Part shown: positions 1-64,000 of the stretch, piece by piece | Layout of the letters: each line of letters opens with the position of its first letter | How positions within the stretch are numbered: the first letter of the stretch is position 1 | Assembly (NCBI RefSeq): GCF_001904745.1 | Contig: NZ_MRCD01000013.1 | Coordinates: forward strand, 37,039 to 101,038 | Reading direction: 5' to 3' | Length of the DNA: 64,000 nt | From: Calothrix sp. HK-06 | GTDB lineage: Bacteria > Cyanobacteriota > Cyanobacteriia > Cyanobacteriales > Nostocaceae | Program-made: the position numbers and the translations under genes | Notes under the pieces: model-generated | The model's database searches: none | Told to the model about the DNA's origin: nothing | Seen by the model: only the letters and a program-made list of their open reading frames with translations

Positions 1-662
1 TAAGCTTATTGAGAATGCTGCAAGATGTGAGATAAGCTTTGTCAATTGCTAAATCATTTCGCACATGAAAGTCAGTCAGAGGATGCAACTTTGTGCTTTA
101 GTCATTTCGCTTTTGTGTAAACCAAATTTGGTCACGTTGCAATAAGTTATTGAACGCTAGCGATGATATTCTGTAAATTACTGTAAATTTACAGGTAAAG
201 CAATGTTAAGAATATTCAGAAATAACTTCTCTTTCTCAGTCAAGCTAAACCTTCATCCATGACGTTTAGCTATAGGCAGATAAATTAATAATAAATCATA
301 CAATATTACAGACGATGCTTCCAATCAGAGAAACACCTTTAGCTTCCTGTAACTTGTAATAATTATCATTTTTTAATTGAATATGCTAACGAAGATTAGC
401 CGATTTTCATTATCTTTCTCAATTTAAAAACAGATATTTATTTCCAATACATAACTATAAAGATACTGTAAAATTTTTATTAAGCTTATACATTGCTGCT
501 TAAGTATAGTACTGTTATTAAATGATAGTTAGGTTTCTTCTGGAATTAGCTTTTTGCGTAATGAAGTTAAGTTAGTACCTGGTATAAGTAATATATTAGG
601 ATATTGACTTTCTACTCGCACTTCAAATTAATTTAATGACAATTAGAACCACAACAGTAATT
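1..662. other. AT-rich intergenic region without a recognised gene
   Basis: No convincing reading frame was found on either strand. The only structured element I see is a perfect 14-bp palindrome, CTGTAAATTTACAG, at 181-194, preceded by the half-match CTGTAAATTA at 171-180. It could be a regulator site, but nothing ties it to a gene. The last hundred bases must hold the promoter of the following exported protein. Confidence 0.5.
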
Positions 663-1541
663 ATGAACAAATTAAAATACTTTCCCATGTTAGTTTCATA
701 TGTAGTTTTGATGGGTGGAGCGATTAGTAACATACCTGCTCAAGCTGGCGAAAGTAAAGCTTTGTTGATGGCTGAGAACCAATCTCTTAGCCAATCGGAT
801 ATTGATAAAGTTATCGCTTTTTACGAATGGGCATTTGCAGTAAAATTTACGCCTGAACAGCGCAATCAATATAAATCAATAAAATTAAACGATTTTAGCT
901 CAGACCCAGAGGGAACTAAAAAAGGCTTTGACGATATAATTTCCACTTATACACAAGTTCTTGCTAAGAATGAAGAGGAACAAAGCCGAACTCGGCAGGC
1001 ATTTAACGCAGAATTTATCAAAGAATTGCGAAAATTGCCTTCAGATGCAGAAGCCAAACTTTTACTGTCTATTTATGATGGCGCGCACTCCCAAACCGCT
1101 TCAAATAATGTAGATAATTCATCTAAAGGCGTTGGAGATATTTCGTCTATAGTTGGAAAATGGGTCTGGGCACGTACCGGAAGCAGTACTTATAGCACTG
1201 CTGGCACATTTGTGGGAGCGAATGGTTCACGTTTCACTTATCAATTTCTGCCAAACGGAACGGTTGAATACACGGGTATTATGAACGTAATGAGCGGCGG
1301 TTGCAGCCAGCAAATTTTTCAATCTCGAACAGGAAAAGTCCGTCTGAGCGGTAGTACGATGACAATTAACTGGTCAAAAGCCACTTTCACTCGTGACTTT
1401 TCATGCGACAGAGCGAACAATTACACGAAAACTTTGCCTGCCGAAAACGAAACTTATCAGGTAAGACTCAAAACTGATCTGGGTCAGAAACAGCTTTGTT
1501 TGACGGGTAAGGACGAAACGTGTTACAGCCCGACAAACTAG
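663..1541 (+). CDS. Exported hypothetical protein with C-terminal lipocalin-like domain
   Basis: I do not recognise a named family. An ATG at 663 is preferred over the upstream ATG at 636 because the product then begins with a typical signal peptide: a short basic start, a hydrophobic stretch and an AQA-G cleavage site near residue 28. The first half is helical and charged (LSQSDIDKVIAFYEWAF and following). The second half starts with VGKWVW and continues as alternating beta strands with paired cysteines, resembling the GxW opening of small lipocalin-like domains. It is probably periplasmic or extracellular. Function is unknown. It stands alone, with an opposite-strand gene downstream. Confidence 0.6.
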   Translation: MNKLKYFPMLVSYVVLMGGAISNIPAQAGESKALLMAENQSLSQSDIDKVIAFYEWAFAVKFTPEQRNQYKSIKLNDFSSDPEGTKKGFDDIISTYTQVLAKNEEEQSRTRQAFNAEFIKELRKLPSDAEAKLLLSIYDGAHSQTASNNVDNSSKGVGDISSIVGKWVWARTGSSTYSTAGTFVGANGSRFTYQFLPNGTVEYTGIMNVMSGGCSQQIFQSRTGKVRLSGSTMTINWSKATFTRDFSCDRANNYTKTLPAENETYQVRLKTDLGQKQLCLTGKDETCYSPTN

Positions 1542-1828
1542 GTAACAGTGAGCAAGTACCGTAGTTGTAAATTTCTACATTTTTTTAGTCGCTTAGATTA
1601 AGGTAAGTGGAATTAGAAGCATTAATTTCAATACATCAAGGTGGCATAAGCCACCCTACTTTAATATGATGCTCTACAGCTAGTTGCTGATTGCCATAAG
1701 CTATGAGGTACTATGTTTGTTAATTTATTGGCTGTGAGAAAGACTTCACGAGAATTGAGGTCAAACTTTTGAATTTTAAATTGCTCTTAATTTTAAATCA
1801 ATTAATCGCATTCATTAGAAGGCGCCGC

Positions 1829-2341
1829 TCAAAGCTTCTCAAATAACTCTTGATTAAGAATTTCACCCTGAAGGTCAATAATCAATGGAAACTTCCACCC
1901 GGTCTTACGAACAGATTTCCAAGGTGCGTTTACAGATATAGAAGAGGGATTAAAACTGGTTAAATCCAACTTACCTTCATGCTCGTTACTAACAAGAATA
2001 TCTGAGAATTCAATCACATGCTGTTTAGTCCCAAAAAATTCAACGCTATTTAGATAAAGTTTCTGTTCACGGTCATCATAATCAATACTGGCTACATACA
2101 ACTTGCCATACAACCACATACCACCAGCAAACGCTACACCAAGACTAGAAACAACGGCGCCTAAAGCTATACGTTGAGGCAATGGTTTTAAAACTCCACC
2201 ATCACCTGGAGCTAGTCCGTAATTTCGAGCTATACTCACGCCACCTACAGTAGCTCCAATTAAAGACAAGAGCGACAGTAGCATAAGGAAACGAACTTTT
2301 ACTAATTGCCCAGCCGCGCGGAAGACAGGAATTTTACTCAT
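1829..2341 (-). CDS. Small membrane protein, two predicted helices
   Basis: I do not recognise this protein. With the ATG at 2341 it has about 170 residues: a hydrophobic segment (FLMLLSLLSLIGATVGGV), a short loop rich in Gly and Pro, a second segment (ALGAVVSSLGVAFAGGMWL), then a soluble tail of about 90 residues with strand-like character. The longer frame from 2392 adds 17 residues that look untranslated. The topology of two helices followed by a cytoplasmic beta domain is shared by small membrane assembly factors, but that is only a resemblance. No operon partner is evident. Confidence 0.5.
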   Translation of the reverse strand: MSKIPVFRAAGQLVKVRFLMLLSLLSLIGATVGGVSIARNYGLAPGDGGVLKPLPQRIALGAVVSSLGVAFAGGMWLYGKLYVASIDYDDREQKLYLNSVEFFGTKQHVIEFSDILVSNEHEGKLDLTSFNPSSISVNAPWKSVRKTGWKFPLIIDLQGEILNQELFEKL

Positions 2342-2469
2342 GTTACTAATAAATAATAAGTTACCTTGAGATAGGTAAAGTAAATCGTACAATAAACCTT
2401 GAAAAGTGCGTAGATTTAGGAACCACTAGATTTTCCTGCGCGTTCATGCCCGCAGGAAATTGTGAATTG

Positions 2470-2868
2470 TTAATTAAGCTCTCGAACTATTGGTTCTCGT
2501 AGAATTACACGACCATTTTTGATTACACTCAAGCTTCGATATTTTGGAGATAAATTTACTGCATAAGTATATTCGTCATTTACAGCTTCATAATAATATC
2601 CTCTTGTACTTGAACCATTTTCAGTTAAAGGTAGCCATATTGATTTACCTGTTCTTTTATCTAAGCCTATATAACTATTTGCTATATCACCGCCACAAAT
2701 ACTTACTAAGAAATGTTCTGTCTCAGCCGCAACATATGTACCGTCATACTCGCCACATAAGCTGCGTAATTCTTGAGCTTGAGCAGTTTGTGCAAAGGCG
2801 AGTGAAAAAGAGCATACACTCACTACAGATAAAATTAAACGGCGCCAATATTTAGAATTGAGTTGCAT
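2470..2868 (-). CDS. Small secreted protein, paralogue A of a tandem pair
   Basis: The 132-residue product starts with a signal peptide ending in AQTAQA-QE. The mature part is about 100 residues with two conserved cysteines (LCGEYDG and SICGGD) and several repeating beta-strand patterns. It is clearly paralogous to the next gene on the same strand: both share the blocks FVAAETxHFLVSICGG, GLDKxxGK and EAVNDEYTY. Function is unknown; location is presumably periplasmic. The roughly 100-bp spacing suggests recent tandem duplication followed by divergence. Confidence 0.6.
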   Translation of the reverse strand: MQLNSKYWRRLILSVVSVCSFSLAFAQTAQAQELRSLCGEYDGTYVAAETEHFLVSICGGDIANSYIGLDKRTGKSIWLPLTENGSSTRGYYYEAVNDEYTYAVNLSPKYRSLSVIKNGRVILREPIVRELN

Positions 2869-2972
2869 ATTTGTAAATAATGATTTTTTGAATTTGTTGA
2901 ATTTATTGATTACTTATACTGCCAATTTTTTGCTGATGAAGAGAAATAAACTAATTTTTAAAATTTAAATTA

Positions 2973-3371
2973 TTAATGTAATCCTGCAATTATTGCTTCG
3001 TTTAAAATTACATGCTTATTTCTTTTTACAACTAAACTTTGATTTCTAACAGAGACATTTACACGATAAGTGTACTCATCATTAACAGCTTCAAAATATC
3101 TTCCTCCGTTACTCTGCCCATTGTCGCTCAATGGTAGCGATATATATTTACCTGCCTTTTTGTCTAAACCTCTATAAGTATTTGCAGTCTCACCACCGCA
3201 AATACTTACCAAAAAATGCTTTGTTTCAGCCGCTACAAATGTAATATTATTGTCGCCACATAAACTGTCTACTTCTCTAGCTTGAGCGGCTTGTGCAAAG
3301 GGAAGAGAAAGTGAGCATATACCAACTACAGATAAAATTAAGTGTGCAGCGTGCTTAGAATTGAGTTGCAT
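2973..3371 (-). CDS. Small secreted protein, paralogue B of a tandem pair
   Basis: The ATG at 3371 is chosen because its product (MQLNSKHAAHLILSV) matches the start of the neighbouring paralogue; the longer frame from 3398 adds nine unrelated residues. It has a signal peptide ending AQAAQA-RE, two conserved cysteines and the shared FLVSICGG and EAVNDEYTY blocks. It lies upstream of paralogue A on the same strand and may be cotranscribed with it. No function can be assigned from sequence. Confidence 0.6.
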   Translation of the reverse strand: MQLNSKHAAHLILSVVGICSLSLPFAQAAQAREVDSLCGDNNITFVAAETKHFLVSICGGETANTYRGLDKKAGKYISLPLSDNGQSNGGRYFEAVNDEYTYRVNVSVRNQSLVVKRNKHVILNEAIIAGLH

Positions 3372-3579
3372 ATATTTTACAGCAAAAAATTGTTTCATTT
3401 GTTACTAACTTCTACAGCGCGCGTTTTCGTAATTACGGAAAATTCGGTTAAATTAGTCGATTATCTGCATATAAAAGAGCTATGTGCTTTTGTAATTCTA
3501 AATAATAAAACAAAGTCAAAATCTTTAAGATACTTCTACCTGGGCATGACATAAGTCCGGATTTTGCTTGTTTGCACTA

Positions 3580-4833
3580 TTAAGTCTGAACTTCGCGTAA
3601 CCTACGTTCTAGAAAGCGGCGTTCGCTGTCATTGGTGACTAGTGCAAGCGCTTTGGTGTAGCTTTGTGCGGCTGATGTTGTGGCGCCTATACGACGCAGC
3701 AGGTCGGCACGTGCGGCGTGAAATAGATGGTAGTCATCAAGTTGGGGGGCAAGTTTATCGATGAGTTCGAGTGCTGTTTGAGGACTGTCTACCATTGAGA
3801 TTGCTACTGCCCGGTTCAGCGATACAATTGGCGAAGGCTGCAAGCGTTCGAGTAAATCGTAGAGATGGACAATTTGCAACCAGTCTGTTTCTTCTGCCCG
3901 TGGCGCTTGACAATGTAGTGCTGCAATTGCTGCTTGTATGGCAAATGCACTCCTTTTACCTCGCAGTGCTTCTTCAACTAGTGGTAATGCTAAAGCTATT
4001 TGTTGTTGGTTCCAACGGTGACGATTTTGATCTTCGAGTAGGACAATATCACCTGCCTCATCAAGACGGGCATCACGTCGTGAGTCGTGTAGTAACATGA
4101 GCGCAAGCAGTGCTGTTACTTCTGTTGGGGGTTGTGGCGCCATTAACTCTCTCACGAGGCGACACAACCGGATGGCTTCTGTACAGAGGTCGGCTCTTAT
4201 TATTGTCTCGCCTCTTGTTGCTGCGTAGCCTTCGTTGAAAATGAGATAGATTACCGTTAACACTGCTTCTACGCGCGCTGGTAAATCGCTTGTCTCTGGT
4301 ACTTTGTATGGAATACCCGCATCCCGAATTTTGCGCTTGGCTCGAACAATTCGTTGTGCCATTGTCGCTGTGGGTACTAGAAACGCGCGTGCAATTTCGT
4401 CTGTTTCAAGTCCACCCAGCATCCGCAGTGTCAAAGCAACCTGAGACTCGATGGCTAGTGCTGGGTGGCAACAAGTGAAGATCAGTTTTAGCCTATCATC
4501 TGGTATTTCATCGGTGTCATAGCTTGGTTCCTCGCTTGTTGGAATTAACCCCGATGCAGCGTACCATTCCAGTTTTTCGTTTTGCCGCGTTTTTTGCCGC
4601 AAGCGATCAATAGCTTTATATCGGGCTGTTTTAATAATCCATGCACGGGGGAGAGGGGGAACCCCTGTGGACTGCCACTGATTTACCGCAGCTGTAAAAG
4701 CTTCTTGCGCTGCCTCTTGTGCTAGGTCAAAATCTCCAACCAGTCGGATCAAGGTAGCGACGATCCGACCCCACTCAGATCGATAAAGGGAGTTGATAGC
4801 TTGGGTTACATCTGATTTTGGATTTGAAACCAT
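3580..4833 (-). CDS. ECF42-type RNA polymerase sigma factor with C-terminal extension
   Basis: This is an extracytoplasmic-function sigma factor of the long type. It has a sigma-2 region (residues about 10-80: GDFDLAQEAAQEAF, then PRAWIIKTARYKAIDRLR), a sigma-4 region (about 110-165: LRMLGGLETDEIARAFLVPTATMAQRIVRAKRKIR) and a C-terminal extension of over 200 residues with TPR-like helices (LNRAVAISM, AARADLLRRIGATTSAAQSYTKAL). That architecture, beside a DGPF/YCII protein, defines the ECF42 group. The start at 4833 is chosen because the longer frame from 4923 would translate the promoter repeat. It is divergent from the DGPF gene, its likely target. I see no TGTCGA motif facing its own start, so autoregulation is not evident. 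Confidence 0.88.
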   Translation of the reverse strand: MVSNPKSDVTQAINSLYRSEWGRIVATLIRLVGDFDLAQEAAQEAFTAAVNQWQSTGVPPLPRAWIIKTARYKAIDRLRQKTRQNEKLEWYAASGLIPTSEEPSYDTDEIPDDRLKLIFTCCHPALAIESQVALTLRMLGGLETDEIARAFLVPTATMAQRIVRAKRKIRDAGIPYKVPETSDLPARVEAVLTVIYLIFNEGYAATRGETIIRADLCTEAIRLCRLVRELMAPQPPTEVTALLALMLLHDSRRDARLDEAGDIVLLEDQNRHRWNQQQIALALPLVEEALRGKRSAFAIQAAIAALHCQAPRAEETDWLQIVHLYDLLERLQPSPIVSLNRAVAISMVDSPQTALELIDKLAPQLDDYHLFHAARADLLRRIGATTSAAQSYTKALALVTNDSERRFLERRLREVQT

Positions 4834-4840
4834 AGCTGTT

Positions 4841-4920
4841 GATAAAAAATTTTTGCCGAGATGTCGATTTGAGGCAGTGCCGTTCGACTTACTTATATAG
4901 GGAAACAAATGGAGGTAAAC
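4841..4920 (+). promoter_or_regulatory. Candidate ECF42 promoter, first copy (P1)
   Basis: TGTCGA at 4862-4867 is followed after 16 bases by TCGACT at 4884-4889. The surrounding block, from GATAAAAAAT through GGAGGTAAAC, is a diverged direct repeat of 4937-5030. From memory, TGTCGA is the -35 element reported for ECF42 factors. This copy still carries a Shine-Dalgarno-like GGAGG but no start codon at a useful distance, so it would act only as a distal promoter for the DGPF gene. Confidence 0.6.
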
Positions 4921-4936
4921 CACGACCCTACCTAAT

Positions 4937-5030
4937 GATAAAAATTTTTTTGCTGAGGTGTCGATTTAAGGCAATGCCATTCGACTTACTTACAAAGGGA
5001 AACAAAAACGGGAAACAAGGGAGGCAAACT
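4937..5030 (+). promoter_or_regulatory. Candidate ECF42 promoter, second copy (P2), with ribosome-binding site
   Basis: TGTCGA at 4959-4964, a 16-base spacer and TCGACT at 4981-4986 repeat P1 with the same spacing. The copy continues to GGGAGG just upstream of the ATG at 5032. Conservation of both hexamers and of the exact spacer length, while the spacer and flanks have drifted, argues that the two hexamers are functional. Confidence 0.65.
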
Positions 5031-5031
5031 A

Positions 5032-5388
5032 ATGAAATATGTGCTGCTGATTTACCTGGAAGAAAATGCCATGAGCGATACTGAGAGGCAGCATTGTTAT
5101 GAAAAATCCGCACGTCTCGCGCAACAACTCAACTCAAATGGGCAGTATCTAGCAACCGCCCCACTCCAGCCTGTAGCAACGGCTACCAGTGTCCGAGTAC
5201 GCGATGGCAAACCGCTCGTGACTGATGGGCCTTTTGCAGAAACCCGTGAACAATTGGGCGGGTTCTTTCTAATTAATGCCCAAAACCTTGATGAAGCAAT
5301 CGATATTGCCGCCCAAATTCCAGGCGCCCAATTTGGCACCGTTGAAATTCGACCCGTAATTGAAGTTGCGGGTGTACCAGAGAATTAG
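5032..5388 (+). CDS. YCII/DGPF-domain protein
   Basis: This is a 118-residue protein of the YCII-related family, recognised by its start (MKYVLLIYLEE) and by the motif VTDGPFAETREQLGGF at about residues 62-77, which gives the DGPF name. It is a small ferredoxin-fold-like cytoplasmic protein of unknown biochemical activity. Members sit beside ECF42 sigma factors in many bacteria, as here. It is the first gene of a three-gene run behind the duplicated candidate promoter and has a good ribosome-binding site (GGGAGG). It is probably controlled by the divergent sigma factor. Confidence 0.85.
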   Translation: MKYVLLIYLEENAMSDTERQHCYEKSARLAQQLNSNGQYLATAPLQPVATATSVRVRDGKPLVTDGPFAETREQLGGFFLINAQNLDEAIDIAAQIPGAQFGTVEIRPVIEVAGVPEN

Positions 5389-5426
5389 TAATTGCGCTTA
5401 ATTTAAACCTAAAAGGAGAAACTCTA

Positions 5427-5870
5427 ATGACAACTAAAACCACAATAACCCATAACGAAGCTCAGGTTCGCCAATTAATCTCCGATCAACAACGTGCCAT
5501 TTGCAGTAAAGATGTAGACCAAATCATGTCTCACTATGCCAACGATATCGTTGTATTTGACGTTAAACCTCCGTTTCAAACCCAAGGGAAAGTAGCTTGG
5601 CGCCAAGTATGGGAAGAATGTTTACCTTACTTTCCAGACACCTTTGAAATGGAAAGACGAGACCTCAACATTACTGTCAGCGATGACTTAGCAGTTGCAC
5701 ATTGGCTATTTCGCTTTACAGGCGAAGAAAACCATCCGGCAATGCAAACATGGATGCGCGTCACCGCTGTCTGCCAGAAAAATCAAGGCGAATGGCAAAT
5801 ACTACACGAACATCTCTCAGTTCCATTTAATCCAGAAACCTCTCAAGCTGCATTTACGCTCAACCCATAA
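5427..5870 (+). CDS. SnoaL-like / ketosteroid-isomerase-fold protein
   Basis: The 147-residue product has the NTF2-like fold signature: an N-terminal helix (VRQLISDQQRAICSKDVDQIMSHY), the ANDIVVFD strand, and a C-terminal strand with GEWQILHEHLSVP. These small enzymes or ligand-binding proteins are common next to DGPF and VOC genes. AAGGAG lies just upstream of the ATG. It is the second gene of the ECF42-linked trio, 38 bases after the first. The substrate cannot be predicted. Confidence 0.75.
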   Translation: MTTKTTITHNEAQVRQLISDQQRAICSKDVDQIMSHYANDIVVFDVKPPFQTQGKVAWRQVWEECLPYFPDTFEMERRDLNITVSDDLAVAHWLFRFTGEENHPAMQTWMRVTAVCQKNQGEWQILHEHLSVPFNPETSQAAFTLNP

Positions 5871-5891
5871 GCCAATCAAAGGAGCTTAAAA

Positions 5892-6302
5892 ATGAAAATA
5901 AACCCTTATCTCATGTTCAACGGTAACTGTGAGGCTGCGTTCAAGTTCTATGAGCAATGTTTCGGTGGCAAAATTGTTACGATGATGACCCACCGGGAGG
6001 CGCCTTCAGCAGAACATGTGCCCGTCGAATGCCATGACAAAATCATGCACGCCTGCCTTGATATGGGAGATAGATTATTAATGGGGTCTGATAGTCCTGA
6101 TGAATACTTTGAAACACCCCAAGGCTTTTATGTACAAGTGAGCATTGAATCACCATCCGAGGCAGAACGTATTTTTCACGCTTTAGCAGAAAACGGAAAA
6201 GTGAAGATGCCAATTGATCAAACCTTTTGGTCTGCCCGCTTTGGCATGTTAGTCGATCAATTTGGAACTCCGTGGATGATTAACTGCGAAAAGGTTGCCT
6301 GA
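5892..6302 (+). CDS. VOC-superfamily protein (PhnB/glyoxalase-like)
   Basis: This 136-residue protein is of the PhnB-like branch of the vicinal oxygen chelate superfamily. Recognisable features are the start (NPYLMFNGNCEAAFKFYEQCFGG), the MHACLDMGDRLLMGSD block, the ALAENGKVKMPIDQTFW segment and the end FGTPWMINC. Members fold as paired beta-alpha-beta-beta-beta units and often bind a metal, but many PhnB-like proteins have no known substrate. It is the last gene of the ECF42-linked trio, 21 bases after the SnoaL-like gene, with AAAGGAG upstream. Confidence 0.85.
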   Translation: MKINPYLMFNGNCEAAFKFYEQCFGGKIVTMMTHREAPSAEHVPVECHDKIMHACLDMGDRLLMGSDSPDEYFETPQGFYVQVSIESPSEAERIFHALAENGKVKMPIDQTFWSARFGMLVDQFGTPWMINCEKVA

Positions 6303-6313
6303 TCCGCACATTG

Positions 6314-6352
6314 TAGAGACGCGGTAAAGACGCGATTAATCGTGTCTCTACC
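6314..6352. repeat. GTAGAGACG palindromic repeat
   Basis: GTAGAGACG at the left end and CGTGTCTCTAC at the right end form an inverted repeat just after the VOC gene. Related sequences occur at about 46017-46056 and 49624-49650. It is a dispersed hairpin that may also end transcription of the upstream operon. Confidence 0.5.
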
Positions 6353-6430
6353 ACCCAAAATATAACGGCGCCACATGTTTACGCACCTCCCAAACAGGGA
6401 ATACTAGTGTTAGTTACAAAGTAAAAGCTA

Positions 6431-6502
6431 ATGCCAGATCATCCTAAAGAATACTTGCCAGATAACAAGCGAAAATACGATGCTGTACTCGGCACCCCCT
6501 GA
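6431..6502 (+). CDS. 23-residue peptide ending in the DAVLG tag
   Basis: A short frame (ATG 6431, TGA 6500-6502) encodes a peptide whose last residues are KYDAVLGTP. The same DAVLG motif opens the next gene (REYDAVLGAQ) and the GUN4-like gene at 12958 (EFDAVLGGQ). It is either the remnant of a third tagged gene whose body was lost, or a true small peptide. No clear ribosome-binding site precedes it. The homology to the tag is visible; the coding status is inference. Confidence 0.4.
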   Translation: MPDHPKEYLPDNKRKYDAVLGTP

Positions 6503-6519
6503 ACGGATACCAAAAAACA

Positions 6520-7125
6520 ATGTCACAAAATTATAATCGCCCCAGAGAATATGATGCTGTACTCGGCGCCCAACAACCACAACCTCCCATCAACGGTGTT
6601 GTCTTGGGTGGAATTGAAGGTGTAAAAAGACGCTTGGCTTCTACTGATGTGGAACAAAGGATAATTGCTTTAGAAGACGCATTAAAATACGGCACCGCAG
6701 GTCTAGAAATAGTAGTTCAAGCATTGCAAGATAAATATTCGAGAGTGCAACAAGCTGCTTACTTGCTGCTTTATACTCGACAAGAACCTTTAGTTCAACA
6801 AGCATTATATGATTATAAAACCAAAAACAACAGGTTTGATTATTTTGTCGCACTAGCAAAGGCTGGGGGTGTAGCAGATGTTGATACACTTATGGATAGT
6901 TTAGAAAATGATTTCAATAACGCAACCTGTAAGCTAGTTGATTATGCTCTTAGTATAGTTAAAACCAATGAAGGTAAAGAGCGGATTAAACATTACCTTT
7001 TCAACGGTACACAAACGCAAAAGAATTATGCAGCACTTTATTTTAAACGTAAAGGTGCCAGAGATGTTTTAGTTGAAGCGGTAAATAAAGGCTGTATCGA
7101 TAGGGTACAAGCGTTCTCCAAGTAA
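6520..7125 (+). CDS. DAVLG-tagged HEAT-repeat-like protein
   Basis: The first 30 residues carry the tag PREYDAVLG, a Pro-rich linker and a second GVVLGG. The remaining 170 residues are alpha-helical repeats (VEQRIIALEDALKYGTAGLEIVVQALQD, VQQAAYLLLYTRQEPLVQQALYDY) resembling HEAT/PBS-lyase-type repeats, which usually bind proteins. I know of no enzymatic motif in it. It follows the 23-residue tag peptide by 17 bases and overlaps the neighbourhood of a truncated nuclease-like gene. The role is unknown. The tag shared with a GUN4-domain protein suggests a common targeting or partner-binding function. Confidence 0.65.
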   Translation: MSQNYNRPREYDAVLGAQQPQPPINGVVLGGIEGVKRRLASTDVEQRIIALEDALKYGTAGLEIVVQALQDKYSRVQQAAYLLLYTRQEPLVQQALYDYKTKNNRFDYFVALAKAGGVADVDTLMDSLENDFNNATCKLVDYALSIVKTNEGKERIKHYLFNGTQTQKNYAALYFKRKGARDVLVEAVNKGCIDRVQAFSK

Positions 7126-7133
7126 AATTTAGA

Positions 7134-7385
7134 TTGAAGCAGCGAATTGAAGAAATATTACCATATGTAGATTTAGAAAACGGAACTACACGTAGAGAAA
7201 TGTTAATTGCGCCTATAGTTACCGATTTAATTCACTATTCCCGTGCTAAATTACGAATAGAATATACCATTAAAGTAGATAATAAACTTCAAGGGAATTT
7301 AGATTATTATTTGCGTTATAATACTAATTTGATTGTAATTGAAGCTAAACAAGCAGAGATATCAATAGAGGATTTACACAACTGA
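7134..7385 (+). pseudogene. Truncated PD-(D/E)XK nuclease-like protein (HsdR N-terminal type)
   Basis: Only 83 residues remain, from a TTG codon. The segment RREMLIAPIVTDLIHYSRAKLRIEYTIKV, then NLDYYLRYNTNLIVIEAKQAE, matches the first half of small cyanobacterial proteins related to the nuclease domain of type I restriction subunits. The catalytic pattern D...ExK is present (LDYYL, IEAK). The usual second half is missing. The TGA stop coincides with the first bases (TGAGTTC) of the adjacent repeat element, so truncation by that insertion is likely. Confidence 0.55.
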
Positions 7386-7529
7386 GTTCCACGGATGTAA
7401 ATAACCCCTCTCCAAACCTCTCCCCTGCTGGGGGAGAGGCTTTAAAACCTTGCTTTTTCGCTCAAAATAATAATATCTTTGCCCCTCTCCGACACAGAGA
7501 GGGGTTGGGCAGAGGTTCATCGAACTCAC
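7382..7529. repeat. MITE-like element with short inverted ends and internal hairpins
   Basis: The left end TGAGTTC...GGATG is mirrored by CATCGAACTCA at the right. Inside lie GGGGAGAGG-type inverted blocks (ACCCCTCTCC near the left, GAGAGGGGTT near the right) and a compact hairpin at about 7482-7506. There is no coding capacity. It abuts the truncated nuclease-like frame and supplies its stop codon. Confidence 0.45.
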
Positions 7530-7571
7530 GTTAAAATATAACTTTAAAATATAACTTTTAACATCAAATGA

Positions 7572-7695
7572 TTGTTAAATCCCCCCAATCCTCCGCGTCG
7601 AAGCAGGGCTATAAATGTTCATTTTTCCTCAATTATTAAGAGTAAAAAATACCTCTTTTCTCCCCCTTTATTAAGGGGGGTTAGGGGAGATTTTA
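7572..7695. repeat. Inverted repeat of C- and G-runs downstream of thrS
   Basis: AAATCCCCCC at the left and GGGGGGTTAGGGGAGATTTT at the right flank about 90 bases containing a second hairpin (CTCCCCCTTTA/TTAAGGGGGG). This repeat type is common between cyanobacterial genes. It ends at the thrS stop codon and could act as its terminator. Confidence 0.45.
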
Positions 7696-8880
7696 TCTTA
7701 CTTCCTGCTCCAAATATGCTAACTCAACTTCCTGTTGACCAGAAACTCCTAAACGCCGAAGATTTACTGTACCCCTAGCCGCTTCTTGTTCTCCAACAAC
7801 AGCAATTAAAGGAATCTTGCGTTCAAATAGTTCACGAATCTTTTTAGAAATCGTCGCATCGCGCGCTGCTAGTTCCACCCTAACACCATTACGCCTTAAC
7901 TTAGACGCAACATCTTCTGCCCATCGAGCAGATTTATCGGATATCGCTGCGACTGCTATTTGAACTGGCGCCAACCATAAAGGTAAAGCTCCATGACTTT
8001 CTAAGAGTATTCCTATCCAGCGTTCAATTGAACCTAGAACTGCTTGATGCAACATTACAGGTTGTTCAAATGCTCCTTCACTGTTAACAAAAGCAAGGTC
8101 AAATAATTGTGGCAAGTTGAAGTCTACTTGAATTGTACCGCACTGCCATGAGCGTCCAAGGTGATCTTCTAAGCTGACTTCGATTTTGGGCCCATAGAAG
8201 GCGCCTTCACCTGGTAATAGTTCATATGCGTACTCAAGTGCTTCACATGCATCTATAAGGGCGCCTTCTGCTTTATCCCAAAGAGCGCCAGAACCAAGAC
8301 GTTTTTCTGGTCGTAGAGATATATGAACAGAAAACTTCTCATATCCAAATGCTTTGTACACCTCACCTACCATATTCAAAAAGTTGCGAATCTCATTTTG
8401 AATGTCTGCTTCCTGGCAAAAAATATGTGCATCATCTTGAACAAATTGACGCAACCGCATACAACCTGATAGTGTTCCTGATGGTTCGTTGCGGTGAACC
8501 ATGCCAAATTCCATTAACCGGATAGGCATTTCCCGATAACTTCGCCTTGCAAATTTATAGATACCCACATGTGCAGGACATGACATGGGTTTTAATGCAT
8601 AATCTGGGCTTAAGTCTTCTTTGTCTTTATCTAAGCTACCGACTACAAAAATACCTTCGCGGAATTTTTCCCAGTGACCTGACTTTTCCCAGAGCGCGCG
8701 ACTCAATGCTATAGGTGAGCGCACTTCTAGAAATCCATATGATTCATACACCCTACGCATATAATCTTCAATTACACGATATAGGCGCCAGCCCATCGGA
8801 TGCCAAAAAATCATACCAGGACTATGTTCTTCAAAATGAAACAAATCCATTGCTCTTGCTAATTCTCTATGGTCGTACAT
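7693..8880 (-). CDS. thrS: Threonyl-tRNA synthetase, short form lacking the editing domain
   Basis: This class II synthetase charges tRNA-Thr. The 395-residue product has the catalytic core and the anticodon-binding domain (about 295-395: APVQIAVAAISDKSARWAEDVASKL) but neither the TGS nor the N2 editing domain of the usual form of more than 600 residues. The zinc ligands are present: Cys101 (MSCPAHV), His152 (QDDAHIFC) and His278 (MLHQAVLGSIERWIG), with motif 2 as HRNEPSGTLSG. AAGGAG lies just before the ATG. Upstream is a 350-base leader with two Thr-rich peptides and two terminators, implying attenuation by threonyl-tRNA supply. Some cyanobacteria are known to carry two ThrRS, so a second copy may exist elsewhere. 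Confidence 0.95.
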   Translation of the reverse strand: MYDHRELARAMDLFHFEEHSPGMIFWHPMGWRLYRVIEDYMRRVYESYGFLEVRSPIALSRALWEKSGHWEKFREGIFVVGSLDKDKEDLSPDYALKPMSCPAHVGIYKFARRSYREMPIRLMEFGMVHRNEPSGTLSGCMRLRQFVQDDAHIFCQEADIQNEIRNFLNMVGEVYKAFGYEKFSVHISLRPEKRLGSGALWDKAEGALIDACEALEYAYELLPGEGAFYGPKIEVSLEDHLGRSWQCGTIQVDFNLPQLFDLAFVNSEGAFEQPVMLHQAVLGSIERWIGILLESHGALPLWLAPVQIAVAAISDKSARWAEDVASKLRRNGVRVELAARDATISKKIRELFERKIPLIAVVGEQEAARGTVNLRRLGVSGQQEVELAYLEQEVR

Positions 8881-8910
8881 TGGTTTACTCCTTGTTCAAA
8901 AAAGTGTTTA

Positions 8911-8949
8911 AATTAAAAAACCCCTCCGAGGTCGGCGCCTGGAGGGGTT
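8911..8949 (-). terminator. thrS attenuator B, proximal intrinsic terminator
   Basis: Read on the minus strand, AACCCCTCC (8949-8941) pairs with GGAGGGGTT (8927-8919) and a run of six T follows. It stands between leader peptide B and the thrS ribosome-binding site. Its 5' arm with the following AGG (8949-8938) is also complementary, apart from one bulged base, to CCTGGAGGGTT at the end of leader peptide B (8987-8977), giving an antiterminator alternative. Confidence 0.85.
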
Positions 8950-8972
8950 TGTTTTGAACGCATTCAACAACG

Positions 8973-9041
8973 TCACAACCCTCCAGGTGCGATAGTGGTG
9001 GTAGTGGTAGTAGTTGTTGTAATGGCTTTGAAATTATTCAT
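8973..9041 (-). CDS. thrS leader peptide B with nine consecutive Thr codons
   Basis: A 22-codon frame (ATG 9041-9039, TGA 8975-8973) reads MNNFKAI, then nine threonines in a row, then IAPGGL. The final codons CCT GGA GGG TT overlap the sequence that can pair with the 5' arm of terminator B. A ribosome stalled for lack of charged tRNA-Thr would leave that arm free, prevent the terminator and allow thrS transcription. A ribosome finishing the peptide would cover it. This is the classical arrangement of amino-acid biosynthetic attenuators, here in front of a synthetase gene. Confidence 0.85.
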   Translation of the reverse strand: MNNFKAITTTTTTTTTIAPGGL

Positions 9042-9071
9042 ATTGAGAATGACAATAGGAAATGATGGTAC

Positions 9072-9103
9072 TAAAAAACCCTCCGACGTTGCGCCTGGAG
9101 GGT
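9072..9103 (-). terminator. thrS attenuator A, distal intrinsic terminator
   Basis: On the minus strand ACCCTCC (9103-9097) pairs with GGAGGGT (9084-9078) and a T tract follows. It lies between leader peptide A and leader peptide B. The AGGAGGGTTGTG segment directly after leader A (9150-9139) can pair with CACACCCTCC at its 5' arm, the competing antiterminator. Confidence 0.8.
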
Positions 9104-9149
9104 GTGAGTCATCGCTTATAAACGTGCGCGTAACGTTTCACAACCCTCC

Positions 9150-9200
9150 TTAGCTGGTAGTTCGAGTAGTTATGCTGGTTGTGATTAAGCTAATAATCAT
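9150..9200 (-). CDS. thrS leader peptide A, Thr-rich
   Basis: A 16-codon frame (ATG 9200-9198, TAA 9152-9150) reads MIISLITTSITTRTTS: six of 16 residues are Thr, with three Ile. The stop codon is followed at once by GGAGGGTTGTGA, the same string that ends leader B, and then by terminator A. The two leader-terminator units share this core and look like a duplicated module. Expression is inferred from composition and placement. Confidence 0.75.
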   Translation of the reverse strand: MIISLITTSITTRTTS

Positions 9201-9237
9201 GAGTATTAAGTTGAGTAATTATTTAAGCCTGTAATTC

Positions 9238-9266
9238 TATTTAAACAAATTTTACTCGATTGTCAA
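9238..9266 (-). promoter_or_regulatory. Candidate sigma-70-type promoter for the thrS leader
   Basis: On the minus strand TTGACA (9266-9261), a 17-base spacer and TAAATA (9243-9238) form a near-consensus promoter about 30 bases before leader peptide A. A start near 9231 would give a leader RNA of about 350 bases containing both attenuators. Confidence 0.6.
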
Positions 9267-9770
9267 CACCACTTTGCTACAAAGATGTAAAGACCCGATA
9301 TATCGCGTCTCTCCTGTATATTCCAATATTTGAAGGGGTGTGGAATTCATGAGATGTCATGGATATAAACCGAGACTTAAGTTCAGCTAGCTCCTTTTCT
9401 TTCGCTAAGGCTGTAATAATTTCGACTTCGGTCTGTTTGCAACCTATCCCATAAAATTTTGGTTAGAGGTTACAGGCAATTTGCTTCTACCACCATAGCT
9501 CCCTGAAACTTTACAAAATTAGTTTAATTATGACAGTCTAAATTTATAAAGTTTTAATACTTACTAAAAACGTATCCCTAATTTTTTGACGGGATGCGTT
9601 TTTACTATATTGACTAAAGTCAATTTGTATATAGGAATACTATAGCTTTCCTCATCAAGTTTCTTTTTGATTTTAACAACCGCGTTGCTCCCTAAATCAT
9701 CCTTTAGATGACAGAATATCTATCAACTGGTATATTGACGAGGTAGATTAGTATTTTATTTGTACCATTT
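9267..9770. other. Intergenic region with one terminator-like hairpin
   Basis: No gene is recognised. AAAAACGTATCCC and GGGATGCGTTTTT at 9566-9603 form a strong hairpin with A- and T-rich flanks, readable as a terminator in either direction. No adjacent coding gene clearly needs it, so a small RNA in this gap is possible but unsupported. Part of a GTAGAGACG-type repeat lies at about 9280-9315. Confidence 0.4.
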
Positions 9771-12299
9771 ATGTTGTTTCAAAGCCTTTTTTCTTTAGAA
9801 GCATTTATTCCCCATGGCCATTGCTACCTTTGGAAGCCGAGGTTGCTGGGACTGCACCTGACATCTGATTTGCTCATCGCTATTGCTTATTATTCAATTC
9901 CAATCTTGCTGATAAATTTTGTTTCCCAACGGCAGGACTTTCCCTACAAGTCAATACTTGTGTTATTTAGTGCTTTTATTGTTGCTTGTGGCACAACTCA
10001 CGTATTAGACATTTGGACACTTTGGCATCCTACCTACTGGCTATCAGGTCTAGTAAAAGCAATTACAGCGTTAGTGTCAATTAGTACTGTACTAACACTA
10101 ATACCAATGATTCCGAAATTGCTTGCTCTGCGAAGTCCACATCAATTAGAAAAGGCAAACATCGATTTACAACACCAAATTACTGAGCGAAAGCTGTTAG
10201 AGTCGGCACTTCGGCAAAGTGAACTACGCTATCGTGCGATTCTTGAAGATCAAACAGAATTGATTGCTCGCTATCAACAGGATGGTACGGTAACTTTTGT
10301 CAATGAAGCTTACTGTCAGTATTTTGGACAAGCACGCTCAGAATTAGTCGGACACCGTTATGAGCCAGTAGTTTTTGAGGCTGACCGAGCGCGAGTTGCA
10401 CAACTGATAAACTCAATCGACTTATCCAACCCAGTGGTTATTGGTGAAAACCGTGTAGTGGTAAATGGCAAAGTTCGCTGGACACAGTGGGTAAATCGAG
10501 GTTTGTTCAATGAGCAGGGAGACTTGGTTGAGTTGCAAGCAGTGGGGCGTGATATTCATCATCTCAAGCAGATGGAAGAAGCGCTTTTTGAAGAGAAAGA
10601 AATAGCTCAGGTGACACTACACTCAATTGGGGATGCGGTAATTACTACTGATGGAACTGGCAATGTTGTCTATTTAAATCCAGTAGCAGAGAACTTGACG
10701 GGTTGGAAACAACAAGATGCATACGGATTGTCGGTAACACAAGTATTTAAAATTATTAATGCTCAAACTGGTCAGTTTTTAGAAAATCCGGTTAATCAAG
10801 CCCTACAGCAAGGTCAGATTATAAAGCTAGCAAACGATGCACTTTTAATTGATCGCAATGGAGGTGAAATAGCTATTGACAACTCAGCAGCCCCTATTTG
10901 CAATCGTGAGGGTAAGATTATCGGTGCAGTTATGGTGTTTCGCGACATGACCGAAAATCGCCTTTTGTCGGAGCAACTTGCTTGGCAAGCTAGCCATGAT
11001 ACTCTGACTGGATTGTTTAATCGACGAGAGTTCGAGCAAAGATTAGAAGTAGCTTTTTTTGAAGCTAAAAACCAAAATGGCAAACATATTCTGTGTTACC
11101 TGGATTTGGATCGTTTTAAGATTGTCAACGATACCTGCGGTCATATGGCAGGAGATGAAGTGCTACAGCAAGTTACAAAATTGTTGCAGAAAGGTCTTCG
11201 CAAAATTGATGTCTTGGCACGGTTGGGAGGCGACGAATTTGGACTATTGCTGCATCAATGTTCTTTAGAAACCGCCGTGCAAATTGTTAATGATATTCGA
11301 GAACAACTTCATGAGTTTCAATTTACGTTTCAAGGTAAGACGTTTTTTATTGGGGTCAGTATTGGACTAGTGGAAGTTAATGCCCAAAGTGAGAGTACTG
11401 TCAGTGTTTTAAGCTCTGCAGATGCAGCTTGTTATGCCGCTAAAAAGAAAGGGCGCAATCGCATACATATATTTCAATCAGACGATGAAGAATTATTGCT
11501 TTCTTGCAGCGAAGTGCAATGGGTGGCACGTTTGACGCAAGCCTTATGGAATGATTCTTCGGCGAAGCGACTTCATGAGCGCTTGTGCTTGTATTACCAA
11601 CCAATTGCAGCTATTACTCCAACAGGGTTGGAAATTGATCATTACGAAGTGCTGTTACGTCTATTGAATGAACATGACAACGTAATTCCAGCGACTGCAT
11701 TTATTTCATCTGCGGAACGCTATGATCTGATGCGTTTAATAGATCGCTGGGTGATTCGCACTTTTTTTCGTGAGTGGTCACTCATGATAAACATTAACCA
11801 ACTTTACAAGCATAGGACTCAAAAAATTTTTACACTCAATCTTTCTGGTGACAGCATTAATGATAACGAGTTCATTACGTTTTTGTATGAGCAGTTTGAA
11901 GAGCATAATGTATTGCCGGAGTCGATTTGTTTTGAGATTACAGAGACAGTGGCAATTACCAATTTAACTAAAGCTAATCAGTTAATCCAAGAGCTACAGC
12001 AAATAGGCTGCAGCTTTGCTTTGGATGATTTTGGTAGTGGTATGTGTTCTTTTAACTATTTGAGGAATTTGTCAGTAGATTATTTAAAGATTAACGGTGA
12101 GTTGGTCAAAAATATTGCAGATAATCCAGTAGATGCAGCTATAGTAAAAGCAATTACGCAGATTGGTCATGTGATGGGAGTAAAAATTATTGCAGAATCT
12201 GTGGAAAATAACAAAATCTTAGAGCGTATTCAGACGCTTAAGATCGATTATGCTCAAGGCTATTTGATTGGTACACCGTCCTTGTGTGTCCAAACATAA
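9771..12299 (+). CDS. Ethylene-receptor-like membrane sensor with PAS, GGDEF and EAL domains
   Basis: The 842-residue protein combines a plant-ETR1-like ethylene-binding domain with cyclic-di-GMP enzymes. Three membrane helices fill residues about 28-130. D33, Y40, I43, P44, C73 and H77 occupy the positions of ETR1 D25, Y32, I35, P36, C65 and H69, the last two being copper ligands there. Two PAS domains follow (about 150-270 and 280-395), then a GGDEF domain with an intact LGGDEF (about 485-490) and an EAL domain (about 590-835) with EVL instead of EAL, an intact DDFGSG and FEITET. It is probably a bifunctional c-di-GMP synthase and phosphodiesterase controlled by a small hydrophobic ligand. 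It appears monocistronic. Confidence 0.9.
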   Translation: MLFQSLFSLEAFIPHGHCYLWKPRLLGLHLTSDLLIAIAYYSIPILLINFVSQRQDFPYKSILVLFSAFIVACGTTHVLDIWTLWHPTYWLSGLVKAITALVSISTVLTLIPMIPKLLALRSPHQLEKANIDLQHQITERKLLESALRQSELRYRAILEDQTELIARYQQDGTVTFVNEAYCQYFGQARSELVGHRYEPVVFEADRARVAQLINSIDLSNPVVIGENRVVVNGKVRWTQWVNRGLFNEQGDLVELQAVGRDIHHLKQMEEALFEEKEIAQVTLHSIGDAVITTDGTGNVVYLNPVAENLTGWKQQDAYGLSVTQVFKIINAQTGQFLENPVNQALQQGQIIKLANDALLIDRNGGEIAIDNSAAPICNREGKIIGAVMVFRDMTENRLLSEQLAWQASHDTLTGLFNRREFEQRLEVAFFEAKNQNGKHILCYLDLDRFKIVNDTCGHMAGDEVLQQVTKLLQKGLRKIDVLARLGGDEFGLLLHQCSLETAVQIVNDIREQLHEFQFTFQGKTFFIGVSIGLVEVNAQSESTVSVLSSADAACYAAKKKGRNRIHIFQSDDEELLLSCSEVQWVARLTQALWNDSSAKRLHERLCLYYQPIAAITPTGLEIDHYEVLLRLLNEHDNVIPATAFISSAERYDLMRLIDRWVIRTFFREWSLMININQLYKHRTQKIFTLNLSGDSINDNEFITFLYEQFEEHNVLPESICFEITETVAITNLTKANQLIQELQQIGCSFALDDFGSGMCSFNYLRNLSVDYLKINGELVKNIADNPVDAAIVKAITQIGHVMGVKIIAESVENNKILERIQTLKIDYAQGYLIGTPSLCVQT

Positions 12300-12623
12300 C
12301 ACTTGTATCCTGCAAATATTTTCCTAACTTATATATTGCACCTCTAAGTAAAAATTACACCATAGATAATATAGAGTAGTAAAAATCATAAAATTGTTTA
12401 GTTCTCTTTCAGAGGAATTTTGCTATTAGCATAGGGGTTTACAACCCATGCGGGTAAGAACGCACTGAATAATTTCTAATTACTGAGTATCATGAATATA
12501 GAGAAAATCTTTGGTGCAAGATATAAGCCTCCGACTGGTGCCTTAGCTCCAGTAACATATGAAACTAGCACATTTATTGAAACCCTTACTGTATATGGAT
12601 TTTTTGAATGTGCAAGTTAGGAG
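12300..12623. other. Intergenic region with a doubtful 42-codon frame
   Basis: A frame at 12492-12620 (plus strand) encodes 42 residues without recognisable similarity or ribosome-binding site. The rest is AT-rich. The region adjoins a truncated phosphatase gene, so it may be decayed sequence. Confidence 0.3.
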
Positions 12624-12755
12624 CTAACCTTGAGCTTGTTTAAAACCATCCAACGAAAGCGGAGAATCATAAAAACGCTCGGCAGTTTCTAACCAGCCAG
12701 GGTTAACAAAGTCTAATCGGATACCATGTCTTGCAATCCAGACCGTTTGATTCAT
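12624..12755 (-). pseudogene. N-terminal remnant of a histidine phosphatase
   Basis: The 43-residue frame begins MNQTVWIARHGIRLDFVNP and continues WLETAERFYDSPLSLDGFKQAQ before a stop. This is the start of a phosphoglycerate-mutase-like histidine phosphatase, with the catalytic RHG motif at residues 9-11. Full-length members exceed 180 residues, so more than three quarters is missing. It is a remnant, not a functional enzyme. Confidence 0.7.
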
Positions 12756-12957
12756 ATTTACCTCGTTATTTAACTATTTGATGATTGCGTAAAATTACTG
12801 TTTTTTTTATACATAGCTTTGCACATTCTATATATAAAATAACAGTAAGTAACAATGAATATGGTAATTTAAAACACTGACACACCAAAAATATTCTTGA
12901 TTGAATTACCTTTTAGAGGAGACGCCTACAACCAGTTAAATTAAACTACACATAACG

Positions 12958-13521
12958 ATGTCAGAAAATTTTAACAAACCAGGTGAATTTGATGCAGTAC
13001 TTGGTGGACAAATACCACCACCGATGTATGGTGCAGTATTGGGAGATTTTGCAAGGTCATATCGAAACTTAAAAAATTTCCTTGAACAGGGTATGTGGGA
13101 ACAAGCAGACTTAGAGACAACAGCAATGATGTTGAAGTCAGCGAACCGTACAAATCAAGGTTCTCTTTCTGAACTCGATATTAAAAACTTTGATTGCGAA
13201 AAATTACAAATAATTAATAATCTCTGGTTAAAAAACAGTAACGGTAATTTTGGCTTTACTGTCCAAAAGCAAATTTGGCAAGCTGTCAGCACAACATCAG
13301 AACCCGACTGGGATGCTTGGTGTCGTTTTGGCGAGTCTGTAGGATGGTATGTTAGAGAGAAATGGCTACACTGGAACGATGTCACATTTGACTTGAAGGC
13401 GCCTACCGGACATTTACCACGTGGAGGTGCATTAATGGGTTGGGGTTTAGGTGACTTTTGGGCAGGTTGCAGAAAAATGTCCGCACTCGCTGAAAAGTTA
13501 GATAGCTGCGGGATTATTTAA
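12958..13521 (+). CDS. DAVLG-tagged GUN4-domain protein
   Basis: Residues about 35-185 form a GUN4 domain: LEQGMWEQADLETTAMMLK, the LWLKNSNGNFGFTVQKQIW block and GESVGWYV...APTGHLPRGG. GUN4 proteins bind porphyrins, and the main cyanobacterial one stimulates magnesium chelatase. This is probably one of the accessory GUN4-domain proteins, not the housekeeping copy. The N-terminus carries EFDAVLGGQ, a Pro-rich linker and GAVLGD, the same double tag as in the HEAT-like protein at 6520. It appears monocistronic; the next gene is on the other strand. Confidence 0.85.
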   Translation: MSENFNKPGEFDAVLGGQIPPPMYGAVLGDFARSYRNLKNFLEQGMWEQADLETTAMMLKSANRTNQGSLSELDIKNFDCEKLQIINNLWLKNSNGNFGFTVQKQIWQAVSTTSEPDWDAWCRFGESVGWYVREKWLHWNDVTFDLKAPTGHLPRGGALMGWGLGDFWAGCRKMSALAEKLDSCGII

Positions 13522-13556
13522 GGATAGTTTGATAACTTAATATTGTTTTTCAAACT

Positions 13557-13656
13557 TTAAATTAATAGTTTAATCTCATAAGATTCTCCTAACGCTTCAT
13601 TAACAACAGTCAATTTACCCTGCTCATCCAACAATAACTGTTGATTAGCATTGAGA
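13557..13656 (-). pseudogene. Unidentified C-terminal gene fragment
   Basis: The minus strand reads about 33 codons, ending NEALGESYEIKLLI before a TAA at 13557. The composition looks coding, but no start exists and the frame closes where a dispersed repeat begins. I take it as the tail of a lost gene. Identity is unknown. Confidence 0.3.
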
Positions 13657-13668
13657 AGTGAAAGTGAG

Positions 13669-13774
13669 TGTCATGCTGAACATAGTGAAGCATCTTACAT
13701 ATACAATCAAACTTTAGATTCTACCCTGCGGGAAAACTCCGTTTGCACTATGCTCAGAATGACAATAGAGAACT
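13669..13774. repeat. Dispersed repeat with TGTCATGCTGA / TCAGAATGACA ends
   Basis: TGTCATGCTGAACATAGTG at the left and TATGCTCAGAATGACA at the right are imperfect inverted ends of a roughly 100-base element with no coding capacity. A fragment of the right end (GAGAATGACAATAG) is also present at about 9045. Repeats of this type are widespread in bacteria. Confidence 0.5.
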
Positions 13775-13787
13775 AAAGTATTATGTT

Positions 13788-14195
13788 TTATGCCCAGCGC
13801 GCGACAACTACTTTTACTGTACCATCTTGCATAACTTCATCTTCTTCTATTGTAAATCCTTGTTCTTGTGCAGTTGCTTTCAATGCATGATAACCATAGC
13901 GCTGCATTAATTGATTCATCCACTGTTGATTATATCGATGTCGGTCGTATTCGGAGATTATGGCTTCATATTGTCCGTCTGCTTGTTGTTTAAAACCGAT
14001 ATCATTACTGGAGCTACCGATATATTGGCGCCGTATTATTACTTCTGCTGTTTGCGCGCGCACGTCACCTTGATAGCCATATAGATGTTGTGCGGTTTCG
14101 TGAAGTTCGATGTTTTTAAATCCAACATCTGATAATGCTGTAACTAATGCGTCACGATTTTTGATTTGGGTTTTGATGCTTGTAAAGTGTGACAT
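13788..14195 (-). CDS. DUF1257 (Ycf35-like) protein, copy 1
   Basis: This 135-residue protein is of the DUF1257/Ycf35 family, encoded in cyanobacteria and some plastid genomes. Typical are the opening MSHFTSIKTQIKNRDALVTAL, the DIGFKQQADGQYEAI middle and the end GFTIEEDEVMQDGTVKVVVARW. The biochemical role is unknown. It is the third gene of a minus-strand run behind the Ycf46 ATPase and its paralogue; linkage to the ATPase suggests joint function. The spacing of about 70 bases to copy 2 allows cotranscription. Confidence 0.85.
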   Translation of the reverse strand: MSHFTSIKTQIKNRDALVTALSDVGFKNIELHETAQHLYGYQGDVRAQTAEVIIRRQYIGSSSNDIGFKQQADGQYEAIISEYDRHRYNQQWMNQLMQRYGYHALKATAQEQGFTIEEDEVMQDGTVKVVVARWA

Positions 14196-14265
14196 AGTGT
14201 TAGTTATTTTATTGCTTGGTTTATTTTTACTATTAGCCTTGGATTCCTAATCCAAGGCGGATATA

Positions 14266-14640
14266 CTAAGCCCATCTACCAACAACAACTCTTACAGTTC
14301 CATCTTGTAGAATTTCTTCTTCCTCGATATTAAAGCCTTGTTGCTGTGCTGTTACCAGCAAGTTTTTATGAGCATACTTTTGTGTGATTGAGTTTACAAA
14401 TTTATGCTGGTTAATTTTGGCACCCCAAAAGTCCGCGACGATTTCATAATTATCGCCACTGCGCCGAAATCCTAGGTCGTAACCGTTGTTTTGACGAATT
14501 ACATATTCGGCTTGGGTGGTATCACCGTGGTATCCACGTACTTTGGTGTTGCATTCGACTTTGTGGCCTAGTTCTTGCAATACTTGGTGCAATACTTCGC
14601 CATTTTTGATTTGAACTTTGATGGTTGTAAAGTGTGACAT
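14266..14640 (-). CDS. DUF1257 (Ycf35-like) protein, copy 2
   Basis: The 124-residue paralogue of the adjacent protein shares MSHFTTIKVQIKNGEVL, YDLGFRRSGDNYEIVADFWG and the end FNIEEEEILQDGTVRVVVGRW. It begins 20 bases after the stop of the ycf46-like gene, so it is almost certainly cotranscribed with it. The two copies differ in the middle, where copy 1 has an insertion of about ten residues, suggesting divergence rather than simple redundancy. Confidence 0.87.
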   Translation of the reverse strand: MSHFTTIKVQIKNGEVLHQVLQELGHKVECNTKVRGYHGDTTQAEYVIRQNNGYDLGFRRSGDNYEIVADFWGAKINQHKFVNSITQKYAHKNLLVTAQQQGFNIEEEEILQDGTVRVVVGRWA

Positions 14641-14660
14641 AATTTGTTTTGGATTTTAGA

Positions 14661-16283
14661 TTAATCTACTTCTAACGGGCCAATTCCTTGCTGTGTTGAA
14701 TACTGTTTTAACTCCTCTACTAATTGAATATCGTTTGATGCTGCTCTGGCGCCTGCTTGTGCTGCCCATTGTTTGAGTGCTTCTATTTGCTCGCGCGCTA
14801 TTGCTGCTAATGGAACTGTTTGCGATGTTGCTTGTAGTATATCCTCGGTGTTAAAGTCGCGACGATGTCCGTTGATTCTTGTGGAAAATGCTTGATGCAT
14901 GGCATCGATTATTACTTGCTCTATTTCGGCGCCGCTAAAGTTATTTGTTTGTTTTGCTAATGCTGGCAAGTTAAATTCACGCAAGCGACCTGGACGTAAG
15001 CGCTGTAAGTGAACTTTAAATATTTCTTGCCGTTCGGCTTCGTTAGGTAAGTTTAAAAAGAATATTTCATCAAATCGACCTTTTCGTAATAATTCAGCGG
15101 GTAATATCTGGACGTTATTGGCTGTTGCGACAATAAATACTGGGCTGGTTTTTTCTTGCATCCAGGTAATTAAACTACCAAATACTCTCCGTGATGTTCC
15201 GGAGTCTCCATCAACACCGCTTGTAATATTACCAAAGGCTTTATCGATTTCGTCTATCCATAATACACATGGCGCCATTGCTTCGGTAAGTTGAATCATT
15301 TGACGCACACGACTTTCGCTTTCGCCAACGATACCACCAAATAGGCGCCCAGAATCAAGACGCAATAATGGTAGGCGCCATTCATGAGCGATAGTTTTGG
15401 CTGAGAGTGATTTTCCCGTTCCTTGAATACCTACAAGTAACATCCCTTTTGGGTTAGGAATACCGTAACGTCGTGCTTCGTCTGTAAAAGCATCTTGACG
15501 CATTAATACCCATTGCTTGAGTTGGTCTAACCCACCAACCCGTTTTAAAGATTCACTCGGAGTAAAAAACTCTAAAATACCAGTTTGGCGAACTGCTTGC
15601 TTTTTCTCTTCTAAAACTCCATCAATATCTGTTTCGTTAACTTGCTGTTTAGCTGCTAGCGCTTTTGCCAAAACCCTTGATATACGAGTTCGACTCAAAC
15701 CTTGACAAGCTTTAACTAACTGCTCGCGCGCTAACCCATCTATATTTAATTTGTCTGGTACTACTAGCTGCTCGATTAAATAATTTATTTCTTGTACGCT
15801 GGGCAGTGGAAAATCAACCACCGTCAACTCTTGCGTCAACTCGTCGGGAATATTTAATGTGTGGCTAGTAACAACTATAGTCTTACGCGCGCGCTTTAAC
15901 TCCCGCGTCAAATTCCGCAACTCCCGCACGATAGGGGCACTTTTTTCTGTAGTTGGATTTTTGATAAACGGATGTAAATCACGCAGTACAAACATTGTAG
16001 CTGTTTGAGCATCGGCTTTTGCAATTCGCCCCAAAGCAGCCATCACCGAACCTTTATCAGCATTATTGTCGTTCCAACCTCGGACAATATCCCAGAACAA
16101 AACTTGCCTTTGGGGTTGCGCTCGCTTTGCCACTTGTAACAGTACTTCCTCAACAGGTTCTTCTTCTACACATATTAAATAAAGCAGCGGATAGCGCGCA
16201 CGTATCATCAAATCTAACTGTTCAACCAAGGCAGCATAACGCTGTTGGCTGTCTAATGCTCCATTTTGATGCATGTTATCCAT
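14661..16283 (-). CDS. ycf46: AAA ATPase, Ycf46-like
   Basis: This AAA-family ATPase of about 540 residues is of the Ycf46 type. An N-terminal region (about 1-245) resembles a degenerate ATPase module. The AAA core follows with Walker A GIQGTGKS, Walker B CVLWIDEIDKA, sensor 1 (FIVATANN) and arginine finger region (RKGRFDEIFF). The ATG at 16283 (MDNMHQNG) is preferred to the longer frame from 16325. It is the first gene of a minus-strand run with two DUF1257 genes. A role in stress or photosynthetic acclimation has been proposed for relatives; substrate proteins are unknown. Confidence 0.87.
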   Translation of the reverse strand: MDNMHQNGALDSQQRYAALVEQLDLMIRARYPLLYLICVEEEPVEEVLLQVAKRAQPQRQVLFWDIVRGWNDNNADKGSVMAALGRIAKADAQTATMFVLRDLHPFIKNPTTEKSAPIVRELRNLTRELKRARKTIVVTSHTLNIPDELTQELTVVDFPLPSVQEINYLIEQLVVPDKLNIDGLAREQLVKACQGLSRTRISRVLAKALAAKQQVNETDIDGVLEEKKQAVRQTGILEFFTPSESLKRVGGLDQLKQWVLMRQDAFTDEARRYGIPNPKGMLLVGIQGTGKSLSAKTIAHEWRLPLLRLDSGRLFGGIVGESESRVRQMIQLTEAMAPCVLWIDEIDKAFGNITSGVDGDSGTSRRVFGSLITWMQEKTSPVFIVATANNVQILPAELLRKGRFDEIFFLNLPNEAERQEIFKVHLQRLRPGRLREFNLPALAKQTNNFSGAEIEQVIIDAMHQAFSTRINGHRRDFNTEDILQATSQTVPLAAIAREQIEALKQWAAQAGARAASNDIQLVEELKQYSTQQGIGPLEVD

Positions 16284-16633
16284 GTGATTCCTCGTGGGGA
16301 AGTATTGCACCGTCGAGAATTGCAAATTGGCGACAGGCGCCCTCGTGATTATTTGTAGTACATAGTAGTATTATGGCACACCAAATAGGTTGGCCCAGTA
16401 GCTTAATATAAGCTTTATAAGAGCGAACTTATGTACTGAATATTATAAAAAACAGTTTATCCGGTTTTTTTTACGTTGCCAAGAATATTTACTGTAAATT
16501 TATGATGAACATATTGTTGTAAGCAAGTCGCGTGCTTACAACGACCGTGTTCTTTATACTATCATGTGAAATAATATTAAGTGTGGCTATATTAAGTGGA
16601 TGCGGTAACTTATAAATAAAAATTATATATCCA
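16284..16633. other. Intergenic region between divergent genes, with a 10-bp-stem hairpin
   Basis: GTTGTAAGCA (16516-16525) and TGCTTACAAC (16533-16542) form a perfect inverted repeat with a 7-base loop and no T run. It lies about 90 bases before the phosphoesterase gene and may be an operator. The rest is AT-rich and must include both divergent promoters. Confidence 0.4.
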
Positions 16634-17443
16634 ATGTACATCCTAGAAATCTCACACAAACCGATTCATCAGGTACGCTACTTAACAGTAGCTTCTGGTG
16701 GTGTCAGTTTGGTTGAGAAATATATACCTATATTAATAGGGGAGGTAGATGTTCTACCCAATCATTTAGATGCGATTATTGTAACCAGCGATTTACAAGG
16801 AATAGACCCAAAAAATCAACAACTCGTAGGTCATCTTGTCCTCGAAGAGCTAGAAAACCTTGCAGAGCAGCAAAAAATACCATTACTCAAAAACACAGGT
16901 GTTATACTAGCAGGCGATTTATACGCTGAAACCAATAAGCGTAGTGGAGTAGTCGGAGATGTACGCGAAGTATGGCACGCTTTCAGGCGCCAATTTCGCT
17001 GGGTTGCAGGTGTAGCAGGCAACCACGATAGTTTTGGCACGGCAGAAGAAGATATTCAGCTTTTCAAACAAACCAAGGGTATTTACTACCTTGATGGTGA
17101 GATAGTAAAAAACGGTGAACTAAATATAGCAGGTGTCTCCGGTATTATTGGAAGACCAAGTAAACCATTTCGGCGCCGCGAAAATGACTTTATCCACGAA
17201 ATTAGACAACTTGTCAAACAGGCGCCTGACATTTTAGTATTACACGAAGGTCCCGACTATCCAAGGCACAACTTACTTGGCAAAAGTTCTATAAGATTAG
17301 AGCTAGAAGAAATAAATAAAAATACTAAGCTACTGGTTATTTGCGGTCACTCGTACTGGAAAATTCCCATGATAGTACTAAAAAACGGTATTCAAGTCGT
17401 TAAATCAGATAGTAGAGTCATTGTACTTGTACAAAAGAAATAA
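16634..17443 (+). CDS. Calcineurin-like metallophosphoesterase
   Basis: The 269-residue cytoplasmic protein carries the ordered metal-binding motifs of the superfamily: SDLQG (about 52), AGDLY (about 93), GNHDS (about 134), LHEGP (about 203) and GHSYW (about 236). Two metal ions would be bound by the Asp, Asn and His of these motifs to hydrolyse a phosphoester. The first motif has SDLQG where DxH is usual, so the first metal site is atypical. The substrate is not predictable. It converges on the TetR gene, with a 16-bp inverted repeat between them. Confidence 0.75.
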   Translation: MYILEISHKPIHQVRYLTVASGGVSLVEKYIPILIGEVDVLPNHLDAIIVTSDLQGIDPKNQQLVGHLVLEELENLAEQQKIPLLKNTGVILAGDLYAETNKRSGVVGDVREVWHAFRRQFRWVAGVAGNHDSFGTAEEDIQLFKQTKGIYYLDGEIVKNGELNIAGVSGIIGRPSKPFRRRENDFIHEIRQLVKQAPDILVLHEGPDYPRHNLLGKSSIRLELEEINKNTKLLVICGHSYWKIPMIVLKNGIQVVKSDSRVIVLVQKK

Positions 17444-17458
17444 AGGCAACGGATGATG

Positions 17459-17534
17459 AACGGATGTAACGGATGGGTAATTTTGAATAAGTAGATGAGC
17501 GTTTGTAACCAATAAATTATCCGTTACATCCGTT
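17459..17534. repeat. 16-bp perfect inverted repeat built of ACGGATGTA units
   Basis: AACGGATGTAACGGAT (17459-17474) and ATCCGTTACATCCGTT (17519-17534) are exact reverse complements with a 44-base loop. Further CCGTTGTAT units follow to 17546. The right arm overlaps the stop codon of the TetR gene and encodes its YNGYNGCNG tail. It could be a bidirectional RNA hairpin between convergent genes. Confidence 0.6.
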
Positions 17535-18158
17535 GTATCCGTTGTATCGGTTGCATAACGCCTGTAATATTTCATGCAAAGCACTACGAACTTCTGCTAG
17601 CTTTTCAACTGGATTATCTGAGCGCGCTGCCCAAATTACACCTTCATTAATGGCGCCATTCAGCACAACAGCTACTGCTTCAGAAGATTTAGATTTCAGG
17701 CACCCATCCTTAATTGCTTGCTTGACTCCCTCTAGTAATAATCCAAACCCATATTCTCTATCTAAACGATTCCACTCTTCCCAACCTAAAACTGCTGGTG
17801 CGTCAATCAACCAAATTTGTTGTATATCTGGTTTTGCTACAGCTTCTAGGAATGCATCACACCCAATAATCAATGCATCAAACGAATCTACAGCTTTTTC
17901 GATTGCTGCATTTATATCTTTTACTATCTCTTGCTGAATCTGTTCGCATACCGCGCGCAATAAATCAGCTTTATCAGCAAATTGATGATATAAGGCGCCG
18001 CGAGTTACATTTGTACTTAACAAAATTTGTTCAGTACTAGTATTCGCATAAGTTTGAGACGCAAATAAATCCCGTGCAACACTAATAAACATTGCGCGAG
18101 TTTCAGCAGATTGTTCAGCTTTAGTACGTTTCTTCGTTTGGCGAGGCTTGACAGGCAT
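17517..18158 (-). CDS. TetR/AcrR-family transcriptional regulator
   Basis: The 213-residue repressor has an N-terminal helix-turn-helix (residues about 18-65: AETRAMFISVARDLFASQTYANTSTEQILLSTNVTRGALYHQFADKADLLRAV) and a C-terminal ligand domain. It is divergent from the DUF3303/DUF4336 gene pair. Two 15-bp palindromes lie between them, one overlapping its own start codon, so autorepression and control of the pair are likely. The last dozen residues (NRYNGYNGCNG) are encoded by repeat DNA and are probably a recent extension. Confidence 0.87.
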   Translation of the reverse strand: MPVKPRQTKKRTKAEQSAETRAMFISVARDLFASQTYANTSTEQILLSTNVTRGALYHQFADKADLLRAVCEQIQQEIVKDINAAIEKAVDSFDALIIGCDAFLEAVAKPDIQQIWLIDAPAVLGWEEWNRLDREYGFGLLLEGVKQAIKDGCLKSKSSEAVAVVLNGAINEGVIWAARSDNPVEKLAEVRSALHEILQALCNRYNGYNGCNG

Positions 18159-18170
18159 ACAAACAGTATG
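18156..18170. promoter_or_regulatory. TetR operator O1 overlapping the regulator start codon
   Basis: CATACAAACAGTATG is a 15-bp palindrome with one mismatched pair. Its first three bases are the reverse complement of the regulator ATG. It matches O2 at 14 of 15 positions. Confidence 0.6.
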
Positions 18171-18181
18171 TATCTTAAATT

Positions 18182-18196
18182 CATACTAACAGTATG
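18182..18196. promoter_or_regulatory. TetR operator O2
   Basis: CATACTAACAGTATG is a perfect palindrome around a 3-base centre, 26 bases (about two and a half helical turns) from O1. It lies in the divergent promoter region of the regulator and the DUF3303 gene. Confidence 0.65.
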
Positions 18197-18244
18197 TATA
18201 TTATCTTTGTTCACCTTTAAATAAAAGATTCGTGAGAAAATAAT

Positions 18245-18517
18245 ATGTTGTTTATGGTAGTCGAGCGATTCAAAGATGGCAAAGCCAAAGATATATATCG
18301 CCGATTTCAAGAGAAAGGGCGAATGATGCCAGAAGGGTTGCGATATATAGATAGTTGGGTTGAAGTCAACTTTGGACGATGCTTCCAACTTATGGAATGT
18401 GATGATTTACGTTTATTCCAGCAGTGGGTACTAGAGTGGGAAGATTTAGGAGAATTCGAGATAATCCCCGTTGTTTCATCAAAGGAAACGATGGAAGTAA
18501 TTACTAAGAAGCTATAG
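18245..18517 (+). CDS. DUF3303 protein
   Basis: This 90-residue cytoplasmic protein begins MLFMVVERFKDG and includes MPEGLRYIDSWVEVNFGRCFQLMECDD, the typical pattern of the small DUF3303 family, probably a dimeric ferredoxin-like fold. The function is unknown. It is followed after 14 bases by the DUF4336 gene and lies behind the two TetR operators, so both are probably induced when the regulator releases DNA. Confidence 0.8.
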   Translation: MLFMVVERFKDGKAKDIYRRFQEKGRMMPEGLRYIDSWVEVNFGRCFQLMECDDLRLFQQWVLEWEDLGEFEIIPVVSSKETMEVITKKL

Positions 18518-18531
18518 AAAGCGAGTAAGTT

Positions 18532-19239
18532 ATGCTTAGAGAAATAGATAATAACCTTTGGGTTGCCGAACAACCATTTAAGTATTGGGGGTTAGAAGTC
18601 GGTGCCCGAATGACAGTTATTCGCTTAGAATCTGGATTGATGATTATTTCTCCAATCAAACCAGACGAGCAAATTATTCATCAACTCAACAAAATTGGGA
18701 AAGTTGCTTATATTATTGCTCCAAATCTTTACCACCACCTTTTTATCTCAGAGTTTCAAGTAATTTACCCATCTGCAAAGCTAATTATTCCAAAAGCGCT
18801 AAACATCAAATTGCCAAAGCTTGATTTTGCTCAACTTCTAAACGATAATAACGGGAGTCTTGAAGATCAAGTAGATTATCTATTAATAGATGGATTTAAA
18901 ATTCTTGATATAAGTGGCGCCTCAACACTCAACGAATACGTATTTTTCCATAGAGATAGTCGAAGTTTGATAATTACTGACACCGCTTTTCATTTCGATG
19001 GCAACTTTACTTTTAAAACGCAGCTAGCTGCAAGGTTGCTGGGAATATACGGAAAACTGGCGCCATCTTTTTTAGAAAAACTTGCTTCAAAAGAAACACA
19101 AAAAGTAAAACAATCATTTCAAAAAGTATTTGAGTGGGACTTTGATAGAGTAATTATGGCTCACGGTAGTATTGTTGAAACAGGCGCCAAGCTTAAGCTA
19201 AAACAAGGATATGAAAACTTTTTAAGTACATCGCTTTAA
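18532..19239 (+). CDS. DUF4336 protein, metallo-beta-lactamase-like fold
   Basis: The 235-residue protein is of the DUF4336 type: MLREIDNNLWVAEQPFKYWGLEVGARMTVIRL, the PNLYHHLFISEF block and VIMAHGSIVETGAK near the end. The fold is related to metallo-beta-lactamases, but the HxHxDH motif is replaced by YHHLFISEF, so a metal site may be incomplete. It is second in the TetR-controlled pair. The substrate is unknown; the neighbouring regulator suggests response to a small molecule. Confidence 0.8.
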   Translation: MLREIDNNLWVAEQPFKYWGLEVGARMTVIRLESGLMIISPIKPDEQIIHQLNKIGKVAYIIAPNLYHHLFISEFQVIYPSAKLIIPKALNIKLPKLDFAQLLNDNNGSLEDQVDYLLIDGFKILDISGASTLNEYVFFHRDSRSLIITDTAFHFDGNFTFKTQLAARLLGIYGKLAPSFLEKLASKETQKVKQSFQKVFEWDFDRVIMAHGSIVETGAKLKLKQGYENFLSTSL

Positions 19240-19750
19240 TAATAAGCTGCTAAGAGGATGTTTGAAAAGTATCAATATTAACCAAAAACCTAACCCCTAA
19301 CCCCTTCCCTTCCCTACGAGGATACTGTTGGCGAATGGTAGGTTTGACCCCTCAGCCCAACGATTTAATCGGGTTTTTGAGATACCATTCGAGGCGCCTA
19401 TGAAAAACTTAAATAATTTTATTTTTGATGGAGAAACAAATAATGCAATCTATTGGCGAACGAACGTTAGTTATTAGTAGTACTTAGTGCCAGCGTTTAA
19501 GCAAAACCATTCAATCGTACTACCTGTTGACTCAAACCAGTAGTACCAAATTGGGGCTTTTGCTGCAATATTTTTTGACACTGCGTAATTATAGGTTCGG
19601 TTTACCGAACCTATAATTACGGTTGCCTTTTTTTTGAGTGTGAAGGTTACAACATCCTTAACATAGATGAAAGGCACCGAGAAGCTTTATAGATATGTCA
19701 GCTAAAATATTTTACAGGGTTAAACTTTGTTTTCTTAATTAAAGCAGCTA
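19240..19750. other. Intergenic region with a 36-bp palindrome
   Basis: No gene is supported. A 67-codon minus-strand frame at 19474-19677 runs through the palindrome at 19585-19620 and has no recognisable family; I leave it out. A weak frame at 19399 encodes about 22 residues. Several short repeats suggest decayed or mobile DNA. Confidence 0.4.
19585..19620. repeat. 36-bp near-perfect palindrome
   Basis: GTAATTATAGGTTCGGT (19585-19601) and ACCGAACCTATAATTAC (19604-19620) are exact reverse complements separated by TT. A run of eight T begins about ten bases later on the plus strand. It could be a terminator, but no gene ends nearby on that strand; a palindromic insertion is the alternative. 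Confidence 0.65.
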
Positions 19751-20542
19751 ATGAATATAGATATGAAAACTAGAAAATCTAAAAATGTACCAGATGAAGC
19801 AGTTACTCTAAAAGCAACTGAGCCAGGTTTAAAAATAGTTGATATAGCGAGAAGAAAAAAAGGTTGGTCTTGTTCAGATGCGGTTTGGGTTAAAGCTGCT
19901 GATACGTCGATACAAAATTTAAATAATTTTTGGCAATGTATGCCAATCCCCAAAAAAGATTTTATTTCTATTTGTTATGCACTTGAAATTACACGTTGGA
20001 AGGACGTAGTAAGAAATCATGCTACTCAAAGTTCTTATCGTCAAATGAGAACTCGAATAGCTAATTCTGACATTTTAATCAAAACCCTCCACGACTTAAA
20101 TATTGATGTTGCAATTAATAGTTATTTATACGTTGATTATGATTGTATAAGTTATGCTGATGTTATAGCTATTCTTAAAGGACAATATGATTTAGGCTGG
20201 TGCAGGAACGATGATGATGGTTATTTTTATATGGTTGCTTCGCTCGTCGATATAGCGAAAAAGTATAAAATACCTGATTTGATAAACTCGATTAATACAA
20301 GTTACGCTTTAAATAAAATTGTATCAGAAACAGAAAGCCAAAGACTTGCATGGGGATTAGTAGAGTTAAAGCAATATACCAAAGATATTAATTCATCTGA
20401 ACTAATACAATTACTGGGCAAACTAAAACTTGTTCCACAGTTGTTAAAATTAGGCGCCAGCATAGAACAAATTACCGAGGTATTTGGTATAAATGCTGAA
20501 AGTCTATATTTAGCAAATTGTATATTGGGGGGTGAAAACTGA
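19751..20542 (+). CDS. Fusion of an NTPase-associated HTH-like domain with a DUF1257-like domain
   Basis: The 263-residue protein has three parts. Residues about 20-95 (EPGLKIVDIARRKKGWSCSDAVW, then NNFWQCMPIPKKDFISICYALEI) match the helical domain found at the N-terminus of many cyanobacterial NACHT and NB-ARC proteins. Residues about 100-200 (YRQMRTRIANSDILIKTL, QYDLGWCRNDDDGYFYMVA) align with the Ycf35/DUF1257 proteins at 13788 and 14266. The C-terminus (LLKLGASIEQITEVFGI) resembles the tail of Rpn-type nuclease or transposase proteins. I know of no named family with this order. The role is unknown; regulation or conflict is an inference from the first domain. Confidence 0.55.
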   Translation: MNIDMKTRKSKNVPDEAVTLKATEPGLKIVDIARRKKGWSCSDAVWVKAADTSIQNLNNFWQCMPIPKKDFISICYALEITRWKDVVRNHATQSSYRQMRTRIANSDILIKTLHDLNIDVAINSYLYVDYDCISYADVIAILKGQYDLGWCRNDDDGYFYMVASLVDIAKKYKIPDLINSINTSYALNKIVSETESQRLAWGLVELKQYTKDINSSELIQLLGKLKLVPQLLKLGASIEQITEVFGINAESLYLANCILGGEN

Positions 20543-20617
20543 GTGCTAAAATCAGCTTGACCAATCAACAAGCTAAAGCCATAATTTGCAACATTGACCT
20601 ATATGTAGGTGTAAATC

Positions 20618-22111
20618 ATGGCAATTAACGGCGTAATGATGCAGTACTTCCACTGGTACAACAGTAGCGATGGTAGTCTTTGGAATCAGGTGAAAAATAA
20701 TGCCAATGAGTTGAAAAAGAAGGGTTTCACAGCAATGTGGTTGCCGCCTGCTTATAAAGGTATTGGGGGAGGATACGATGTTGGTTATGGTGTTTATGAT
20801 TTATATGATTTAGGAGAATTTGACCAAAAAGGCTCTATTCGTACTAAGTATGGAACTCGCCAACAGTATCTTGATGCGATTAAAGCGCTCCACCGTGAAG
20901 GCATACAAGTTTACGCTGATGCTGTTCTCAATCATAGAATAGGCGCCGACTCTCCGGAAATCTTTAAAGCTACCCCTTTTTCACAAGATAACAGGCTAAA
21001 TCCCAAAGGCGATTTGCAAGAAATTAAAAGTTATACTCATTTTCATTTTCCTGGGCGCCAAAATAAATATTCACAGTTTGAATGGCATTGGTGGCATTTT
21101 GATGGTGTTGATTATAACGAGTATAAGTCAGATGACCGCAGCACTGTTTACTTGGTAGAGGGTAAGGCATTTGATGATTATGTTGCCCTTGAGAGAGGCA
21201 ATTTTGGGTATTTAATGGGGTGCGATTTAGACTTTCAAGATGAATGGGTACGCCGTGAAATTACTGATTGGGGCGAGTGGTATTTAGATACAACTAATGT
21301 TGATGGGTTCCGTCTTGATGCCATAAAACATATTTCAGCTTGGTTCTTTCCCCAGTGGTTAGATCATTTAGAGAAGTATGTTGGTAAAGATTTGTTCGTT
21401 GTTGGCGAATACTGGGTTCCCGATATTAATACCTTAAACTGGTACATTGATTATGTTGGCGCCAGAATGTCAGTTGTCGATGTCCCGTTACACTACAACT
21501 TTCACTATGCAAGCAAGTCGGGTGGTAACTATGATATGCGTCGTATTTTAGACGGTACTGTAATGCAGCAACGACCGACAGCAGCTGTTACATTCGTTGA
21601 AAACCATGATTCCCAACCACTACAAGCTCTCGAGTCTGTTGTCGAACCTTGGTTTAAACCTCTAGCATACGCCATAATCCTCCTACGCAGTGAAGGATAT
21701 CCTTGTGTTTTCTATGCCGATTACTACGGTGCCGATTACAACGACAAAGGATATGATATCGACATGCCTTCACATAGTTGGATAATTGATAAATTACTTT
21801 ATGCGCGTCAACATTATGCCCACGGTCCGCAATACGATTACTTTGACCATTTTAATACTATTGGCTGGACACGCTTAGGTGATGAAAAACACCCCAAAGC
21901 TATGGCTGTTATTATGAGTGATGGCGCCGAAGGTTCCAAATGGATGGAAGTTGGTAAACGCAAAACCAAATTTATTGATATCACCGAACATATCAAAGAA
22001 CCAATTTATACCAATGACCAAGGTTGGGCTGAGTTTTGTTGTAAAGGTGGTTCTGTATCAGTTTGGGTACAAGATTCCGGTTTGGATTTAAGAACATTAT
22101 TTGGTAAATAA
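20618..22111 (+). CDS. Cytoplasmic alpha-amylase, GH13 family
   Basis: The 497-residue enzyme hydrolyses alpha-1,4-glucans (glycogen or maltodextrins). It lacks a signal peptide. The four GH13 regions are present: DAVLNHR (about 109), DGFRLDAIKH with the nucleophile Asp (about 233), VGEYW with the acid Glu (about 263) and FVENHDS with the third Asp (about 329). Length and the start MAINGVMMQYFHWY fit the intracellular bacterial type related to the Bacillus liquefying enzymes. It is a single gene, followed by a GTGGGCACTGCCCAC hairpin that can act as terminator. Confidence 0.95.
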   Translation: MAINGVMMQYFHWYNSSDGSLWNQVKNNANELKKKGFTAMWLPPAYKGIGGGYDVGYGVYDLYDLGEFDQKGSIRTKYGTRQQYLDAIKALHREGIQVYADAVLNHRIGADSPEIFKATPFSQDNRLNPKGDLQEIKSYTHFHFPGRQNKYSQFEWHWWHFDGVDYNEYKSDDRSTVYLVEGKAFDDYVALERGNFGYLMGCDLDFQDEWVRREITDWGEWYLDTTNVDGFRLDAIKHISAWFFPQWLDHLEKYVGKDLFVVGEYWVPDINTLNWYIDYVGARMSVVDVPLHYNFHYASKSGGNYDMRRILDGTVMQQRPTAAVTFVENHDSQPLQALESVVEPWFKPLAYAIILLRSEGYPCVFYADYYGADYNDKGYDIDMPSHSWIIDKLLYARQHYAHGPQYDYFDHFNTIGWTRLGDEKHPKAMAVIMSDGAEGSKWMEVGKRKTKFIDITEHIKEPIYTNDQGWAEFCCKGGSVSVWVQDSGLDLRTLFGK

Positions 22112-22120
22112 AATAGTAAG

Positions 22121-22140
22121 GTGGGCACTGCCCACCATAT
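22121..22140. terminator. GGTGGGCACTGCCCACC hairpin after the amylase gene
   Basis: GGTGGGCA and TGCCCACC pair almost without loop. The same hairpin recurs at about 44033 and 51463, with related forms near 1640 and 52529, so it is a dispersed REP-like element used at gene ends. Confidence 0.5.
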
Positions 22141-22642
22141 AAATATCATTTAATATCCGAGTATAAAAGCAAAGTTGCCTGATTTTAATAGCCTTGTAAA
22201 GGAAGTTGTTATGAGTGGCGACGTTTTCTTTAAATGTTTTAGAACAGTAATTTATTTATTGATCTTGATTTTTGGTCGCATGTCAATATTAGCGTAACTA
22301 ATTTTAGTACTACGACAAGTAAAATTAAGTTAAGCATTTGTGAACTTTTACTAGTGAAATACAACTATATTTAGAACAAGTAATATTTAAAATACGCTAT
22401 TTTGATGGCATTAGAAAAATTAGGCGATACAAGTGGTAAAGAAATTGCAGCCAATGATACAGATTGGTTAATTCGTGCAAAAGCTGATTGTTAAGAATTG
22501 TTAAGAGAATCCTGTATTCTTGACTTTCAACACGAAAACTGTGGAGATACTATACCCGTATGTGTCTCTACATATCAGAATTATGTCTTTACAACAATTT
22601 ACAAAATTCACGCTAACATAGTTGCAAAAATACTTTGTGATA
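22141..22642. other. Intergenic region with two doubtful small frames
   Basis: A frame at 22211-22297 encodes 28 hydrophobic residues (CFRTVIYLLILIFG in the middle) behind GGAAG; it could be a one-helix membrane peptide. A frame at 22405-22494 encodes 29 residues starting MALEKLGDTSGKEIAAND that resemble one HEAT-type repeat and may be a gene remnant. Neither is secure. Confidence 0.3.
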
Positions 22643-23428
22643 ATGGCTATAAAATTGCAACAAAAGCAAAGCGTCAATTCCCTAAATGGCTTTGTACATT
22701 TCATTGCATCTGTACTACTGCTCGGTCAAGTTTGGTTACGCTTTATCCAAGGAAAAACCTGTTACAACAAGGTTATGGAACACATGGTCAAAGTTGGGCC
22801 TGGTTCTTTGTCTCCTGTGTTACTTGTTAACTTTTTTGCAGGTATGATTTTTACCATTCAAACTGCGAGAGAGTTAGTTAAATATGGTGCTGTAGAAAGC
22901 GTTGGAGGCGCCTTTGCTTTAGCTTTTTGTCGAGAATTGGCGCCGATTTTAACATCAAGCATTATTGCAGGACAAGTGGGTTCCGCTTTTGCAGCAGAAA
23001 TAGGTGCGATGAAAGTTACTGAGCAAATTGATGCTCTTTATATGCTCAAAACTGACCCAATTAATTATTTAGTTGTTCCAAGAGTGATAGCTTGTTCCTT
23101 AATGGTGCCCATTGCTACTATTTTTGGTTTAGTGGTGGGAGTTCTTGGTGGTATTTTTGTTGCCGCACAGTTTTACCAAATTGCTCCAGAAGTTTTTTTA
23201 GAATCAATTAGAACCCTTTTATCAACATCTGATTTGCTAATCGTTTTACTCAAGTCATTTATTTTTGGCACGATGGTTGCTGTTAATAGTTGTAGTTGGG
23301 GACTCGTTACTAAAGGAGGAGTTAAGCAAGTTGGAGAAGCTGCAACCGCAGCAGTTGTTAGTTCTTGGGTCGCTATCTTTATGTGTGATTTCTTTATCTC
23401 GTTGCTATTTCTGGAAAAACCAATTTAG
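22643..23428 (+). CDS. MlaE-family lipid ABC transporter permease
   Basis: The protein of about 261 residues has five or six membrane helices and the MlaE signatures: VGPGSLSPVLLVNFFAGMIFTIQTA, ELAPILTSSIIAGQVGSAFAAEIGAMKVTEQIDAL and the C-terminal SWGLVTKGGVKQVGEAATAAVVSSWVAIF. MlaE proteins form the membrane core of importers or exporters that move phospholipids between inner and outer membrane. The ATPase and the MCE-domain partner are not adjacent, which is common in cyanobacteria. The start at 22643 is preferred over a TTG at 22622. Confidence 0.9.
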   Translation: MAIKLQQKQSVNSLNGFVHFIASVLLLGQVWLRFIQGKTCYNKVMEHMVKVGPGSLSPVLLVNFFAGMIFTIQTARELVKYGAVESVGGAFALAFCRELAPILTSSIIAGQVGSAFAAEIGAMKVTEQIDALYMLKTDPINYLVVPRVIACSLMVPIATIFGLVVGVLGGIFVAAQFYQIAPEVFLESIRTLLSTSDLLIVLLKSFIFGTMVAVNSCSWGLVTKGGVKQVGEAATAAVVSSWVAIFMCDFFISLLFLEKPI

Positions 23429-23445
23429 TTTAGTGGCTGTATAGA

Positions 23446-23560
23446 AACCGGGTTTTTAGCAAAATATTTATTTTTCTGACAATATCTGTATAAAAAACCC
23501 GGTTTTTAGCAAAATATTTATTTTTCTGACAATATCTGTATAAAAAACCCGGTTTCTAGT
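23446..23560. repeat. Tandem 50-bp duplication bordered by AAACCCGG motifs
   Basis: Positions 23451-23500 and 23501-23550 are identical over 50 bases, each from GGTTTTTAGC to TAAAAAACCC, and a third partial unit (GGTTTCTAG) follows. The junctions carry the GAAACCCGGTTTC palindrome of the dispersed REP family. It looks like slippage or unequal exchange at a REP element. Confidence 0.75.
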
Positions 23561-23689
23561 TTCTAGGTTTCTATAATATAGCTAATAACCAATGACTAAT
23601 AGTCAACCACAGGCAAAAAACTAGCCACCAGCTATTAGCGATAAAATTGTACATCAATGGAATGAATTGGTCAATGATTAAACATTACA

Positions 23690-24028
23690 TTAACATCGCT
23701 CATCAAAACGGGTATAGAAACCACCGTATTTAATCCAGTATTGTTTCAAGGTGTGATGAGGAGTATGTAAACTCGCTTTGGCTTGATACAGAATCACTTG
23801 ACGATGGGCGCCCATCCAGATTTTGTTGATAGGTTCAACTGAGATTAAAGTTCCTCCCAGTGCTGCAACACATTCTGCAAAACGCTCAATAGTCGTGTAT
23901 TCCACAGTTTCAAATATGAAAAAGTGACCCGAACAAATCAGATGGCGACTGCGAACCCAGCAACGCATCTTTCTTTCAGCCTGTGGCGGCAACATTTTGG
24001 CACTCTTTGTTTCTAATTGCATTAACAT
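23690..24028 (-). CDS. cpeR: CpeR-like phycoerythrin operon regulator
   Basis: The 112-residue protein contains MLPPQAERKMRCWVRSRHL, FFIFETVEYTTIERFAECVAALGG and a conserved end, KQYWIKYGGFYTRF. I recognise this as CpeR, the small activator of phycoerythrin genes in chromatically adapting cyanobacteria, usually the last gene of cpeCDESTR. It may start at the internal ATG (MLPPQ). It lies 20 bases after the CpeT-like gene, preserving the T-R order. The other cpe genes are not nearby. The presence of CpeR suggests phycoerythrin or a related pigment in this organism. Confidence 0.7.
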   Translation of the reverse strand: MLMQLETKSAKMLPPQAERKMRCWVRSRHLICSGHFFIFETVEYTTIERFAECVAALGGTLISVEPINKIWMGAHRQVILYQAKASLHTPHHTLKQYWIKYGGFYTRFDERC

Positions 24029-24048
24029 AAATCGCTCACCGCAGGTAC

Positions 24049-24498
24049 TTAGTTTGCAAAGTTTTGTTTCTTTTCAAAACATAAAGGTCTAGGTGTTGAA
24101 CCCCATATTTGTTCAGGAGTTTCTACATCCATGCCTTTATGTAGGCTATTCCAAGCATTTTCTGTTAGTGTTAGTTCACTAACGACTGGAGTTTGGCGAC
24201 CGTTACGCGGAATTAAATATTTATTGTTTGATTGTACATTCCCCCTAAATACGTTACCTTTGTGCTTAAACACCATCGAATATGGCACCCATAAACCATA
24301 ATCATAAACTTGCTCGGAGTAAAAACCAATGCCAGAAAACAAATTCAATGGTAAAGGTCGAAACAAAATATGAATGGGGGCATATTGTTTAGAATTCGCA
24401 AACGCAAGATTAGGATTACTAAAACTCCCCTCCATCCACTGCGCTGGAGTCAACAAATCACTAGTATTTGCACTCTGACTGGTCAGTGATATATTCAT
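24049..24498 (-). CDS. cpeT: CpeT/CpcT-type phycobiliprotein lyase, internally shortened
   Basis: CpeT/CpcT lyases attach bilins to phycobiliprotein beta subunits. The start (LTPAQWMEGSFSNPNLAF), the IHILFRPLPLNLFSGIGFYSEQ block and the end (SLHKGMDVETPEQIWGSTPRPLCFEK) are typical. Between them LWVPY runs directly into SMVFKHKGNVFRG, whereas full-length members have about 40 more residues there. The frame is intact, so an in-frame internal deletion is likely. At about 149 residues instead of about 200 the barrel would lack strands, so activity is doubtful. The start at 24498 is chosen over 24555. The cpeR-like gene follows. Confidence 0.65.
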   Translation of the reverse strand: MNISLTSQSANTSDLLTPAQWMEGSFSNPNLAFANSKQYAPIHILFRPLPLNLFSGIGFYSEQVYDYGLWVPYSMVFKHKGNVFRGNVQSNNKYLIPRNGRQTPVVSELTLTENAWNSLHKGMDVETPEQIWGSTPRPLCFEKKQNFAN

Positions 24499-24555
24499 AT
24501 CAAAAAAAAAGCAAAAATAAATGTTTCCTATATTGTTGTAGCCTAAATTTTTCAA

Positions 24556-25487
24556 AATTTAATATTCTCTTATCTTTAACGAATTACGTTGCGACCACCA
24601 TCGCCCAAACGATAGCTCAAGGAATTGAATAATATTCATCACAAAACAAGTTTTAAAAGTAAATTAAAATCTTGACTTGCTTATAACCATGCCCTTTTAC
24701 AATTTAATCTCTATAACTAAAAATTAAAGTCATGGCAAGCACGATTCAAGCAGCAACAAAAGTTAACTGCGAGGCTATTTTCTTTTTGATATCTAGTGAA
24801 GACATCGTAACGTTTACAACTTTTCCTCCAGTTCGACAATACTTTGTATACTTTGTGACAAACGATTAAATAGTAGTTGCTATACCATACATCAAAATTC
24901 CCTCCCTTGAAATAAACTACTTCAACTGTGTTACATGCTAACTATCGCGCGGATAATCGCTTTTTTGAATTAGGGTATAACTCCTTACACTTTATCATTG
25001 ATATCTAAAACTTGCCATCTTAATTCACTTGCGGATGATATTTAATTAGTAAATACGTAATATGAAAACATCAAGAGTCTCATCAAATAAAGCTACTCCT
25101 AATTGTGATGCTAGTCCAAATGCCATCGATTAAAATCTCCTGCTAAACGAAATTTGAGTCGGATTATGAAAATATGTTTACAAAAATTAATCATTTTTGA
25201 CCAAGGACAACATCCGCGTAAGCACTGAAAATGTTTTGGTCGCGATGATTTGCAAGTTATATACTTAAAAACATGTTTCCCTGTTCCAATTTTCGTATGC
25301 CTTTGGGACGATGTTTATTAAAAATTGTTAATTTTTACTATACCGGAGGGAATAGTGGGAGAGTGGGAGAGTGAAATGCTAAGAAAGTGAAAAAACTATT
25401 TCTTCATCCCACACCCCACAAGAGCAAACTCTCACATTCGCAAACTCACACACTCCCACTCTCCCACACTCTCACTTCCTCACTCAC
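24556..25487. other. Long non-coding stretch with low-complexity inverted repeats
   Basis: A frame at 24732-24869 (plus strand, 45 codons) has no recognisable similarity or ribosome-binding site. At 25353-25376 GTGGGAGAGTGGGAGAGTG and at about 25450-25480 CACTCCCACTCTCCCACACTCTCAC form a large imperfect hairpin of GGGAGAGT units, a repeat type seen in many cyanobacteria. The rest is AT-rich and may be decayed sequence beside the shortened lyase gene. Confidence 0.45.
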
Positions 25488-26042
25488 TCATATTACCTTC
25501 TGCTCAACTCCAAACCCTACCAATACAACATCCGATAAAGCTTCTCCTTCTGTCGGGCGCCGATATGTTAAGATGCGGCGAATACGTAAACTCGGATTAA
25601 TCATGGTAATAGAGTCAACCGCGATTACACGAGTATAGTTAGTAGTCATCAGTAGTTCACGCTTAGTGTTATCAAAGCGAAAATCAGCAATAATTGGTCG
25701 TTCTTCCTCGTAAGCGCGGTCTCTTAAATATTTTCCTTGTAAAGAATTAGACTCTTGCTCTTGTGTCACAAATAACATATTTAACTGTTGCGAAACTTTC
25801 TCACCTTTTTCTGAAACAGTTTCAAACTTAAGATGATACCCAGGTAAACTATTAACATGAGGTGGAACCTTAAAAGCATTATCTGCAAGCACTTTTAGCT
25901 TAAGCGTCTCGGTTATTGGTTCAATAACAAACTTAGTGTGTGAACGCTCAACTTCTTGCTGCGTTAAATAATGATATGTACGTTCAGTAGACCAGTTACC
26001 AACACAATCATCAAAAAATTGTTGAAATTCTGAGGTAGACAT
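25488..26042 (-). CDS. CpcS/CpeS-type phycobiliprotein lyase
   Basis: The protein of about 184 residues opens MSTSEFQQFFDDCVGNWSTERTYHYL with EVERSHTKFVIEP following, the hallmark of the CpcS/CpeS/CpcU lipocalin-fold lyases that attach phycocyanobilin at cysteine 84 of phycobiliproteins. The C-terminal ERPIIADFRFDNTKRELLMTTNYTRVIAVDSITM and RRILTYRRP are also family-like. The ATG at 26042 is chosen; the longer frame from 26111 runs through a palindromic repeat. It lies 95 bases downstream of a phycobiliprotein-like gene, separated by the GGTGCGTGAAGGCT hairpin. That protein may be its dedicated substrate. Confidence 0.82.
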   Translation of the reverse strand: MSTSEFQQFFDDCVGNWSTERTYHYLTQQEVERSHTKFVIEPITETLKLKVLADNAFKVPPHVNSLPGYHLKFETVSEKGEKVSQQLNMLFVTQEQESNSLQGKYLRDRAYEEERPIIADFRFDNTKRELLMTTNYTRVIAVDSITMINPSLRIRRILTYRRPTEGEALSDVVLVGFGVEQKVI

Positions 26043-26044
26043 AG

Positions 26045-26112
26045 AGTAGGGTGCGTGAAGGCTATCAACAATTTTACAACGAAGCAAGTAACAAGCGTAG
26101 CCTTCACGCACC
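26045..26112. repeat. GGTGCGTGA inverted repeat
   Basis: GGTGCGTGAAGGCT and AGCCTTCACGCACC are exact 14-bp reverse complements about 38 bases apart, between the phycobiliprotein-like gene and the lyase gene. A related element with GGGTGCGTGA/TCACGCACC ends is at about 49737-49797. Confidence 0.6.
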
Positions 26113-26137
26113 TTATAACACTTTACAACAAGCCCGT

Positions 26138-26713
26138 CTAATTCTTAAAAGCTGCCATTTTTTGAATTAAATGGTCAAAATATGGCGCCAGAGATAGTTG
26201 ACTTTCTTCACATCTTTTTAAACTTGCAGCTTTCAGTCCTTCTAGTCCCACTACCATCGCATCTAAAGGTACTTGTAACTCTTGATACAATAGCTTCATA
26301 TAATGCAACCCTTCAGAACTAGTATATTCAATATGTTGCCCAGCAATACCGTAAGTTATACAGCGCTCAAAGTGCCAAAAATCACGCCAACAAGCCGCCG
26401 CCCGCTCGCTTGGATAAAGACCGCCACCCGGACTACTAATATCAGGAAAAGTAGTTAAAACTTGTTCGCGTGCTTCATCTATAATTTCAGTAACATGGTC
26501 GCGTAAATATTTCACAACCGAAATAAATTCACTGCTCTGCGGTGTGAGCGACTCAATAAAAATCAACTCAGAATCTGTAAGATACTTGCCTGCGTCATCT
26601 GCTGCTTGAAATATCTGTATAGCTTCGCTTGGGTGCGTTTGTTGCCATTGAGCAAAGCTGACAATTCTAGCTTTTGTAATGAGTTCTTTAACTTTTTGGG
26701 TTAATTGAGCCAT
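26138..26713 (-). CDS. Divergent phycobiliprotein-like (globin-fold) protein
   Basis: The 191-residue protein has the phycobilisome-protein fold pattern. An N-terminal helical hairpin is followed by YPSERAAACWRDFWHFERCITYGIAGQ at about 100-126, which aligns with the RRxAACLRDMEIILRY segment around chromophore cysteine 84; Cys108 would be the attachment site. The end VPLDAMVVGLEGLKAASLKRC is also typical. It is too divergent to name as CpcA/B, ApcA/B or CpeA/B. Together with the CpcS-type lyase downstream it may form a small accessory pigment unit. Whether it enters phycobilisomes cannot be told. Confidence 0.75.
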   Translation of the reverse strand: MAQLTQKVKELITKARIVSFAQWQQTHPSEAIQIFQAADDAGKYLTDSELIFIESLTPQSSEFISVVKYLRDHVTEIIDEAREQVLTTFPDISSPGGGLYPSERAAACWRDFWHFERCITYGIAGQHIEYTSSEGLHYMKLLYQELQVPLDAMVVGLEGLKAASLKRCEESQLSLAPYFDHLIQKMAAFKN

Positions 26714-26823
26714 ATAAAATAAGTAGATTTGGTTTACCGTTAAAATAAACTTATTACAATTATCTACTTAAAGGCTTTTGTTACAACTGTACAAGAGTCG
26801 TCGGCGCCGCACTTGAAGAATTA

Positions 26824-27561
26824 TTACCGTCTACGAATTGCGATTGTATAACTAGGTCGCTGATTTTGCTCGCGTTGAGTTTTCACCAGTCGTAAGTCGT
26901 TATCTACATATACGTGTTCTAGCACAGGAGTTGCCAAATAAGTCTTCTCAAGTTTCCGAACTGTATTTCTGTCTAAATTTTCCAGCTTTAAAGTACTGGG
27001 TAATTTGCCATTTTGATACTTGTCTTTGATTTTTGTGTTTACAACGTTAGTAAACCACTCATCCGCATCATCAATCGTTAGGGGTATGTCTCTGTTTCTA
27101 AACGCTTGGAATATTCCCACATTTTGAATATACCACTGGTCATTTTTTACGTCATACTTTTGCATCACCATTAAGTCATAAGCTGGAAGCTTTGCAGAGA
27201 CTTGTTTTAATAATGATGATTGCTGACCAGGTGCGTAACGCGCGATGTTAGCATACAATCCATCCGCGTGAAAAATCTGATATGATGACGAGTGAATACG
27301 TCCAGGTAATACATCATGAAATGGTATTGTTGACCAAACTGGAGTCCAAACACCAAGTACTATAGGTATTTGATTTTTAACTACTGGATGTGGATTACGT
27401 TTGCTTAACTCTTCAAAATATGGTAACAGTTCATTTTGATAAAATAAAACTTTGCTCTTTAATGCTTCTGTGTCTTTACCTTTGACCAAATCCAAAAGTT
27501 CATTCTTCAATTCTTGAGTGCTGCGATAGCTTAGTTTATCGCTGTTAAGTAAATTAACCAT
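26824..27561 (-). CDS. Hypothetical protein upstream of the phycobiliprotein-like gene
   Basis: The 245-residue soluble protein has no signal peptide. Its N-terminus is helical (LNSDKLSYRSTQELKNELLDLVKGKDTEALKSKV). Then comes a barrel-like region, IPIVLGVWTPVWSTIPFHDVLPGR, SSSYQIFHADGLYANIARYAPG and MVMQKYDVKNDQWYIQNVG, which recalls plastid-lipid-associated/fibrillin or lipocalin folds. I cannot assign it. It is the first gene of a minus-strand run with the phycobiliprotein-like and lyase genes about 110 bases downstream, so a link to pigment or thylakoid biology is possible. Confidence 0.6.
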   Translation of the reverse strand: MVNLLNSDKLSYRSTQELKNELLDLVKGKDTEALKSKVLFYQNELLPYFEELSKRNPHPVVKNQIPIVLGVWTPVWSTIPFHDVLPGRIHSSSYQIFHADGLYANIARYAPGQQSSLLKQVSAKLPAYDLMVMQKYDVKNDQWYIQNVGIFQAFRNRDIPLTIDDADEWFTNVVNTKIKDKYQNGKLPSTLKLENLDRNTVRKLEKTYLATPVLEHVYVDNDLRLVKTQREQNQRPSYTIAIRRR

Positions 27562-27777
27562 TAAAATTAACCTTTAGTTATTTAGTAATTCTTGAGTGTT
27601 CTAATATCGTTTGTACTAGCTTATTTCTTTAGTGCAGCATTTGATATAACTTTTAACCCCTTTCATGAGGAATAAAATATTTAATAAATAGTTATAAACT
27701 TTTATAACTCAAGATAGAAAACAAAATACTTTTTTTATAATATAATAATTAGTCAATAACTTAAAAAACCATAAAAA
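27562..27777. other. AT-rich intergenic region
   Basis: No frame or repeat of note. It contains the promoter of the minus-strand hypothetical gene and borders the terminator of the next gene. Confidence 0.4.
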
Positions 27778-27815
27778 GAAGAAAGGAGAACCAGAGTTAA
27801 CTGCTTCCTTTCTTC
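27778..27815 (-). terminator. Intrinsic terminator of the disordered-protein gene
   Basis: GAAGAAAGGA (27778-27787) and TCCTTTCTTC (27806-27815) pair exactly. On the minus strand the stem is followed by TTTTTATGGTTTTTT. It lies about 65 bases after the stop codon of the gene at 27882. Confidence 0.65.
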
Positions 27816-27881
27816 ACAAATAACTTTCCACTATTTAGTTTGCTATGCTTTCACATTCAGAATCGATATATCTTTAAAAAC

Positions 27882-28208
27882 TTACCAAACTCTCTCACCG
27901 TTTTCATCTACGCGCGCTTTACGAATTAAATCAGATATTTCCTCTGCATCTTTAACGTGATGAAGTGCTTTCTGTTCACCACTTTCATCTTCTGCGACAA
28001 AATAGGTAGGTACAGTAATATGGTCTCCTGTAATATCTGGAGAATCAACGGCGATTTGCTTAGATTTTTCCTCAATCGACTGAGGTTCATTAGCAATTTT
28101 ATCTCCAGGGTTCGCCGTTAAATGTCTTTCGTTTACGTCTGGCTCATTTCTGGAATGTCTATCTACACTAACTGGCTGATTGATAGGTTCTTGAGAATTA
28201 GTACTCAT
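27882..28208 (-). CDS. Small hydrophilic, mostly disordered protein
   Basis: The 108-residue protein is rich in Asn, Glu, Asp and Ser in its first two thirds (NQPVSVDRHSRNEPDVNERHL) with no predicted fold. The C-terminal 40 residues (VPTYFVAEDESGEQKALHHVKDAEEISDLIRKARVDENGERVW) look more ordered. There is no signal peptide and no cysteine. It is not assigned to a family. It has its own downstream terminator and appears monocistronic. Confidence 0.55.
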   Translation of the reverse strand: MSTNSQEPINQPVSVDRHSRNEPDVNERHLTANPGDKIANEPQSIEEKSKQIAVDSPDITGDHITVPTYFVAEDESGEQKALHHVKDAEEISDLIRKARVDENGERVW

Positions 28209-28551
28209 AAATTAGTATTACAAAATTTCTAGACAGCGTTATTAACAATCTAGACAAATCATTTACACATTTAATCCTTCATCAGTAAGATTTAGACTAC
28301 TAACTAAAGTCTTAGTTTTTGTCCAATCGAGTAGTGTAACTTTAGATGTAAGAGTAAGTATATTTTTATAATACATTTGCACTAAACGAATAAATACAAC
28401 TTGAGATGGCGCCAAACATGCTCTAGGGATGAAGAAATAATCATTTAAAATCTTGATAATTATAGTTGAGAAAATAAAATTTCTAATTGCTCGTGTTTAA
28501 TATAAAATATACAGCAATTAAGTGTATACACGGTAATTTGACTCAAGGCTT
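28209..28551. other. AT-rich intergenic region
   Basis: Divergent promoter region between the disordered-protein gene and the Cys-rich small gene. No structured element was recognised. Confidence 0.4.
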
Positions 28552-28746
28552 ATGTTATTAATTAATGATTTTTTAGTTTGTTTACGCATGACTGCCGATA
28601 AATGTACTCAGAATAAAGCTTCAAGCTGCTACATTAACCCACCGTGTGGTTGCCAAAACCCTGGTAAAGAAATAGAGTGTGAAAATTGTGAACATCTTGA
28701 ATCTTGTTTGTCACGTTCTGCAAAACCTTCAAGAACGGTATATTAA
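28552..28746 (+). CDS. Small cysteine-rich protein
   Basis: The frame encodes 64 residues; an internal ATG at 28588 would give 52 residues starting MTADKCTQ. The short form has eight cysteines, spaced KC, SC, PCGC, ECENC and SC, within 40 residues. That density suggests metal binding or disulfides. It does not match the known SmtA metallothionein pattern. No signal peptide is evident in the short form, favouring a cytoplasmic metal-binding role. It stands 100 bases before the PotC-like gene on the same strand. Confidence 0.5.
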   Translation: MLLINDFLVCLRMTADKCTQNKASSCYINPPCGCQNPGKEIECENCEHLESCLSRSAKPSRTVY

Positions 28747-28846
28747 ATTGTTTGAACTAAATGTTTGTAACAGACTTGACATGCTTTTAGATATATGATA
28801 TCAACGAAATTACATAGGATAAAAATATATTTGATTAAATAAAAAC

Positions 28847-29653
28847 GTGAGTATACCATTAATTACTAAGAAGCCGCGTGTCGCATCATGGCAGGCGGTT
28901 TTCTCATTGCTAATGTTCCTTTTTATGTATCTACCAATTATAGTGCTTGGTTTTTATAGCTTTAACCAATCACCTTATAGTGCTGCTTGGCAAGGATTTA
29001 CTTTAACTTGGTATCAAAAATTATTTAGTGATGAGCGTCTAGGGTCAGCGTTGAGAAACAGCTTGATAGTTGCTTTTAGTGCAACGGCAATATCGGGAGT
29101 GCTGGGAACATTGATGGCAGTGGGTTTAGCGCGCTATAGATTCCCTGGTAAAAGTTTATATCAAGGTATTGCTTATTTACCTCTGATTATTCCTGATATT
29201 GCGATTGCAGTTGCAACACTTGTTTTCTTAGCTGCGTTTGCTGTGCCTTTAAGTATCTCAACAATTGTTGCAGCGCATATAGTTTTTTGCCTTGCCTATG
29301 TAGGTTTAGTCGTATCTTCACGGCTAAATAATCTTAACCCGTATTTAGAAGAAGCTGCGCTTGATTTAGGTGCCACGCCATTACAAGCATTTACCAAAGT
29401 TTTGCTACCACAGTTAACACCTGCGATTGTAGCTGGTTGTTTGCTAGCTTTTGTACTGAGCTTGGATGATTTTTTAATTGCCTCTTTTACCGCTGGTAGT
29501 GGCGCCAGTACATTGCCGATGGAAATATTTAGTCGCATTCGTACAGGTGTGAAACCAGACATTAATGCTTTAAGTGTGATTCTCATTATTGTATCTGCAA
29601 TAATTGCTGGCATTGCTGAGTTTGTAAGAATAAGAGGCGAAGCAAAGCATTAG
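28847..29653 (+). CDS. potC: PotC-like ABC transporter permease (polyamine type)
   Basis: The 268-residue inner-membrane protein has six hydrophobic segments and the permease signature EEAALDLGATPLQAFTKVLLPQLTPAI, which contacts the ATPase. The sequence around FYSFNQSPYSAAWQGFTLTWYQKLF is typical of PotC, the second permease of spermidine/putrescine importers. The start is GTG at 28847. The usual partners PotA, PotB and PotD are absent on both sides, so this is an orphan subunit or the operon is split. Confidence 0.88.
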   Translation: MSIPLITKKPRVASWQAVFSLLMFLFMYLPIIVLGFYSFNQSPYSAAWQGFTLTWYQKLFSDERLGSALRNSLIVAFSATAISGVLGTLMAVGLARYRFPGKSLYQGIAYLPLIIPDIAIAVATLVFLAAFAVPLSISTIVAAHIVFCLAYVGLVVSSRLNNLNPYLEEAALDLGATPLQAFTKVLLPQLTPAIVAGCLLAFVLSLDDFLIASFTAGSGASTLPMEIFSRIRTGVKPDINALSVILIIVSAIIAGIAEFVRIRGEAKH

Positions 29654-29735
29654 TTAGAAACTCTAGAAGCCAGGTTACTTTGTTGATATCTTACAATAAA
29701 TATCAAGATTTTGTTTAAAAACCTGGTTTCTTTAG
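29654..29735. repeat. REP element, AGG variant
   Basis: AGAAGCCAGGTTACTTTG and AAAAACCTGGTTTCTTT form an imperfect inverted pair about 40 bases apart behind the permease gene. It belongs to the GAAACCAGGTTTC family found also near 34858, 37554 and 41226. Confidence 0.55.
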
Positions 29736-29894
29736 TAAGGGTGGTAAAAGTCTATATAGAGAGAATTCGCGCAATTGCACGGATGTCATAGAATAAGTGA
29801 TATAAATAGACTAGTTATATCCCAACGTCTACTGATATTCTAGTAAATTAGAGTCAATATAGTTTTGCATAAATTGCTCAGAGTTAAGTCTTTT

Positions 29895-30638
29895 ATGCCT
29901 AAAAGCCATAAGCATTCGTTCATGTATTTACGGGTGTTGACAGCCGCACTAGTAACATTGATAGCCATACCCCTGCTATCACTACCTAGTATGGCAGGAA
30001 AAATAACTTTCAAACCACCTGGAGAGCCAGCACCAAAAGAGACTGCGGGAGGAGCGTCACGAACAAGTTTTGGCGAAACTACCGCTTGTACTTCCGCACG
30101 TGCTGGTATTGGTAAGTCTGTAACAGCAGTGTTACCAAAAACAACTAAGATTGGCTTTACGTTGACCGAACATCCAACTGTGTTTGTTTATATTCCGCTT
30201 ACAACCGCACGTAAAGCATTTTTTACTGTTCAAGATGAAGAAAATAATAATGTTTACCAGACAGATATCGAGTTGCCATCTCAACCAGGTGTAATGCAGC
30301 TAAAACTACCACCCGATGTACCTGGACTAAAAACGAATAAAAACTACAAATGGTCTTTGGTAATGATATGTACCGCAGATTTAGAGCCAGACAGCCCATT
30401 TGTGAGTGGATGGATTCGTCGCGTTGAATATAAAACAAACATCAGAAATAACAATAAAAGTATAACCCTAGACTCTGTATCTAAACTAGCTGAGACAGGC
30501 ATTTGGTACGATACGCTTGCGACTTTGGCACAATTACGAATGAATCAACCTAATAACCAGCTATTAGCAACATCTTGGCAAGAACTTCTAGGCTCGGTTG
30601 GTTTGGATGCAATTGCAAACGAACCGTTGGTACAGTAA
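29895..30638 (+). CDS. DUF928 exported protein
   Basis: The protein of about 247 residues has an N-terminal signal or anchor (LRVLTAALVTLIAIPLLSLPSMAG) and then the DUF928 domain: ITFKPPGEPAPKETAGGASR, KIGFTLTEHPTVFVYIP, LPPDVPGLKTNKNYKWSLVMIC and SGWIRRVE. The ATG at 29895 is chosen over a TTG at 29865. DUF928 genes commonly precede CHASE2 and CHAT genes in cyanobacteria, as here. The role is unknown; a periplasmic sensor or partner of the CHASE2 protein is an inference from linkage. Confidence 0.85.
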   Translation: MPKSHKHSFMYLRVLTAALVTLIAIPLLSLPSMAGKITFKPPGEPAPKETAGGASRTSFGETTACTSARAGIGKSVTAVLPKTTKIGFTLTEHPTVFVYIPLTTARKAFFTVQDEENNNVYQTDIELPSQPGVMQLKLPPDVPGLKTNKNYKWSLVMICTADLEPDSPFVSGWIRRVEYKTNIRNNNKSITLDSVSKLAETGIWYDTLATLAQLRMNQPNNQLLATSWQELLGSVGLDAIANEPLVQ

Positions 30639-30688
30639 CACCAACTCCCAATTGTAATTATTCTTTAATTTAACTTCAAAGCTTGCGG

Positions 30689-33424
30689 ATGTGGCTCCAA
30701 CTAAAAAAACGACTTTGGCAATGGCGTGTTGTCTTAATAACATCTCCTAGCGTAGCAATCATGATTATTGCCGGGAGTATGTTGGGATGGTTTCAGCTAT
30801 TAGAATGGGCAATATTAGAGCAGTTTTTCGTGATGCGTCCACAAAAACCAGCTGAAAAGCGCGTACTAGTTGTTACTTTTGACGAAAAAGATATTACTAA
30901 TACGGGTAAAGCATTAATACCTGATAGTGTTATTGCCTCAGCAATTACAAAAATCAGGCGCCAAAATCCTGCTGCCATTGGTATGGATATCTACCGAGAC
31001 TTACCAGTGGTATCAGGGCATGAACAACTAGTTGATGTCATGAAAAGCACACCTAATTTAATTGGGGTTAAAAAATTAGCAGGGCAAGGAGTGGCGCCTC
31101 CTGAAACTTTAGCAAAATTAAACCGTGTAGCACTCGCAGATTTTGTATTAGACTCAGACGGTAAAGTGCGACGAGGCTTGTTGACGGCAGGAGATAAAAA
31201 TGGAAATATTTACGAAAGTTTAGCTGTACGCTTAAGCCGAATGTATTTAGAACCCAAAGGAATAGAATTAAAAGCACTTGACGAAAGTGGCACTATTTTG
31301 GGTTTGGGTAAAGCTGTCTTTCAACCACTCCAGAAAAATCAAGAATTTAATTATTACGGCGCCGACTTAGGGGGATACCAAATTTTTCTTGATTATCGTG
31401 GTTATCAAGATAACTTTGAAACCGTCACACTGCAAGATGTGCTGAATGAATCAGTTCCAAAAGAGAAAATAAATTCACGCATTGTTTTGATTGGCTCAAT
31501 AGCTCCTAGCAGCAATGACTTTCATAGCGTTGGCTTTAAACGTGGATGGCGTCAATATAAACGAATGCCAGGAGTAATTATTCATGCCAACCTAACAAGT
31601 CAAATTTTGAGTGCGGCAATTGATGGAACACCTTTACTACGTGCATTATCTTTACCAGCCACATGGGTTTGGATTTTTAGCTGGTCATTGTTTGGTAGTT
31701 CGGTTAGCTGGCAATTATTGAAAGTCAGAGCATCATACAAAAAACCCTTTCCAGGATTGTTACTGGTTGGAATTATATTTTTTGCTGGTGTAATACTAGT
31801 TTTTAACTTTACTGCTTTCACATTCGGTTGGTGGATTCCTTCGATTTCGCCAATTTTAGCTTTACTTGTATCTACAGTTATTAGCACCATCTATCATAAA
31901 CAGTTCCAACTCGAACAAGCTAATCTTCAGCTTCAAGAATACTCACGTACCCTTGAGCAAAAAGTTTACTTACGTACACGTGAACTATCTTTAGCTAAAG
32001 AAAGTGCGGATATTGCGAACCAAGCTAAAAGTGAATTTTTGGCTTCGATGAGTCATGAGTTGCGAACACCTCTTAATGGTATTCTGGGATACGCCCAAAT
32101 TCTTCAACGTTCTCAAACTATGGCAAAGCGCGAGCTTGATGGTGTAAATATTATTCAGGAATGTGGCACGCATCTTTTGACTTTAATTAATGATATTTTA
32201 GATTTATCCAAAATTGAAGCTCGTAAATTAGAATTACACAATAGTAATTTTCATTTTTGTTCATTCTTAACAGGCATTATTGAAATGTGCCGAATTCGAG
32301 GGGAGCAAAAAAATATTGTTTTTGTTGCTAATCTAGATGAACAGCTACCTTTAGCTATTAATGCTGATGAAAAAAGATTACGGCAAATTTTAATTAATTT
32401 GATTGGTAATGCAATTAAATTTACTAATGAAGGGCAAATTTATTTTAATGTTAATGTATTAAATTCCAGCACAAATGAACAACAAACTAAAATTAATAAA
32501 ATTCGCTTTGAAATCATTGACACTGGAGTTGGAATGTCCACAGAGCAAATAGAAAAGATTTTTTTACCATTTGAACAAGTCGGAGAGAATAGAAAGCAGT
32601 CTGAAGGAACGGGATTAGGGTTAGCTATTAGTTCTAAAATTATTGAACTGATGGGTAGTAAAATAAATGTTGAAAGTCAATTAGGCGCCGGGAGTAGATT
32701 TTGGTTTGATGTTGATTTAATCGTTTCGCGTGAATTAGTCAAACCTCCAATGATACAGCCAATTAAGGACATAATTGGTTTTCGAGGTGATAAAAAGAAA
32801 ATACTTGTTGTTGATGACCAATGGGAAAACCGCTCGGTAATTAGTAATTTACTGGCATCAATTGGTTTTGATTGTTTTGAAGCAAGCAACGGTAAAGAAG
32901 CATTATTGCAAGCTGAACAGATATATCCTGATTTAATTATTACGGATTTAGCAATGCCAATAATGGATGGTTTTGAGTTAATGCGAAGCATCAAAAAAAC
33001 TCAAAATTTGCAAGAAATTATACTCATTGTTTCCTCTGCAAGTGCTTTTGAAACCGATAAAAATAATAGTTTAGCAGCCGGGGGAGATGATTTTATTCCA
33101 AAACCTATACAGCTTGATTTGTTGTTAAACATGTTAAAAAAATATTTAAAGCTGGAATGGATTTATACAGATAATCCAGAGCCAATTAAACATGATACAA
33201 TCCTCAGCCAAGAGTTAGTACTTCCACCCGCAACTGATTTGGATAAAATTCTCGACTTAGCAATGCGAGGGAATATTAAAGACATTCATAAAATATTGGA
33301 TATACTGGAAACCAGGGGTGAGCAATTTACTCCTTTTGTCTGTAAAGTGCGAGAACTAGCTGATAGTTATCAACCTAAAAAGATTAAAATATTTATTCAA
33401 AATATTAGTCAAGCGAAATTATGA
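30689..33424 (+). CDS. CHASE2-domain hybrid histidine kinase
   Basis: The protein of about 911 residues senses through an extracytoplasmic CHASE2 domain (about 45-325, [23 protein letters not shown] to [13 protein letters not shown]) followed by three membrane helices. HisKA contains [23 protein letters not shown] with the phosphorylatable His, and HATPase has [16 protein letters not shown] and [11 protein letters not shown]-terminal receiver domain has [15 protein letters not shown] and the conserved Lys in IPKPIQ. The stop overlaps the next ATG by four bases (ATGA), implying translational coupling to the second kinase. A DUF928 gene precedes it. Confidence 0.92.
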
Positions 33425-34737
33425 AACAACACACATTTAATAAAGCGACTATCTTAATAGTAGACGATAATCAAAATAATCTGAAAGTGCTATGTGAAGC
33501 AATTGCAGATTCAGGTTGGGAAATTTTAGTAGCTAATGATGGTGAAAGCGCTATAGAACAAGCTCAATACGCTCACCCAGACCTGATACTACTCGATGTC
33601 ATGATGCCAGGAATCGATGGATTTGATACTTGCCAACATCTTAAATCTAATTCCTTGACTCGTGAAATTCCAATTATCTTTATGACAGCTTTATCAGATA
33701 CAATCGATAAAGTAAAAGGTCTTTCTATTGGTGGTGTTGATTATGTTACAAAGCCATTTCACACTGACGAAGTCTTAGCTCGCATTAATGTACATCTTCA
33801 ACTACGCTCTTTAAATAAACAACTCGAAGAGCAAAAGCTAGACTTAGAAAAGCGTGTTGCTGTACGTACTAATGAACTATCGCAAGCACTACACGAATTA
33901 CAGCAATCTCAACTACAGCTAGTACAAAGCGAAAAAATGTCAACGCTGGGTCAATTAGTTGCTAGTGTTGCACATGAAATAAATAATCCGGTTGGATTTA
34001 TTACAGGTAATTTAAGTCACTTAGCAGATTATACTTATAAAATAATTAATCATTTACAAATTTATCGCCGTAATTATTCTGAACCAGTCATAGAAATTAT
34101 TCAGGATGAAAAAGAAATTTGTTTAGATGAGTTAATTAAAGAAATTCCAGACGTTATCTCCTCAATGGAAGTTGGAATTGATAGAATTTCTAATATTAGT
34201 ACTAGTTTAAGAAATTTTTCGCGTTCGGATACTTCTAGTAAAGTTGAATTTGACATTCATCAAGGGATTGAAAGCACTTTAATGATTTTAAAACCTCGTT
34301 TGAAGTCAAATAAAAAGCATCCACAAATAGAAATTATCAAACAGTATGGTAATTTGCCTCTTGTTAACTGTTATCCTGGACAGCTTAATCAAGTTTTTAT
34401 GAACGTTGTTTCTAATGCTATAGATGCTTTAGAAGAATCAGTAGAATTTTTAGAAAAGCAAGAAAAAAATCAAGCTATTTTAACAATAAATATTATTACA
34501 AAACAGGAAAATGAAGAGTACATTAGTATTTTAATTAAAGATAATGGATTAGGAATGAACGCAGAAACAGAAGCAAGAATTTTTGACCAATTTTTTACCA
34601 CAAAATCTATTGGAAAAGGAACAGGTTTAGGATTATCAATTAGTCGGCAAATTATTGAAAAACATGGAGGAACAATTTCTTGTACCTCTAATTTAGGTCA
34701 AGGCACAAAATTTACTATTAAAATTCCAATTTCTTAA
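33421..34737 (+). CDS. Response-regulator/histidine-kinase hybrid
   Basis: The 438-residue soluble protein starts with a receiver domain ([31 protein letters not shown] with the phospho-accepting Asp, YVTKPF), then a coiled coil (about 130-165), then a kinase of the HEINNP type ([22 protein letters not shown]) and an HATPase with [15 protein letters not shown] and [14 protein letters not shown]. It overlaps the CHASE2 kinase gene by four bases, so the two probably form a phosphorelay. The usual output domain is missing; its target must be encoded elsewhere. The coding end is about 170 bases before the CHAT gene. Confidence 0.92.
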
Positions 34738-34857
34738 TTTTTAATTCAATTTTAACTAAATTATATATAAAATTTATAGTAACTTACGCAAATAAACCTG
34801 CTCTTTACGCATTCATTGTCGCAGACAAATCATCATTTTCATTACATGCTATCAACG

Positions 34858-34887
34858 AAGAAACCAGGTTTCATCATCAATCCTGGA
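34858..34887. repeat. REP element, AGG variant
   Basis: GAAGAAACCAGGTTTCATC followed by AATCCTGG forms a short hairpin before the CHAT gene. It is a member of the GAAACCAGGTTTC family. Confidence 0.45.
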
Positions 34888-34917
34888 CAAAAATAATCCA
34901 TTACAATTAGCGTGAGT

Positions 34918-37554
34918 ATGACCAATCAAAAAAAATATATTAGTTTAATTACGAGTACAAAACGAAAAAGTAATTTTTTAATTCGTGTGCTGCTTCAATT
35001 CAGTATCGCATTTTTAGCTTTTTTGCTAGTAGTAAATATGGCGCCTGCAAATGCAAATAAGCACGAATCATCACATATTTTAGCTCAATACACTCAGCAA
35101 AATTTAAGCACCACTATTCAAAGTACTACATCATCTCTTGACCAAGGTAGAATTCGATATGAAGCTGGACGATTTACCGAAGCTGCCAACATCTGGCAAC
35201 AAGCAGCAGTTAATTATCAACGTCAAGGAGATATAAATAATCAAGCATGGAGTTTAAGTTACTTATCACTTGCTTACCAAAATTTAGGAGAGTGGAAAAA
35301 AGCTCAAACTGCAATTGACGAGAGCCTGAAAATATTACAGAATAACTCGAACAAAATCGTAAATCCTTTATTATTAGCAGTTGTTTTAAATATTGAGGGT
35401 AGCTTAAAAATTTCCATCGGGCAACCCGAAGCTGCCTTAAAAAGTTGGCAAGAAGCAGAACAAGCTTATACAGCAGCAAACGATATATCCGGTCAAATTG
35501 GTAGCAAAATCAATCAAGCTCAAGCATTGCAAGCTTTAGGTTTATACCGTCGTGCTAAAGACGTATTAACAGAAGTTAATAAAAAATTAGTTAATCAACA
35601 AGATTTATCGCTTAGACTCAAAGCTTTACGAAGTTTGGGTGTTGCGCTGCAAGTTGTTGGTGATTTGCAGCAATCTGAAAAGGCTTTAAAAGAAAGTCTT
35701 ACTCTCAGTCAAAAATTAGGTTCAGTTGCTGACACAAGTGAAATTCTATTTAGTTTGGGCAATACGAAACGCAGCTTACCACAAAATGAAGAAGCTCTCT
35801 CTTATTATAAACAAGCTTTCTCAATAGCTACAAATCCTAGAGTTCAGGTAGAAGCTTTACTTAACCAATTAAGTATCTATGTTGAAACATCAAAAATAAA
35901 CGAAGCTGTTGAACTTGTACCAAAAATCAAACCGCTATTATCAAAACTTCCTACAAGTCGGATGTCAATTTACGCAGAAGTTAATTTTGCTACAAGTATT
36001 AAGCGTTTACCCCAGAAAGACGACAGTACAACTTGGCAATATCAGGCAGCTCAAATTTTAGCTCGTGCAATACAAGATTCTGAAAATATAGGTGATTTGC
36101 GCGCTAAGTCCTACTCTTTAAACGAGCTAGGAAAATTATACGAGTCTTCGCAGCAGCCAGAATTAGCGTTAAAATTGAGTAATCAAGCTCTTTCTATTGC
36201 ACAAGCCATTAATGCTTCTGATATTACCTACCAAGCTGCTTGGCAAATTGGGCGCCTGAATAAAAGTAAAGGTAATATTGAAGTAGCATCGAGAGCATAT
36301 AGCTCTGCTGTAGAAATTCTCAAATCACTACGTAGCGATTTGGTAGCAGTAAATCCGAATATTCAGTTTTCGTTTCAAGAAAGCGTTGAACCTGTTTATC
36401 GCGAATACGTATCATTACTACTAACCTCAAATCCGAATCAAGAAAATCTCAAAAAAGCACGTGAAATTATTGAAGCGTTGCAACTTGCTGAACTCGATAA
36501 TTTTTTCCGTGAAGCTTGTATTGACACCAAACCGCAACAAATCGATAAAATAGATACACAAGCAGCAGTAATATATCCAATTATCTTACAAGATCGTCTG
36601 GAAGTCATTTTGTCAATGCCCAATGGTGAAGCACTTTCAAGTTACCGTACACAGCTTGGGCAACGCGACATTGAAAATACAATAAAATTAATGCGTCAAT
36701 CGCTTAATCCTGTATTCTCTAATGACTTAAGATTAAAGACATCACAGCAACTATATAACTGGCTAATCCGTTCAGCAGAAGAAAAACTAGCAAGTCGCGG
36801 TATTAAAACTTTAGTTTTTGTACTTGATGGTTCGCTTCGCAATATCCCAATAGCTGCTTTATACGATGGCAAACAATACTTATTAGAAAAGTATAATATT
36901 GCACTGTCTCCTGGCTTACAAATTATGCGCTCGCAATCTGTTTTTAACAGGCGCCTAAAAGTAATCGCAGCAGGGTTAAGCGAAGCAAATCAAGGATTTA
37001 AAGCATTACCTGCCGTCAAATCTGAAGTTACAAACATTTCTGCCAAATTGCCAACAAAGCTACTACTTAATGATAAATTTACTGACTTAAATTTAAAAAA
37101 CTTAATTAAATCTACACCTTTTTCTGTTTTACATTTGGCAACACACGGTCAATTTAGTAGCAGGTCAGATGACACATATATTGTCACTTGGAATGGCAGA
37201 ATTAACGTTAAGGATTTAGATGAACTATTAAAAGTCCGTTCTGAACCAGATTCAGTACCTGTAGATTTAATTGTTCTCAGTGCTTGTCAAACTGCTAAAG
37301 GTGATAACCGTGCAATTTTAGGATTAGCTGGAGTCGCTGTGCGTTCAGGCGCCCGTAGTACTATAGCGACTTTATGGGCAGTACAAGACGAGGCAACCGC
37401 AAAATTTATGGTGGAATTTTATAAACAACTCAGTACTCCTGGCATAAGTAAAGCTCAAGCATTACGTAACACTCAAATTACATTCTTAAAAGATAAAGAC
37501 TTTTTACATCCATTTTACTGGGCGCCGTTCGTTTTAATTGGTGACTGGCTTTGA
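34918..37554 (+). CDS. TPR-CHAT protein (caspase-like peptidase fold), exported
   Basis: The protein of about 878 residues has an N-terminal hydrophobic signal (LIRVLLQFSIAFLAFLLVV), about ten TPR units (about 70-470, such as AWSLSYLSLAYQNLGEWKKAQ) and a C-terminal CHAT domain. The caspase-like dyad is intact: HLATHGQFSSR and LILVLSACQTAKG-type motif, here IVLSACQTAKGDN. GVAVRSGARSTIATLW follows. CHAT proteases cleave proteins or act in programmed responses; the native target is unknown. It follows the coupled kinases and is paralogous to the gene at 61341. An ATG at 34918 is preferred to the GTG at 34912. Confidence 0.9.
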   Translation: MTNQKKYISLITSTKRKSNFLIRVLLQFSIAFLAFLLVVNMAPANANKHESSHILAQYTQQNLSTTIQSTTSSLDQGRIRYEAGRFTEAANIWQQAAVNYQRQGDINNQAWSLSYLSLAYQNLGEWKKAQTAIDESLKILQNNSNKIVNPLLLAVVLNIEGSLKISIGQPEAALKSWQEAEQAYTAANDISGQIGSKINQAQALQALGLYRRAKDVLTEVNKKLVNQQDLSLRLKALRSLGVALQVVGDLQQSEKALKESLTLSQKLGSVADTSEILFSLGNTKRSLPQNEEALSYYKQAFSIATNPRVQVEALLNQLSIYVETSKINEAVELVPKIKPLLSKLPTSRMSIYAEVNFATSIKRLPQKDDSTTWQYQAAQILARAIQDSENIGDLRAKSYSLNELGKLYESSQQPELALKLSNQALSIAQAINASDITYQAAWQIGRLNKSKGNIEVASRAYSSAVEILKSLRSDLVAVNPNIQFSFQESVEPVYREYVSLLLTSNPNQENLKKAREIIEALQLAELDNFFREACIDTKPQQIDKIDTQAAVIYPIILQDRLEVILSMPNGEALSSYRTQLGQRDIENTIKLMRQSLNPVFSNDLRLKTSQQLYNWLIRSAEEKLASRGIKTLVFVLDGSLRNIPIAALYDGKQYLLEKYNIALSPGLQIMRSQSVFNRRLKVIAAGLSEANQGFKALPAVKSEVTNISAKLPTKLLLNDKFTDLNLKNLIKSTPFSVLHLATHGQFSSRSDDTYIVTWNGRINVKDLDELLKVRSEPDSVPVDLIVLSACQTAKGDNRAILGLAGVAVRSGARSTIATLWAVQDEATAKFMVEFYKQLSTPGISKAQALRNTQITFLKDKDFLHPFYWAPFVLIGDWL

Positions 37555-37620
37555 GAAACCAGGTTTCTATTTAGATTTAGCTTTTCTATTATAAGTTGTC
37601 ATAAGAAACCTGGTTTCTAT
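37554..37620. repeat. REP pair between the CHAT and kinase genes
   Basis: AGAAACCAGGTTTCTAT and AGAAACCTGGTTTCTAT lie about 50 bases apart. Each is itself near-palindromic and together they can form a long hairpin. The right copy overlaps the stop codon of the minus-strand kinase gene, so it may terminate both convergent genes. Confidence 0.6.
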
Positions 37621-39101
37621 TTCGATACCAAAAACCCGCTTTCTGGCTCATTAACAGCTTCTAATGGTAAGAAAATAGTCATGACTTCACCATGTTTAGG
37701 ACGCTGACGTACAATTAACTTACCGCCTATAGCTTGAAATAAATGCTTTGTCGCTGCCAAATTTAAACTAATGGTTCCAGTTTCTGGTTGAAACATCAGC
37801 AACTGACCGATAGCTTTGCGAATTGGTGGTGTACATTCATGTTTGTTAGCATTTGTATCATCACCTTGTAACAAAGGCAGTAATTGTAACTTAAGCTGGT
37901 TGCCAGCAGTGACAAATTGCACTTGAAGTTGGCTACCAGAAGGTAAATTTCGAGCAAAGTTCTCAATCAAATTGGTGAGAACTCTATCCAACATATTAGG
38001 ATTACTTATAACTGTTGGTAGCTTTTGCGGTAAAACTACATTTAAATTTAAATTACGACGGCTTGCTGCTTGTTGCCAACGAGGAATACTTTCTTGTAAT
38101 ACTTGCTCTAAACACATTGGAGTTAACTGTGTCCCGGAAGAACTACCCGACGTATTAGATGTTTCTAATTCCGCTGCTCTAAACAATAATTCCATCCGGT
38201 CAATTTGCTCTGTACACTCTGCATCTATCATCTGTAGTCGCTTAATAACATTCGCCGGCAAATCTTTATATTTAAGTAATAACCGTGTCATTGTACGAAT
38301 AGTTGCCAAAGGAGTACGAACTTCGTGAGCAAAAGCTTGGAGAAGTTCTACGTCGGAACGGTATGAGCTAGCTGAGGAAATTGGCATGTGATGAGATTGA
38401 CGGACATCGCTTTCTACAACTAGCAAATCATCTCTATCATTAGTAGAAGCTGATTTTATATCTTTGTTTTCTGAAAACTCTGTTAAAAGCAATTGGCTAA
38501 ACTGTGTTACTACCCGAAAATCAGGCGCCACTTCTCCATACCTTTCTACTAAAGAAGCTAAATCGGCAAATTCATCAGGGTTGACCAACATTATGCGCGC
38601 ACCTAAAGCTTTCCAAGCTTGTTGTACGACTTCGGGGTCAAACGAAAATGAAAATAATCTATCACCATTTTCATCTTCACCCAAAACCAGCACTAGTTGA
38701 AAAGCATTTGTAAACACTAGGCAAAATTGTTCTGAACCTAATGGGTCTTGTGCAAGTAACGGTAGTACAGGCTCAGATGGATGCGAACTTAATTCTGGTA
38801 CTTTTACAGTAGGCATCTGAAACGGCATTAACGCTAAAGGGTTAAATGGCTTTGCTGTAAAAGTAATTGTTTGAAGATTCTGGGTTAGTTCAAGCTGGCT
38901 AAAAAGCGGTGCGGGTGCAGCTAAAACTAAGCCTTGAGTGTTATCGTTAATACTATTGCCGAGTGTATTTAACAGTAGTTTCTCGGTTGCTGCTAAACTC
39001 AGGCGCCATTGACTTTCCGCGTTTGCAGAGCAAGAAGGCGCCATAGGTGTTTGGTTGGCGGCTAAAATATCACTCAGGCTTGGCAGAATCCATTTATACA
39101 C
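37617..39101 (-). CDS. Sensor-kinase-like protein with degenerate ATP-binding domain
   Basis: The 494-residue soluble protein has an N-terminal sensory region (about 1-230, no recognised domain), a HisKA-like helix pair with FAHEVRTPLATIRTMTRLLL (His about 260) and a C-terminal region resembling HATPase. The N box is present (VLTNLIENFARNLP) but the DxGxG motif expected after it is absent, and the GxGLGL lid is replaced by ETGTISLNLAATKHLF. It may bind nucleotide poorly or act as a phosphotransfer or scaffold protein. Related proteins seem common in cyanobacteria. It is transcribed alone and converges with the CHAT gene. Confidence 0.75.
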   Translation of the reverse strand: MYKWILPSLSDILAANQTPMAPSCSANAESQWRLSLAATEKLLLNTLGNSINDNTQGLVLAAPAPLFSQLELTQNLQTITFTAKPFNPLALMPFQMPTVKVPELSSHPSEPVLPLLAQDPLGSEQFCLVFTNAFQLVLVLGEDENGDRLFSFSFDPEVVQQAWKALGARIMLVNPDEFADLASLVERYGEVAPDFRVVTQFSQLLLTEFSENKDIKSASTNDRDDLLVVESDVRQSHHMPISSASSYRSDVELLQAFAHEVRTPLATIRTMTRLLLKYKDLPANVIKRLQMIDAECTEQIDRMELLFRAAELETSNTSGSSSGTQLTPMCLEQVLQESIPRWQQAASRRNLNLNVVLPQKLPTVISNPNMLDRVLTNLIENFARNLPSGSQLQVQFVTAGNQLKLQLLPLLQGDDTNANKHECTPPIRKAIGQLLMFQPETGTISLNLAATKHLFQAIGGKLIVRQRPKHGEVMTIFLPLEAVNEPESGFLVSK

Positions 39102-39474
39102 AATTTTTCACCCCTTCAGAGAGAGCGCGATATCAATAGGTTTGATAAGCATACACAACTACTACGAGGTTATATGGATTTGCGTCTGTATGAAAGTCGT
39201 AGAACCGAACATGCAAAGGGCAATTTCCCCGCTAAACACTAGAAGCCGCAATTAAAATACGTAGTTGTTCAAATTGTACATAAATTTTAATAACCAATTG
39301 ATTAGTATCTATTGGCGATTCGTTTATCTTCCATTTCCATCAATTGATAGATATTGAACCATTACCTGTGATTGATGGAATAAAGCTTTAAACGAAGCAA
39401 AACTATAGTATTGGTTGTCCTTTATAAACTCCTCACACTCGACGCACACCTTACCCAGTAGTTTATTTGAACGG
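39102..39474. other. Intergenic region between divergent genes
   Basis: No reading frame or repeat of note was recognised. It must carry the promoters of the degenerate kinase gene and the first BON lipoprotein gene. Confidence 0.4.
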
Positions 39475-39936
39475 ATGAAAATGAAAAAACTAATTCCATT
39501 ACTCATCAGTAGCGTACTAGTTGCAGGAGTAGCGGCTTGTGAATCTAGCTCAAAAACAAGTGCAGATGCACCTAACACTACCAACGAAGCTGCACAAGCA
39601 CCAGCAAAAGAAGCTTCTCAACAAGCTCAAAACGACGCTACAAGTCAAGTACGCCAAGACCAGCTTAATTCAGACATTCGTGCGCGTGAGCAACGCAACA
39701 ACGCTACAGGTGGCGATGATGAACGTGATGGCGATGATTTAGAAAGCGAAGTTCGCAGTAAGTTAGAGGCTAATCTACCAGCTAGCCGTTTAAAAGTTGA
39801 TGAGGACGACGGTACTATCGTCATTACTGGAACAGTGCCAACGCAAGAGCAATTAAACAAAATTCCGACTTTAGCACAAGAAATTAAAGGGGTCACAGGT
39901 GTAAAAGTAAATGCTAAAGTGGCGCCGGGTCAGTAA
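39475..39936 (+). CDS. BON-domain lipoprotein, copy 1
   Basis: The protein of about 153 residues has a lipoprotein signal (MKKLIPLLISSVLVAGVAAC), with the Cys as lipidation site. A low-complexity Ala/Gln/Asn linker follows, then one BON domain at the C-terminus (VRSKLEANLPASRLKVDEDDGTIVITGTVPTQEQLNKI). BON domains bind membranes or envelope polymers. The longer frame from 39415 would place extra residues before the signal, so the ATG at 39475 is preferred. It is paralogous to the gene 350 bases downstream. A role in envelope stress is possible but not shown. Confidence 0.82.
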   Translation: MKMKKLIPLLISSVLVAGVAACESSSKTSADAPNTTNEAAQAPAKEASQQAQNDATSQVRQDQLNSDIRAREQRNNATGGDDERDGDDLESEVRSKLEANLPASRLKVDEDDGTIVITGTVPTQEQLNKIPTLAQEIKGVTGVKVNAKVAPGQ

Positions 39937-39965
39937 TTAAAAGACATTCTTGTAATATCTTGTGG

Positions 39966-39985
39966 AACAGGCAAGGATGCCTGTT
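39966..39985 (+). terminator. AACAGGCA hairpin after the first BON gene
   Basis: AACAGGCA and TGCCTGTT pair around a 4-base loop about 30 bases after the stop codon. A similar GCACAGGCA hairpin occurs at 58843. The T run is weak, so it is either a terminator or a dispersed hairpin. Confidence 0.5.
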
Positions 39986-40291
39986 TCATATGCTTACAAG
40001 AGGGTAATGTAATATAAAATACTTATTTTTAATTTAAACTACTAGTTGACTAATAAAAACATTGCAATAAAATAGTTCAGTTAAAGCGCATCTAGAGATA
40101 GCAGATTTTCTTAAATCTGTTAGTATCTAGTCACGTTGATAAACATATTCAACAGTTTAGTACTCAGTTATTTGAGTGCTTGACTAGAATGCCTTTGCCA
40201 TTTCACATTTAATGAAAGTTTTAAGATTTGCTCCTCAGTACCGCACACCCTATTAACTAATCGCTGTTCATTACTCAAGAGCGGAGTAGAA
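39986..40291. other. Intergenic region with an imperfect 39-base hairpin
   Basis: CTAGAGATAGCAGATTT and AAATCTGTTAGTATCTAG at about 40091-40129 form an imperfect long stem around TCTT. The promoter of the second BON gene must lie here. No reading frame was recognised. Confidence 0.4.
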
Positions 40292-40750
40292 ATGAAAAAG
40301 ATAATCCCATTTTTAGTTAGCGGTATTTTGATGGTTGGTGCCGTAGCTTGCCAACAAGATGCCTCGAAAACTTCAGACGCAGGTACTACTAACGAAGCTC
40401 CTGCAACCACTGCAAAAGAAGCAACTTCCAAAACTGCTGACAATGCTAAAACTGCTGTTACAGACACAGCTACTAAAGCTAATAATGCTGCTAAAGGTAC
40501 TGAAGCAGGCGCCAAAACAGCAGTAACGGGAGCAGGTGGTGTAAAAACTATCGTTAAAAACCGTTTAGAAGAAAAGTTTCCTGGCAGCAAACTATCTGTA
40601 GAAGAAAAAGAAGGTGTACTAACAGTTAAAGGTACCGTGCCTGATGAAGCAACCCTCAAGAAAATTGAGCCTGCTGTAAAAGAGTACAAATTCCAAGGTG
40701 TTAAAACTGTTAAGGTTGAAGCTACCGTTGCTGGTAAGAAACCACAATAA
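40292..40750 (+). CDS. BON-domain lipoprotein, copy 2
   Basis: The 152-residue paralogue of the preceding protein has a lipobox in MVGAVAC, an Ala/Thr/Lys-rich linker with repeated TxATKAxNAA-type segments and one C-terminal BON domain (VKNRLEEKFPGSKLSVEEKEGVLTVKGTVPDEATLKKIEP). The tandem arrangement and shared domain order indicate duplication. A strong intrinsic terminator follows at about 40792, so transcription ends here. Confidence 0.82.
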   Translation: MKKIIPFLVSGILMVGAVACQQDASKTSDAGTTNEAPATTAKEATSKTADNAKTAVTDTATKANNAAKGTEAGAKTAVTGAGGVKTIVKNRLEEKFPGSKLSVEEKEGVLTVKGTVPDEATLKKIEPAVKEYKFQGVKTVKVEATVAGKKPQ

Positions 40751-40791
40751 TTAGTTTCATTAAAAGCTAATAATCAAATCAATATATTATG

Positions 40792-40825
40792 GGACTTACT
40801 AAATACGTGTAAGTCCTATTTTTTA
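40792..40825 (+). terminator. Intrinsic terminator of the second BON gene
   Basis: GGACTTAC (40792-40799) and GTAAGTCC (40809-40816) form the stem, followed by TATTTTTT. This is a typical factor-independent terminator. Confidence 0.75.
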
Positions 40826-40835
40826 AAAAGTTAGT

Positions 40836-41093
40836 TCATCGAGTTAATTCACGCCAAGTAATAGCACCTACTATTCCATCGGCAGTTAAACCACGACGAG
40901 CTTGAAAAGCTTTAACTGCACTTTCTGTTATGGCGCCAAACGTGCCATCAATAGTAACAGGATAGCCATTAGAGCGTAATAGCCTTTGCAATACTCTAAC
41001 AGACTCACCCGAATTGCCGAAACGTAAAGTAGGTAGCCCATTAGTGTTGGCTAGTAATCGCATAGTTGGTTGTTGAGATTCTGAGGTTTCCAT
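40836..41093 (-). CDS. Small peptidoglycan-binding-domain protein
   Basis: The product of about 85 residues consists mainly of one PG_binding_1 domain: LRFGNSGESVRVLQRLLRSNGYPVTIDGTFGAITESAVKAFQARRGLTADGIVGAITWREL. No signal peptide or catalytic domain is attached. The ATG at 41093 is preferred over the frame start at 41132. It lies downstream of ftsH on the same strand, with a REP hairpin between, and is probably transcribed separately. Confidence 0.8.
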   Translation of the reverse strand: METSESQQPTMRLLANTNGLPTLRFGNSGESVRVLQRLLRSNGYPVTIDGTFGAITESAVKAFQARRGLTADGIVGAITWRELTR

Positions 41094-41225
41094 ATTAAAT
41101 CCTTTATAAAATCTTAATGCGTGTAGTTTCAACCGTATTGCTTTGGCTTTATCGCTTACTCACAAGTTAATTACTTACTATGGAAACTACAAATATAATT
41201 TATATAAATACGGAAATAAAACAAA

Positions 41226-41260
41226 GAAACCAGGTTTCTTGAAGAAACCTGGTTTCTAAC
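41226..41260. repeat. REP double palindrome between ftsH and the next gene
   Basis: AGAAACCAGGTTTCTT is followed after two bases by AGAAACCTGGTTTCT; the whole folds into one long hairpin. It lies just after the ftsH stop codon on the minus strand. Confidence 0.6.
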
Positions 41261-41280
41261 AGAATCTCAACTTGTAATAA

Positions 41281-43167
41281 TTACAACTGAGGTACAAACT
41301 GTAATTTTTCAGGTACTTCAGCGTATTCTGCTACAATTTGACGGAATTCTTCACCGTCGATAGTTTCTTTTTCGATAAGCAAATCTACTAAACGGTCACA
41401 CGCAGTGCGCTGTTCGCGCATGATTTTCTTCGCGTTTGCGTAGCACTCTTCAACAATAGTATGTACTTGTGCATCAATACGCGCAGCAATTGATTCAGAA
41501 TATTCTGAGCGTGTTGTCCAGTCACGACCAAGGAAAACCTCACCTTGTTGACTTTCTAAGCAAAGAGGTCCTAATTCGGACATCCCGAACCTTGTTACCA
41601 TTTGACGTGCCATTCCAGTTACCTGCTGCAAGTCATTTCCGGCACCAGTAGTTACTTCTGCGCTGCCAAATATAACTTCTTCAGCGGCACGACCACCTAA
41701 TGCTCCAGTAATTCTTGCACGTAATTGGGCACGAGTTATTAAGCCCATTTCTTCGTTAGGAGTAAACCAGGTTAAACCTTGAGCTTGTCCACGTGGAATT
41801 AAGGTAACTTTTTGTACAGGGTCATGGTCTTTGAGCAGGGTACCAATGAGCGCATGTCCAATTTCATGGTAAGCAATTAATCTCTTGCTCTTACCATCTA
41901 CTAACGGTGTACCTTCCATACCGGCAACAACACGGTCAACTGCATCATCAATTTCTAAAAGTGTGATGGCATCTTTACGACGACGAGCAGTCAAAATTGC
42001 AGCTTCATTGAGCAAGTTCGCTAAATCGGCGCCTGTAAAACCAGGTGTGCGACGTGCAATAGTTTCTAATGAAACACTTGCGTCCAATTTCTTGTTACGT
42101 GCGTGTACTTTTAATACTTCCAAACGACCTTTAATATCTGGTGCATCAACTGTTACCTGACGGTCGAAGCGTCCAGGACGTAATAACGCAGCATCAAGGA
42201 CATCAGGACGGTTGGTAGCAGCAATAATAATGATGCCTGTGTTACCTTCAAAACCATCCATCTCGGTGAGCAATTGGTTAAGAGTTTGTTCACGTTCATC
42301 ATTACCACCACCAATACCTGCACCACGTTGACGACCTACTGCGTCAATTTCATCGATGAAGATAATACAAGGTGCATTGTCTTTGGCTTTTTTGAATAAA
42401 TCGCGAACGCGCGAAGCACCCACACCAACAAACATTTCTACGAATTCTGAACCTGAAATACTAAAGAACGGTACACCCGCTTCACCAGCAATTGCTTTCG
42501 CAAGCAATGTTTTACCTGTTCCTGGAGGTCCAACTAAAAGTACTCCTTTAGGAATACGGGCGCCAACAGCAGTAAATTTCTCAGGTTGTTTTAAGAAAGT
42601 AACAACTTCTTGAAGTTCTTCTTTAGCTTCTTCAATACCAGCTACGTCATCAAACTTAACGCCTGTTTTAGCTTCCATCGCGAATCTTGCTTTCGACTTA
42701 CCAAAGTTCATAGCTTGACCGGGACCACCAGGAAGATTACTCGAACGTCGGAACAAAAAGAATAATCCCGTAATCAATAGTACTGGGAAAATCAAATTGC
42801 CTAACAACCCCCAAATAGCTCCATCATTGCGTACTGGATGAGCATCAAAGTTAATATTTTTCTCTTTGAGCTTGCTTATTAGCTCTGGTGCGCTTGCAGG
42901 TAAATCAACTCGTACCCTTTGAACACGATTATCAAGTGCTGGGTCAAAAGCCTCAACAATCGCAGTTCTACCACCTTCATAAAAATCAACACTCGATACC
43001 CGATTTGCATCCAAATATTCTAGAAAGCGACCGTAGGTCATGCGTGTACCGGCTGTATTTTTGGTCATTTCAGCCGGAGCGCTTGCAAATGCTCCTTGCC
43101 AAAAGAAAAAGCCAATAACTAAAGCGGGTAGTGTCCAGAGTAGCAGTACTCTCCAGGAAAATTTCAT
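41281..43167 (-). CDS. ftsH: ATP-dependent zinc metalloprotease FtsH
   Basis: The membrane protease of about 628 residues has an N-terminal helix ([17 protein letters not shown]), a lumenal segment, a second helix ([15 protein letters not shown]), the AAA module with GPPGTGKT (about 217) and [13 protein letters not shown], and a protease domain with the zinc motif HEIGH. It degrades damaged membrane proteins; length and sequence ([25 protein letters not shown]) fit the thylakoid FtsH2 type that works in photosystem II repair. The start [11 protein letters not shown] at 43167 is chosen over 43197. It is a single gene. Confidence 0.96.
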
Positions 43168-43393
43168 TTTAACTTGTCGTTCCTCTTTGCAATACAACTT
43201 CGTGCAATAACCGCGCTATACACTCGGTTACGAATCGCGCTTAAACGGATGTTTCTTAATCCATTATGTTTAATTTGGATGCGTGACGCGGCTGTGATAA
43301 CACAACGCTCGTATTACGACATTACCGTAACGTCAACACGAATCTTAATTAAATTTAACTTAATTCTTATTAATTGTACTAGACATTACTCAA

Positions 43394-43448
43394 AGATGGT
43401 GACTGGATTCCCGACTACGGCAACTAAAAGTCGGGAATCACACCATCT
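43394..43448. repeat. Long interrupted hairpin
   Basis: AGATGGTG and CACCATCT are the outer arms and GATTCCCGACT (43406-43416) and AGTCGGGAATC (43429-43439) the inner arms, both perfect. It lies just downstream of the minus-strand gene at 43458 and upstream of ftsH. It has no T run, so function as a terminator is uncertain. Confidence 0.55.
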
Positions 43449-43457
43449 AAAACTCAC

Positions 43458-43937
43458 TTACTTAGCTTCTGTGATTTGTAACGTATAAGGCATGTAACTA
43501 TTTTTTCGGTACGAACCAATCCAGACGTTATAGGTTCCGGGTAGCCATGCACCTACAATACCTGGATTTTTACCTTCTAAATCATCGTTACACCAAGTGC
43601 CACCAGGACCTTTAACTATTAAAGTTGTATCTGCTGGACTTTCAACTCGTAGCTTTAAATATTCAAATCGATTTTTTAATTCAACTGTATGGTCTGGTTT
43701 TTCGTCGAAGAAACCAGCACATGGGCCAGTCGGTGTTTCTGATGAGTTTGTTATTCGTCTTCCGGCAACATCTCCACCACTCATTCCCCTTACTGTTATT
43801 GGGTCTGGCGCAAATTTTTGCCCTATAGTCACATCACCAAATATAGGCGCCTCTTGTGCGCGTACATGAGTATTAATTACCGAGGTGACAGCGACAGTTA
43901 CTAACAAAAATGATAGTTTAAAAGTTTTATTTAACAC
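43458..43937 (-). CDS. Secreted protein, PPC-like fold
   Basis: The 159-residue protein has a signal peptide (MLNKTFKLSFLLVTVAVTSVINTHVRA) and a single beta-sandwich domain: GPCAGFFDEKPDHTVELKNRFEYLKLRVESPADTTLIVKGPGGTWCNDD, then GAWLPGTYNVWIGSY. This resembles bacterial pre-peptidase C-terminal domains, which are often secreted and bind surfaces. Two cysteines could form a disulfide. No enzymatic residues are evident. It appears monocistronic. Confidence 0.65.
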   Translation of the reverse strand: MLNKTFKLSFLLVTVAVTSVINTHVRAQEAPIFGDVTIGQKFAPDPITVRGMSGGDVAGRRITNSSETPTGPCAGFFDEKPDHTVELKNRFEYLKLRVESPADTTLIVKGPGGTWCNDDLEGKNPGIVGAWLPGTYNVWIGSYRKNSYMPYTLQITEAK

Positions 43938-44057
43938 GTGTCAGAAGTTTAATTGCATAGTACTCAAGTGTGATAGATGACATCCATGCTACGTGATTTG
44001 TTCCAGGTTAAGAGTAATTTGCTACCAAATGTATGGTGGGCAATGCCCACCCTACTA

Positions 44058-45497
44058 CTAGTTGATTAATTGCAGTGCAGTTTTTATACGCGACACATCG
44101 GCGCCATTTTGGTGGAGTAATAACCATGATTGTACCAAGTCTGGCCCGTGGGTTTCTCCTGTTAAAGATGCACGAACGGCTTTCATGACCACAGGTTTTT
44201 TGAGGTTATGAGCTTTCATTACCTGTTTAATAATGTCTTGCACTGAATTTTCGGCAAGTTCTTGTGTATTATCTAGTGCTGTTAACACAGATTCCAAAGC
44301 GTTTTTAGAACCTTCTTGTTGTAATTGAGCTTTTGCTTCTTCGTTGTATTCAATATCATTAAAGAAGGGTTTGCTAATTTCTACTGCATCGGTCAAACGT
44401 GTCAAACTGGCACCTATTAACGCGGTAAGTTTTTCCAACCATTCAGAAGGGCGCCCTTTAACATCATAACCAGCCTCTTCCCAATATGGAATTAGCATAG
44501 TAATCAACTTCTCGGTAGGCATTGCGTGAATATACTGACTATTAATCCAATCTAACTTTGCCCAGTCAAATTTGGCGCCAGCTTTATTAACTCGTTCAAA
44601 GCTAAATTGTTTAGCAGCTTCTTCTAAAGTAAATATTTCTTGCGTTGAGTCAACAGGAGACCAACCCAACAGCGTCATATAGTTAACTAACGCTTCAGCG
44701 ACGAAACCCATTTTTTGGAAATCAGAAATTGACGTTACACCGTCGCGCTTCGATAATTTACGTCCTTCTTGGTTCAAAATCAAAGGTGTATGAGCAAATT
44801 CTGGAACTTGGGCGCCGAAAGCTTCATATAACAAAATTTGCTTGGCAGTATTAGCAATGTGGTCTTCACCACGAATAACATGGGTAATTTGCATATCCAT
44901 ATCATCAACAACCACAGCAAAATTATAAAGTGGTTGCCCCACGGAGTCAGATGCCGCGCGTGCAATTACCATATCACCTCCCAAGTCGCTTCCTTTCCAT
45001 ACAACTTGACCGCGCACTAAATCATTCCAGACAATTTCTCGGTCGTCATCGATTTTAAAGCGAATTACAAAGCTGCGTCCTTCGGCTTTAAATGCATCTT
45101 CTTGTTCTTTTGTCAAGTTGCGGTGACGATTATCATAACGAGGTGCCTCATTTTTGGCTTTTTGAAGTTCGCGCAATGTATCAAGTTCATCTGAAGTTGT
45201 ATAGCAGCGATAAGCTTGACCCTTGTCTAATAACTTTTGTACTGCCTCTTTATATAAATCTAAACGTTTCGATTGAAAAAAAGGACCTTCATCCCAGTTC
45301 AACCCTAACCAACGCAAACCCTCAAATATATTTTCTGTAAATTCGTCTTTTGAGCGTTCTTCGTCAGTGTCTTCGATACGCAGAATAAATTTACCATCAA
45401 GATGGTGTGCGAATAACCAGTTGAATACAGCAGTCCTAGCTGTACCAATATGTAAATTTCCAGTCGGACTAGGTGCAATACGAACTCTTACTGTCAC
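44058..45497 (-). CDS. gltX: Glutamyl-tRNA synthetase
   Basis: The 479-residue class I synthetase attaches Glu to tRNA-Glu and, in cyanobacteria, usually also to tRNA-Gln for later amidation; glutamyl-tRNA is also the start of tetrapyrrole synthesis. The HIGH-type motif is [15 protein letters not shown] (residues 6-20) and the KMSKS-type motif is KLSKRDG (about 250). The anticodon-binding helices fill the last 160 residues. Length is normal. Two membrane or hydrolase genes lie upstream on the same strand, the nearer with a 50-base gap. Confidence 0.97.
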
Positions 45498-45546
45498 AGT
45501 AAATCTCTCTTAAATTAATTGTGGGGAGGCAAAACTTATTATATAG

Positions 45547-45981
45547 TTACAGCCACTGTCCGCCACGAAACCGCCAACGTACAAATATAATCCGCATTAA
45601 GCTTTGCGAAGCGATAAACACTGCTAACCATACAGCGCTATAATGCAACAAAAACATTCCTGGGTCTAATTGCTCTTTAGGTATGGGAATTGGCAGAAAG
45701 CCAAATAGCTTTGCTCCGCAGAAAACAAACACCATTTCCCATATTCCCGCTATTAACTGGTATGCTGCGGGCCAGTCTCTATCCCAGCGATACTTTTGTA
45801 TTTGGTCATAGACAACATCCCAAATAATCCCAAAAACAGCGACATAACCTAGTATCCAGAAATATATCGACCCTGGACTGGCGCCGATTAAACCTGCTAC
45901 AAAAGGTAACGAGACAATAACACCAACCGTTGCGAGTAACAATAAGCGAGTTTGCCAGCGACCAAATAGAGTAGGAGTCAT
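45547..45981 (-). CDS. Integral membrane hypothetical protein
   Basis: The 144-residue protein has four predicted helices: LLLLATVGVIVSLPFVAGLIG, IYFWILGYVAVFGIIWDVVY, LIAGIWEMVFVFCGAKLFGF and FLLHYSAVWLAVFIASQSLM. It begins MTPTLFGRWQTR. Similar small proteins are conserved in cyanobacteria without a known role. It lies 20 bases after the SGNH hydrolase gene and 50 bases before gltX, all on the minus strand, so a three-gene transcript is possible. Confidence 0.65.
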   Translation of the reverse strand: MTPTLFGRWQTRLLLLATVGVIVSLPFVAGLIGASPGSIYFWILGYVAVFGIIWDVVYDQIQKYRWDRDWPAAYQLIAGIWEMVFVFCGAKLFGFLPIPIPKEQLDPGMFLLHYSAVWLAVFIASQSLMRIIFVRWRFRGGQWL

Positions 45982-46001
45982 AAGGAGTTAGTAGTTAGAA
46001 T

Positions 46002-46745
46002 TTAGGAGTTAGGAGTAGAGATGTGATTAATCACGTCGCTACAAATCACGTCTGTACAGAGTGGTTCCCAATTTATAACTTGTTCTAATAAAGTTTTATA
46101 GCCTAGAGTGTTAGGGTGTAACCCATCTTCACCGATACGCTGGTTAATCCAGTCTTGACCGTGTGCTATCCAAGTGTCGAATATATCAAGATAGGGTATT
46201 CCTCTTTCTAGACAAGCCATACGAGTCGCTTGTTTATAACGATATTGGTCGGCGTGATTATAGTATAAACAATCTAAAAATGGCATTTTACTTTCGTTAA
46301 CAGGCGCCATACCCACAAAAAACACAGGACATAAACGCTGTGCTTGTTCGAGTAATGTAGCGATTTCAAGCTCAAACCGAGCAAAGTCCGTATAATTCTT
46401 ACCATAAATACGACCAACACGTGCGGAGTCATTAACCCCTACAGAAAGAATAATCAAATCAGGAACACGATTTCGCAACTCTCCACGATGGCGAAACTCA
46501 ACCTCTAAGCGTTGGGCAACCTGCATCGTTCTATCACCCCGCACTCCCAGGTTATACAATACATGACCAGGACTATCAGGTAACATCCAAGTGCGGCGTA
46601 ATCTTTCTACCCAACCACCGCCTTCAGGGTCGCCAAAACCATATATTAAACTATCCCCTAGCGCGACAATCTTTTTCGGTTGAGTTTGAGGTTTTGCTGG
46701 TCGAAACGACAATTGCATTGGGGAAGGTGTTAAGAAAGTTTGCAT
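46002..46745 (-). CDS. SGNH/GDSL-family hydrolase
   Basis: The 247-residue esterase-type protein shows the SGNH blocks: VALGDSLIYGFGDPEGGGW with the nucleophile Ser (about 33), GVRGDRT (block II), ILSVGVNDSAR (block III) and DGLHPNTLGY with the catalytic Asp and His (about 217-220). No signal peptide is evident, so it probably acts in the cytoplasm on an unknown ester. It is the first gene of a minus-strand run toward gltX. A palindrome, AGTAACTTTAGTTACT, lies about 95 bases upstream at 46841. Confidence 0.88.
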   Translation of the reverse strand: MQTFLTPSPMQLSFRPAKPQTQPKKIVALGDSLIYGFGDPEGGGWVERLRRTWMLPDSPGHVLYNLGVRGDRTMQVAQRLEVEFRHRGELRNRVPDLIILSVGVNDSARVGRIYGKNYTDFARFELEIATLLEQAQRLCPVFFVGMAPVNESKMPFLDCLYYNHADQYRYKQATRMACLERGIPYLDIFDTWIAHGQDWINQRIGEDGLHPNTLGYKTLLEQVINWEPLCTDVICSDVINHISTPNS

Positions 46746-47076
46746 CTTAAAATAGTTTATGTTTTCATCTCTTCAAAATACTATACATTTCTACACCATT
46801 CACCAACACATCTCTCCAAAAACCCAAAAAACCTCGTAATAGTAACTTTAGTTACTTATTCCTTTCAACTCTAAGTAATATTCTTCTCCGGAGACACTCC
46901 GTGAACGCAAAAAACGCGCAAATAAATAGCCCGGTGGTTAGCCGAGCTGCAACGAAGGTCACTAAGTATGTGAGGTGATTGCAATGTCTGTATTATTGTC
47001 ATAAGTATTATTTACAGTCATGTACCGTGCGCTACAATAATTATTTATTTACATTTCTATATAAATCCCCCTCAAA
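46746..47076. other. Intergenic region with a 16-bp palindrome
   Basis: AGTAACT-TT-AGTTACT at 46841-46856 lies upstream of the SGNH hydrolase gene and could be a regulator site. No frame or RNA gene was recognised in the remainder, which separates topA from the hydrolase gene on the same strand. Confidence 0.4.
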
Positions 47077-49596
47077 CTATTTTTTCTCAGTTTTAGTAGA
47101 TTTCAACTCACCAAATTTAGGACTCCACCAGCCCTTAGCCGTATTAAAATAAGCTGCATCTTTGTGTTTACTATCATTCCGCGACTCTGGGTTAGAACAC
47201 CGCAGCATTGTTTTATCTTGCCCGTCTTTCGTATAGCTATACTCTTCAAGCGGTTTTTTGCAGACTGGGCAGGGATATTTGGTAACTTTACCTGTAGTGG
47301 GTGTTTTAGTAGTTTTGCCTTTTGAGGGTTGTGAGTCTTGACTTGCTGAGTAGGCGCCATTTGATGAGTTTGATGAAGACTCCAACTCACCAAACTTAGG
47401 ACTCCACCAGCCTTTGGCAGTATTAAAATAAGCTACATCTTTGTGTTTACTATCATTGTGAGAGTCGGGGTTAGAGCATCGCAGCATTGTTTTATCTTGT
47501 CCATCCTTCATATAGCTATACTCTTCCAAAGGTTTTTTGCAGACTGGACAAGGAAATTTTGTTAAGTTAGCAGCTTTAGCTGGTGATTTTTGAGATTTTG
47601 GCGCCGTTTTAGTGCCACTATCCGAGTTTGTTCTTGCAGCATCCATAGCAGCACTATTTGACGAGCGAGGCGCCTCCCATGATTTGCTATAATCGCTCCA
47701 AAATAGAACTACATTGTCGCATCCGCTTACACATTTGAGAAAATATTTCTTTTTGACTTTGGTGCTGGGTATTTTGGCTAAGTTGTTTTTGCACTCAGGA
47801 CACTTGCTGCGAGAAGTTTCATATTTACGTTGAGTTGCGCTACCAGCATTCTTTACATTAGATGGAGTGATGGGTACTGTTTTGGCTTTCGCAATAGCTG
47901 GGGCAAAATAATTTTGATTCCAGTCGATAAGATAACGCTGCCAAGCTTGTTTACCCGAAGCTATTGTGTCTAGTACATCTTCCATTTTGGCGGTAAATTC
48001 GGTTTCTAATAAATCTGGTAATGCTTTCTGTAAAAAATCATCGACTTCTAACCCTAGTGTTGTGGGGTGTAATATGTCTTTAGTTAACTCTATATAAGTG
48101 CGTTTTTTGAGAGTGGCAATCGTGGGAGAATATGTACTTGGGCGCCCGATGCCTTTGCGCTCCATTAATTGTACTAATTTAGGTTCGGTATAACGTGGTG
48201 GTGGTTGAGTTTTTTTCTTTTCGTGACCTGCGTCTTCTAAAGTTAATTCTTGCCCTTGCTGTAAATTGGGTAAAAGTGTGTCTTTACTCAAGTTCGACCA
48301 GTAACGTGCGTAACCGAGAAATTCAACGACTTGACCTCTCGCTTGCCATAAAATATCACCCGACTGTGTAATAATCAAGGTTTTTCGTAGTTGGGCAGCA
48401 CAACACTGCGAAGCTACCGCACGCTTCCATATCATTACATACAAACTAAATTCATCATTTGTTAACTCAAGTCGTAACTGTGCTGAAGGTTTAAATACAT
48501 CTGTAGGACGAATAGCTTCGTGACCTTCTTGAGCGGTTTTACTACTGCGGTGTTTGGCTGTATTCTTAGGAACGTTTTGCGGGTCGTTCTGCTGTAACCA
48601 TTTGCGTGCGCTATCGCAAAACTCAGGACTCAACATTACAGAGTCAGTCCGCATGTAAGTAATTAAACCTGCTTCATACAGCTTTTGTGCGACTTGCATG
48701 GTTTTGTCAGGAGAAAATTTCAATCTCGAACCAGCAGCTTGTTGTAGTGACGAAGTAATAAACGCTGGAGGGGGTTGACGGTAAGTAAGTTTTCCTTCGT
48801 ATTGAACGACATGGTGAGGATGACGTTTTGCTTCTTCAACTAAGCGGTCAGCTTCTTGTTCAGAAAGAACGCGCGTTGATTCTGGCGCCTGTGTATCATT
48901 TTTAGTAGCAGCGTCATCGTTTACATCTTCTTGATTAGCTGGCGCCTCAGTTTGAGTATTTAATAAAGCTTTATAAAAAGCTCTAAACCCCTCAGCGTAG
49001 TCAACCCATACACTCCAATAATCTTGAGGTACGAACGTTTGGATTTCTCTTTCACGCTGACATATTAAATGTAAAGTGGCACTTTGAACTCTGCCAACAC
49101 TTTTGGCGCCATTATTCAAAGCCCAAACTAAAGGACTTCCTTTATAACCAACCAGCTTATCTAAACAATCGCGACACAAACCGGCGCCAATTAAATTAAA
49201 ATCAAGCTTTCTCGGATTTGCAATTGCCGCACGCACAGCAGCTTCGGTAATTTCTGTATAAACAACTCGTTTTGGTTCTCGTAACCCCAAAGCTTCTTTA
49301 AGATGCCAAGCAATAGTTTCACCTTCTCGGTCTGGGTCAGTTGCTAAAACGACTTCCTGCACTTGGGAACAAGCAGACTTCAATTTTTGTATCGTTTCCT
49401 TCGCTTGGTGGTCGCGCGCTATATAACGACACTTCACACTATTATCATCCATAGTAAAACCCAGCGAATCCTCACCTTCATCGCTAAGTTGACGAATATG
49501 ACCACAACTCGCACGAACTATCCAGTCGGCGCCGAGTATTTGACTAAGCTTCTTGACTTTACCAGGAGATTCTACAACTAGAAGGCGTTTTGGCAT
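47077..49596 (-). CDS. topA: DNA topoisomerase I with duplicated C-terminal Cys modules
   Basis: The 839-residue type IA topoisomerase relaxes negative supercoils. The TOPRIM domain is at the start (RLLVVESPGKVKKL, then VLATDPDREGETIAWHL) and the catalytic Tyr lies in TYMRTDSVML (about 315). The C-terminus has a Cys4 module (CPECKNNL...CVSGC) and two nearly identical modules of about 60 residues, each with CPVCKKPLEEYSY and AYFNTAKGWWSPKFGEL. These resemble topoisomerase zinc-ribbon tails and probably arose by internal duplication. The start MPKRLLVVESPGK is standard. Confidence 0.97.
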   Translation of the reverse strand: MPKRLLVVESPGKVKKLSQILGADWIVRASCGHIRQLSDEGEDSLGFTMDDNSVKCRYIARDHQAKETIQKLKSACSQVQEVVLATDPDREGETIAWHLKEALGLREPKRVVYTEITEAAVRAAIANPRKLDFNLIGAGLCRDCLDKLVGYKGSPLVWALNNGAKSVGRVQSATLHLICQREREIQTFVPQDYWSVWVDYAEGFRAFYKALLNTQTEAPANQEDVNDDAATKNDTQAPESTRVLSEQEADRLVEEAKRHPHHVVQYEGKLTYRQPPPAFITSSLQQAAGSRLKFSPDKTMQVAQKLYEAGLITYMRTDSVMLSPEFCDSARKWLQQNDPQNVPKNTAKHRSSKTAQEGHEAIRPTDVFKPSAQLRLELTNDEFSLYVMIWKRAVASQCCAAQLRKTLIITQSGDILWQARGQVVEFLGYARYWSNLSKDTLLPNLQQGQELTLEDAGHEKKKTQPPPRYTEPKLVQLMERKGIGRPSTYSPTIATLKKRTYIELTKDILHPTTLGLEVDDFLQKALPDLLETEFTAKMEDVLDTIASGKQAWQRYLIDWNQNYFAPAIAKAKTVPITPSNVKNAGSATQRKYETSRSKCPECKNNLAKIPSTKVKKKYFLKCVSGCDNVVLFWSDYSKSWEAPRSSNSAAMDAARTNSDSGTKTAPKSQKSPAKAANLTKFPCPVCKKPLEEYSYMKDGQDKTMLRCSNPDSHNDSKHKDVAYFNTAKGWWSPKFGELESSSNSSNGAYSASQDSQPSKGKTTKTPTTGKVTKYPCPVCKKPLEEYSYTKDGQDKTMLRCSNPESRNDSKHKDAAYFNTAKGWWSPKFGELKSTKTEKK

Positions 49597-49925
49597 AAAC
49601 CTGACAGGAAAGATGCAATATTCGTAGAGACGCTCACGTGTAACGTCTCTACCGTTATTTATATATATAGTACAGTTGTTTAAAATATTCGCATCTTTAA
49701 GAAATATTTACTTTTCGTTTGGTACATAAAAACTGTAGGGTGCGTGATGCCATGAAAGAAATGAACGAAGCGATAAGACATGTAGCGTCACGCACCAGCA
49801 AATACATCATATATCCTACTTGTACAAAGTTCCATCAAGATTGGCGCCGACAAAGAGTCAAGATTATAAATCAGCCTTTAACACAAGAATATGATTTATG
49901 ATAGTAAGTTAGTATTCAAAGAATA
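49597..49925. repeat. Intergenic region with two palindromic repeats
   Basis: GTAGAGACG at 49624 and CGTCTCTAC at about 49642 form one hairpin. GGGTGCGTGA at 49738 and TCACGCACC at about 49789 form a second, related to the element at 26045. A 60-codon plus-strand frame crosses the second repeat and is not considered a gene. Confidence 0.5.
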
Positions 49926-50342
49926 ATGGCGGCTAAAGATTTATTTTACGATGCAGTCAAGCAAGCGCTTTTAAAAGAACAGTGGGTCATAACAGGAGAC
50001 CCGCTAATAATCAAAATTGAAAAAGTTAGATTAGAGATTGATTTAGCTGCTGACAAAGTTGTTGCTGCTGAAAGAGAAGGACAAAAAATAGCAGTTGAAA
50101 TTAAAAGTTTCTTAAATACTTCCGCGATAACAGATTTTCATGCAGCGTTAGGACAATTTTTAAACTATCGTTTGGGTTTACAAATGACTGAATCCGAAAG
50201 ACTATTATATTTAGCTGTCCCTATTGATACATATAATACTTTCTTTCAGCAATTGTTTATTCAGGAAGCTATAAAAGTTCATCAAGTTAAACTTTTAGTT
50301 TATGACCCAATTAAGGAGGTAATTGTCGAATGGAGAAATTAG
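49926..50342 (+). CDS. xisH: XisH-family protein
   Basis: The 138-residue protein matches XisH: start MAAKDLFYDAVKQALLKEQWVITGDPL, the VRLEIDLAADKVVAAEREGQKIAVEIKSF core and HAALGQFLNYRLGL. The core D...ExK pattern indicates a PD-(D/E)XK nuclease-like fold. XisH and XisI were first described as factors needed for excision of the fdxN element in Anabaena heterocysts, but large numbers of copies exist in cyanobacteria and most are not tied to that element. It overlaps the next gene by 13 bases. Confidence 0.92.
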   Translation: MAAKDLFYDAVKQALLKEQWVITGDPLIIKIEKVRLEIDLAADKVVAAEREGQKIAVEIKSFLNTSAITDFHAALGQFLNYRLGLQMTESERLLYLAVPIDTYNTFFQQLFIQEAIKVHQVKLLVYDPIKEVIVEWRN

Positions 50343-50671
50343 AAAAATATAGACAAGTAATTCGTCAGTTATTAACTAAAATTGCTGCCGTAGGTTACAG
50401 TGAACCAAATTCAGATGTAGAATGCCAGTTTATATGTGATACACAAAATGACCATTATCAACTCTTAGATATTGGTTGGGAAGGGTTTAATCGTATTTAT
50501 AACTGCTTTATCCATATAGATATTAAAGATGGAAAAATTTGGATTCAGCAAAATATGACGGAAGATGATTTAGCAGATGAATTGGTCAAGATGGGTGTAG
50601 AGAAAGAAGACATTATCCTAGGATTACATGCACCATACAAGCGTCCGTATACAGGTTATGGAGTAGCGTAA
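50330..50671 (+). CDS. xisI: XisI-family protein
   Basis: The 113-residue partner of XisH starts MEKLEKYRQVIRQLLTKIA, has CQFICDTQNDHYQLLDIGWEG and ends GLHAPYKRPYTGYGVA, all typical. It overlaps xisH by 13 bases (AAGGAGG lies inside xisH), so the two are translationally coupled, as usual. A clear intrinsic terminator follows at 50690. The pair may act as a small regulatory or defence-like module; no fdxN element is visible here. Confidence 0.92.
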   Translation: MEKLEKYRQVIRQLLTKIAAVGYSEPNSDVECQFICDTQNDHYQLLDIGWEGFNRIYNCFIHIDIKDGKIWIQQNMTEDDLADELVKMGVEKEDIILGLHAPYKRPYTGYGVA

Positions 50672-50689
50672 AGTTTGTTTATATTATTC

Positions 50690-50728
50690 AAAGGAAACAG
50701 AAAGCAAAGAGCTAACTGTTTCCTTTTT
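50690..50728 (+). terminator. Intrinsic terminator of xisH-xisI
   Basis: AAAGGAAACAG (50690-50700) and CTGTTTCCTTT (50716-50726) form an 11-bp stem ending in a T run. It lies 19 bases after the xisI stop codon. Confidence 0.75.
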
Positions 50729-50815
50729 GGCGATTATACAAAATTTCTTGAATACAAGCCAGGTGTAAACTGGAAGCCTATCTTACATCAAACATTGCCC
50801 TTAAAAGTCTAAGCT

Positions 50816-51067
50816 ATGAGCCTATCTTCTATATTGGATTTGTTACATTCGGCTATCAGCAAACAGCAAATTGTCGAAGGTATAAATTTGTCAGGATTAG
50901 ATTTATGTCAAGTGGATTTGACAGGACTTGCTGCACAAAAATTACTAGCTATTGGTACACGTCTTGACTATGCCTTACTAACAGGAACACAATTAATTGA
51001 GGCGGATTTTACGGAGGCACATCTGGATGGTTCTCATCTGGCTTCTTCAAATTTAGGATTAGCCTGA
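50816..51067 (+). pseudogene. Truncated pentapeptide-repeat gene
   Basis: The 83-residue frame has a helical start (MSLSSILDLLHSAISKQQIVEGINLS) and about four pentapeptide units (LCQVDLTGLAAQKLLAIGTRLDYALLTGTQLIEADFTEAHLDGSHLASSNL). It then stops in a few bases where a histidine-kinase fragment begins in another frame. Complete cyanobacterial proteins of this kind continue for many more repeats or carry a kinase. I take it as the 5' part of a gene broken by deletion. Confidence 0.5.
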
Positions 51068-51455
51068 TTTACCGTTAATAGAATGTTTCCCAGGACAATT
51101 AAACCAGGTTTTTATGAATTTACTTGCTAACGCGATTGATGCATTAGAAGAATCAAATGCCGGACGCAGCTTTGCTGATATTCAATCTCATCCTAACCGC
51201 ATTACTGTGACTACTAAATGTATTAATGACAGCAAAGTAAGTATTAGCATCAAAGATAATGGTGTGGGAATGACTGAAGAAGTCAAACAAAAAATTTTTG
51301 ACTATCTTTACACAACCAAAGTTGTTGGTAAAGGTACCGGGTTAGGGTTAGCAATCGCGCGTCAAATTATCGTAGACAAGCATGGTGGAAGCATTGAAGT
51401 AAATTCAACACTTGGAGAGGGGACAGAATTTTTGATTACAATTCCCATACTTTAA
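51063..51455 (+). pseudogene. C-terminal histidine-kinase fragment
   Basis: From 51066 the frame reads [29 protein letters not shown] and continues through DNGVGMTEEVKQKIFDYLYTTKV and [16 protein letters not shown] to a normal end (EFLITIPIL). It is the ATP-binding half of a kinase of the HEINNP type. No HisKA region or start remains; a TAG precedes it in frame. The internal ATG at 51114 could start a 113-residue product, but a lone fragment is unlikely to work. It is adjacent to a truncated pentapeptide frame, probably parts of one former fusion gene. Confidence 0.7.
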
Positions 51456-51478
51456 TCGTAGGGTGGGCACTGCCCACC

Positions 51479-52492
51479 TTACCGTCTTATTTGCTCAACT
51501 TCCCCATAAGCTTTGAGCAGTCCCGAAAACTTCCGACGCATCAAGATGCCAGGTTTATCGGTCATCATATGCTGTTCTTTGCTGATATCAAGCGGCACAT
51601 CGTAATCAGTTGTTTCTAATACTGCTTTATCTTCAAGCGTAACTGCACGGTCAAAAGCTATAATATTTTCTGCTTTTGTTTCGGCTTCGGTGTCGTTACG
51701 TAAACAAAATTGTACTATTTGAGAAGTCGAATCGTCGATTGGTGTGGCTGTATTGACGACTATATGAACTAAGCCGTTAGGATAACCTATCCGCAGTTGG
51801 GCAGTAAATGGCATGTACCAAGTCATGTGCATTGTTCGCACTACCTGGTTTTGTTTTATTTTCAAATTTTCTTGCTGTAGCTTGGGGTTTGTTACTCCCA
51901 GCACCGTCCAAAAATCAATTCCCCACTCGTGTTCTCGCAATTCCATTTTATCAGGAATCGGATGTTCTTCGCTACCAAAAGTCGTTGTGTGTACAAACGT
52001 TGGGTGTGCGGTGTCAAACTCATTTTCCATTACTCGCAACCCCGCACACTTCCAAGGTTCGTAAAATTCTTGAATTAAACGATATTTAGAGTCTTTAGCT
52101 TCTGGTATATCTGGAATATGGCACAATGGTTCCTCTAAACATACCCAAATATAACCATACCGTTCTGCACACTTATAGGCGCCTATTTTATAACTCGGTG
52201 ATATCATTCCATCTTGTAGTTGAGGTACATGTGTACAAGTTCCTGCACCATCAAACCTCCAACCATGATATGGACATTCTATATTACCGTTTGTAACCTT
52301 TCCTTTCGATAGCTGCGCGGAACGATGACAACAACGGTCTTGCGCTGCTGCTGGGCGCCCGGATGCATCTAGCCAAAGGACTATTTTTTGACCCAATAGC
52401 GTAAATGGTTTAGGATGACCATCTAATAAATGACTTTTGGGAATAACAGGATACCAAAAACGTTTTAATACTGGTTGCTTTGTTACTAACAT
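51479..52492 (-). CDS. Rieske non-haem iron oxygenase (PaO-like type)
   Basis: The 337-residue oxygenase has an N-terminal Rieske centre (C54-x-H56 in DRCCHRSA, then C73-P-Y-H76 in ECPYHGWRF) binding a 2Fe-2S cluster. A mononuclear iron site follows in NEFDTAHPTFVH (about 157-168). The sequence YPVIPKSHLLDGHPKPFTLLGQKIVLW resembles cyanobacterial and chloroplast oxygenases of the pheophorbide a oxygenase and choline-type branch. The substrate is not identifiable. It is divergent from the nifE-like gene with 358 bases between. A shared role is not implied by sequence. Confidence 0.85.
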   Translation of the reverse strand: MLVTKQPVLKRFWYPVIPKSHLLDGHPKPFTLLGQKIVLWLDASGRPAAAQDRCCHRSAQLSKGKVTNGNIECPYHGWRFDGAGTCTHVPQLQDGMISPSYKIGAYKCAERYGYIWVCLEEPLCHIPDIPEAKDSKYRLIQEFYEPWKCAGLRVMENEFDTAHPTFVHTTTFGSEEHPIPDKMELREHEWGIDFWTVLGVTNPKLQQENLKIKQNQVVRTMHMTWYMPFTAQLRIGYPNGLVHIVVNTATPIDDSTSQIVQFCLRNDTEAETKAENIIAFDRAVTLEDKAVLETTDYDVPLDISKEQHMMTDKPGILMRRKFSGLLKAYGEVEQIRR

Positions 52493-52850
52493 AAAAATAT
52501 TTTTTTATTAATCTACTTTAACGTAGTAGGCAGTGCCCACCTTACAACTTGTATATAATTTTTCCTAAGTTTTTATACTTGTTTTGTATTCAAAAATACA
52601 AATCAATCAAGTTGTAAGTAATTTTTAACGCTTGAAGTGTTAGTAAAATCTAGCAAAGTATTAAAAAACTTAACTCAGTATAATTACTTATGTTGTTTAG
52701 GGATTGGTAGGGTGTTTGCTCGGATGCCCGCTCACAAGAGAAAATTAATTTAGATACAAAATGAAAATTTTATAAAGAACACAAGTAACACAATATTTCT
52801 AGTTTTTATTTTATTATGAATTGCGATAAATCTACCCTATCACGGCTAAA
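52493..52850. other. Divergent promoter region of the Rieske and nifE-like genes
   Basis: Two inverted repeats are visible: TTACAACTTG (52542-52551) with CAAGTTGTAA (52608-52617), both perfect, and TTGTATT (52584-52590) with AATACAA (52595-52601) inside it. They may form nested operators. A GCAGTGCCCACC half-hairpin lies at 52531. I see no clear NtcA site (GTA-N8-TAC). Confidence 0.45.
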
Positions 52851-54134
52851 ATGGAAGCAAGTCACGATAAAATCGAAAGCTTTTCTGATGGGCAAAAATC
52901 ACTAGCACAGCGAAATCAACAAGATTGTGCTTTTGATGGGGCAATGATGGCTTTAGTTCCTATTGCAGACGCTGCTCATTTAGTTCATGGTTCGAGCGGT
53001 TGCGTTGGTTCTTTTTTGTCTGGTAGTAATGATGCTGCAATTCTTAATAAAATTCGCTTTACTACCGATATGGAAGAAAGTGATATTATTTTTGGCGGCG
53101 CCAAAAAGTTATACAAAGCAATTTTAGAAGTTCATCGTCGCTATAATCCTACAGCAATATTTGTATATTCCACCTGCGTTTCTGCTATGATTGGTGATGA
53201 TATTAACGGTGCCACACACGACGCAGCAGAAAAATTAGGTATTCCTGTTATCCCTGTAGATTCACCAGGGTTTATTGGTAACAAAAATTCAGGTATTCGT
53301 CTTGCTGGTGATATTTTACTCGAACACGTTATCGGTACTGTCGAACCAGAATTTACTACCAATTATGATATTAACTTGATTGGCAATAGCTTTGATGATG
53401 GCGCTGTTGAAATCGAATCGTTATTGGAAAAAATCGGAATTCGAGTATTAGCAAAAATTGCAGGCAATAGTCAATACAAACAAATAGCTCAGGCACACCG
53501 TGCGAAACTGAATGTGGTTATATCCTCTAAACCACTCCTGAAATTAGCAAAGCAAATGTCCAAGCGCTATGGAATTGATTATATTGAAGAATCTTTACAC
53601 AGCTTAGAAGAAATCAACAACTGTTTAACTCATATTACACTCAAACTAGACGCTGACTTAAAAGAACGAACCGAGAAATTAATCGCTTCACAAACTAATA
53701 ATCTAAATTACCAATTAGATTTATATCGTTCCTATATAAAAAAGAAGAAAATTATTATTGATATTACAAGTGGAAACTTATTACTTATCTCTACAGCTAA
53801 AATTCTAAATTTAGATATTATTCCTATTGCCGAGCATATCAATGAAGAAAATAAATCAAAAATTACACAATTACTCAATCAAGAGGTAATTATTTTAAAT
53901 AAAGGGAACGAGAGAAATCAACTATTACAAATAATTCAAGATGGGGAAGTAGATATGTTAGTAGCGCCACACAATTATCAATCTATCGCGATTCAAACAC
54001 AAATCCCTTTCCTCAATAATCATCATCAATCTACTTATGCAGGATATACAGGAATAATCAAAGCTGCACAAGAATTATATACAGCTTTTAAAAGTACTGT
54101 TTGGAAGCAATTAAATACATCGGCACCTTGGTAG
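52851..54134 (+). CDS. nifE: NifE-type cofactor scaffold subunit, divergent
   Basis: The 427-residue protein belongs to the NifE/VnfE branch: CAFDGAMMALVPIADAAHLVHG, TTDMEESDIIFGGAKKLYKAI, FVYSTC, IPVIPVDSPGFIG and the end AYAGYTG-type segment with VWKQLNTSAPW. NifE forms with NifN the scaffold where the nitrogenase cofactor is matured. Cys26, Cys51 and Cys109 correspond to the cluster ligands Cys37, Cys62 and Cys124 of Azotobacter NifE. At the position of Cys250 this protein has VISSK (residues 223-227) with no Cys. It is somewhat shorter than usual (450-480). It may serve an alternative nitrogenase (VnfE-like) or be functionally drifting. Confidence 0.85.
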   Translation: MEASHDKIESFSDGQKSLAQRNQQDCAFDGAMMALVPIADAAHLVHGSSGCVGSFLSGSNDAAILNKIRFTTDMEESDIIFGGAKKLYKAILEVHRRYNPTAIFVYSTCVSAMIGDDINGATHDAAEKLGIPVIPVDSPGFIGNKNSGIRLAGDILLEHVIGTVEPEFTTNYDINLIGNSFDDGAVEIESLLEKIGIRVLAKIAGNSQYKQIAQAHRAKLNVVISSKPLLKLAKQMSKRYGIDYIEESLHSLEEINNCLTHITLKLDADLKERTEKLIASQTNNLNYQLDLYRSYIKKKKIIIDITSGNLLLISTAKILNLDIIPIAEHINEENKSKITQLLNQEVIILNKGNERNQLLQIIQDGEVDMLVAPHNYQSIAIQTQIPFLNNHHQSTYAGYTGIIKAAQELYTAFKSTVWKQLNTSAPW

Positions 54135-54196
54135 AAACCGGGTTTTTTTTTCATACCTTGTAATGACAATAAACATTTTGGCTAGAAACCCGGTTT
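54133..54196. repeat. REP pair between nifE and nifN
   Basis: AGAAACCGGGTTT (54133-54145) and AGAAACCCGGTTT (54184-54196) form a hairpin in the 82-base gap between the two genes. The first arm overlaps the nifE stop codon. It could attenuate or process the transcript so that the partners are made unequally. Confidence 0.6.
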
Positions 54197-54216
54197 ATTT
54201 TATATAATTAATCATT

Positions 54217-55530
54217 ATGGCAATTGTAAGCATCACAAATACATCGGTAGCAGTAAACCCCCTTAAACATAGTCAAGCAGTAGGCGCCACTTTAGCATTT
54301 ATGGGATTTGCAGGAGTAATGCCTGTACTACATGGTTCACCTGGCTGTAGCACATTCGCACAAATACCTTTAACCCAACATTTGGGTGAAATAATTCCTC
54401 TTTCTACAACAGGGATGACTGAAGTTGTTACCGTTTTAGGTTGTGAGGAAAACATTAAACAAGCGATTATCTTGTTAGTACACCAGCATCAGCCGGAAAT
54501 TCTCGGTCTTTGTACAACTGGACTCACTGAAACCAGAGGGGATGATATGGCGCGTTTTTTAAAAGAAATTCGTCAACTTCCAGAATTAAATAATTTACCA
54601 ATGGTTTTGGTATCTACACCAGATTTTAAAGGTAGCTTGCAAGATGGCTATGCGGCAGCAGTGGAGAGCATTGTTAAAGAAATTCCTACAGGCGGCAAAC
54701 CAGACACACAGTCAAAACAAATAACGATTTTAGCTAGTTCTGCTTTTACACCTGGTGATATTCAACAAATCAAGGAAATGTGTCTTGATTTTGAATTAGA
54801 TGCAATTATTCTACCAGACTTATCTGGTTTACTTGATATAGATTTTAATAATTCTGACAGTACTTTCAATAGTACATTAAATCGTCCAGTCACTCGTAGC
54901 GGTACAACTTTAGAACGATTACAATTAGTTGGCAATTCTAGCTTCACTTTGGCACTGGGTGAAAGTATGCGCTCTAGTGCAAGGATATTACAACAAAGAT
55001 TCAAAGTTCCTTACGATGTGTTTACAGAATTTGTTGGACTTGATGCTACAGATAAACTTTTGTATGCGCTCTTAAAAATTAGCGGTAATGCTGTACCAGA
55101 AAAATACCGAATTTATAGGCGCCAGTTAGAGCAAGCAATGCTGTTTACACACCTTAAGCTTAGTTGTAAAAAAGTTTCTGTTGCGTTAGAACCTGATTTA
55201 CTTTGGTTGACTATTGATTTTCTGCAATCAATGGGAGTATCTATTCATGCAGCGGTAACAACTGGACGCTCTCCACTGCTCGAAAAAATACCAATCCAAA
55301 GCGTTACTATTGGTGACTTAGAAGATTTCGAGCAACTAGCAGCAGGTTCAGATTTATTAATTGCTAACTCCAACGCTTCGGCAATAGCAAAACGTTTAAG
55401 TATTCCTATATATCGTCAGGGAATTCCTATTTTTGACCGTTTGGGCAATATTTTTGCAACCAAACTTGGTTATCGAGGCGCCATGCAGTATTTATTTGAC
55501 ATCGCGAATGAAATAAATGCTCAAATTTAA
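54217..55530 (+). CDS. nifN: NifN-type cofactor scaffold subunit
   Basis: The 437-residue partner of the NifE-like protein is close to canonical NifN: NPLKHSQAVGATLAFMGFAGVMPVLHGSPGC with Cys44 (the single cluster ligand of Azotobacter NifN), TTGMTEVVTVLGCEENI, LGLCTTGLTETRGDDM and LPMVLVSTPDFKGSLQDGYAAAVESIVKEI. The end GYRGAMQYLFDIANEINAQI is typical. It follows nifE after 82 bases containing a REP hairpin. Structural nitrogenase genes are not in the window, so it is part of a split or accessory locus. Confidence 0.9.
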   Translation: MAIVSITNTSVAVNPLKHSQAVGATLAFMGFAGVMPVLHGSPGCSTFAQIPLTQHLGEIIPLSTTGMTEVVTVLGCEENIKQAIILLVHQHQPEILGLCTTGLTETRGDDMARFLKEIRQLPELNNLPMVLVSTPDFKGSLQDGYAAAVESIVKEIPTGGKPDTQSKQITILASSAFTPGDIQQIKEMCLDFELDAIILPDLSGLLDIDFNNSDSTFNSTLNRPVTRSGTTLERLQLVGNSSFTLALGESMRSSARILQQRFKVPYDVFTEFVGLDATDKLLYALLKISGNAVPEKYRIYRRQLEQAMLFTHLKLSCKKVSVALEPDLLWLTIDFLQSMGVSIHAAVTTGRSPLLEKIPIQSVTIGDLEDFEQLAAGSDLLIANSNASAIAKRLSIPIYRQGIPIFDRLGNIFATKLGYRGAMQYLFDIANEINAQI

Positions 55531-55559
55531 TTAGACACACTCTGATGGTTATGTTTTAT

Positions 55560-56138
55560 TTACGCACTTATGATTAACCAACGCTTATGGCGCCTTAATT
55601 TACCTTCGGACTCTAAATCTCGTAATACACGTGTAACAGTAACACGAGTCGTATTTAGCACATCGGCTATTTCTTGATGAGTAATGTGTAAATCAATTAA
55701 TTTACCATCTTCTAAATCACGGCCAAATTTATCGCTTAACCAGATTAAAAATTGCCATATACGTGTAGAGACACGTTTACTGTTAACGATACTTACTAAT
55801 TCTTCAGTTCGTTGAATACGCGATAGCAATTGGTCTAAATTTTCGTGTAAGTTTTCAGATGGAATACTAGCTAACTCTACACCACTAATGCATTCAAGAT
55901 GATAAGGTTGAACACGCGATAGCGAATAACCAACAATATCACCAACTCCCCAATAACCCAAAGTCGTATAAACTCCGTTTTCATCCCAGGTCAACGCACG
56001 CACACTTCCTCTTTGAATTTTCCATAGTACTTGCTCCTGCTCAGGTATTAATTGGCGCCGTTCAAGGGTGCGGTGCTGAACATGAGTAGATGTGGATACG
56101 GAGTTATTCGTATTTGTTATTGCTACAGCCTTATTCAT
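55560..56138 (-). CDS. Crp/Fnr-family transcriptional regulator
   Basis: The 192-residue regulator has a partial cyclic-nucleotide-type beta barrel (about 30-100: LIPEQEQVLWKIQRGSVRALTW, LGYWGVGDIVGYSLS) and a C-terminal winged helix whose recognition helix (THQEIADVLNTTRVTVTRVLRDLE) is close to that of the nitrogen regulator NtcA. It is shorter than NtcA and distinct from it. It converges on nifN with a 29-base gap and might control nitrogen- or molybdenum-linked genes nearby, by position only. The effector is unknown. Confidence 0.87.
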   Translation of the reverse strand: MNKAVAITNTNNSVSTSTHVQHRTLERRQLIPEQEQVLWKIQRGSVRALTWDENGVYTTLGYWGVGDIVGYSLSRVQPYHLECISGVELASIPSENLHENLDQLLSRIQRTEELVSIVNSKRVSTRIWQFLIWLSDKFGRDLEDGKLIDLHITHQEIADVLNTTRVTVTRVLRDLESEGKLRRHKRWLIISA

Positions 56139-56473
56139 AAATAAATACCAGATTGTTAGTTATTAAAGTAACATAAAGACAAGTATCATTAGCTACTTTA
56201 CATTCTAATACTGACTATAGGACAATCCAATAGAAATATGATTTTTATACATTGTGTTTATATAAATTTCATATACAAAAACATAAATAAATCATTAATG
56301 TACGTTTCTTCACTGTTTTTATAGAAAATTTTAGCCAAACCTTCATACAATCTTTAAATACTGTCTTAATTTCCGTCATGGTGCCTTTAAACTAGGCGCC
56401 ACTGACATAAGTAAGATAGTCTTGTAGTGTATTACCAACTTTTAACCCATTTACCAATTAATTTGGTAGAATT
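56139..56473. promoter_or_regulatory. Promoter region with TACCAA/TTGGTA sites before the Mop-domain gene
   Basis: TACCAA (56452-56457) and TTGGTA (56463-56468) form an inverted pair right before the ATG at 56474, and a further TACCAA lies at 56433. Ribbon-helix-helix proteins bind short repeated sites, so these are candidate autoregulatory operators. The remainder is AT-rich. Confidence 0.4.
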
Positions 56474-56935
56474 ATGCCAAGAAAAGAACAAGGATGGATA
56501 ACATTCCAAACATCTGAGGACGAGCGGAAAATCTTAGAGGAGTTCTGCCACTCGTCTCAGCGTACTAAAACAGAGGTGCTGCGTGAGTTACTACGTAATT
56601 TAACTGAGAAATCTTCGCAATCACCTATACCAGCTGAGTACGAATCAGAGACACGTATACCAACTCCAGAAAAGTTAGTTGATACAAATGTATCTTTAAT
56701 TGAAGCTAGCATACAAAAGAAACCGCTCAAAGTTAGCTCACGCAACCTCCTTAAAGGTGTCGTGACTGAGGTTAAAAATGGGCCAGTTAATAGTGAGGTG
56801 ACGCTAGAAGTTGTGCATAAAGTCAAACTCACCTCTGTAATTACTAGAGTCTCAGCAGATGAATTGCAACTTGATATAGGTAAAGAAGCTTACGCTGTGA
56901 TTAAATCTACAGATATAGTGATTGCTAGCGAGTAA
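56474..56935 (+). CDS. Ribbon-helix-helix protein with a Mop (molybdate-binding) domain
   Basis: The 153-residue protein has an N-terminal ribbon-helix-helix DNA-binding domain (WITFQTSEDERKILEEFCHSSQRTKTEVLRELLRNL), a linker and a C-terminal Mop/TOBE domain (KVSSRNLLKGVVTEVKNGPVNSEVTLEVV, ending GKEAYAVIKSTDIVIAS). Mop domains bind molybdate or tungstate. The fusion suggests a molybdate-responsive repressor. It lies beside the nifE-nifN pair and a separate Mop protein, which supports control of nitrogenase-related or Mo-transport genes. In Anabaena variabilis, VnfR repressors turn off vanadium nitrogenase genes with Mo; I cannot tell whether this is a homologue. Confidence 0.8.
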   Translation: MPRKEQGWITFQTSEDERKILEEFCHSSQRTKTEVLRELLRNLTEKSSQSPIPAEYESETRIPTPEKLVDTNVSLIEASIQKKPLKVSSRNLLKGVVTEVKNGPVNSEVTLEVVHKVKLTSVITRVSADELQLDIGKEAYAVIKSTDIVIASE

Positions 56936-56938
56936 AGT

Positions 56939-56972
56939 AAGAAACCGGGTTTTTTTAGAAACCCGGTTTCTT
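56939..56972. terminator. Bidirectional REP hairpin between the two Mop genes
   Basis: AAGAAACCGGGTTT and AGAAACCCGGTTTCTT form a 14-bp stem around a T run, between convergent genes. It has T-rich ends on both strands and can serve both as terminator. Confidence 0.65.
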
Positions 56973-56976
56973 TTAA

Positions 56977-57186
56977 CTAATCAACAGCTACCATGACATC
57001 GGTAGATTTTACAACGGCATAAGCGTCGGCGCCTTCAGTCAAATTAAGTGATTGTACGGCATCCTTAGTAATAATTGCTGTTACTTCTACACCTTCTGAA
57101 ATTTCTAAAATTACCTCCGAATTCACAGAGCCTGGTATAATTTTTTTAACTTTTGCTTTTAAAGTATTGCGTGCGCTAATTCTCAT
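56977..57186 (-). CDS. Single-domain Mop protein (molbindin-like)
   Basis: The 69-residue protein is one Mop domain: MRISARNTLKAKVKKIIPGSVNSEVILEISEGVEVTAIITKDAVQSLNLTEGADAYAVVKSTDVMVAVD. Free Mop proteins assemble as hexamers and store or buffer molybdate. It is similar to the C-terminal domain of the opposite-strand gene ending 42 bases away, which suggests a common origin. Cofactor supply for nitrogenase or Mo enzymes is the likely role. Confidence 0.85.
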   Translation of the reverse strand: MRISARNTLKAKVKKIIPGSVNSEVILEISEGVEVTAIITKDAVQSLNLTEGADAYAVVKSTDVMVAVD

Positions 57187-57273
57187 TTTTTACAACCCTA
57201 ATGATAAGATTACCATGTGATATTAGCAGACTAATAAGGATGAAATCATACGCTTTTAGAAAGAATTAATAGT

Positions 57274-57510
57274 TTATATTTTATACGTAACTGGAATTTC
57301 GATTGTAAACTTTGTTCCATGACCTGGAATTGAATCAACGCTCAGGATGCCTCGATGTTTTTCAACCACAATCTGACGTACAATAGCTAGTCCTAGTTCC
57401 GTCAATTCCAATTCGCAATTACCTAATGTAATTGCGAATTGTTTGCTTATAGCTAGGAATCCATTTTTAACAAGCCACTTTTTTACTGCCCTAACGCGAC
57501 CTTCACACAT
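57274..57510 (-). pseudogene. Histidine-kinase C-terminal remnant with a palindrome insert
   Basis: The last 40 residues (ELGLAIVRQIVVEKHRGILSVDSIPGHGTKFTIEIPVTY) are the end of a HATPase domain. The first half has no kinase character and contains a 33-bp palindrome. The GxGLGL motif is broken (TELGLAIV). It is a decayed kinase gene and not a functional protein. Confidence 0.7.
57409..57441. repeat. 33-bp palindrome inside the kinase remnant
   Basis: CAATTCGCAATTAC (57409-57422) and GTAATTGCGAATTG (57428-57441) are exact reverse complements around CTAAT. It sits where the kinase homology breaks, as if inserted. Confidence 0.65.
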
Positions 57511-57761
57511 TCTTCACTATTGAATTTTAAATTAAAAACATAGAATCGCGTTATTGTATAGCACGCTATGGAGAAATATTCTATGGTACTTTTAACGGCA
57601 ATGAAAAATTCATGAACTTGTTGCCAATATTTAAATTATGGGTTTAAATTGATAGGTTCGTTTTTATTTAACGGCAACGCTATTAGTTATCTCAACTTCA
57701 ATTTTAACTTCAGGGTGCAGATAAGCAAACTTTGACTGATGTACAGCTAATCACACAAAAC

Positions 57762-58823
57762 ATGAGCGTAAATTCAAAAATGACATCATTGCGTCACCTA
57801 GTACGCTTTGCTGGTCTCTCACTTCTACTGTTCCCTTCTATTGCAACGGCTTCGCAATTACAATCTTCACAACAGCAGTCAAATAATACTAAATTGGCGC
57901 CGTTACCACCTTTACCAAATATTCGCTTCGTTGCTCCAACAATACAAAATAATCCCGTAAATATTATATCGGCGCCTGCAGGCAATGGAGAAATGCGGTT
58001 AGGAAAACAAATACTACCGCTCAATTCTCAAATTAGAGCATTAATGAGTCGCTACAATTATCTTTCTCCAGGAATGTTCTTCGTTGATTTAGAAACAGGC
58101 GATTATATAGATATTAACGGCGATAAAGCATTTTCGGCTGCTAGTACTATTAAACTACCAATATTAATAACATTATTTCAAGAGATAGAAGCAGGTAGAG
58201 TTCGTTTAGACGACACTCTTGTAATGAGACGTGACTTAGTAGCTGGTGGTTCCGGTGACATGCAAAACATGCGTACTGGTAAAAAGTTCACCGTTTTGGA
58301 AACAGCCACCAAAATGATGACCATCAGTGACAACACCGCTACAAACATGATTATTGACCGTTTAGGCGGATTTTCTCGATTAAACGAGCGTTTTCAGAGT
58401 CTCGGACTACAAAACACCGCACTTCGTCATTTATTAGCAGATGAGTATGGTACTAACACCACCAGTGCCAAAGATTTAGTGCATTTGTCAAGTTTAATCG
58501 CAAACAATCAAATACTTAGTGATGGCAGTCGCACGCAAATTTTAGACATTATGCGTCGTTGCCATAACCAAAGTATGCTGCCATCTGGTTTAGGAGCAGG
58601 TGCAGTAATTGCTCATAAAACCGGAACACTTCGATTTGTACTTGGTGATGCTGGTATTATTCAAACTGCAAGTGGTAAACGCTACCTAGCAGGAATATTA
58701 GTTAAAAGACCAAATCACGACGAAAGAGCAACAGCTTTTATCCGTCAAGTTTCACATATCGTATACGACTACATCGACCACACGCAACAATTCACCTCAA
58801 CAAACCCCAACGGCAAAGTATAA
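57762..58823 (+). CDS. Class-A-beta-lactamase-like serine hydrolase, exported
   Basis: The protein of about 353 residues has a signal peptide (LRHLVRFAGLSLLLFPSIATA), a Pro/Asn-rich linker and a penicillin-recognising domain: AASTIKLPILI with the SxxK nucleophile, the SDN motif (TISDNTATNMIIDRLGG) and HKTGTLR. LADEYGTNTTSAKDLV lies where class A enzymes have the omega loop, but the usual ExxLN Glu is not obvious. It may be a D,D-peptidase or a weak beta-lactamase in the periplasm. The start could also be at 57780 or a TTG at 57732. It is a single gene. Confidence 0.82.
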   Translation: MSVNSKMTSLRHLVRFAGLSLLLFPSIATASQLQSSQQQSNNTKLAPLPPLPNIRFVAPTIQNNPVNIISAPAGNGEMRLGKQILPLNSQIRALMSRYNYLSPGMFFVDLETGDYIDINGDKAFSAASTIKLPILITLFQEIEAGRVRLDDTLVMRRDLVAGGSGDMQNMRTGKKFTVLETATKMMTISDNTATNMIIDRLGGFSRLNERFQSLGLQNTALRHLLADEYGTNTTSAKDLVHLSSLIANNQILSDGSRTQILDIMRRCHNQSMLPSGLGAGAVIAHKTGTLRFVLGDAGIIQTASGKRYLAGILVKRPNHDERATAFIRQVSHIVYDYIDHTQQFTSTNPNGKV

Positions 58824-58842
58824 ATTTAAACTCCCTCTTGTA

Positions 58843-58863
58843 GCACAGGCAGGATGCCTGTGC
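58843..58863. terminator. GCACAGGCA hairpin between convergent genes
   Basis: GCACAGGCA (58843-58851) and TGCCTGTGC (58855-58863) pair around a 3-base loop between the serine hydrolase and the TPR-like gene. It resembles the hairpin at 39966. Confidence 0.55.
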
Positions 58864-58870
58864 AGTTACC

Positions 58871-59113
58871 CTACGGTTTTTTCGTCTGCCGATAAATAGT
58901 TATTGCCTGTGCCCAAGATTGTAAAGCTGCTCGATATTGATTACTTTGATACTGATTAATACCTTGCTTAAACAGTCTACTCGCTTTCGCCTTACGACCG
59001 TATGGCGTTTGATACGCCACTTGCGTCGCTCCAGAAGAGTCAGGAATGAGAGTTACTGGAGTTGCGACGGCAATAAGTAGAACAACAAATATAGTGTTTA
59101 TCTTGCTACCCAT
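58871..59113 (-). CDS. Small exported TPR-like protein
   Basis: The 80-residue protein has a signal (KINTIFVVLLIAVATPVTLIP) and a single TPR motif at the end (ASRLFKQGINQYQSNQYRAALQSWAQAITIYRQTKKP). This TPR is like the first unit of the exported TPR-CHAT proteins in the window, such as YDAGQFAEAVKVLQQAV at 63800. It could be the surviving start of such a gene or a short protein in its own right. Function is unknown. Confidence 0.55.
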   Translation of the reverse strand: MGSKINTIFVVLLIAVATPVTLIPDSSGATQVAYQTPYGRKAKASRLFKQGINQYQSNQYRAALQSWAQAITIYRQTKKP

Positions 59114-59429
59114 GAGTTTCTATACCAGATAAATATAAACTAAATTTTTAAGAGTCAGCTTCTAATTAACCTTATATCTCGTCTACCATCAGTTATGCAA
59201 TTTGCTTGGTAGTGGACACAAGCTTCTATGTTACGCCTGCCTGAAGAAAGTGGTGGCGCCGTTAAAGCACACACCTTTGTTGTTATCTTCTGAATAAAGT
59301 ATAACTTTGTAGCTTTGTAGACTTGCCAGAATTAGGTAGATGATAGATGAGATAACCTGATAAAATAAGTAAGATTATTATTTATATTATTTAGATATTG
59401 GCATAGAAGTTTAGAAAAACTATCAGTAT
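59114..59429. other. Intergenic region
   Basis: AT-rich sequence without a recognised gene or repeat, containing one GGCGCC. It must carry the promoter of the small TPR-like gene. Confidence 0.4.
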
Positions 59430-59787
59430 TTACACTGGTTTTGTGACTTCAAATGGAATTGACATTGTTGCTACTTTGGTAACGTCAATTCCACGCACAT
59501 CAGAAGGAAGTAGTGTGCGACCAGTACTAAGACCACGAGTAGTTCTATCTAAATCATCAATTAAACTATCGAGTTTCGTTATTTTGGATTTGAAAGGCAA
59601 CTTTCATGCCTACTGGTAATTTTGGTATACCTAAGTCTGATAGTGTAACAGGTTTATTTGGTTGACTGGCGCCTGTATTTTTGCCAATACCATGTGCTGT
59701 AAAAGCTTGACCAAGAACTTTTTTACTATCGGTAACAATCATCCTAACGCTGATATTGACTCTTGATGTACCAGCATTGCCCAACAT
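59430..59787 (-). pseudogene. Frameshifted gene of unknown function
   Basis: From ATG 59787 the frame codes 73 residues (MLGNAGTSRVNISVRMIV, then GIPKLPVGMKVAFQIQNNETR) and stops at 59566. After a shift of one base the sequence goes on as SLIDDLDRTTRGLSTGRTLLPSDVRGIDVTKVATMSIPFEVTKPV to a TAA at 59430. The continuous coding character across the shift suggests a single former gene of about 118 codons disrupted by one indel. A sequencing error or programmed frameshift is possible. I do not recognise the family. Confidence 0.5.
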
Positions 59788-59970
59788 ATACCTAACAACT
59801 CAACCAACTGGAAAATATTTGCTTATAGCACTATTTCAGACTGTAAGCGCCCGACATTCGGTTTTTACTGTAAATTTTTAGTTATGGCGCCCATTAACCG
59901 ATAATCCCGGAATACTCTAAAATAAATCCAAGTGAATCTATACGACCAAAATGCGGGGGATTCAAGGGCA

Positions 59971-61236
59971 ATGAGTCAGCCTAAAAATACCAATCCAATT
60001 GTGGATGTTTGGAATAAAACTTCATCGCGCTTTGTAGAACTGCTGCCAACTGAGCAAATAGCTAAAACTGTTGTTAATTTATTTAACGTTAGCGATACCC
60101 AAATAGCAGAAATATTGAAAACTGTCAAGGCGCAATTACCGACAACAGAAGCTTTGCTAATTGGTAAACCGCAAGCTGGTAAAAGCTCGATAGTTAGAGG
60201 TTTGACGGGTGTCTCCCCCGAAATTGTCGGACAAGGATTTCGACCGCATACGCAGCATACAGAACGTTATGCTTACCCTTCTAACGATTTACCTTTGTTG
60301 ATTTTTACTGATACAGTCGGCTTAGGTGATGTTAATCAAGATACTCAAAGTATTATTCAAGAGCTTATTGGCGATTTACAGCAACAAGCTCGTGGCGCCA
60401 GAGTTTTGATATTAACTATAAAAATAAACGATTTTGCTACCGATACATTACGGCAAATCGCCAAACAATTACGAGACAAGTACAAAGATATTCCTTTTTT
60501 ACTTGCTGTGACTTGTTTACACGAAGTTTATCCACAGGATGTAGATAATCATCCTGCCTATCCCCCTGACTATGAAGAAGTCAACCGTGTGTATACAGCA
60601 ATTAAAGAAGACTTTAAAGGTTTGTACGATGCGTCAATTTTGGTTGACTTTACTTTAGAAGAAGACGGTTACGAGCCAGTATTTTATGGTCTAGAAACAT
60701 TACGCGATACTTTAGCTGATTTATTACCCGACGCTGAAGCACGCGCTATTTACCAATTATTAGATTTAGATAAACAAGCAAGTAATCAAATTGGCAACTT
60801 GTATCGGAATGTCGCGCGACGCTATATGTATGCTTTTTGTGTAATGGCAGCGACACTTGCCGCAGTTCCGTTACCATTTGCGACCATGCCAGTACTAACG
60901 GCACTACAAGTATCAATGGTTGGATTATTAGGAAAATTATACGGTCAAAATTTGACGCAATCACAAGCTGGAGGAATTGTTAGCGCTATTGCTGGTGGTT
61001 TTCTGGCGCAAGTAATAGGAAGAGAACTAGTTAAATTTATACCTGGTTTTGGTAGTGTAATTGCTGCATATTGGGCTGCTTCATATACATGGGCATTAGG
61101 TGAAGCTGCTTGTGTTTATTTCGGTGATGTAGTGGGAGGCAAAAAACCTGACCCGAAACAAATTCAATCTGTTATGCAAACAGCGTTTCAAGAAGCTAAA
61201 GAACGTTTCAAAAATGTGGGGGCGCCTATGCACTAA
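59971..61236 (+). CDS. GTPase with membrane-associated DUF697-like C-terminus
   Basis: The protein of about 421 residues has a GTPase domain: P-loop IGKPQAGKSSIV, switch II DTVGLGD and a later strand AVTCLHE at the place of the NKxD base-specificity motif, which is missing. Helices at the C-terminus (MAATLAAVPLPFATMPVLTALQVSMVG, IVSAIAGGFLAQVIG, FGSVIAAYWAASYTWALG) resemble the DUF697 membrane domain. Related proteins act at the cytoplasmic membrane in unknown processes. The ATG at 59971 is chosen over the GTG at 59932. It converges with the CHAT gene. Confidence 0.8.
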   Translation: MSQPKNTNPIVDVWNKTSSRFVELLPTEQIAKTVVNLFNVSDTQIAEILKTVKAQLPTTEALLIGKPQAGKSSIVRGLTGVSPEIVGQGFRPHTQHTERYAYPSNDLPLLIFTDTVGLGDVNQDTQSIIQELIGDLQQQARGARVLILTIKINDFATDTLRQIAKQLRDKYKDIPFLLAVTCLHEVYPQDVDNHPAYPPDYEEVNRVYTAIKEDFKGLYDASILVDFTLEEDGYEPVFYGLETLRDTLADLLPDAEARAIYQLLDLDKQASNQIGNLYRNVARRYMYAFCVMAATLAAVPLPFATMPVLTALQVSMVGLLGKLYGQNLTQSQAGGIVSAIAGGFLAQVIGRELVKFIPGFGSVIAAYWAASYTWALGEAACVYFGDVVGGKKPDPKQIQSVMQTAFQEAKERFKNVGAPMH

Positions 61237-61340
61237 TAAATGACAAAACTAACAAACTTCCTTGTCTGTGCCCTCTGCGCCTCTGTGGTAAATATTATTA
61301 CTACAAAGACACAGAGGTTGAGAGCAGTATTTCTGAATTA

Positions 61341-64000
61341 TCAAAGCCAGTTGCCAACTAAAACATAAGGCGCCCAATATCCAGGACGACTGTAATTTGG
61401 GTAATCTCTTAACAATTTGATTTGGGCATTACGCAAGGCTTCAGCTTTTGTTACCTTATTTTGCACTAATTCACGGTAAAATTCGCCGACTAAGATAGCG
61501 GTAGATTTATCGCTAATGTGCCACAGTGAAGCCAGGGTACTACGCGCTCCTGCTTTCACAGATACCCCTGCCAAACCCAATGCTGCACGGTTATCCCCTG
61601 CTGCTGTTTGACAAGCACTTAAAATAAGCATCGACAAACCTTCTGAGCGAGTTTCATCTTGATGACGCAGTAAGTTATCGAACTGTAAGACATTTATTGG
61701 GCCATCTGCCGCTAGGATAAAAGTATTTTCAGGACGAGAGCTAAATTGACCGTGGGTTGCTAAATGCAGGATATTAAAGGTTGTTGTATTTATATTTTTC
61801 TCTAGGGCATTGCTGGTAAAGTCTTTATCTATCAATTGTTTTGTAGAAACTCCTGCTTGGGTAATCAAATTAAACTCAGACTTAATTTCTGGTAGAGGTG
61901 GAAATTGTGAGAATTCTTTTGGTGGTTGTACTAACCCTGCTGCTAAGACGTTGAATTGTTTTTTTGCTAAAGGTTTAGGGGCAATTAACTGAAGTCCTAA
62001 GCTTAAAGCAACAGCGTATTTTTCCACCAAATATTTCTGACCGTCATATAATGCAGCCATTGGTATATTTCGTAAGGCGCCATCTAGTACAAAAACGAGA
62101 GTATTAACTTGACTATTTACTAAATTTGATTCAATTTTTAATGGTATTAACCAGTCATAGACTATTTTTGAGAGCGCCAGTACTTCCTCTGTTCTATCAG
62201 GTTCTAAAAGATACTCGCGTAGTTCTCTTAAAATACTTTCTACTTCACGCTGTGATTTATTAACTACGTATCGGTGTAATGGTTGCTTGGGTATTTTGAC
62301 AATTACTTGTAGCTGGTTGGGCAGAATAATGGGGTAAATAATTGCGGATGTAGGATTATCTTTGTCTACGACTTCATCTAGCACTACCGTTTTGGCATTA
62401 ATACAAGCTTGCCGAAAGAAATCGTCGAGTTCCGCTAGTTGTAAAGATTCAATTCTTTGCCTAGCTTTTTCTAAATTTCCTGTACTAGTATCAGATTCTG
62501 GAGATTGTAACAACAACTCTACCGATTGACGATACACTGGTTCAACGCTTTCTTTAAACCCGTATTGTACATCACGGTTAACAGCTACCAAATCGCTACG
62601 AAGAGACTGGAGTTGACTAATAGCAGTATCATAAGCAGTAATTGCTCCTTTAATATCTCCCTGTCTTTTTAATAATCTTCCTAGTTGCCAATGCCAACGA
62701 TAAGCAATATCTGGTGCATTGATACTTTGAGTTAAAACCAAAGCTTTTTGAGTAATGTCTTGGGCATTTGACCATTGCTGAGTTTGTTCATACAAGCTGC
62801 CTAACGTACCGAGTGCGTAAGCTTCCGCTCGTTTATCTTCTAGACTTCTGGCTTGTTTTACTGCCGTAGTAAGAAGTTGGGCAATATCGGTAAGAGATAG
62901 TGAAGTTTGAGTTATCTTTATTACCCCACTCTCTATTTTCATTAGATTCTGTGCTAAATGAATGCGCGCGTAGATTGCTGATTGACTGGGAGGTAAGTTG
63001 ACGAGTTGGGTTTTAATATGAGGTAGTAGTGTTTCAACGGCAGACAGTTCCCCTGTACTAACAAGCAAACTAAACTGGTTAATTTCTGCCTGAATTTTTG
63101 TTATCGGGTTAGAAGTAACTTTGGCAGTTTGTTCATAGTAAGCTAACGCTGCTTGAATATTTTTTTGTGCCAACTCAGTATTACCCAAGCTAAATAGTGT
63201 AGCGCTTATCTCTGGAGTCAACTGTAAACTTTTGGCAATCTCCAGACTTTGTTTTAATACCTGACGAGATTGTTCTAAATCGCCAACTAATTGCAGAGTA
63301 TCACCAAGAGCGCGTAGTTCTACTACCTTAGTGAGAGATAATGGTTGTGCTTGTAAAGCAGAGCGTAACTCAGTCAGCATTGTTAATGCTCGTCGGTAAA
63401 ACCCCAAAACTTGCCATGCTTGTGCTTGGTTGATGCGACTACTGGTAACACCATTTTTATTATTCAATTGCTTATAAATTATTTCCGCATTTTGCCAAGT
63501 TTTAAGTGCTTTTTCCGTTTGTCCTAATTCTAGTTGAATACTACCTTGAATATCTAGCACCTGAGCCATAACTAGAAAATTTTTAATTTTGACTTTTGAA
63601 TTTTGAATTAAATCTCCCTCTTTTTCTGGTGCCTTAAGCAACGTTAAACTCTCAGTAATTGCCTGTTGTGCTTCAGTCAATCTACCTAATTCTTGATAAG
63701 CTAATGCTAGATTACTTAATGCTACCGCTTGCTTAACTTGTAAACCTTGGTTGCGAAAATTTGTCACCGCTTGTTGTAAAACTTTCACCGCTTCCGCAAA
63801 TTGCCCTGCATCATACAACGCTTTGCCCTGTAGCAAAAAATCTTGTATCTGAGTAGATATTTCCTCAGTCTGTGGCAGAATAGAAATTTGGGCAGAAATA
63901 GGTGAAATAATAACGCATAAAAAAGCTGTCACCAATACCAAGAAAAAGAAACCAGACAAGCAGTAGATTTTAACGCGACGGATGAATTGCTCATTGCGCT
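61341..64000 (-). CDS. TPR-CHAT protein, exported, 5' end beyond the window
   Basis: At least 886 residues are encoded; the frame stays open upstream of the TTG at 63959 to the right edge (codons for NEQFIRRVKIYC precede it), so the true start is probably outside the window. A hydrophobic signal (FFFLVLVTAFLCVIISPISA) is followed by about ten TPR units and a CHAT domain with HLATHGQFSSR and LILSACQTAAGDN, an intact His/Cys dyad. It is paralogous to the protein at 34918 over its whole length. It may be a caspase-like protease in the envelope or cytoplasm; neighbours do not suggest a target. Confidence 0.9.
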   Translation of the reverse strand, partial: RNEQFIRRVKIYCLSGFFFLVLVTAFLCVIISPISAQISILPQTEEISTQIQDFLLQGKALYDAGQFAEAVKVLQQAVTNFRNQGLQVKQAVALSNLALAYQELGRLTEAQQAITESLTLLKAPEKEGDLIQNSKVKIKNFLVMAQVLDIQGSIQLELGQTEKALKTWQNAEIIYKQLNNKNGVTSSRINQAQAWQVLGFYRRALTMLTELRSALQAQPLSLTKVVELRALGDTLQLVGDLEQSRQVLKQSLEIAKSLQLTPEISATLFSLGNTELAQKNIQAALAYYEQTAKVTSNPITKIQAEINQFSLLVSTGELSAVETLLPHIKTQLVNLPPSQSAIYARIHLAQNLMKIESGVIKITQTSLSLTDIAQLLTTAVKQARSLEDKRAEAYALGTLGSLYEQTQQWSNAQDITQKALVLTQSINAPDIAYRWHWQLGRLLKRQGDIKGAITAYDTAISQLQSLRSDLVAVNRDVQYGFKESVEPVYRQSVELLLQSPESDTSTGNLEKARQRIESLQLAELDDFFRQACINAKTVVLDEVVDKDNPTSAIIYPIILPNQLQVIVKIPKQPLHRYVVNKSQREVESILRELREYLLEPDRTEEVLALSKIVYDWLIPLKIESNLVNSQVNTLVFVLDGALRNIPMAALYDGQKYLVEKYAVALSLGLQLIAPKPLAKKQFNVLAAGLVQPPKEFSQFPPLPEIKSEFNLITQAGVSTKQLIDKDFTSNALEKNINTTTFNILHLATHGQFSSRPENTFILAADGPINVLQFDNLLRHQDETRSEGLSMLILSACQTAAGDNRAALGLAGVSVKAGARSTLASLWHISDKSTAILVGEFYRELVQNKVTKAEALRNAQIKLLRDYPNYSRPGYWAPYVLVGNWL

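Follow-up and report, generated by a model that had tools for sequence, protein, structure and literature searches.

Known leaders and serial attenuators

The enteric thr, his, trp and leu leaders (RF00506, Thr_leader) each combine a short ORF rich in cognate codons with an intrinsic terminator and a competing antiterminator, and the leader described here is alike in all three respects. The enteric leaders control biosynthetic operons, whereas ours lies ahead of a spare threonyl-tRNA synthetase (ThrRS) gene and has two like gates in series; it also differs in that the antiterminator strand (GGAGGG) sits at the leader stop and that no 1:2 protector was seen. Vecchione and Sello reportedly described, in 2010, an auxiliary antibiotic-resistant TrpRS controlled by ribosome-mediated attenuation. 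That gene, said to come from Streptomyces and to have a single attenuator, resembles ours as an auxiliary synthetase gene under leader translation but differs in its amino acid (Trp), its host (an actinobacterium) and its lone attenuator.

Serial elements are also found in bacilli ahead of thrZ, presumably a second ThrRS gene that senses the charging of tRNA-Thr. According to PMC2494555, thrZ has 2 or 3 adjacent T-boxes that act by serial antitermination, and trpE of bacilli also has 2 or 3 of them. Sensing by thrZ is direct, through the tRNA, whereas our leader would act through leader translation, and the likeness between the two serial arrangements appears to be one of convergence. The Salmonella mgtCBR leader likewise holds two leader ORFs and two attenuators; PMC3641672 calls this tandem attenuation a singular example and has its attenuators answer two signals, ATP and Pro-tRNA. 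Tandem attenuators were thus already known with two different signals, whereas here both would be alike and would read Thr.

For cyanobacteria, we found no description of leader-peptide attenuation among titles and abstracts of the open-licence literature, a search that could miss subscription papers. PMC4833913 states that there are no reliable data on this mechanism in cyanobacteria, and the string 'cyanobacteri' does not occur in the main text of PMC2965389. A preliminary description of this locus was aware of no described case for a cyanobacterial synthetase gene, nor of a serial pair; for serial attenuators, mgtCBR and thrZ are partial precedents.

Two leader units ahead of a short thrS gene

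The window, that is, the whole 64-kb stretch of DNA that was analysed, carries a short extra thrS gene behind a leader of 350 nt that contains two units, A and B (Table 1). Direct reading of the sequence found the Thr-rich leader ORFs of both units, both terminators and the repeated GGAGGG at the sites given in the preliminary description, and the near-consensus promoter that it placed upstream is likewise present as sequence. In unit B the GGAGGG (8984-8979) falls within the last codons of the leader ORF. No evident Shine-Dalgarno sequence could be read before either of the window's leader ORFs; AGGAG precedes the leader ORFs of some relatives, for example that of unit B at locus L091.

Table 1. 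Features of the thrS locus in the 64-kb window
Feature	Position	Strand	Basis
Candidate promoter, TTGACA-17-TAAATA	9238..9266	minus	sequence
Leader ORF A, MIISLITTSITTRTTS-stop, 16 codons, 6 Thr	9150..9200	minus	sequence
Putative antiterminator 5' strand A (segment 2), GGAGGG, just past the unit A stop	9144..9149	minus	predicted pairing
Intrinsic terminator A, ACCCTCC...GGAGGGTTTTTT, CCCTCC..GGAGGG, T6	9073..9103	minus	-15.7 kcal/mol
Leader ORF B, MNNFKAITTTTTTTTTIAPGGL-stop, 22 codons, 9 consecutive Thr	8973..9041	minus	sequence
Putative antiterminator 5' strand B (segment 2), GCACCTGGAGGG	8979..8990	minus	predicted duplex
Intrinsic terminator B, AAACCCCTCC...GGAGGGGTTTTTT (AAACCCCTCC..GGAGGGGTT, T6)	8915..8950	minus	-20.6 kcal/mol
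Short extra thrS, 395 aa	7693..8880	minus	TIGR00418, Pfam

When both strands of the 64 kb were scanned for ATG ORFs of 10-45 codons in which some stretch of 12 codons holds 6 or more Thr, exactly two were returned, leader ORFs A and B; 30 dinucleotide-preserving shuffles of the same 64 kb gave a mean of 0.07 and a maximum of 1. Under a weaker limit of 5 Thr in 12 codons the window had 5 such ORFs, against a shuffled mean of 1.6 and maximum of 7. A generic scanner flagged part of terminator B, missed terminator A and called a promoter pair elsewhere (9245-9218); because its counts did not exceed those of its own shuffles, we took it as support neither for nor against these features. In 30 of the 35 loci examined for it, exact TTGACA occurs no more than 130 nt ahead of the start of unit A, and by a rule of our own it is paired with a -10-like hexamer in 22 of the 35.

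Adjoining the leader and divergent from it, an ORF on the plus strand (9771-12299) encodes a protein of 842 aa whose N-terminal domain is ethylene-receptor-like (PF25487) and which also has PAS domains, GGDEF and EAL; it is possibly an ethylene-binding cyclic-di-GMP enzyme.

Conservation of the units and of their Thr codons

The main evidence for the tandem arrangement, beyond the window shuffles, is its conservation in relatives. The Thr codons and hairpins of the leader recur across seven family groups, with both units at 33 of 35 intact short thrS genes, always in the order A then B, and unit A alone at the other two (L084 and L164). The 35 intact genes are L081, L084-L095, L113-L124, L157, L159-L165, L297 and L298; L166 was counted as broken because of an in-frame stop, L158 and L123 are one and the same gene, and L116 runs into a contig end, with both its units found on a second contig of that genome (L186) and joined to it for this count only. 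Since the genes are related, our counts of loci, units and codons are not independent.

A counterpart of leader ORF A, with 4-9 Thr, was present at all 41 loci whose leader was read, and one of leader ORF B, with 4-11 Thr, at 39 of them. The unit A peptide ends in GGL or GGS in 33 of the 41; the unit B peptide ends in PGGT in 24 of the 39, and among the other 15 a GGL or GGS end is found only in that of the window. From this difference in peptide ends, A and B appear to have been distinct elements for a long time. L084, which is closely related to the window gene, keeps unit A and has unit B replaced by unrelated sequence, which makes it a natural single gate. At L094 an insertion of ∼170 nt between the leader ORF B stop and terminator B parts GGAGGG from its partner, a natural test of spacing; this unit was omitted from folding and from one further analysis.

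Of 189 codons compared in 27 unit B leaders, namely the seven ahead of the PG(G) end in each, 174 are Thr codons. Pairwise differences at codon positions 1, 2 and 3 numbered 198, 273 and 1348, respectively, over 2457 codon pairs. Because the differences concentrate at position 3, Thr has evidently been kept while the third base drifted, and on this comparison the unit B leader ORFs are under coding selection. Both the sequence and its synonymous variation agree with the short ORF rich in cognate codons that is characteristic of ribosome-mediated attenuators. No comparable leader precedes the 16 full-length thrS loci, where the upstream sequence (700 nt in 15, 644 nt in one) never had more than 4 Thr in 12 codons.

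The same comparison bears on the proposal that the terminators are governed by uncharged tRNA, as in a T-box, or by the synthetase binding its leader, rather than by a translating ribosome. In bacilli thrZ uses T-boxes (PMC2494555), and autoregulation of E. coli thrS is known (PMC2965389). A ligand of either kind, tRNA or protein, would, however, have no need for Thr to be kept while the third base varies. PMC2494555, moreover, lists 0 T-boxes in 13 cyanobacterial genomes, and in the 6 kb around our gene a search with matches reported up to E 5 gave no T-box. We regard this explanation as very improbable. A T-box or other catalogued RNA was ruled out by searches of eight sources, the window and 7 relatives, with no T-box covariance-model match and no Rfam family at its gathering threshold; RF00506 (Thr_leader) itself scored 26.8 bits against the window (gathering 55, E 0.074), which leaves our leader outside that family.

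Six broken genes (L096, L143, L144, L145, L166 and L167) keep both units. In G127, a genome of the same genus, unit A is kept on the minus strand (L185) and no short thrS match was found in the genome; in G008, fragments of leader and gene remain. The broken genes and the unit A of G127 are what might be expected if the leader were a product of chance or a functionless relic, but the window shuffles, the mostly synonymous variation and the presence of both units at 33 of 35 intact genes leave that reading close to negligible.

Leader and gene together look like a stand-alone conserved module. Among up to 7 ORFs on each side at 17 loci, no family was common to more than 2 loci, and the Pfam matches of the nearest neighbours were mutually unrelated except for a GidA-type gene that adjoins in two loci (L196 and L202); the scan omitted one 1893-aa nearest neighbour at L204 because of its size, and a few others matched nothing in Pfam. 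A conserved operon or biosynthetic-cluster context for these 17 loci was ruled out by their unshared and unrelated neighbours.

Terminators and alternative pairing

A hairpin core followed by a T-rich tail, as in an intrinsic terminator, was found in each of 55 units, the core being complete in 46; the unit A terminators of L095, L123 and L124 were missed by the shuffle analysis and were read from the sequence. That the GGAGGG at or after the leader stop can pair with the 5' arm of the following terminator, as had been claimed for the window, proved true there and in 55 of 55 units. All six core bases pair in 48 units and five in 7, which provides each with an alternative antiterminator; resemblance to GGAGGG served to choose the leader-end hexamers, and the 5' arm was identified as the partner of the 3' arm. 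In window unit A, GGAGGG pairs at six of six positions with the CCCTCC of terminator A, in a duplex of -16.0 kcal/mol that 2 of 200 shuffles equalled; the unit B duplex with the terminator 5' arm, at -23.7 kcal/mol, was equalled by 0 of 200. Terminators were correctly assigned in 52 units; in 50 of these no more than 10 of 200 shuffled leader ends paired as strongly, and the worst case was 22 of 200.

Terminator alignment A1 had 19 cells changed on both sides compared to 6.6 in shuffles, and 86.7% paired cells compared to 82.4%. Two of the five terminator covariation measures, pairs with double changes (5 vs 3.2) and further pair types (13 vs 11.5), were unremarkable, 36 and 92 of 500 shuffles being as high. 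Little change is expected in the terminator core because one arm serves two partners.

Folding was compatible with a switch within the constraints that we imposed. Without the 3' arm the antiterminator formed in 54 of 54 units, and with GGAGGG masked, as by a ribosome at the stop, the terminator formed in 54 of 54, each outcome being favoured by its constraint. At equilibrium the complete stalled RNA favoured the terminator in 31 of 54 units and the antiterminator in 23, so that release would have to depend on kinetics. A protector hairpin (segment 1:2) could not be made out in the leaders.

Threonine codons of leader and enzyme

The Thr runs of the leaders use ACC or ACT for 357 of 429 Thr codons (83%; 69 units, with the last codon left out). 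In the short thrS genes these two codons account for 38 of 201, counted over 36 reading frames taken to the first stop, three of which are broken (L096, L166 and L167). The pyrimidine-ending share is 0.52-0.58 in the seven other four-fold families of the short genes and 0.59 for Thr in 16 full-length thrS genes. At 17 loci, ACC/ACT made up 9 of 100 Thr codons in short thrS versus 2489 of 4428 in neighbouring ORFs; the window thrS has 4 Thr codons, none of them ACC or ACT. Gene by gene, the ACC/ACT share was below the gene's own other-family average in 32 of 34 genes and was zero in 17, a set that, like our tree, takes in L166 with its in-frame stop. One clade shows no or hardly any avoidance, L085 and L116 being above their own averages and L086 just below.

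The short enzymes are also poor in threonine, holding 3-10 residues or 1.47% (33 genes), versus 3.97% in the same region of 16 full-length cyanobacterial ThrRS. At nine alignment columns Thr is the residue in half or more of 13 full-length enzymes; one of these is Thr in all 25 short enzymes and one in 16 of them, and the remaining columns are mostly Ser, Val, Leu or Arg. The 16 full-length genes (L082 and L098-L112) are the best-scoring full-length loci, most of them from genomes without an intact short thrS. We limited the comparison to these because the 'other bacteria' group (77) holds wrong-strand ORFs, among them rows with low Thr (L004, L010, L034, L059 and L080); in the per-residue table, which includes the wrong rows, the ratio was 0.39 for Thr and 1.69 for Ser.

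ACC and ACT are the codons read by the GGU tRNA, and the genome has tRNA-Thr genes with anticodons GGU, UGU and CGU. Under the selective charging theory, as set out in PMC1183508, leader codons favour the isoacceptor that loses its charge first while others stay charged; the source cites experimental support for the Thr family, and the ACC-rich run of the E. coli thr leader, with its eight ACC codons, is like those of the window leaders. As far as codon usage can tell, the pattern here fits the theory on both sides, sensor and enzyme, and the short thrS looks as if built for translation when tRNA-Thr(GGU) is uncharged.

Distribution of the module

A protein search of 217 family genomes gave 21 matches at E<=1e-112, comprising 18 intact short genes, 2 broken ones (G060 and G022) and one full-length ThrRS (G089), and a sample of the order (291 genomes) added seven further intact short genes. 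A phylum sample of 292 genomes yielded no new short gene by protein search, all 18 further matches being full-length ThrRS; an RNA search of a class sample later found short genes in genomes other than those of the phylum sample. Short thrS genes span seven family groups (f1, f15, f18, f20, f25, f34 and f42).

The RNA model was built from 30 units and then searched alone. In the window's own genome only the two units scored well (E 3e-17 and 3e-10; next 0.04). In the multi-genome searches each genome gave from several hundred to about 1,700 candidates, of which the best 19 or 10 were scored. Among the best 19 candidates in each of the 217 family genomes there were 46 matches at E<=1e-5 in 24 genomes, all at short thrS genes or their remnants, many of these loci having also trained the model; among the best 10 in each of 388 class genomes, ten genomes outside training had matches at E<=1.3e-5, again all at short thrS, two of the genes being broken (L166 and L167). 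Weak matches (E 1e-4 to 1e-3) away from short thrS numbered six in the family and eight in the class among the candidates scored. Two that were examined, in G142 and G033, were ordinary terminators, and at weak-match loci L168-L175, checked for that gene only, there was no short thrS. A wider Thr regulon was not found with this model, which stays close to thrS leaders.

A plasmid search returned two named copies, one on each of pREC1 and pREC2 (predicted conjugative), plasmids of Acaryochloris marina MBIC10699; both copies keep units A and B. This single strain therefore holds two copies of the module (L298 on pREC1 and L297 on pREC2). Scans of general genome contigs retained only relatives at 47-55% identity, and those of viral contigs gave 58 relatives at 41-55% identity.

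The short ThrRS and its possible triggers

The short ThrRS consists of the class II core and the anticodon-binding domain only, PF00587 and PF03129 being its sole Pfam matches. The window protein scores 454.9 bits against TIGR00418 (cut-off 383.65) and so belongs to that family; its match begins at profile position 172, and the TGS and editing domains are absent. A full-length ThrRS is encoded elsewhere in the window's own genome, as it is in 13 of 13 genomes carrying an intact short gene in one genome set. In our tree the short enzymes, with 34 rows, formed one clade against five outgroup rows (support 100/100).

It is quite possible, though short of probable, that the same double attenuator usually responds to a natural ThrRS inhibitor of the obafluorin or borrelidin type, the spare enzyme then taking over; this would refine the attenuator explanation without contradicting it. 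The spare antibiotic-resistant TrpRS said to be under ribosome-mediated attenuation would be an analogue. Thirteen of 34 short ThrRS, spread over three separate clades, have Ser at residue 463 (E. coli numbering), versus Gly in 12 of 12 and Ser in 0 of 12 full-length enzymes, and the position of Asn333 is Ser in all 34 short ones. ObaO, an extra ThrRS that we take to be full-length, shares Ser463 with these 13 relatives, whereas the window member has Gly463. PMC11252418 reports that G463S in E. coli ThrRS gives obafluorin resistance and makes borrelidin more than 20-fold weaker, and that ObaO, which belongs to an obafluorin producer, naturally has Ser at 463. Against an inhibitor as trigger, Gly463 is kept by the window enzyme, by 20 others of the 34 and by both plasmid copies; inhibitor resistance is therefore not claimable for the window enzyme, which has neither the Ser nor the Ala of the ObaO type. 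Nor does the tree force more than one origin of Ser463 for the three clades, a single origin being not strictly excluded. Ser is generally enriched in the short enzymes (7.5% vs 4.4%, in a comparison that includes some wrong rows), and the nearest neighbours do not resemble a biosynthetic cluster.

The residues Cys334, His385 and His511, which we take to be the zinc ligands of ThrRS, are intact in 25 of 25 short enzymes. The short ThrRS should therefore need zinc too, which argues against the idea that it mainly replaces a zinc-starved main ThrRS while the attenuator senses the lowered charging. By analogy, Anabaena thrS2 under Zur would be a precedent (PMC4787780). On pREC2, a Fur-family regulator, a GTP-binding protein and dnaG are encoded about 10 kb or less from the short gene, and the pREC1 copy adjoins cysS; among the nearest neighbours scanned at 17 other loci, however, there was no zinc-uptake or Fur-family match. 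We consider zinc limitation unlikely, and a weaker lead than inhibitor resistance.

Proposed mechanism and significance

Very probably, the leader consists of two serial ribosome-mediated transcription attenuators, both reading Thr codons, before an inducible spare ThrRS. This tandem reading, put forward in the preliminary description, gains support from the anatomy, the conservation, the coding selection, the alternative pairing and the divided codon use, all seen at the level of sequence; leader translation, stalling, read-through at both gates and the physiological trigger are what we infer. With ample Thr-tRNA, a ribosome would cross the Thr run, reach the leader stop and cover GGAGGG; the 5' arm CCCTCC would then pair with the second GGAGGG, the terminator would form and transcription would end. 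When tRNA-Thr is uncharged, mainly the GGU isoacceptor for ACC/ACT, the ribosome would stall upstream within the Thr run, and the free GGAGGG could capture CCCTCC and let RNA polymerase pass. With two gates to pass, thrS would be on only if both leader ribosomes stalled, which should therefore give lower leak and a steeper response. The product would be an emergency ThrRS for a shortage of threonine-loaded tRNA. With few Thr codons, and few of those sensed by the leader, thrS should thus be translatable in the very state that induces it.

We also entertain, tentatively and with more doubt than confidence in the whole, a broader account. The module would be a transferable, self-contained emergency cassette and the first ribosome-mediated amino acid attenuator of cyanobacteria, double-gated; its ThrRS would have been stripped of Thr and of the sensor's codons, sensor and enzyme splitting the tRNA-Thr isoacceptors; and in several lineages the enzyme would be resistant to natural ThrRS inhibitors, which would be the trigger.

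If the leader works as proposed, leader-peptide attenuation would extend to cyanobacteria and would imply close transcription-translation coupling there. Placing two like gates in series would be a simple design, found in nature, for a switch that is steep and leaks little. The way in which sensor and enzyme divide the Thr codons would offer a natural test of the selective charging theory (PMC1183508), and the Thr-poor ThrRS would be a clear case of an enzyme able to be made during the shortage that it relieves.
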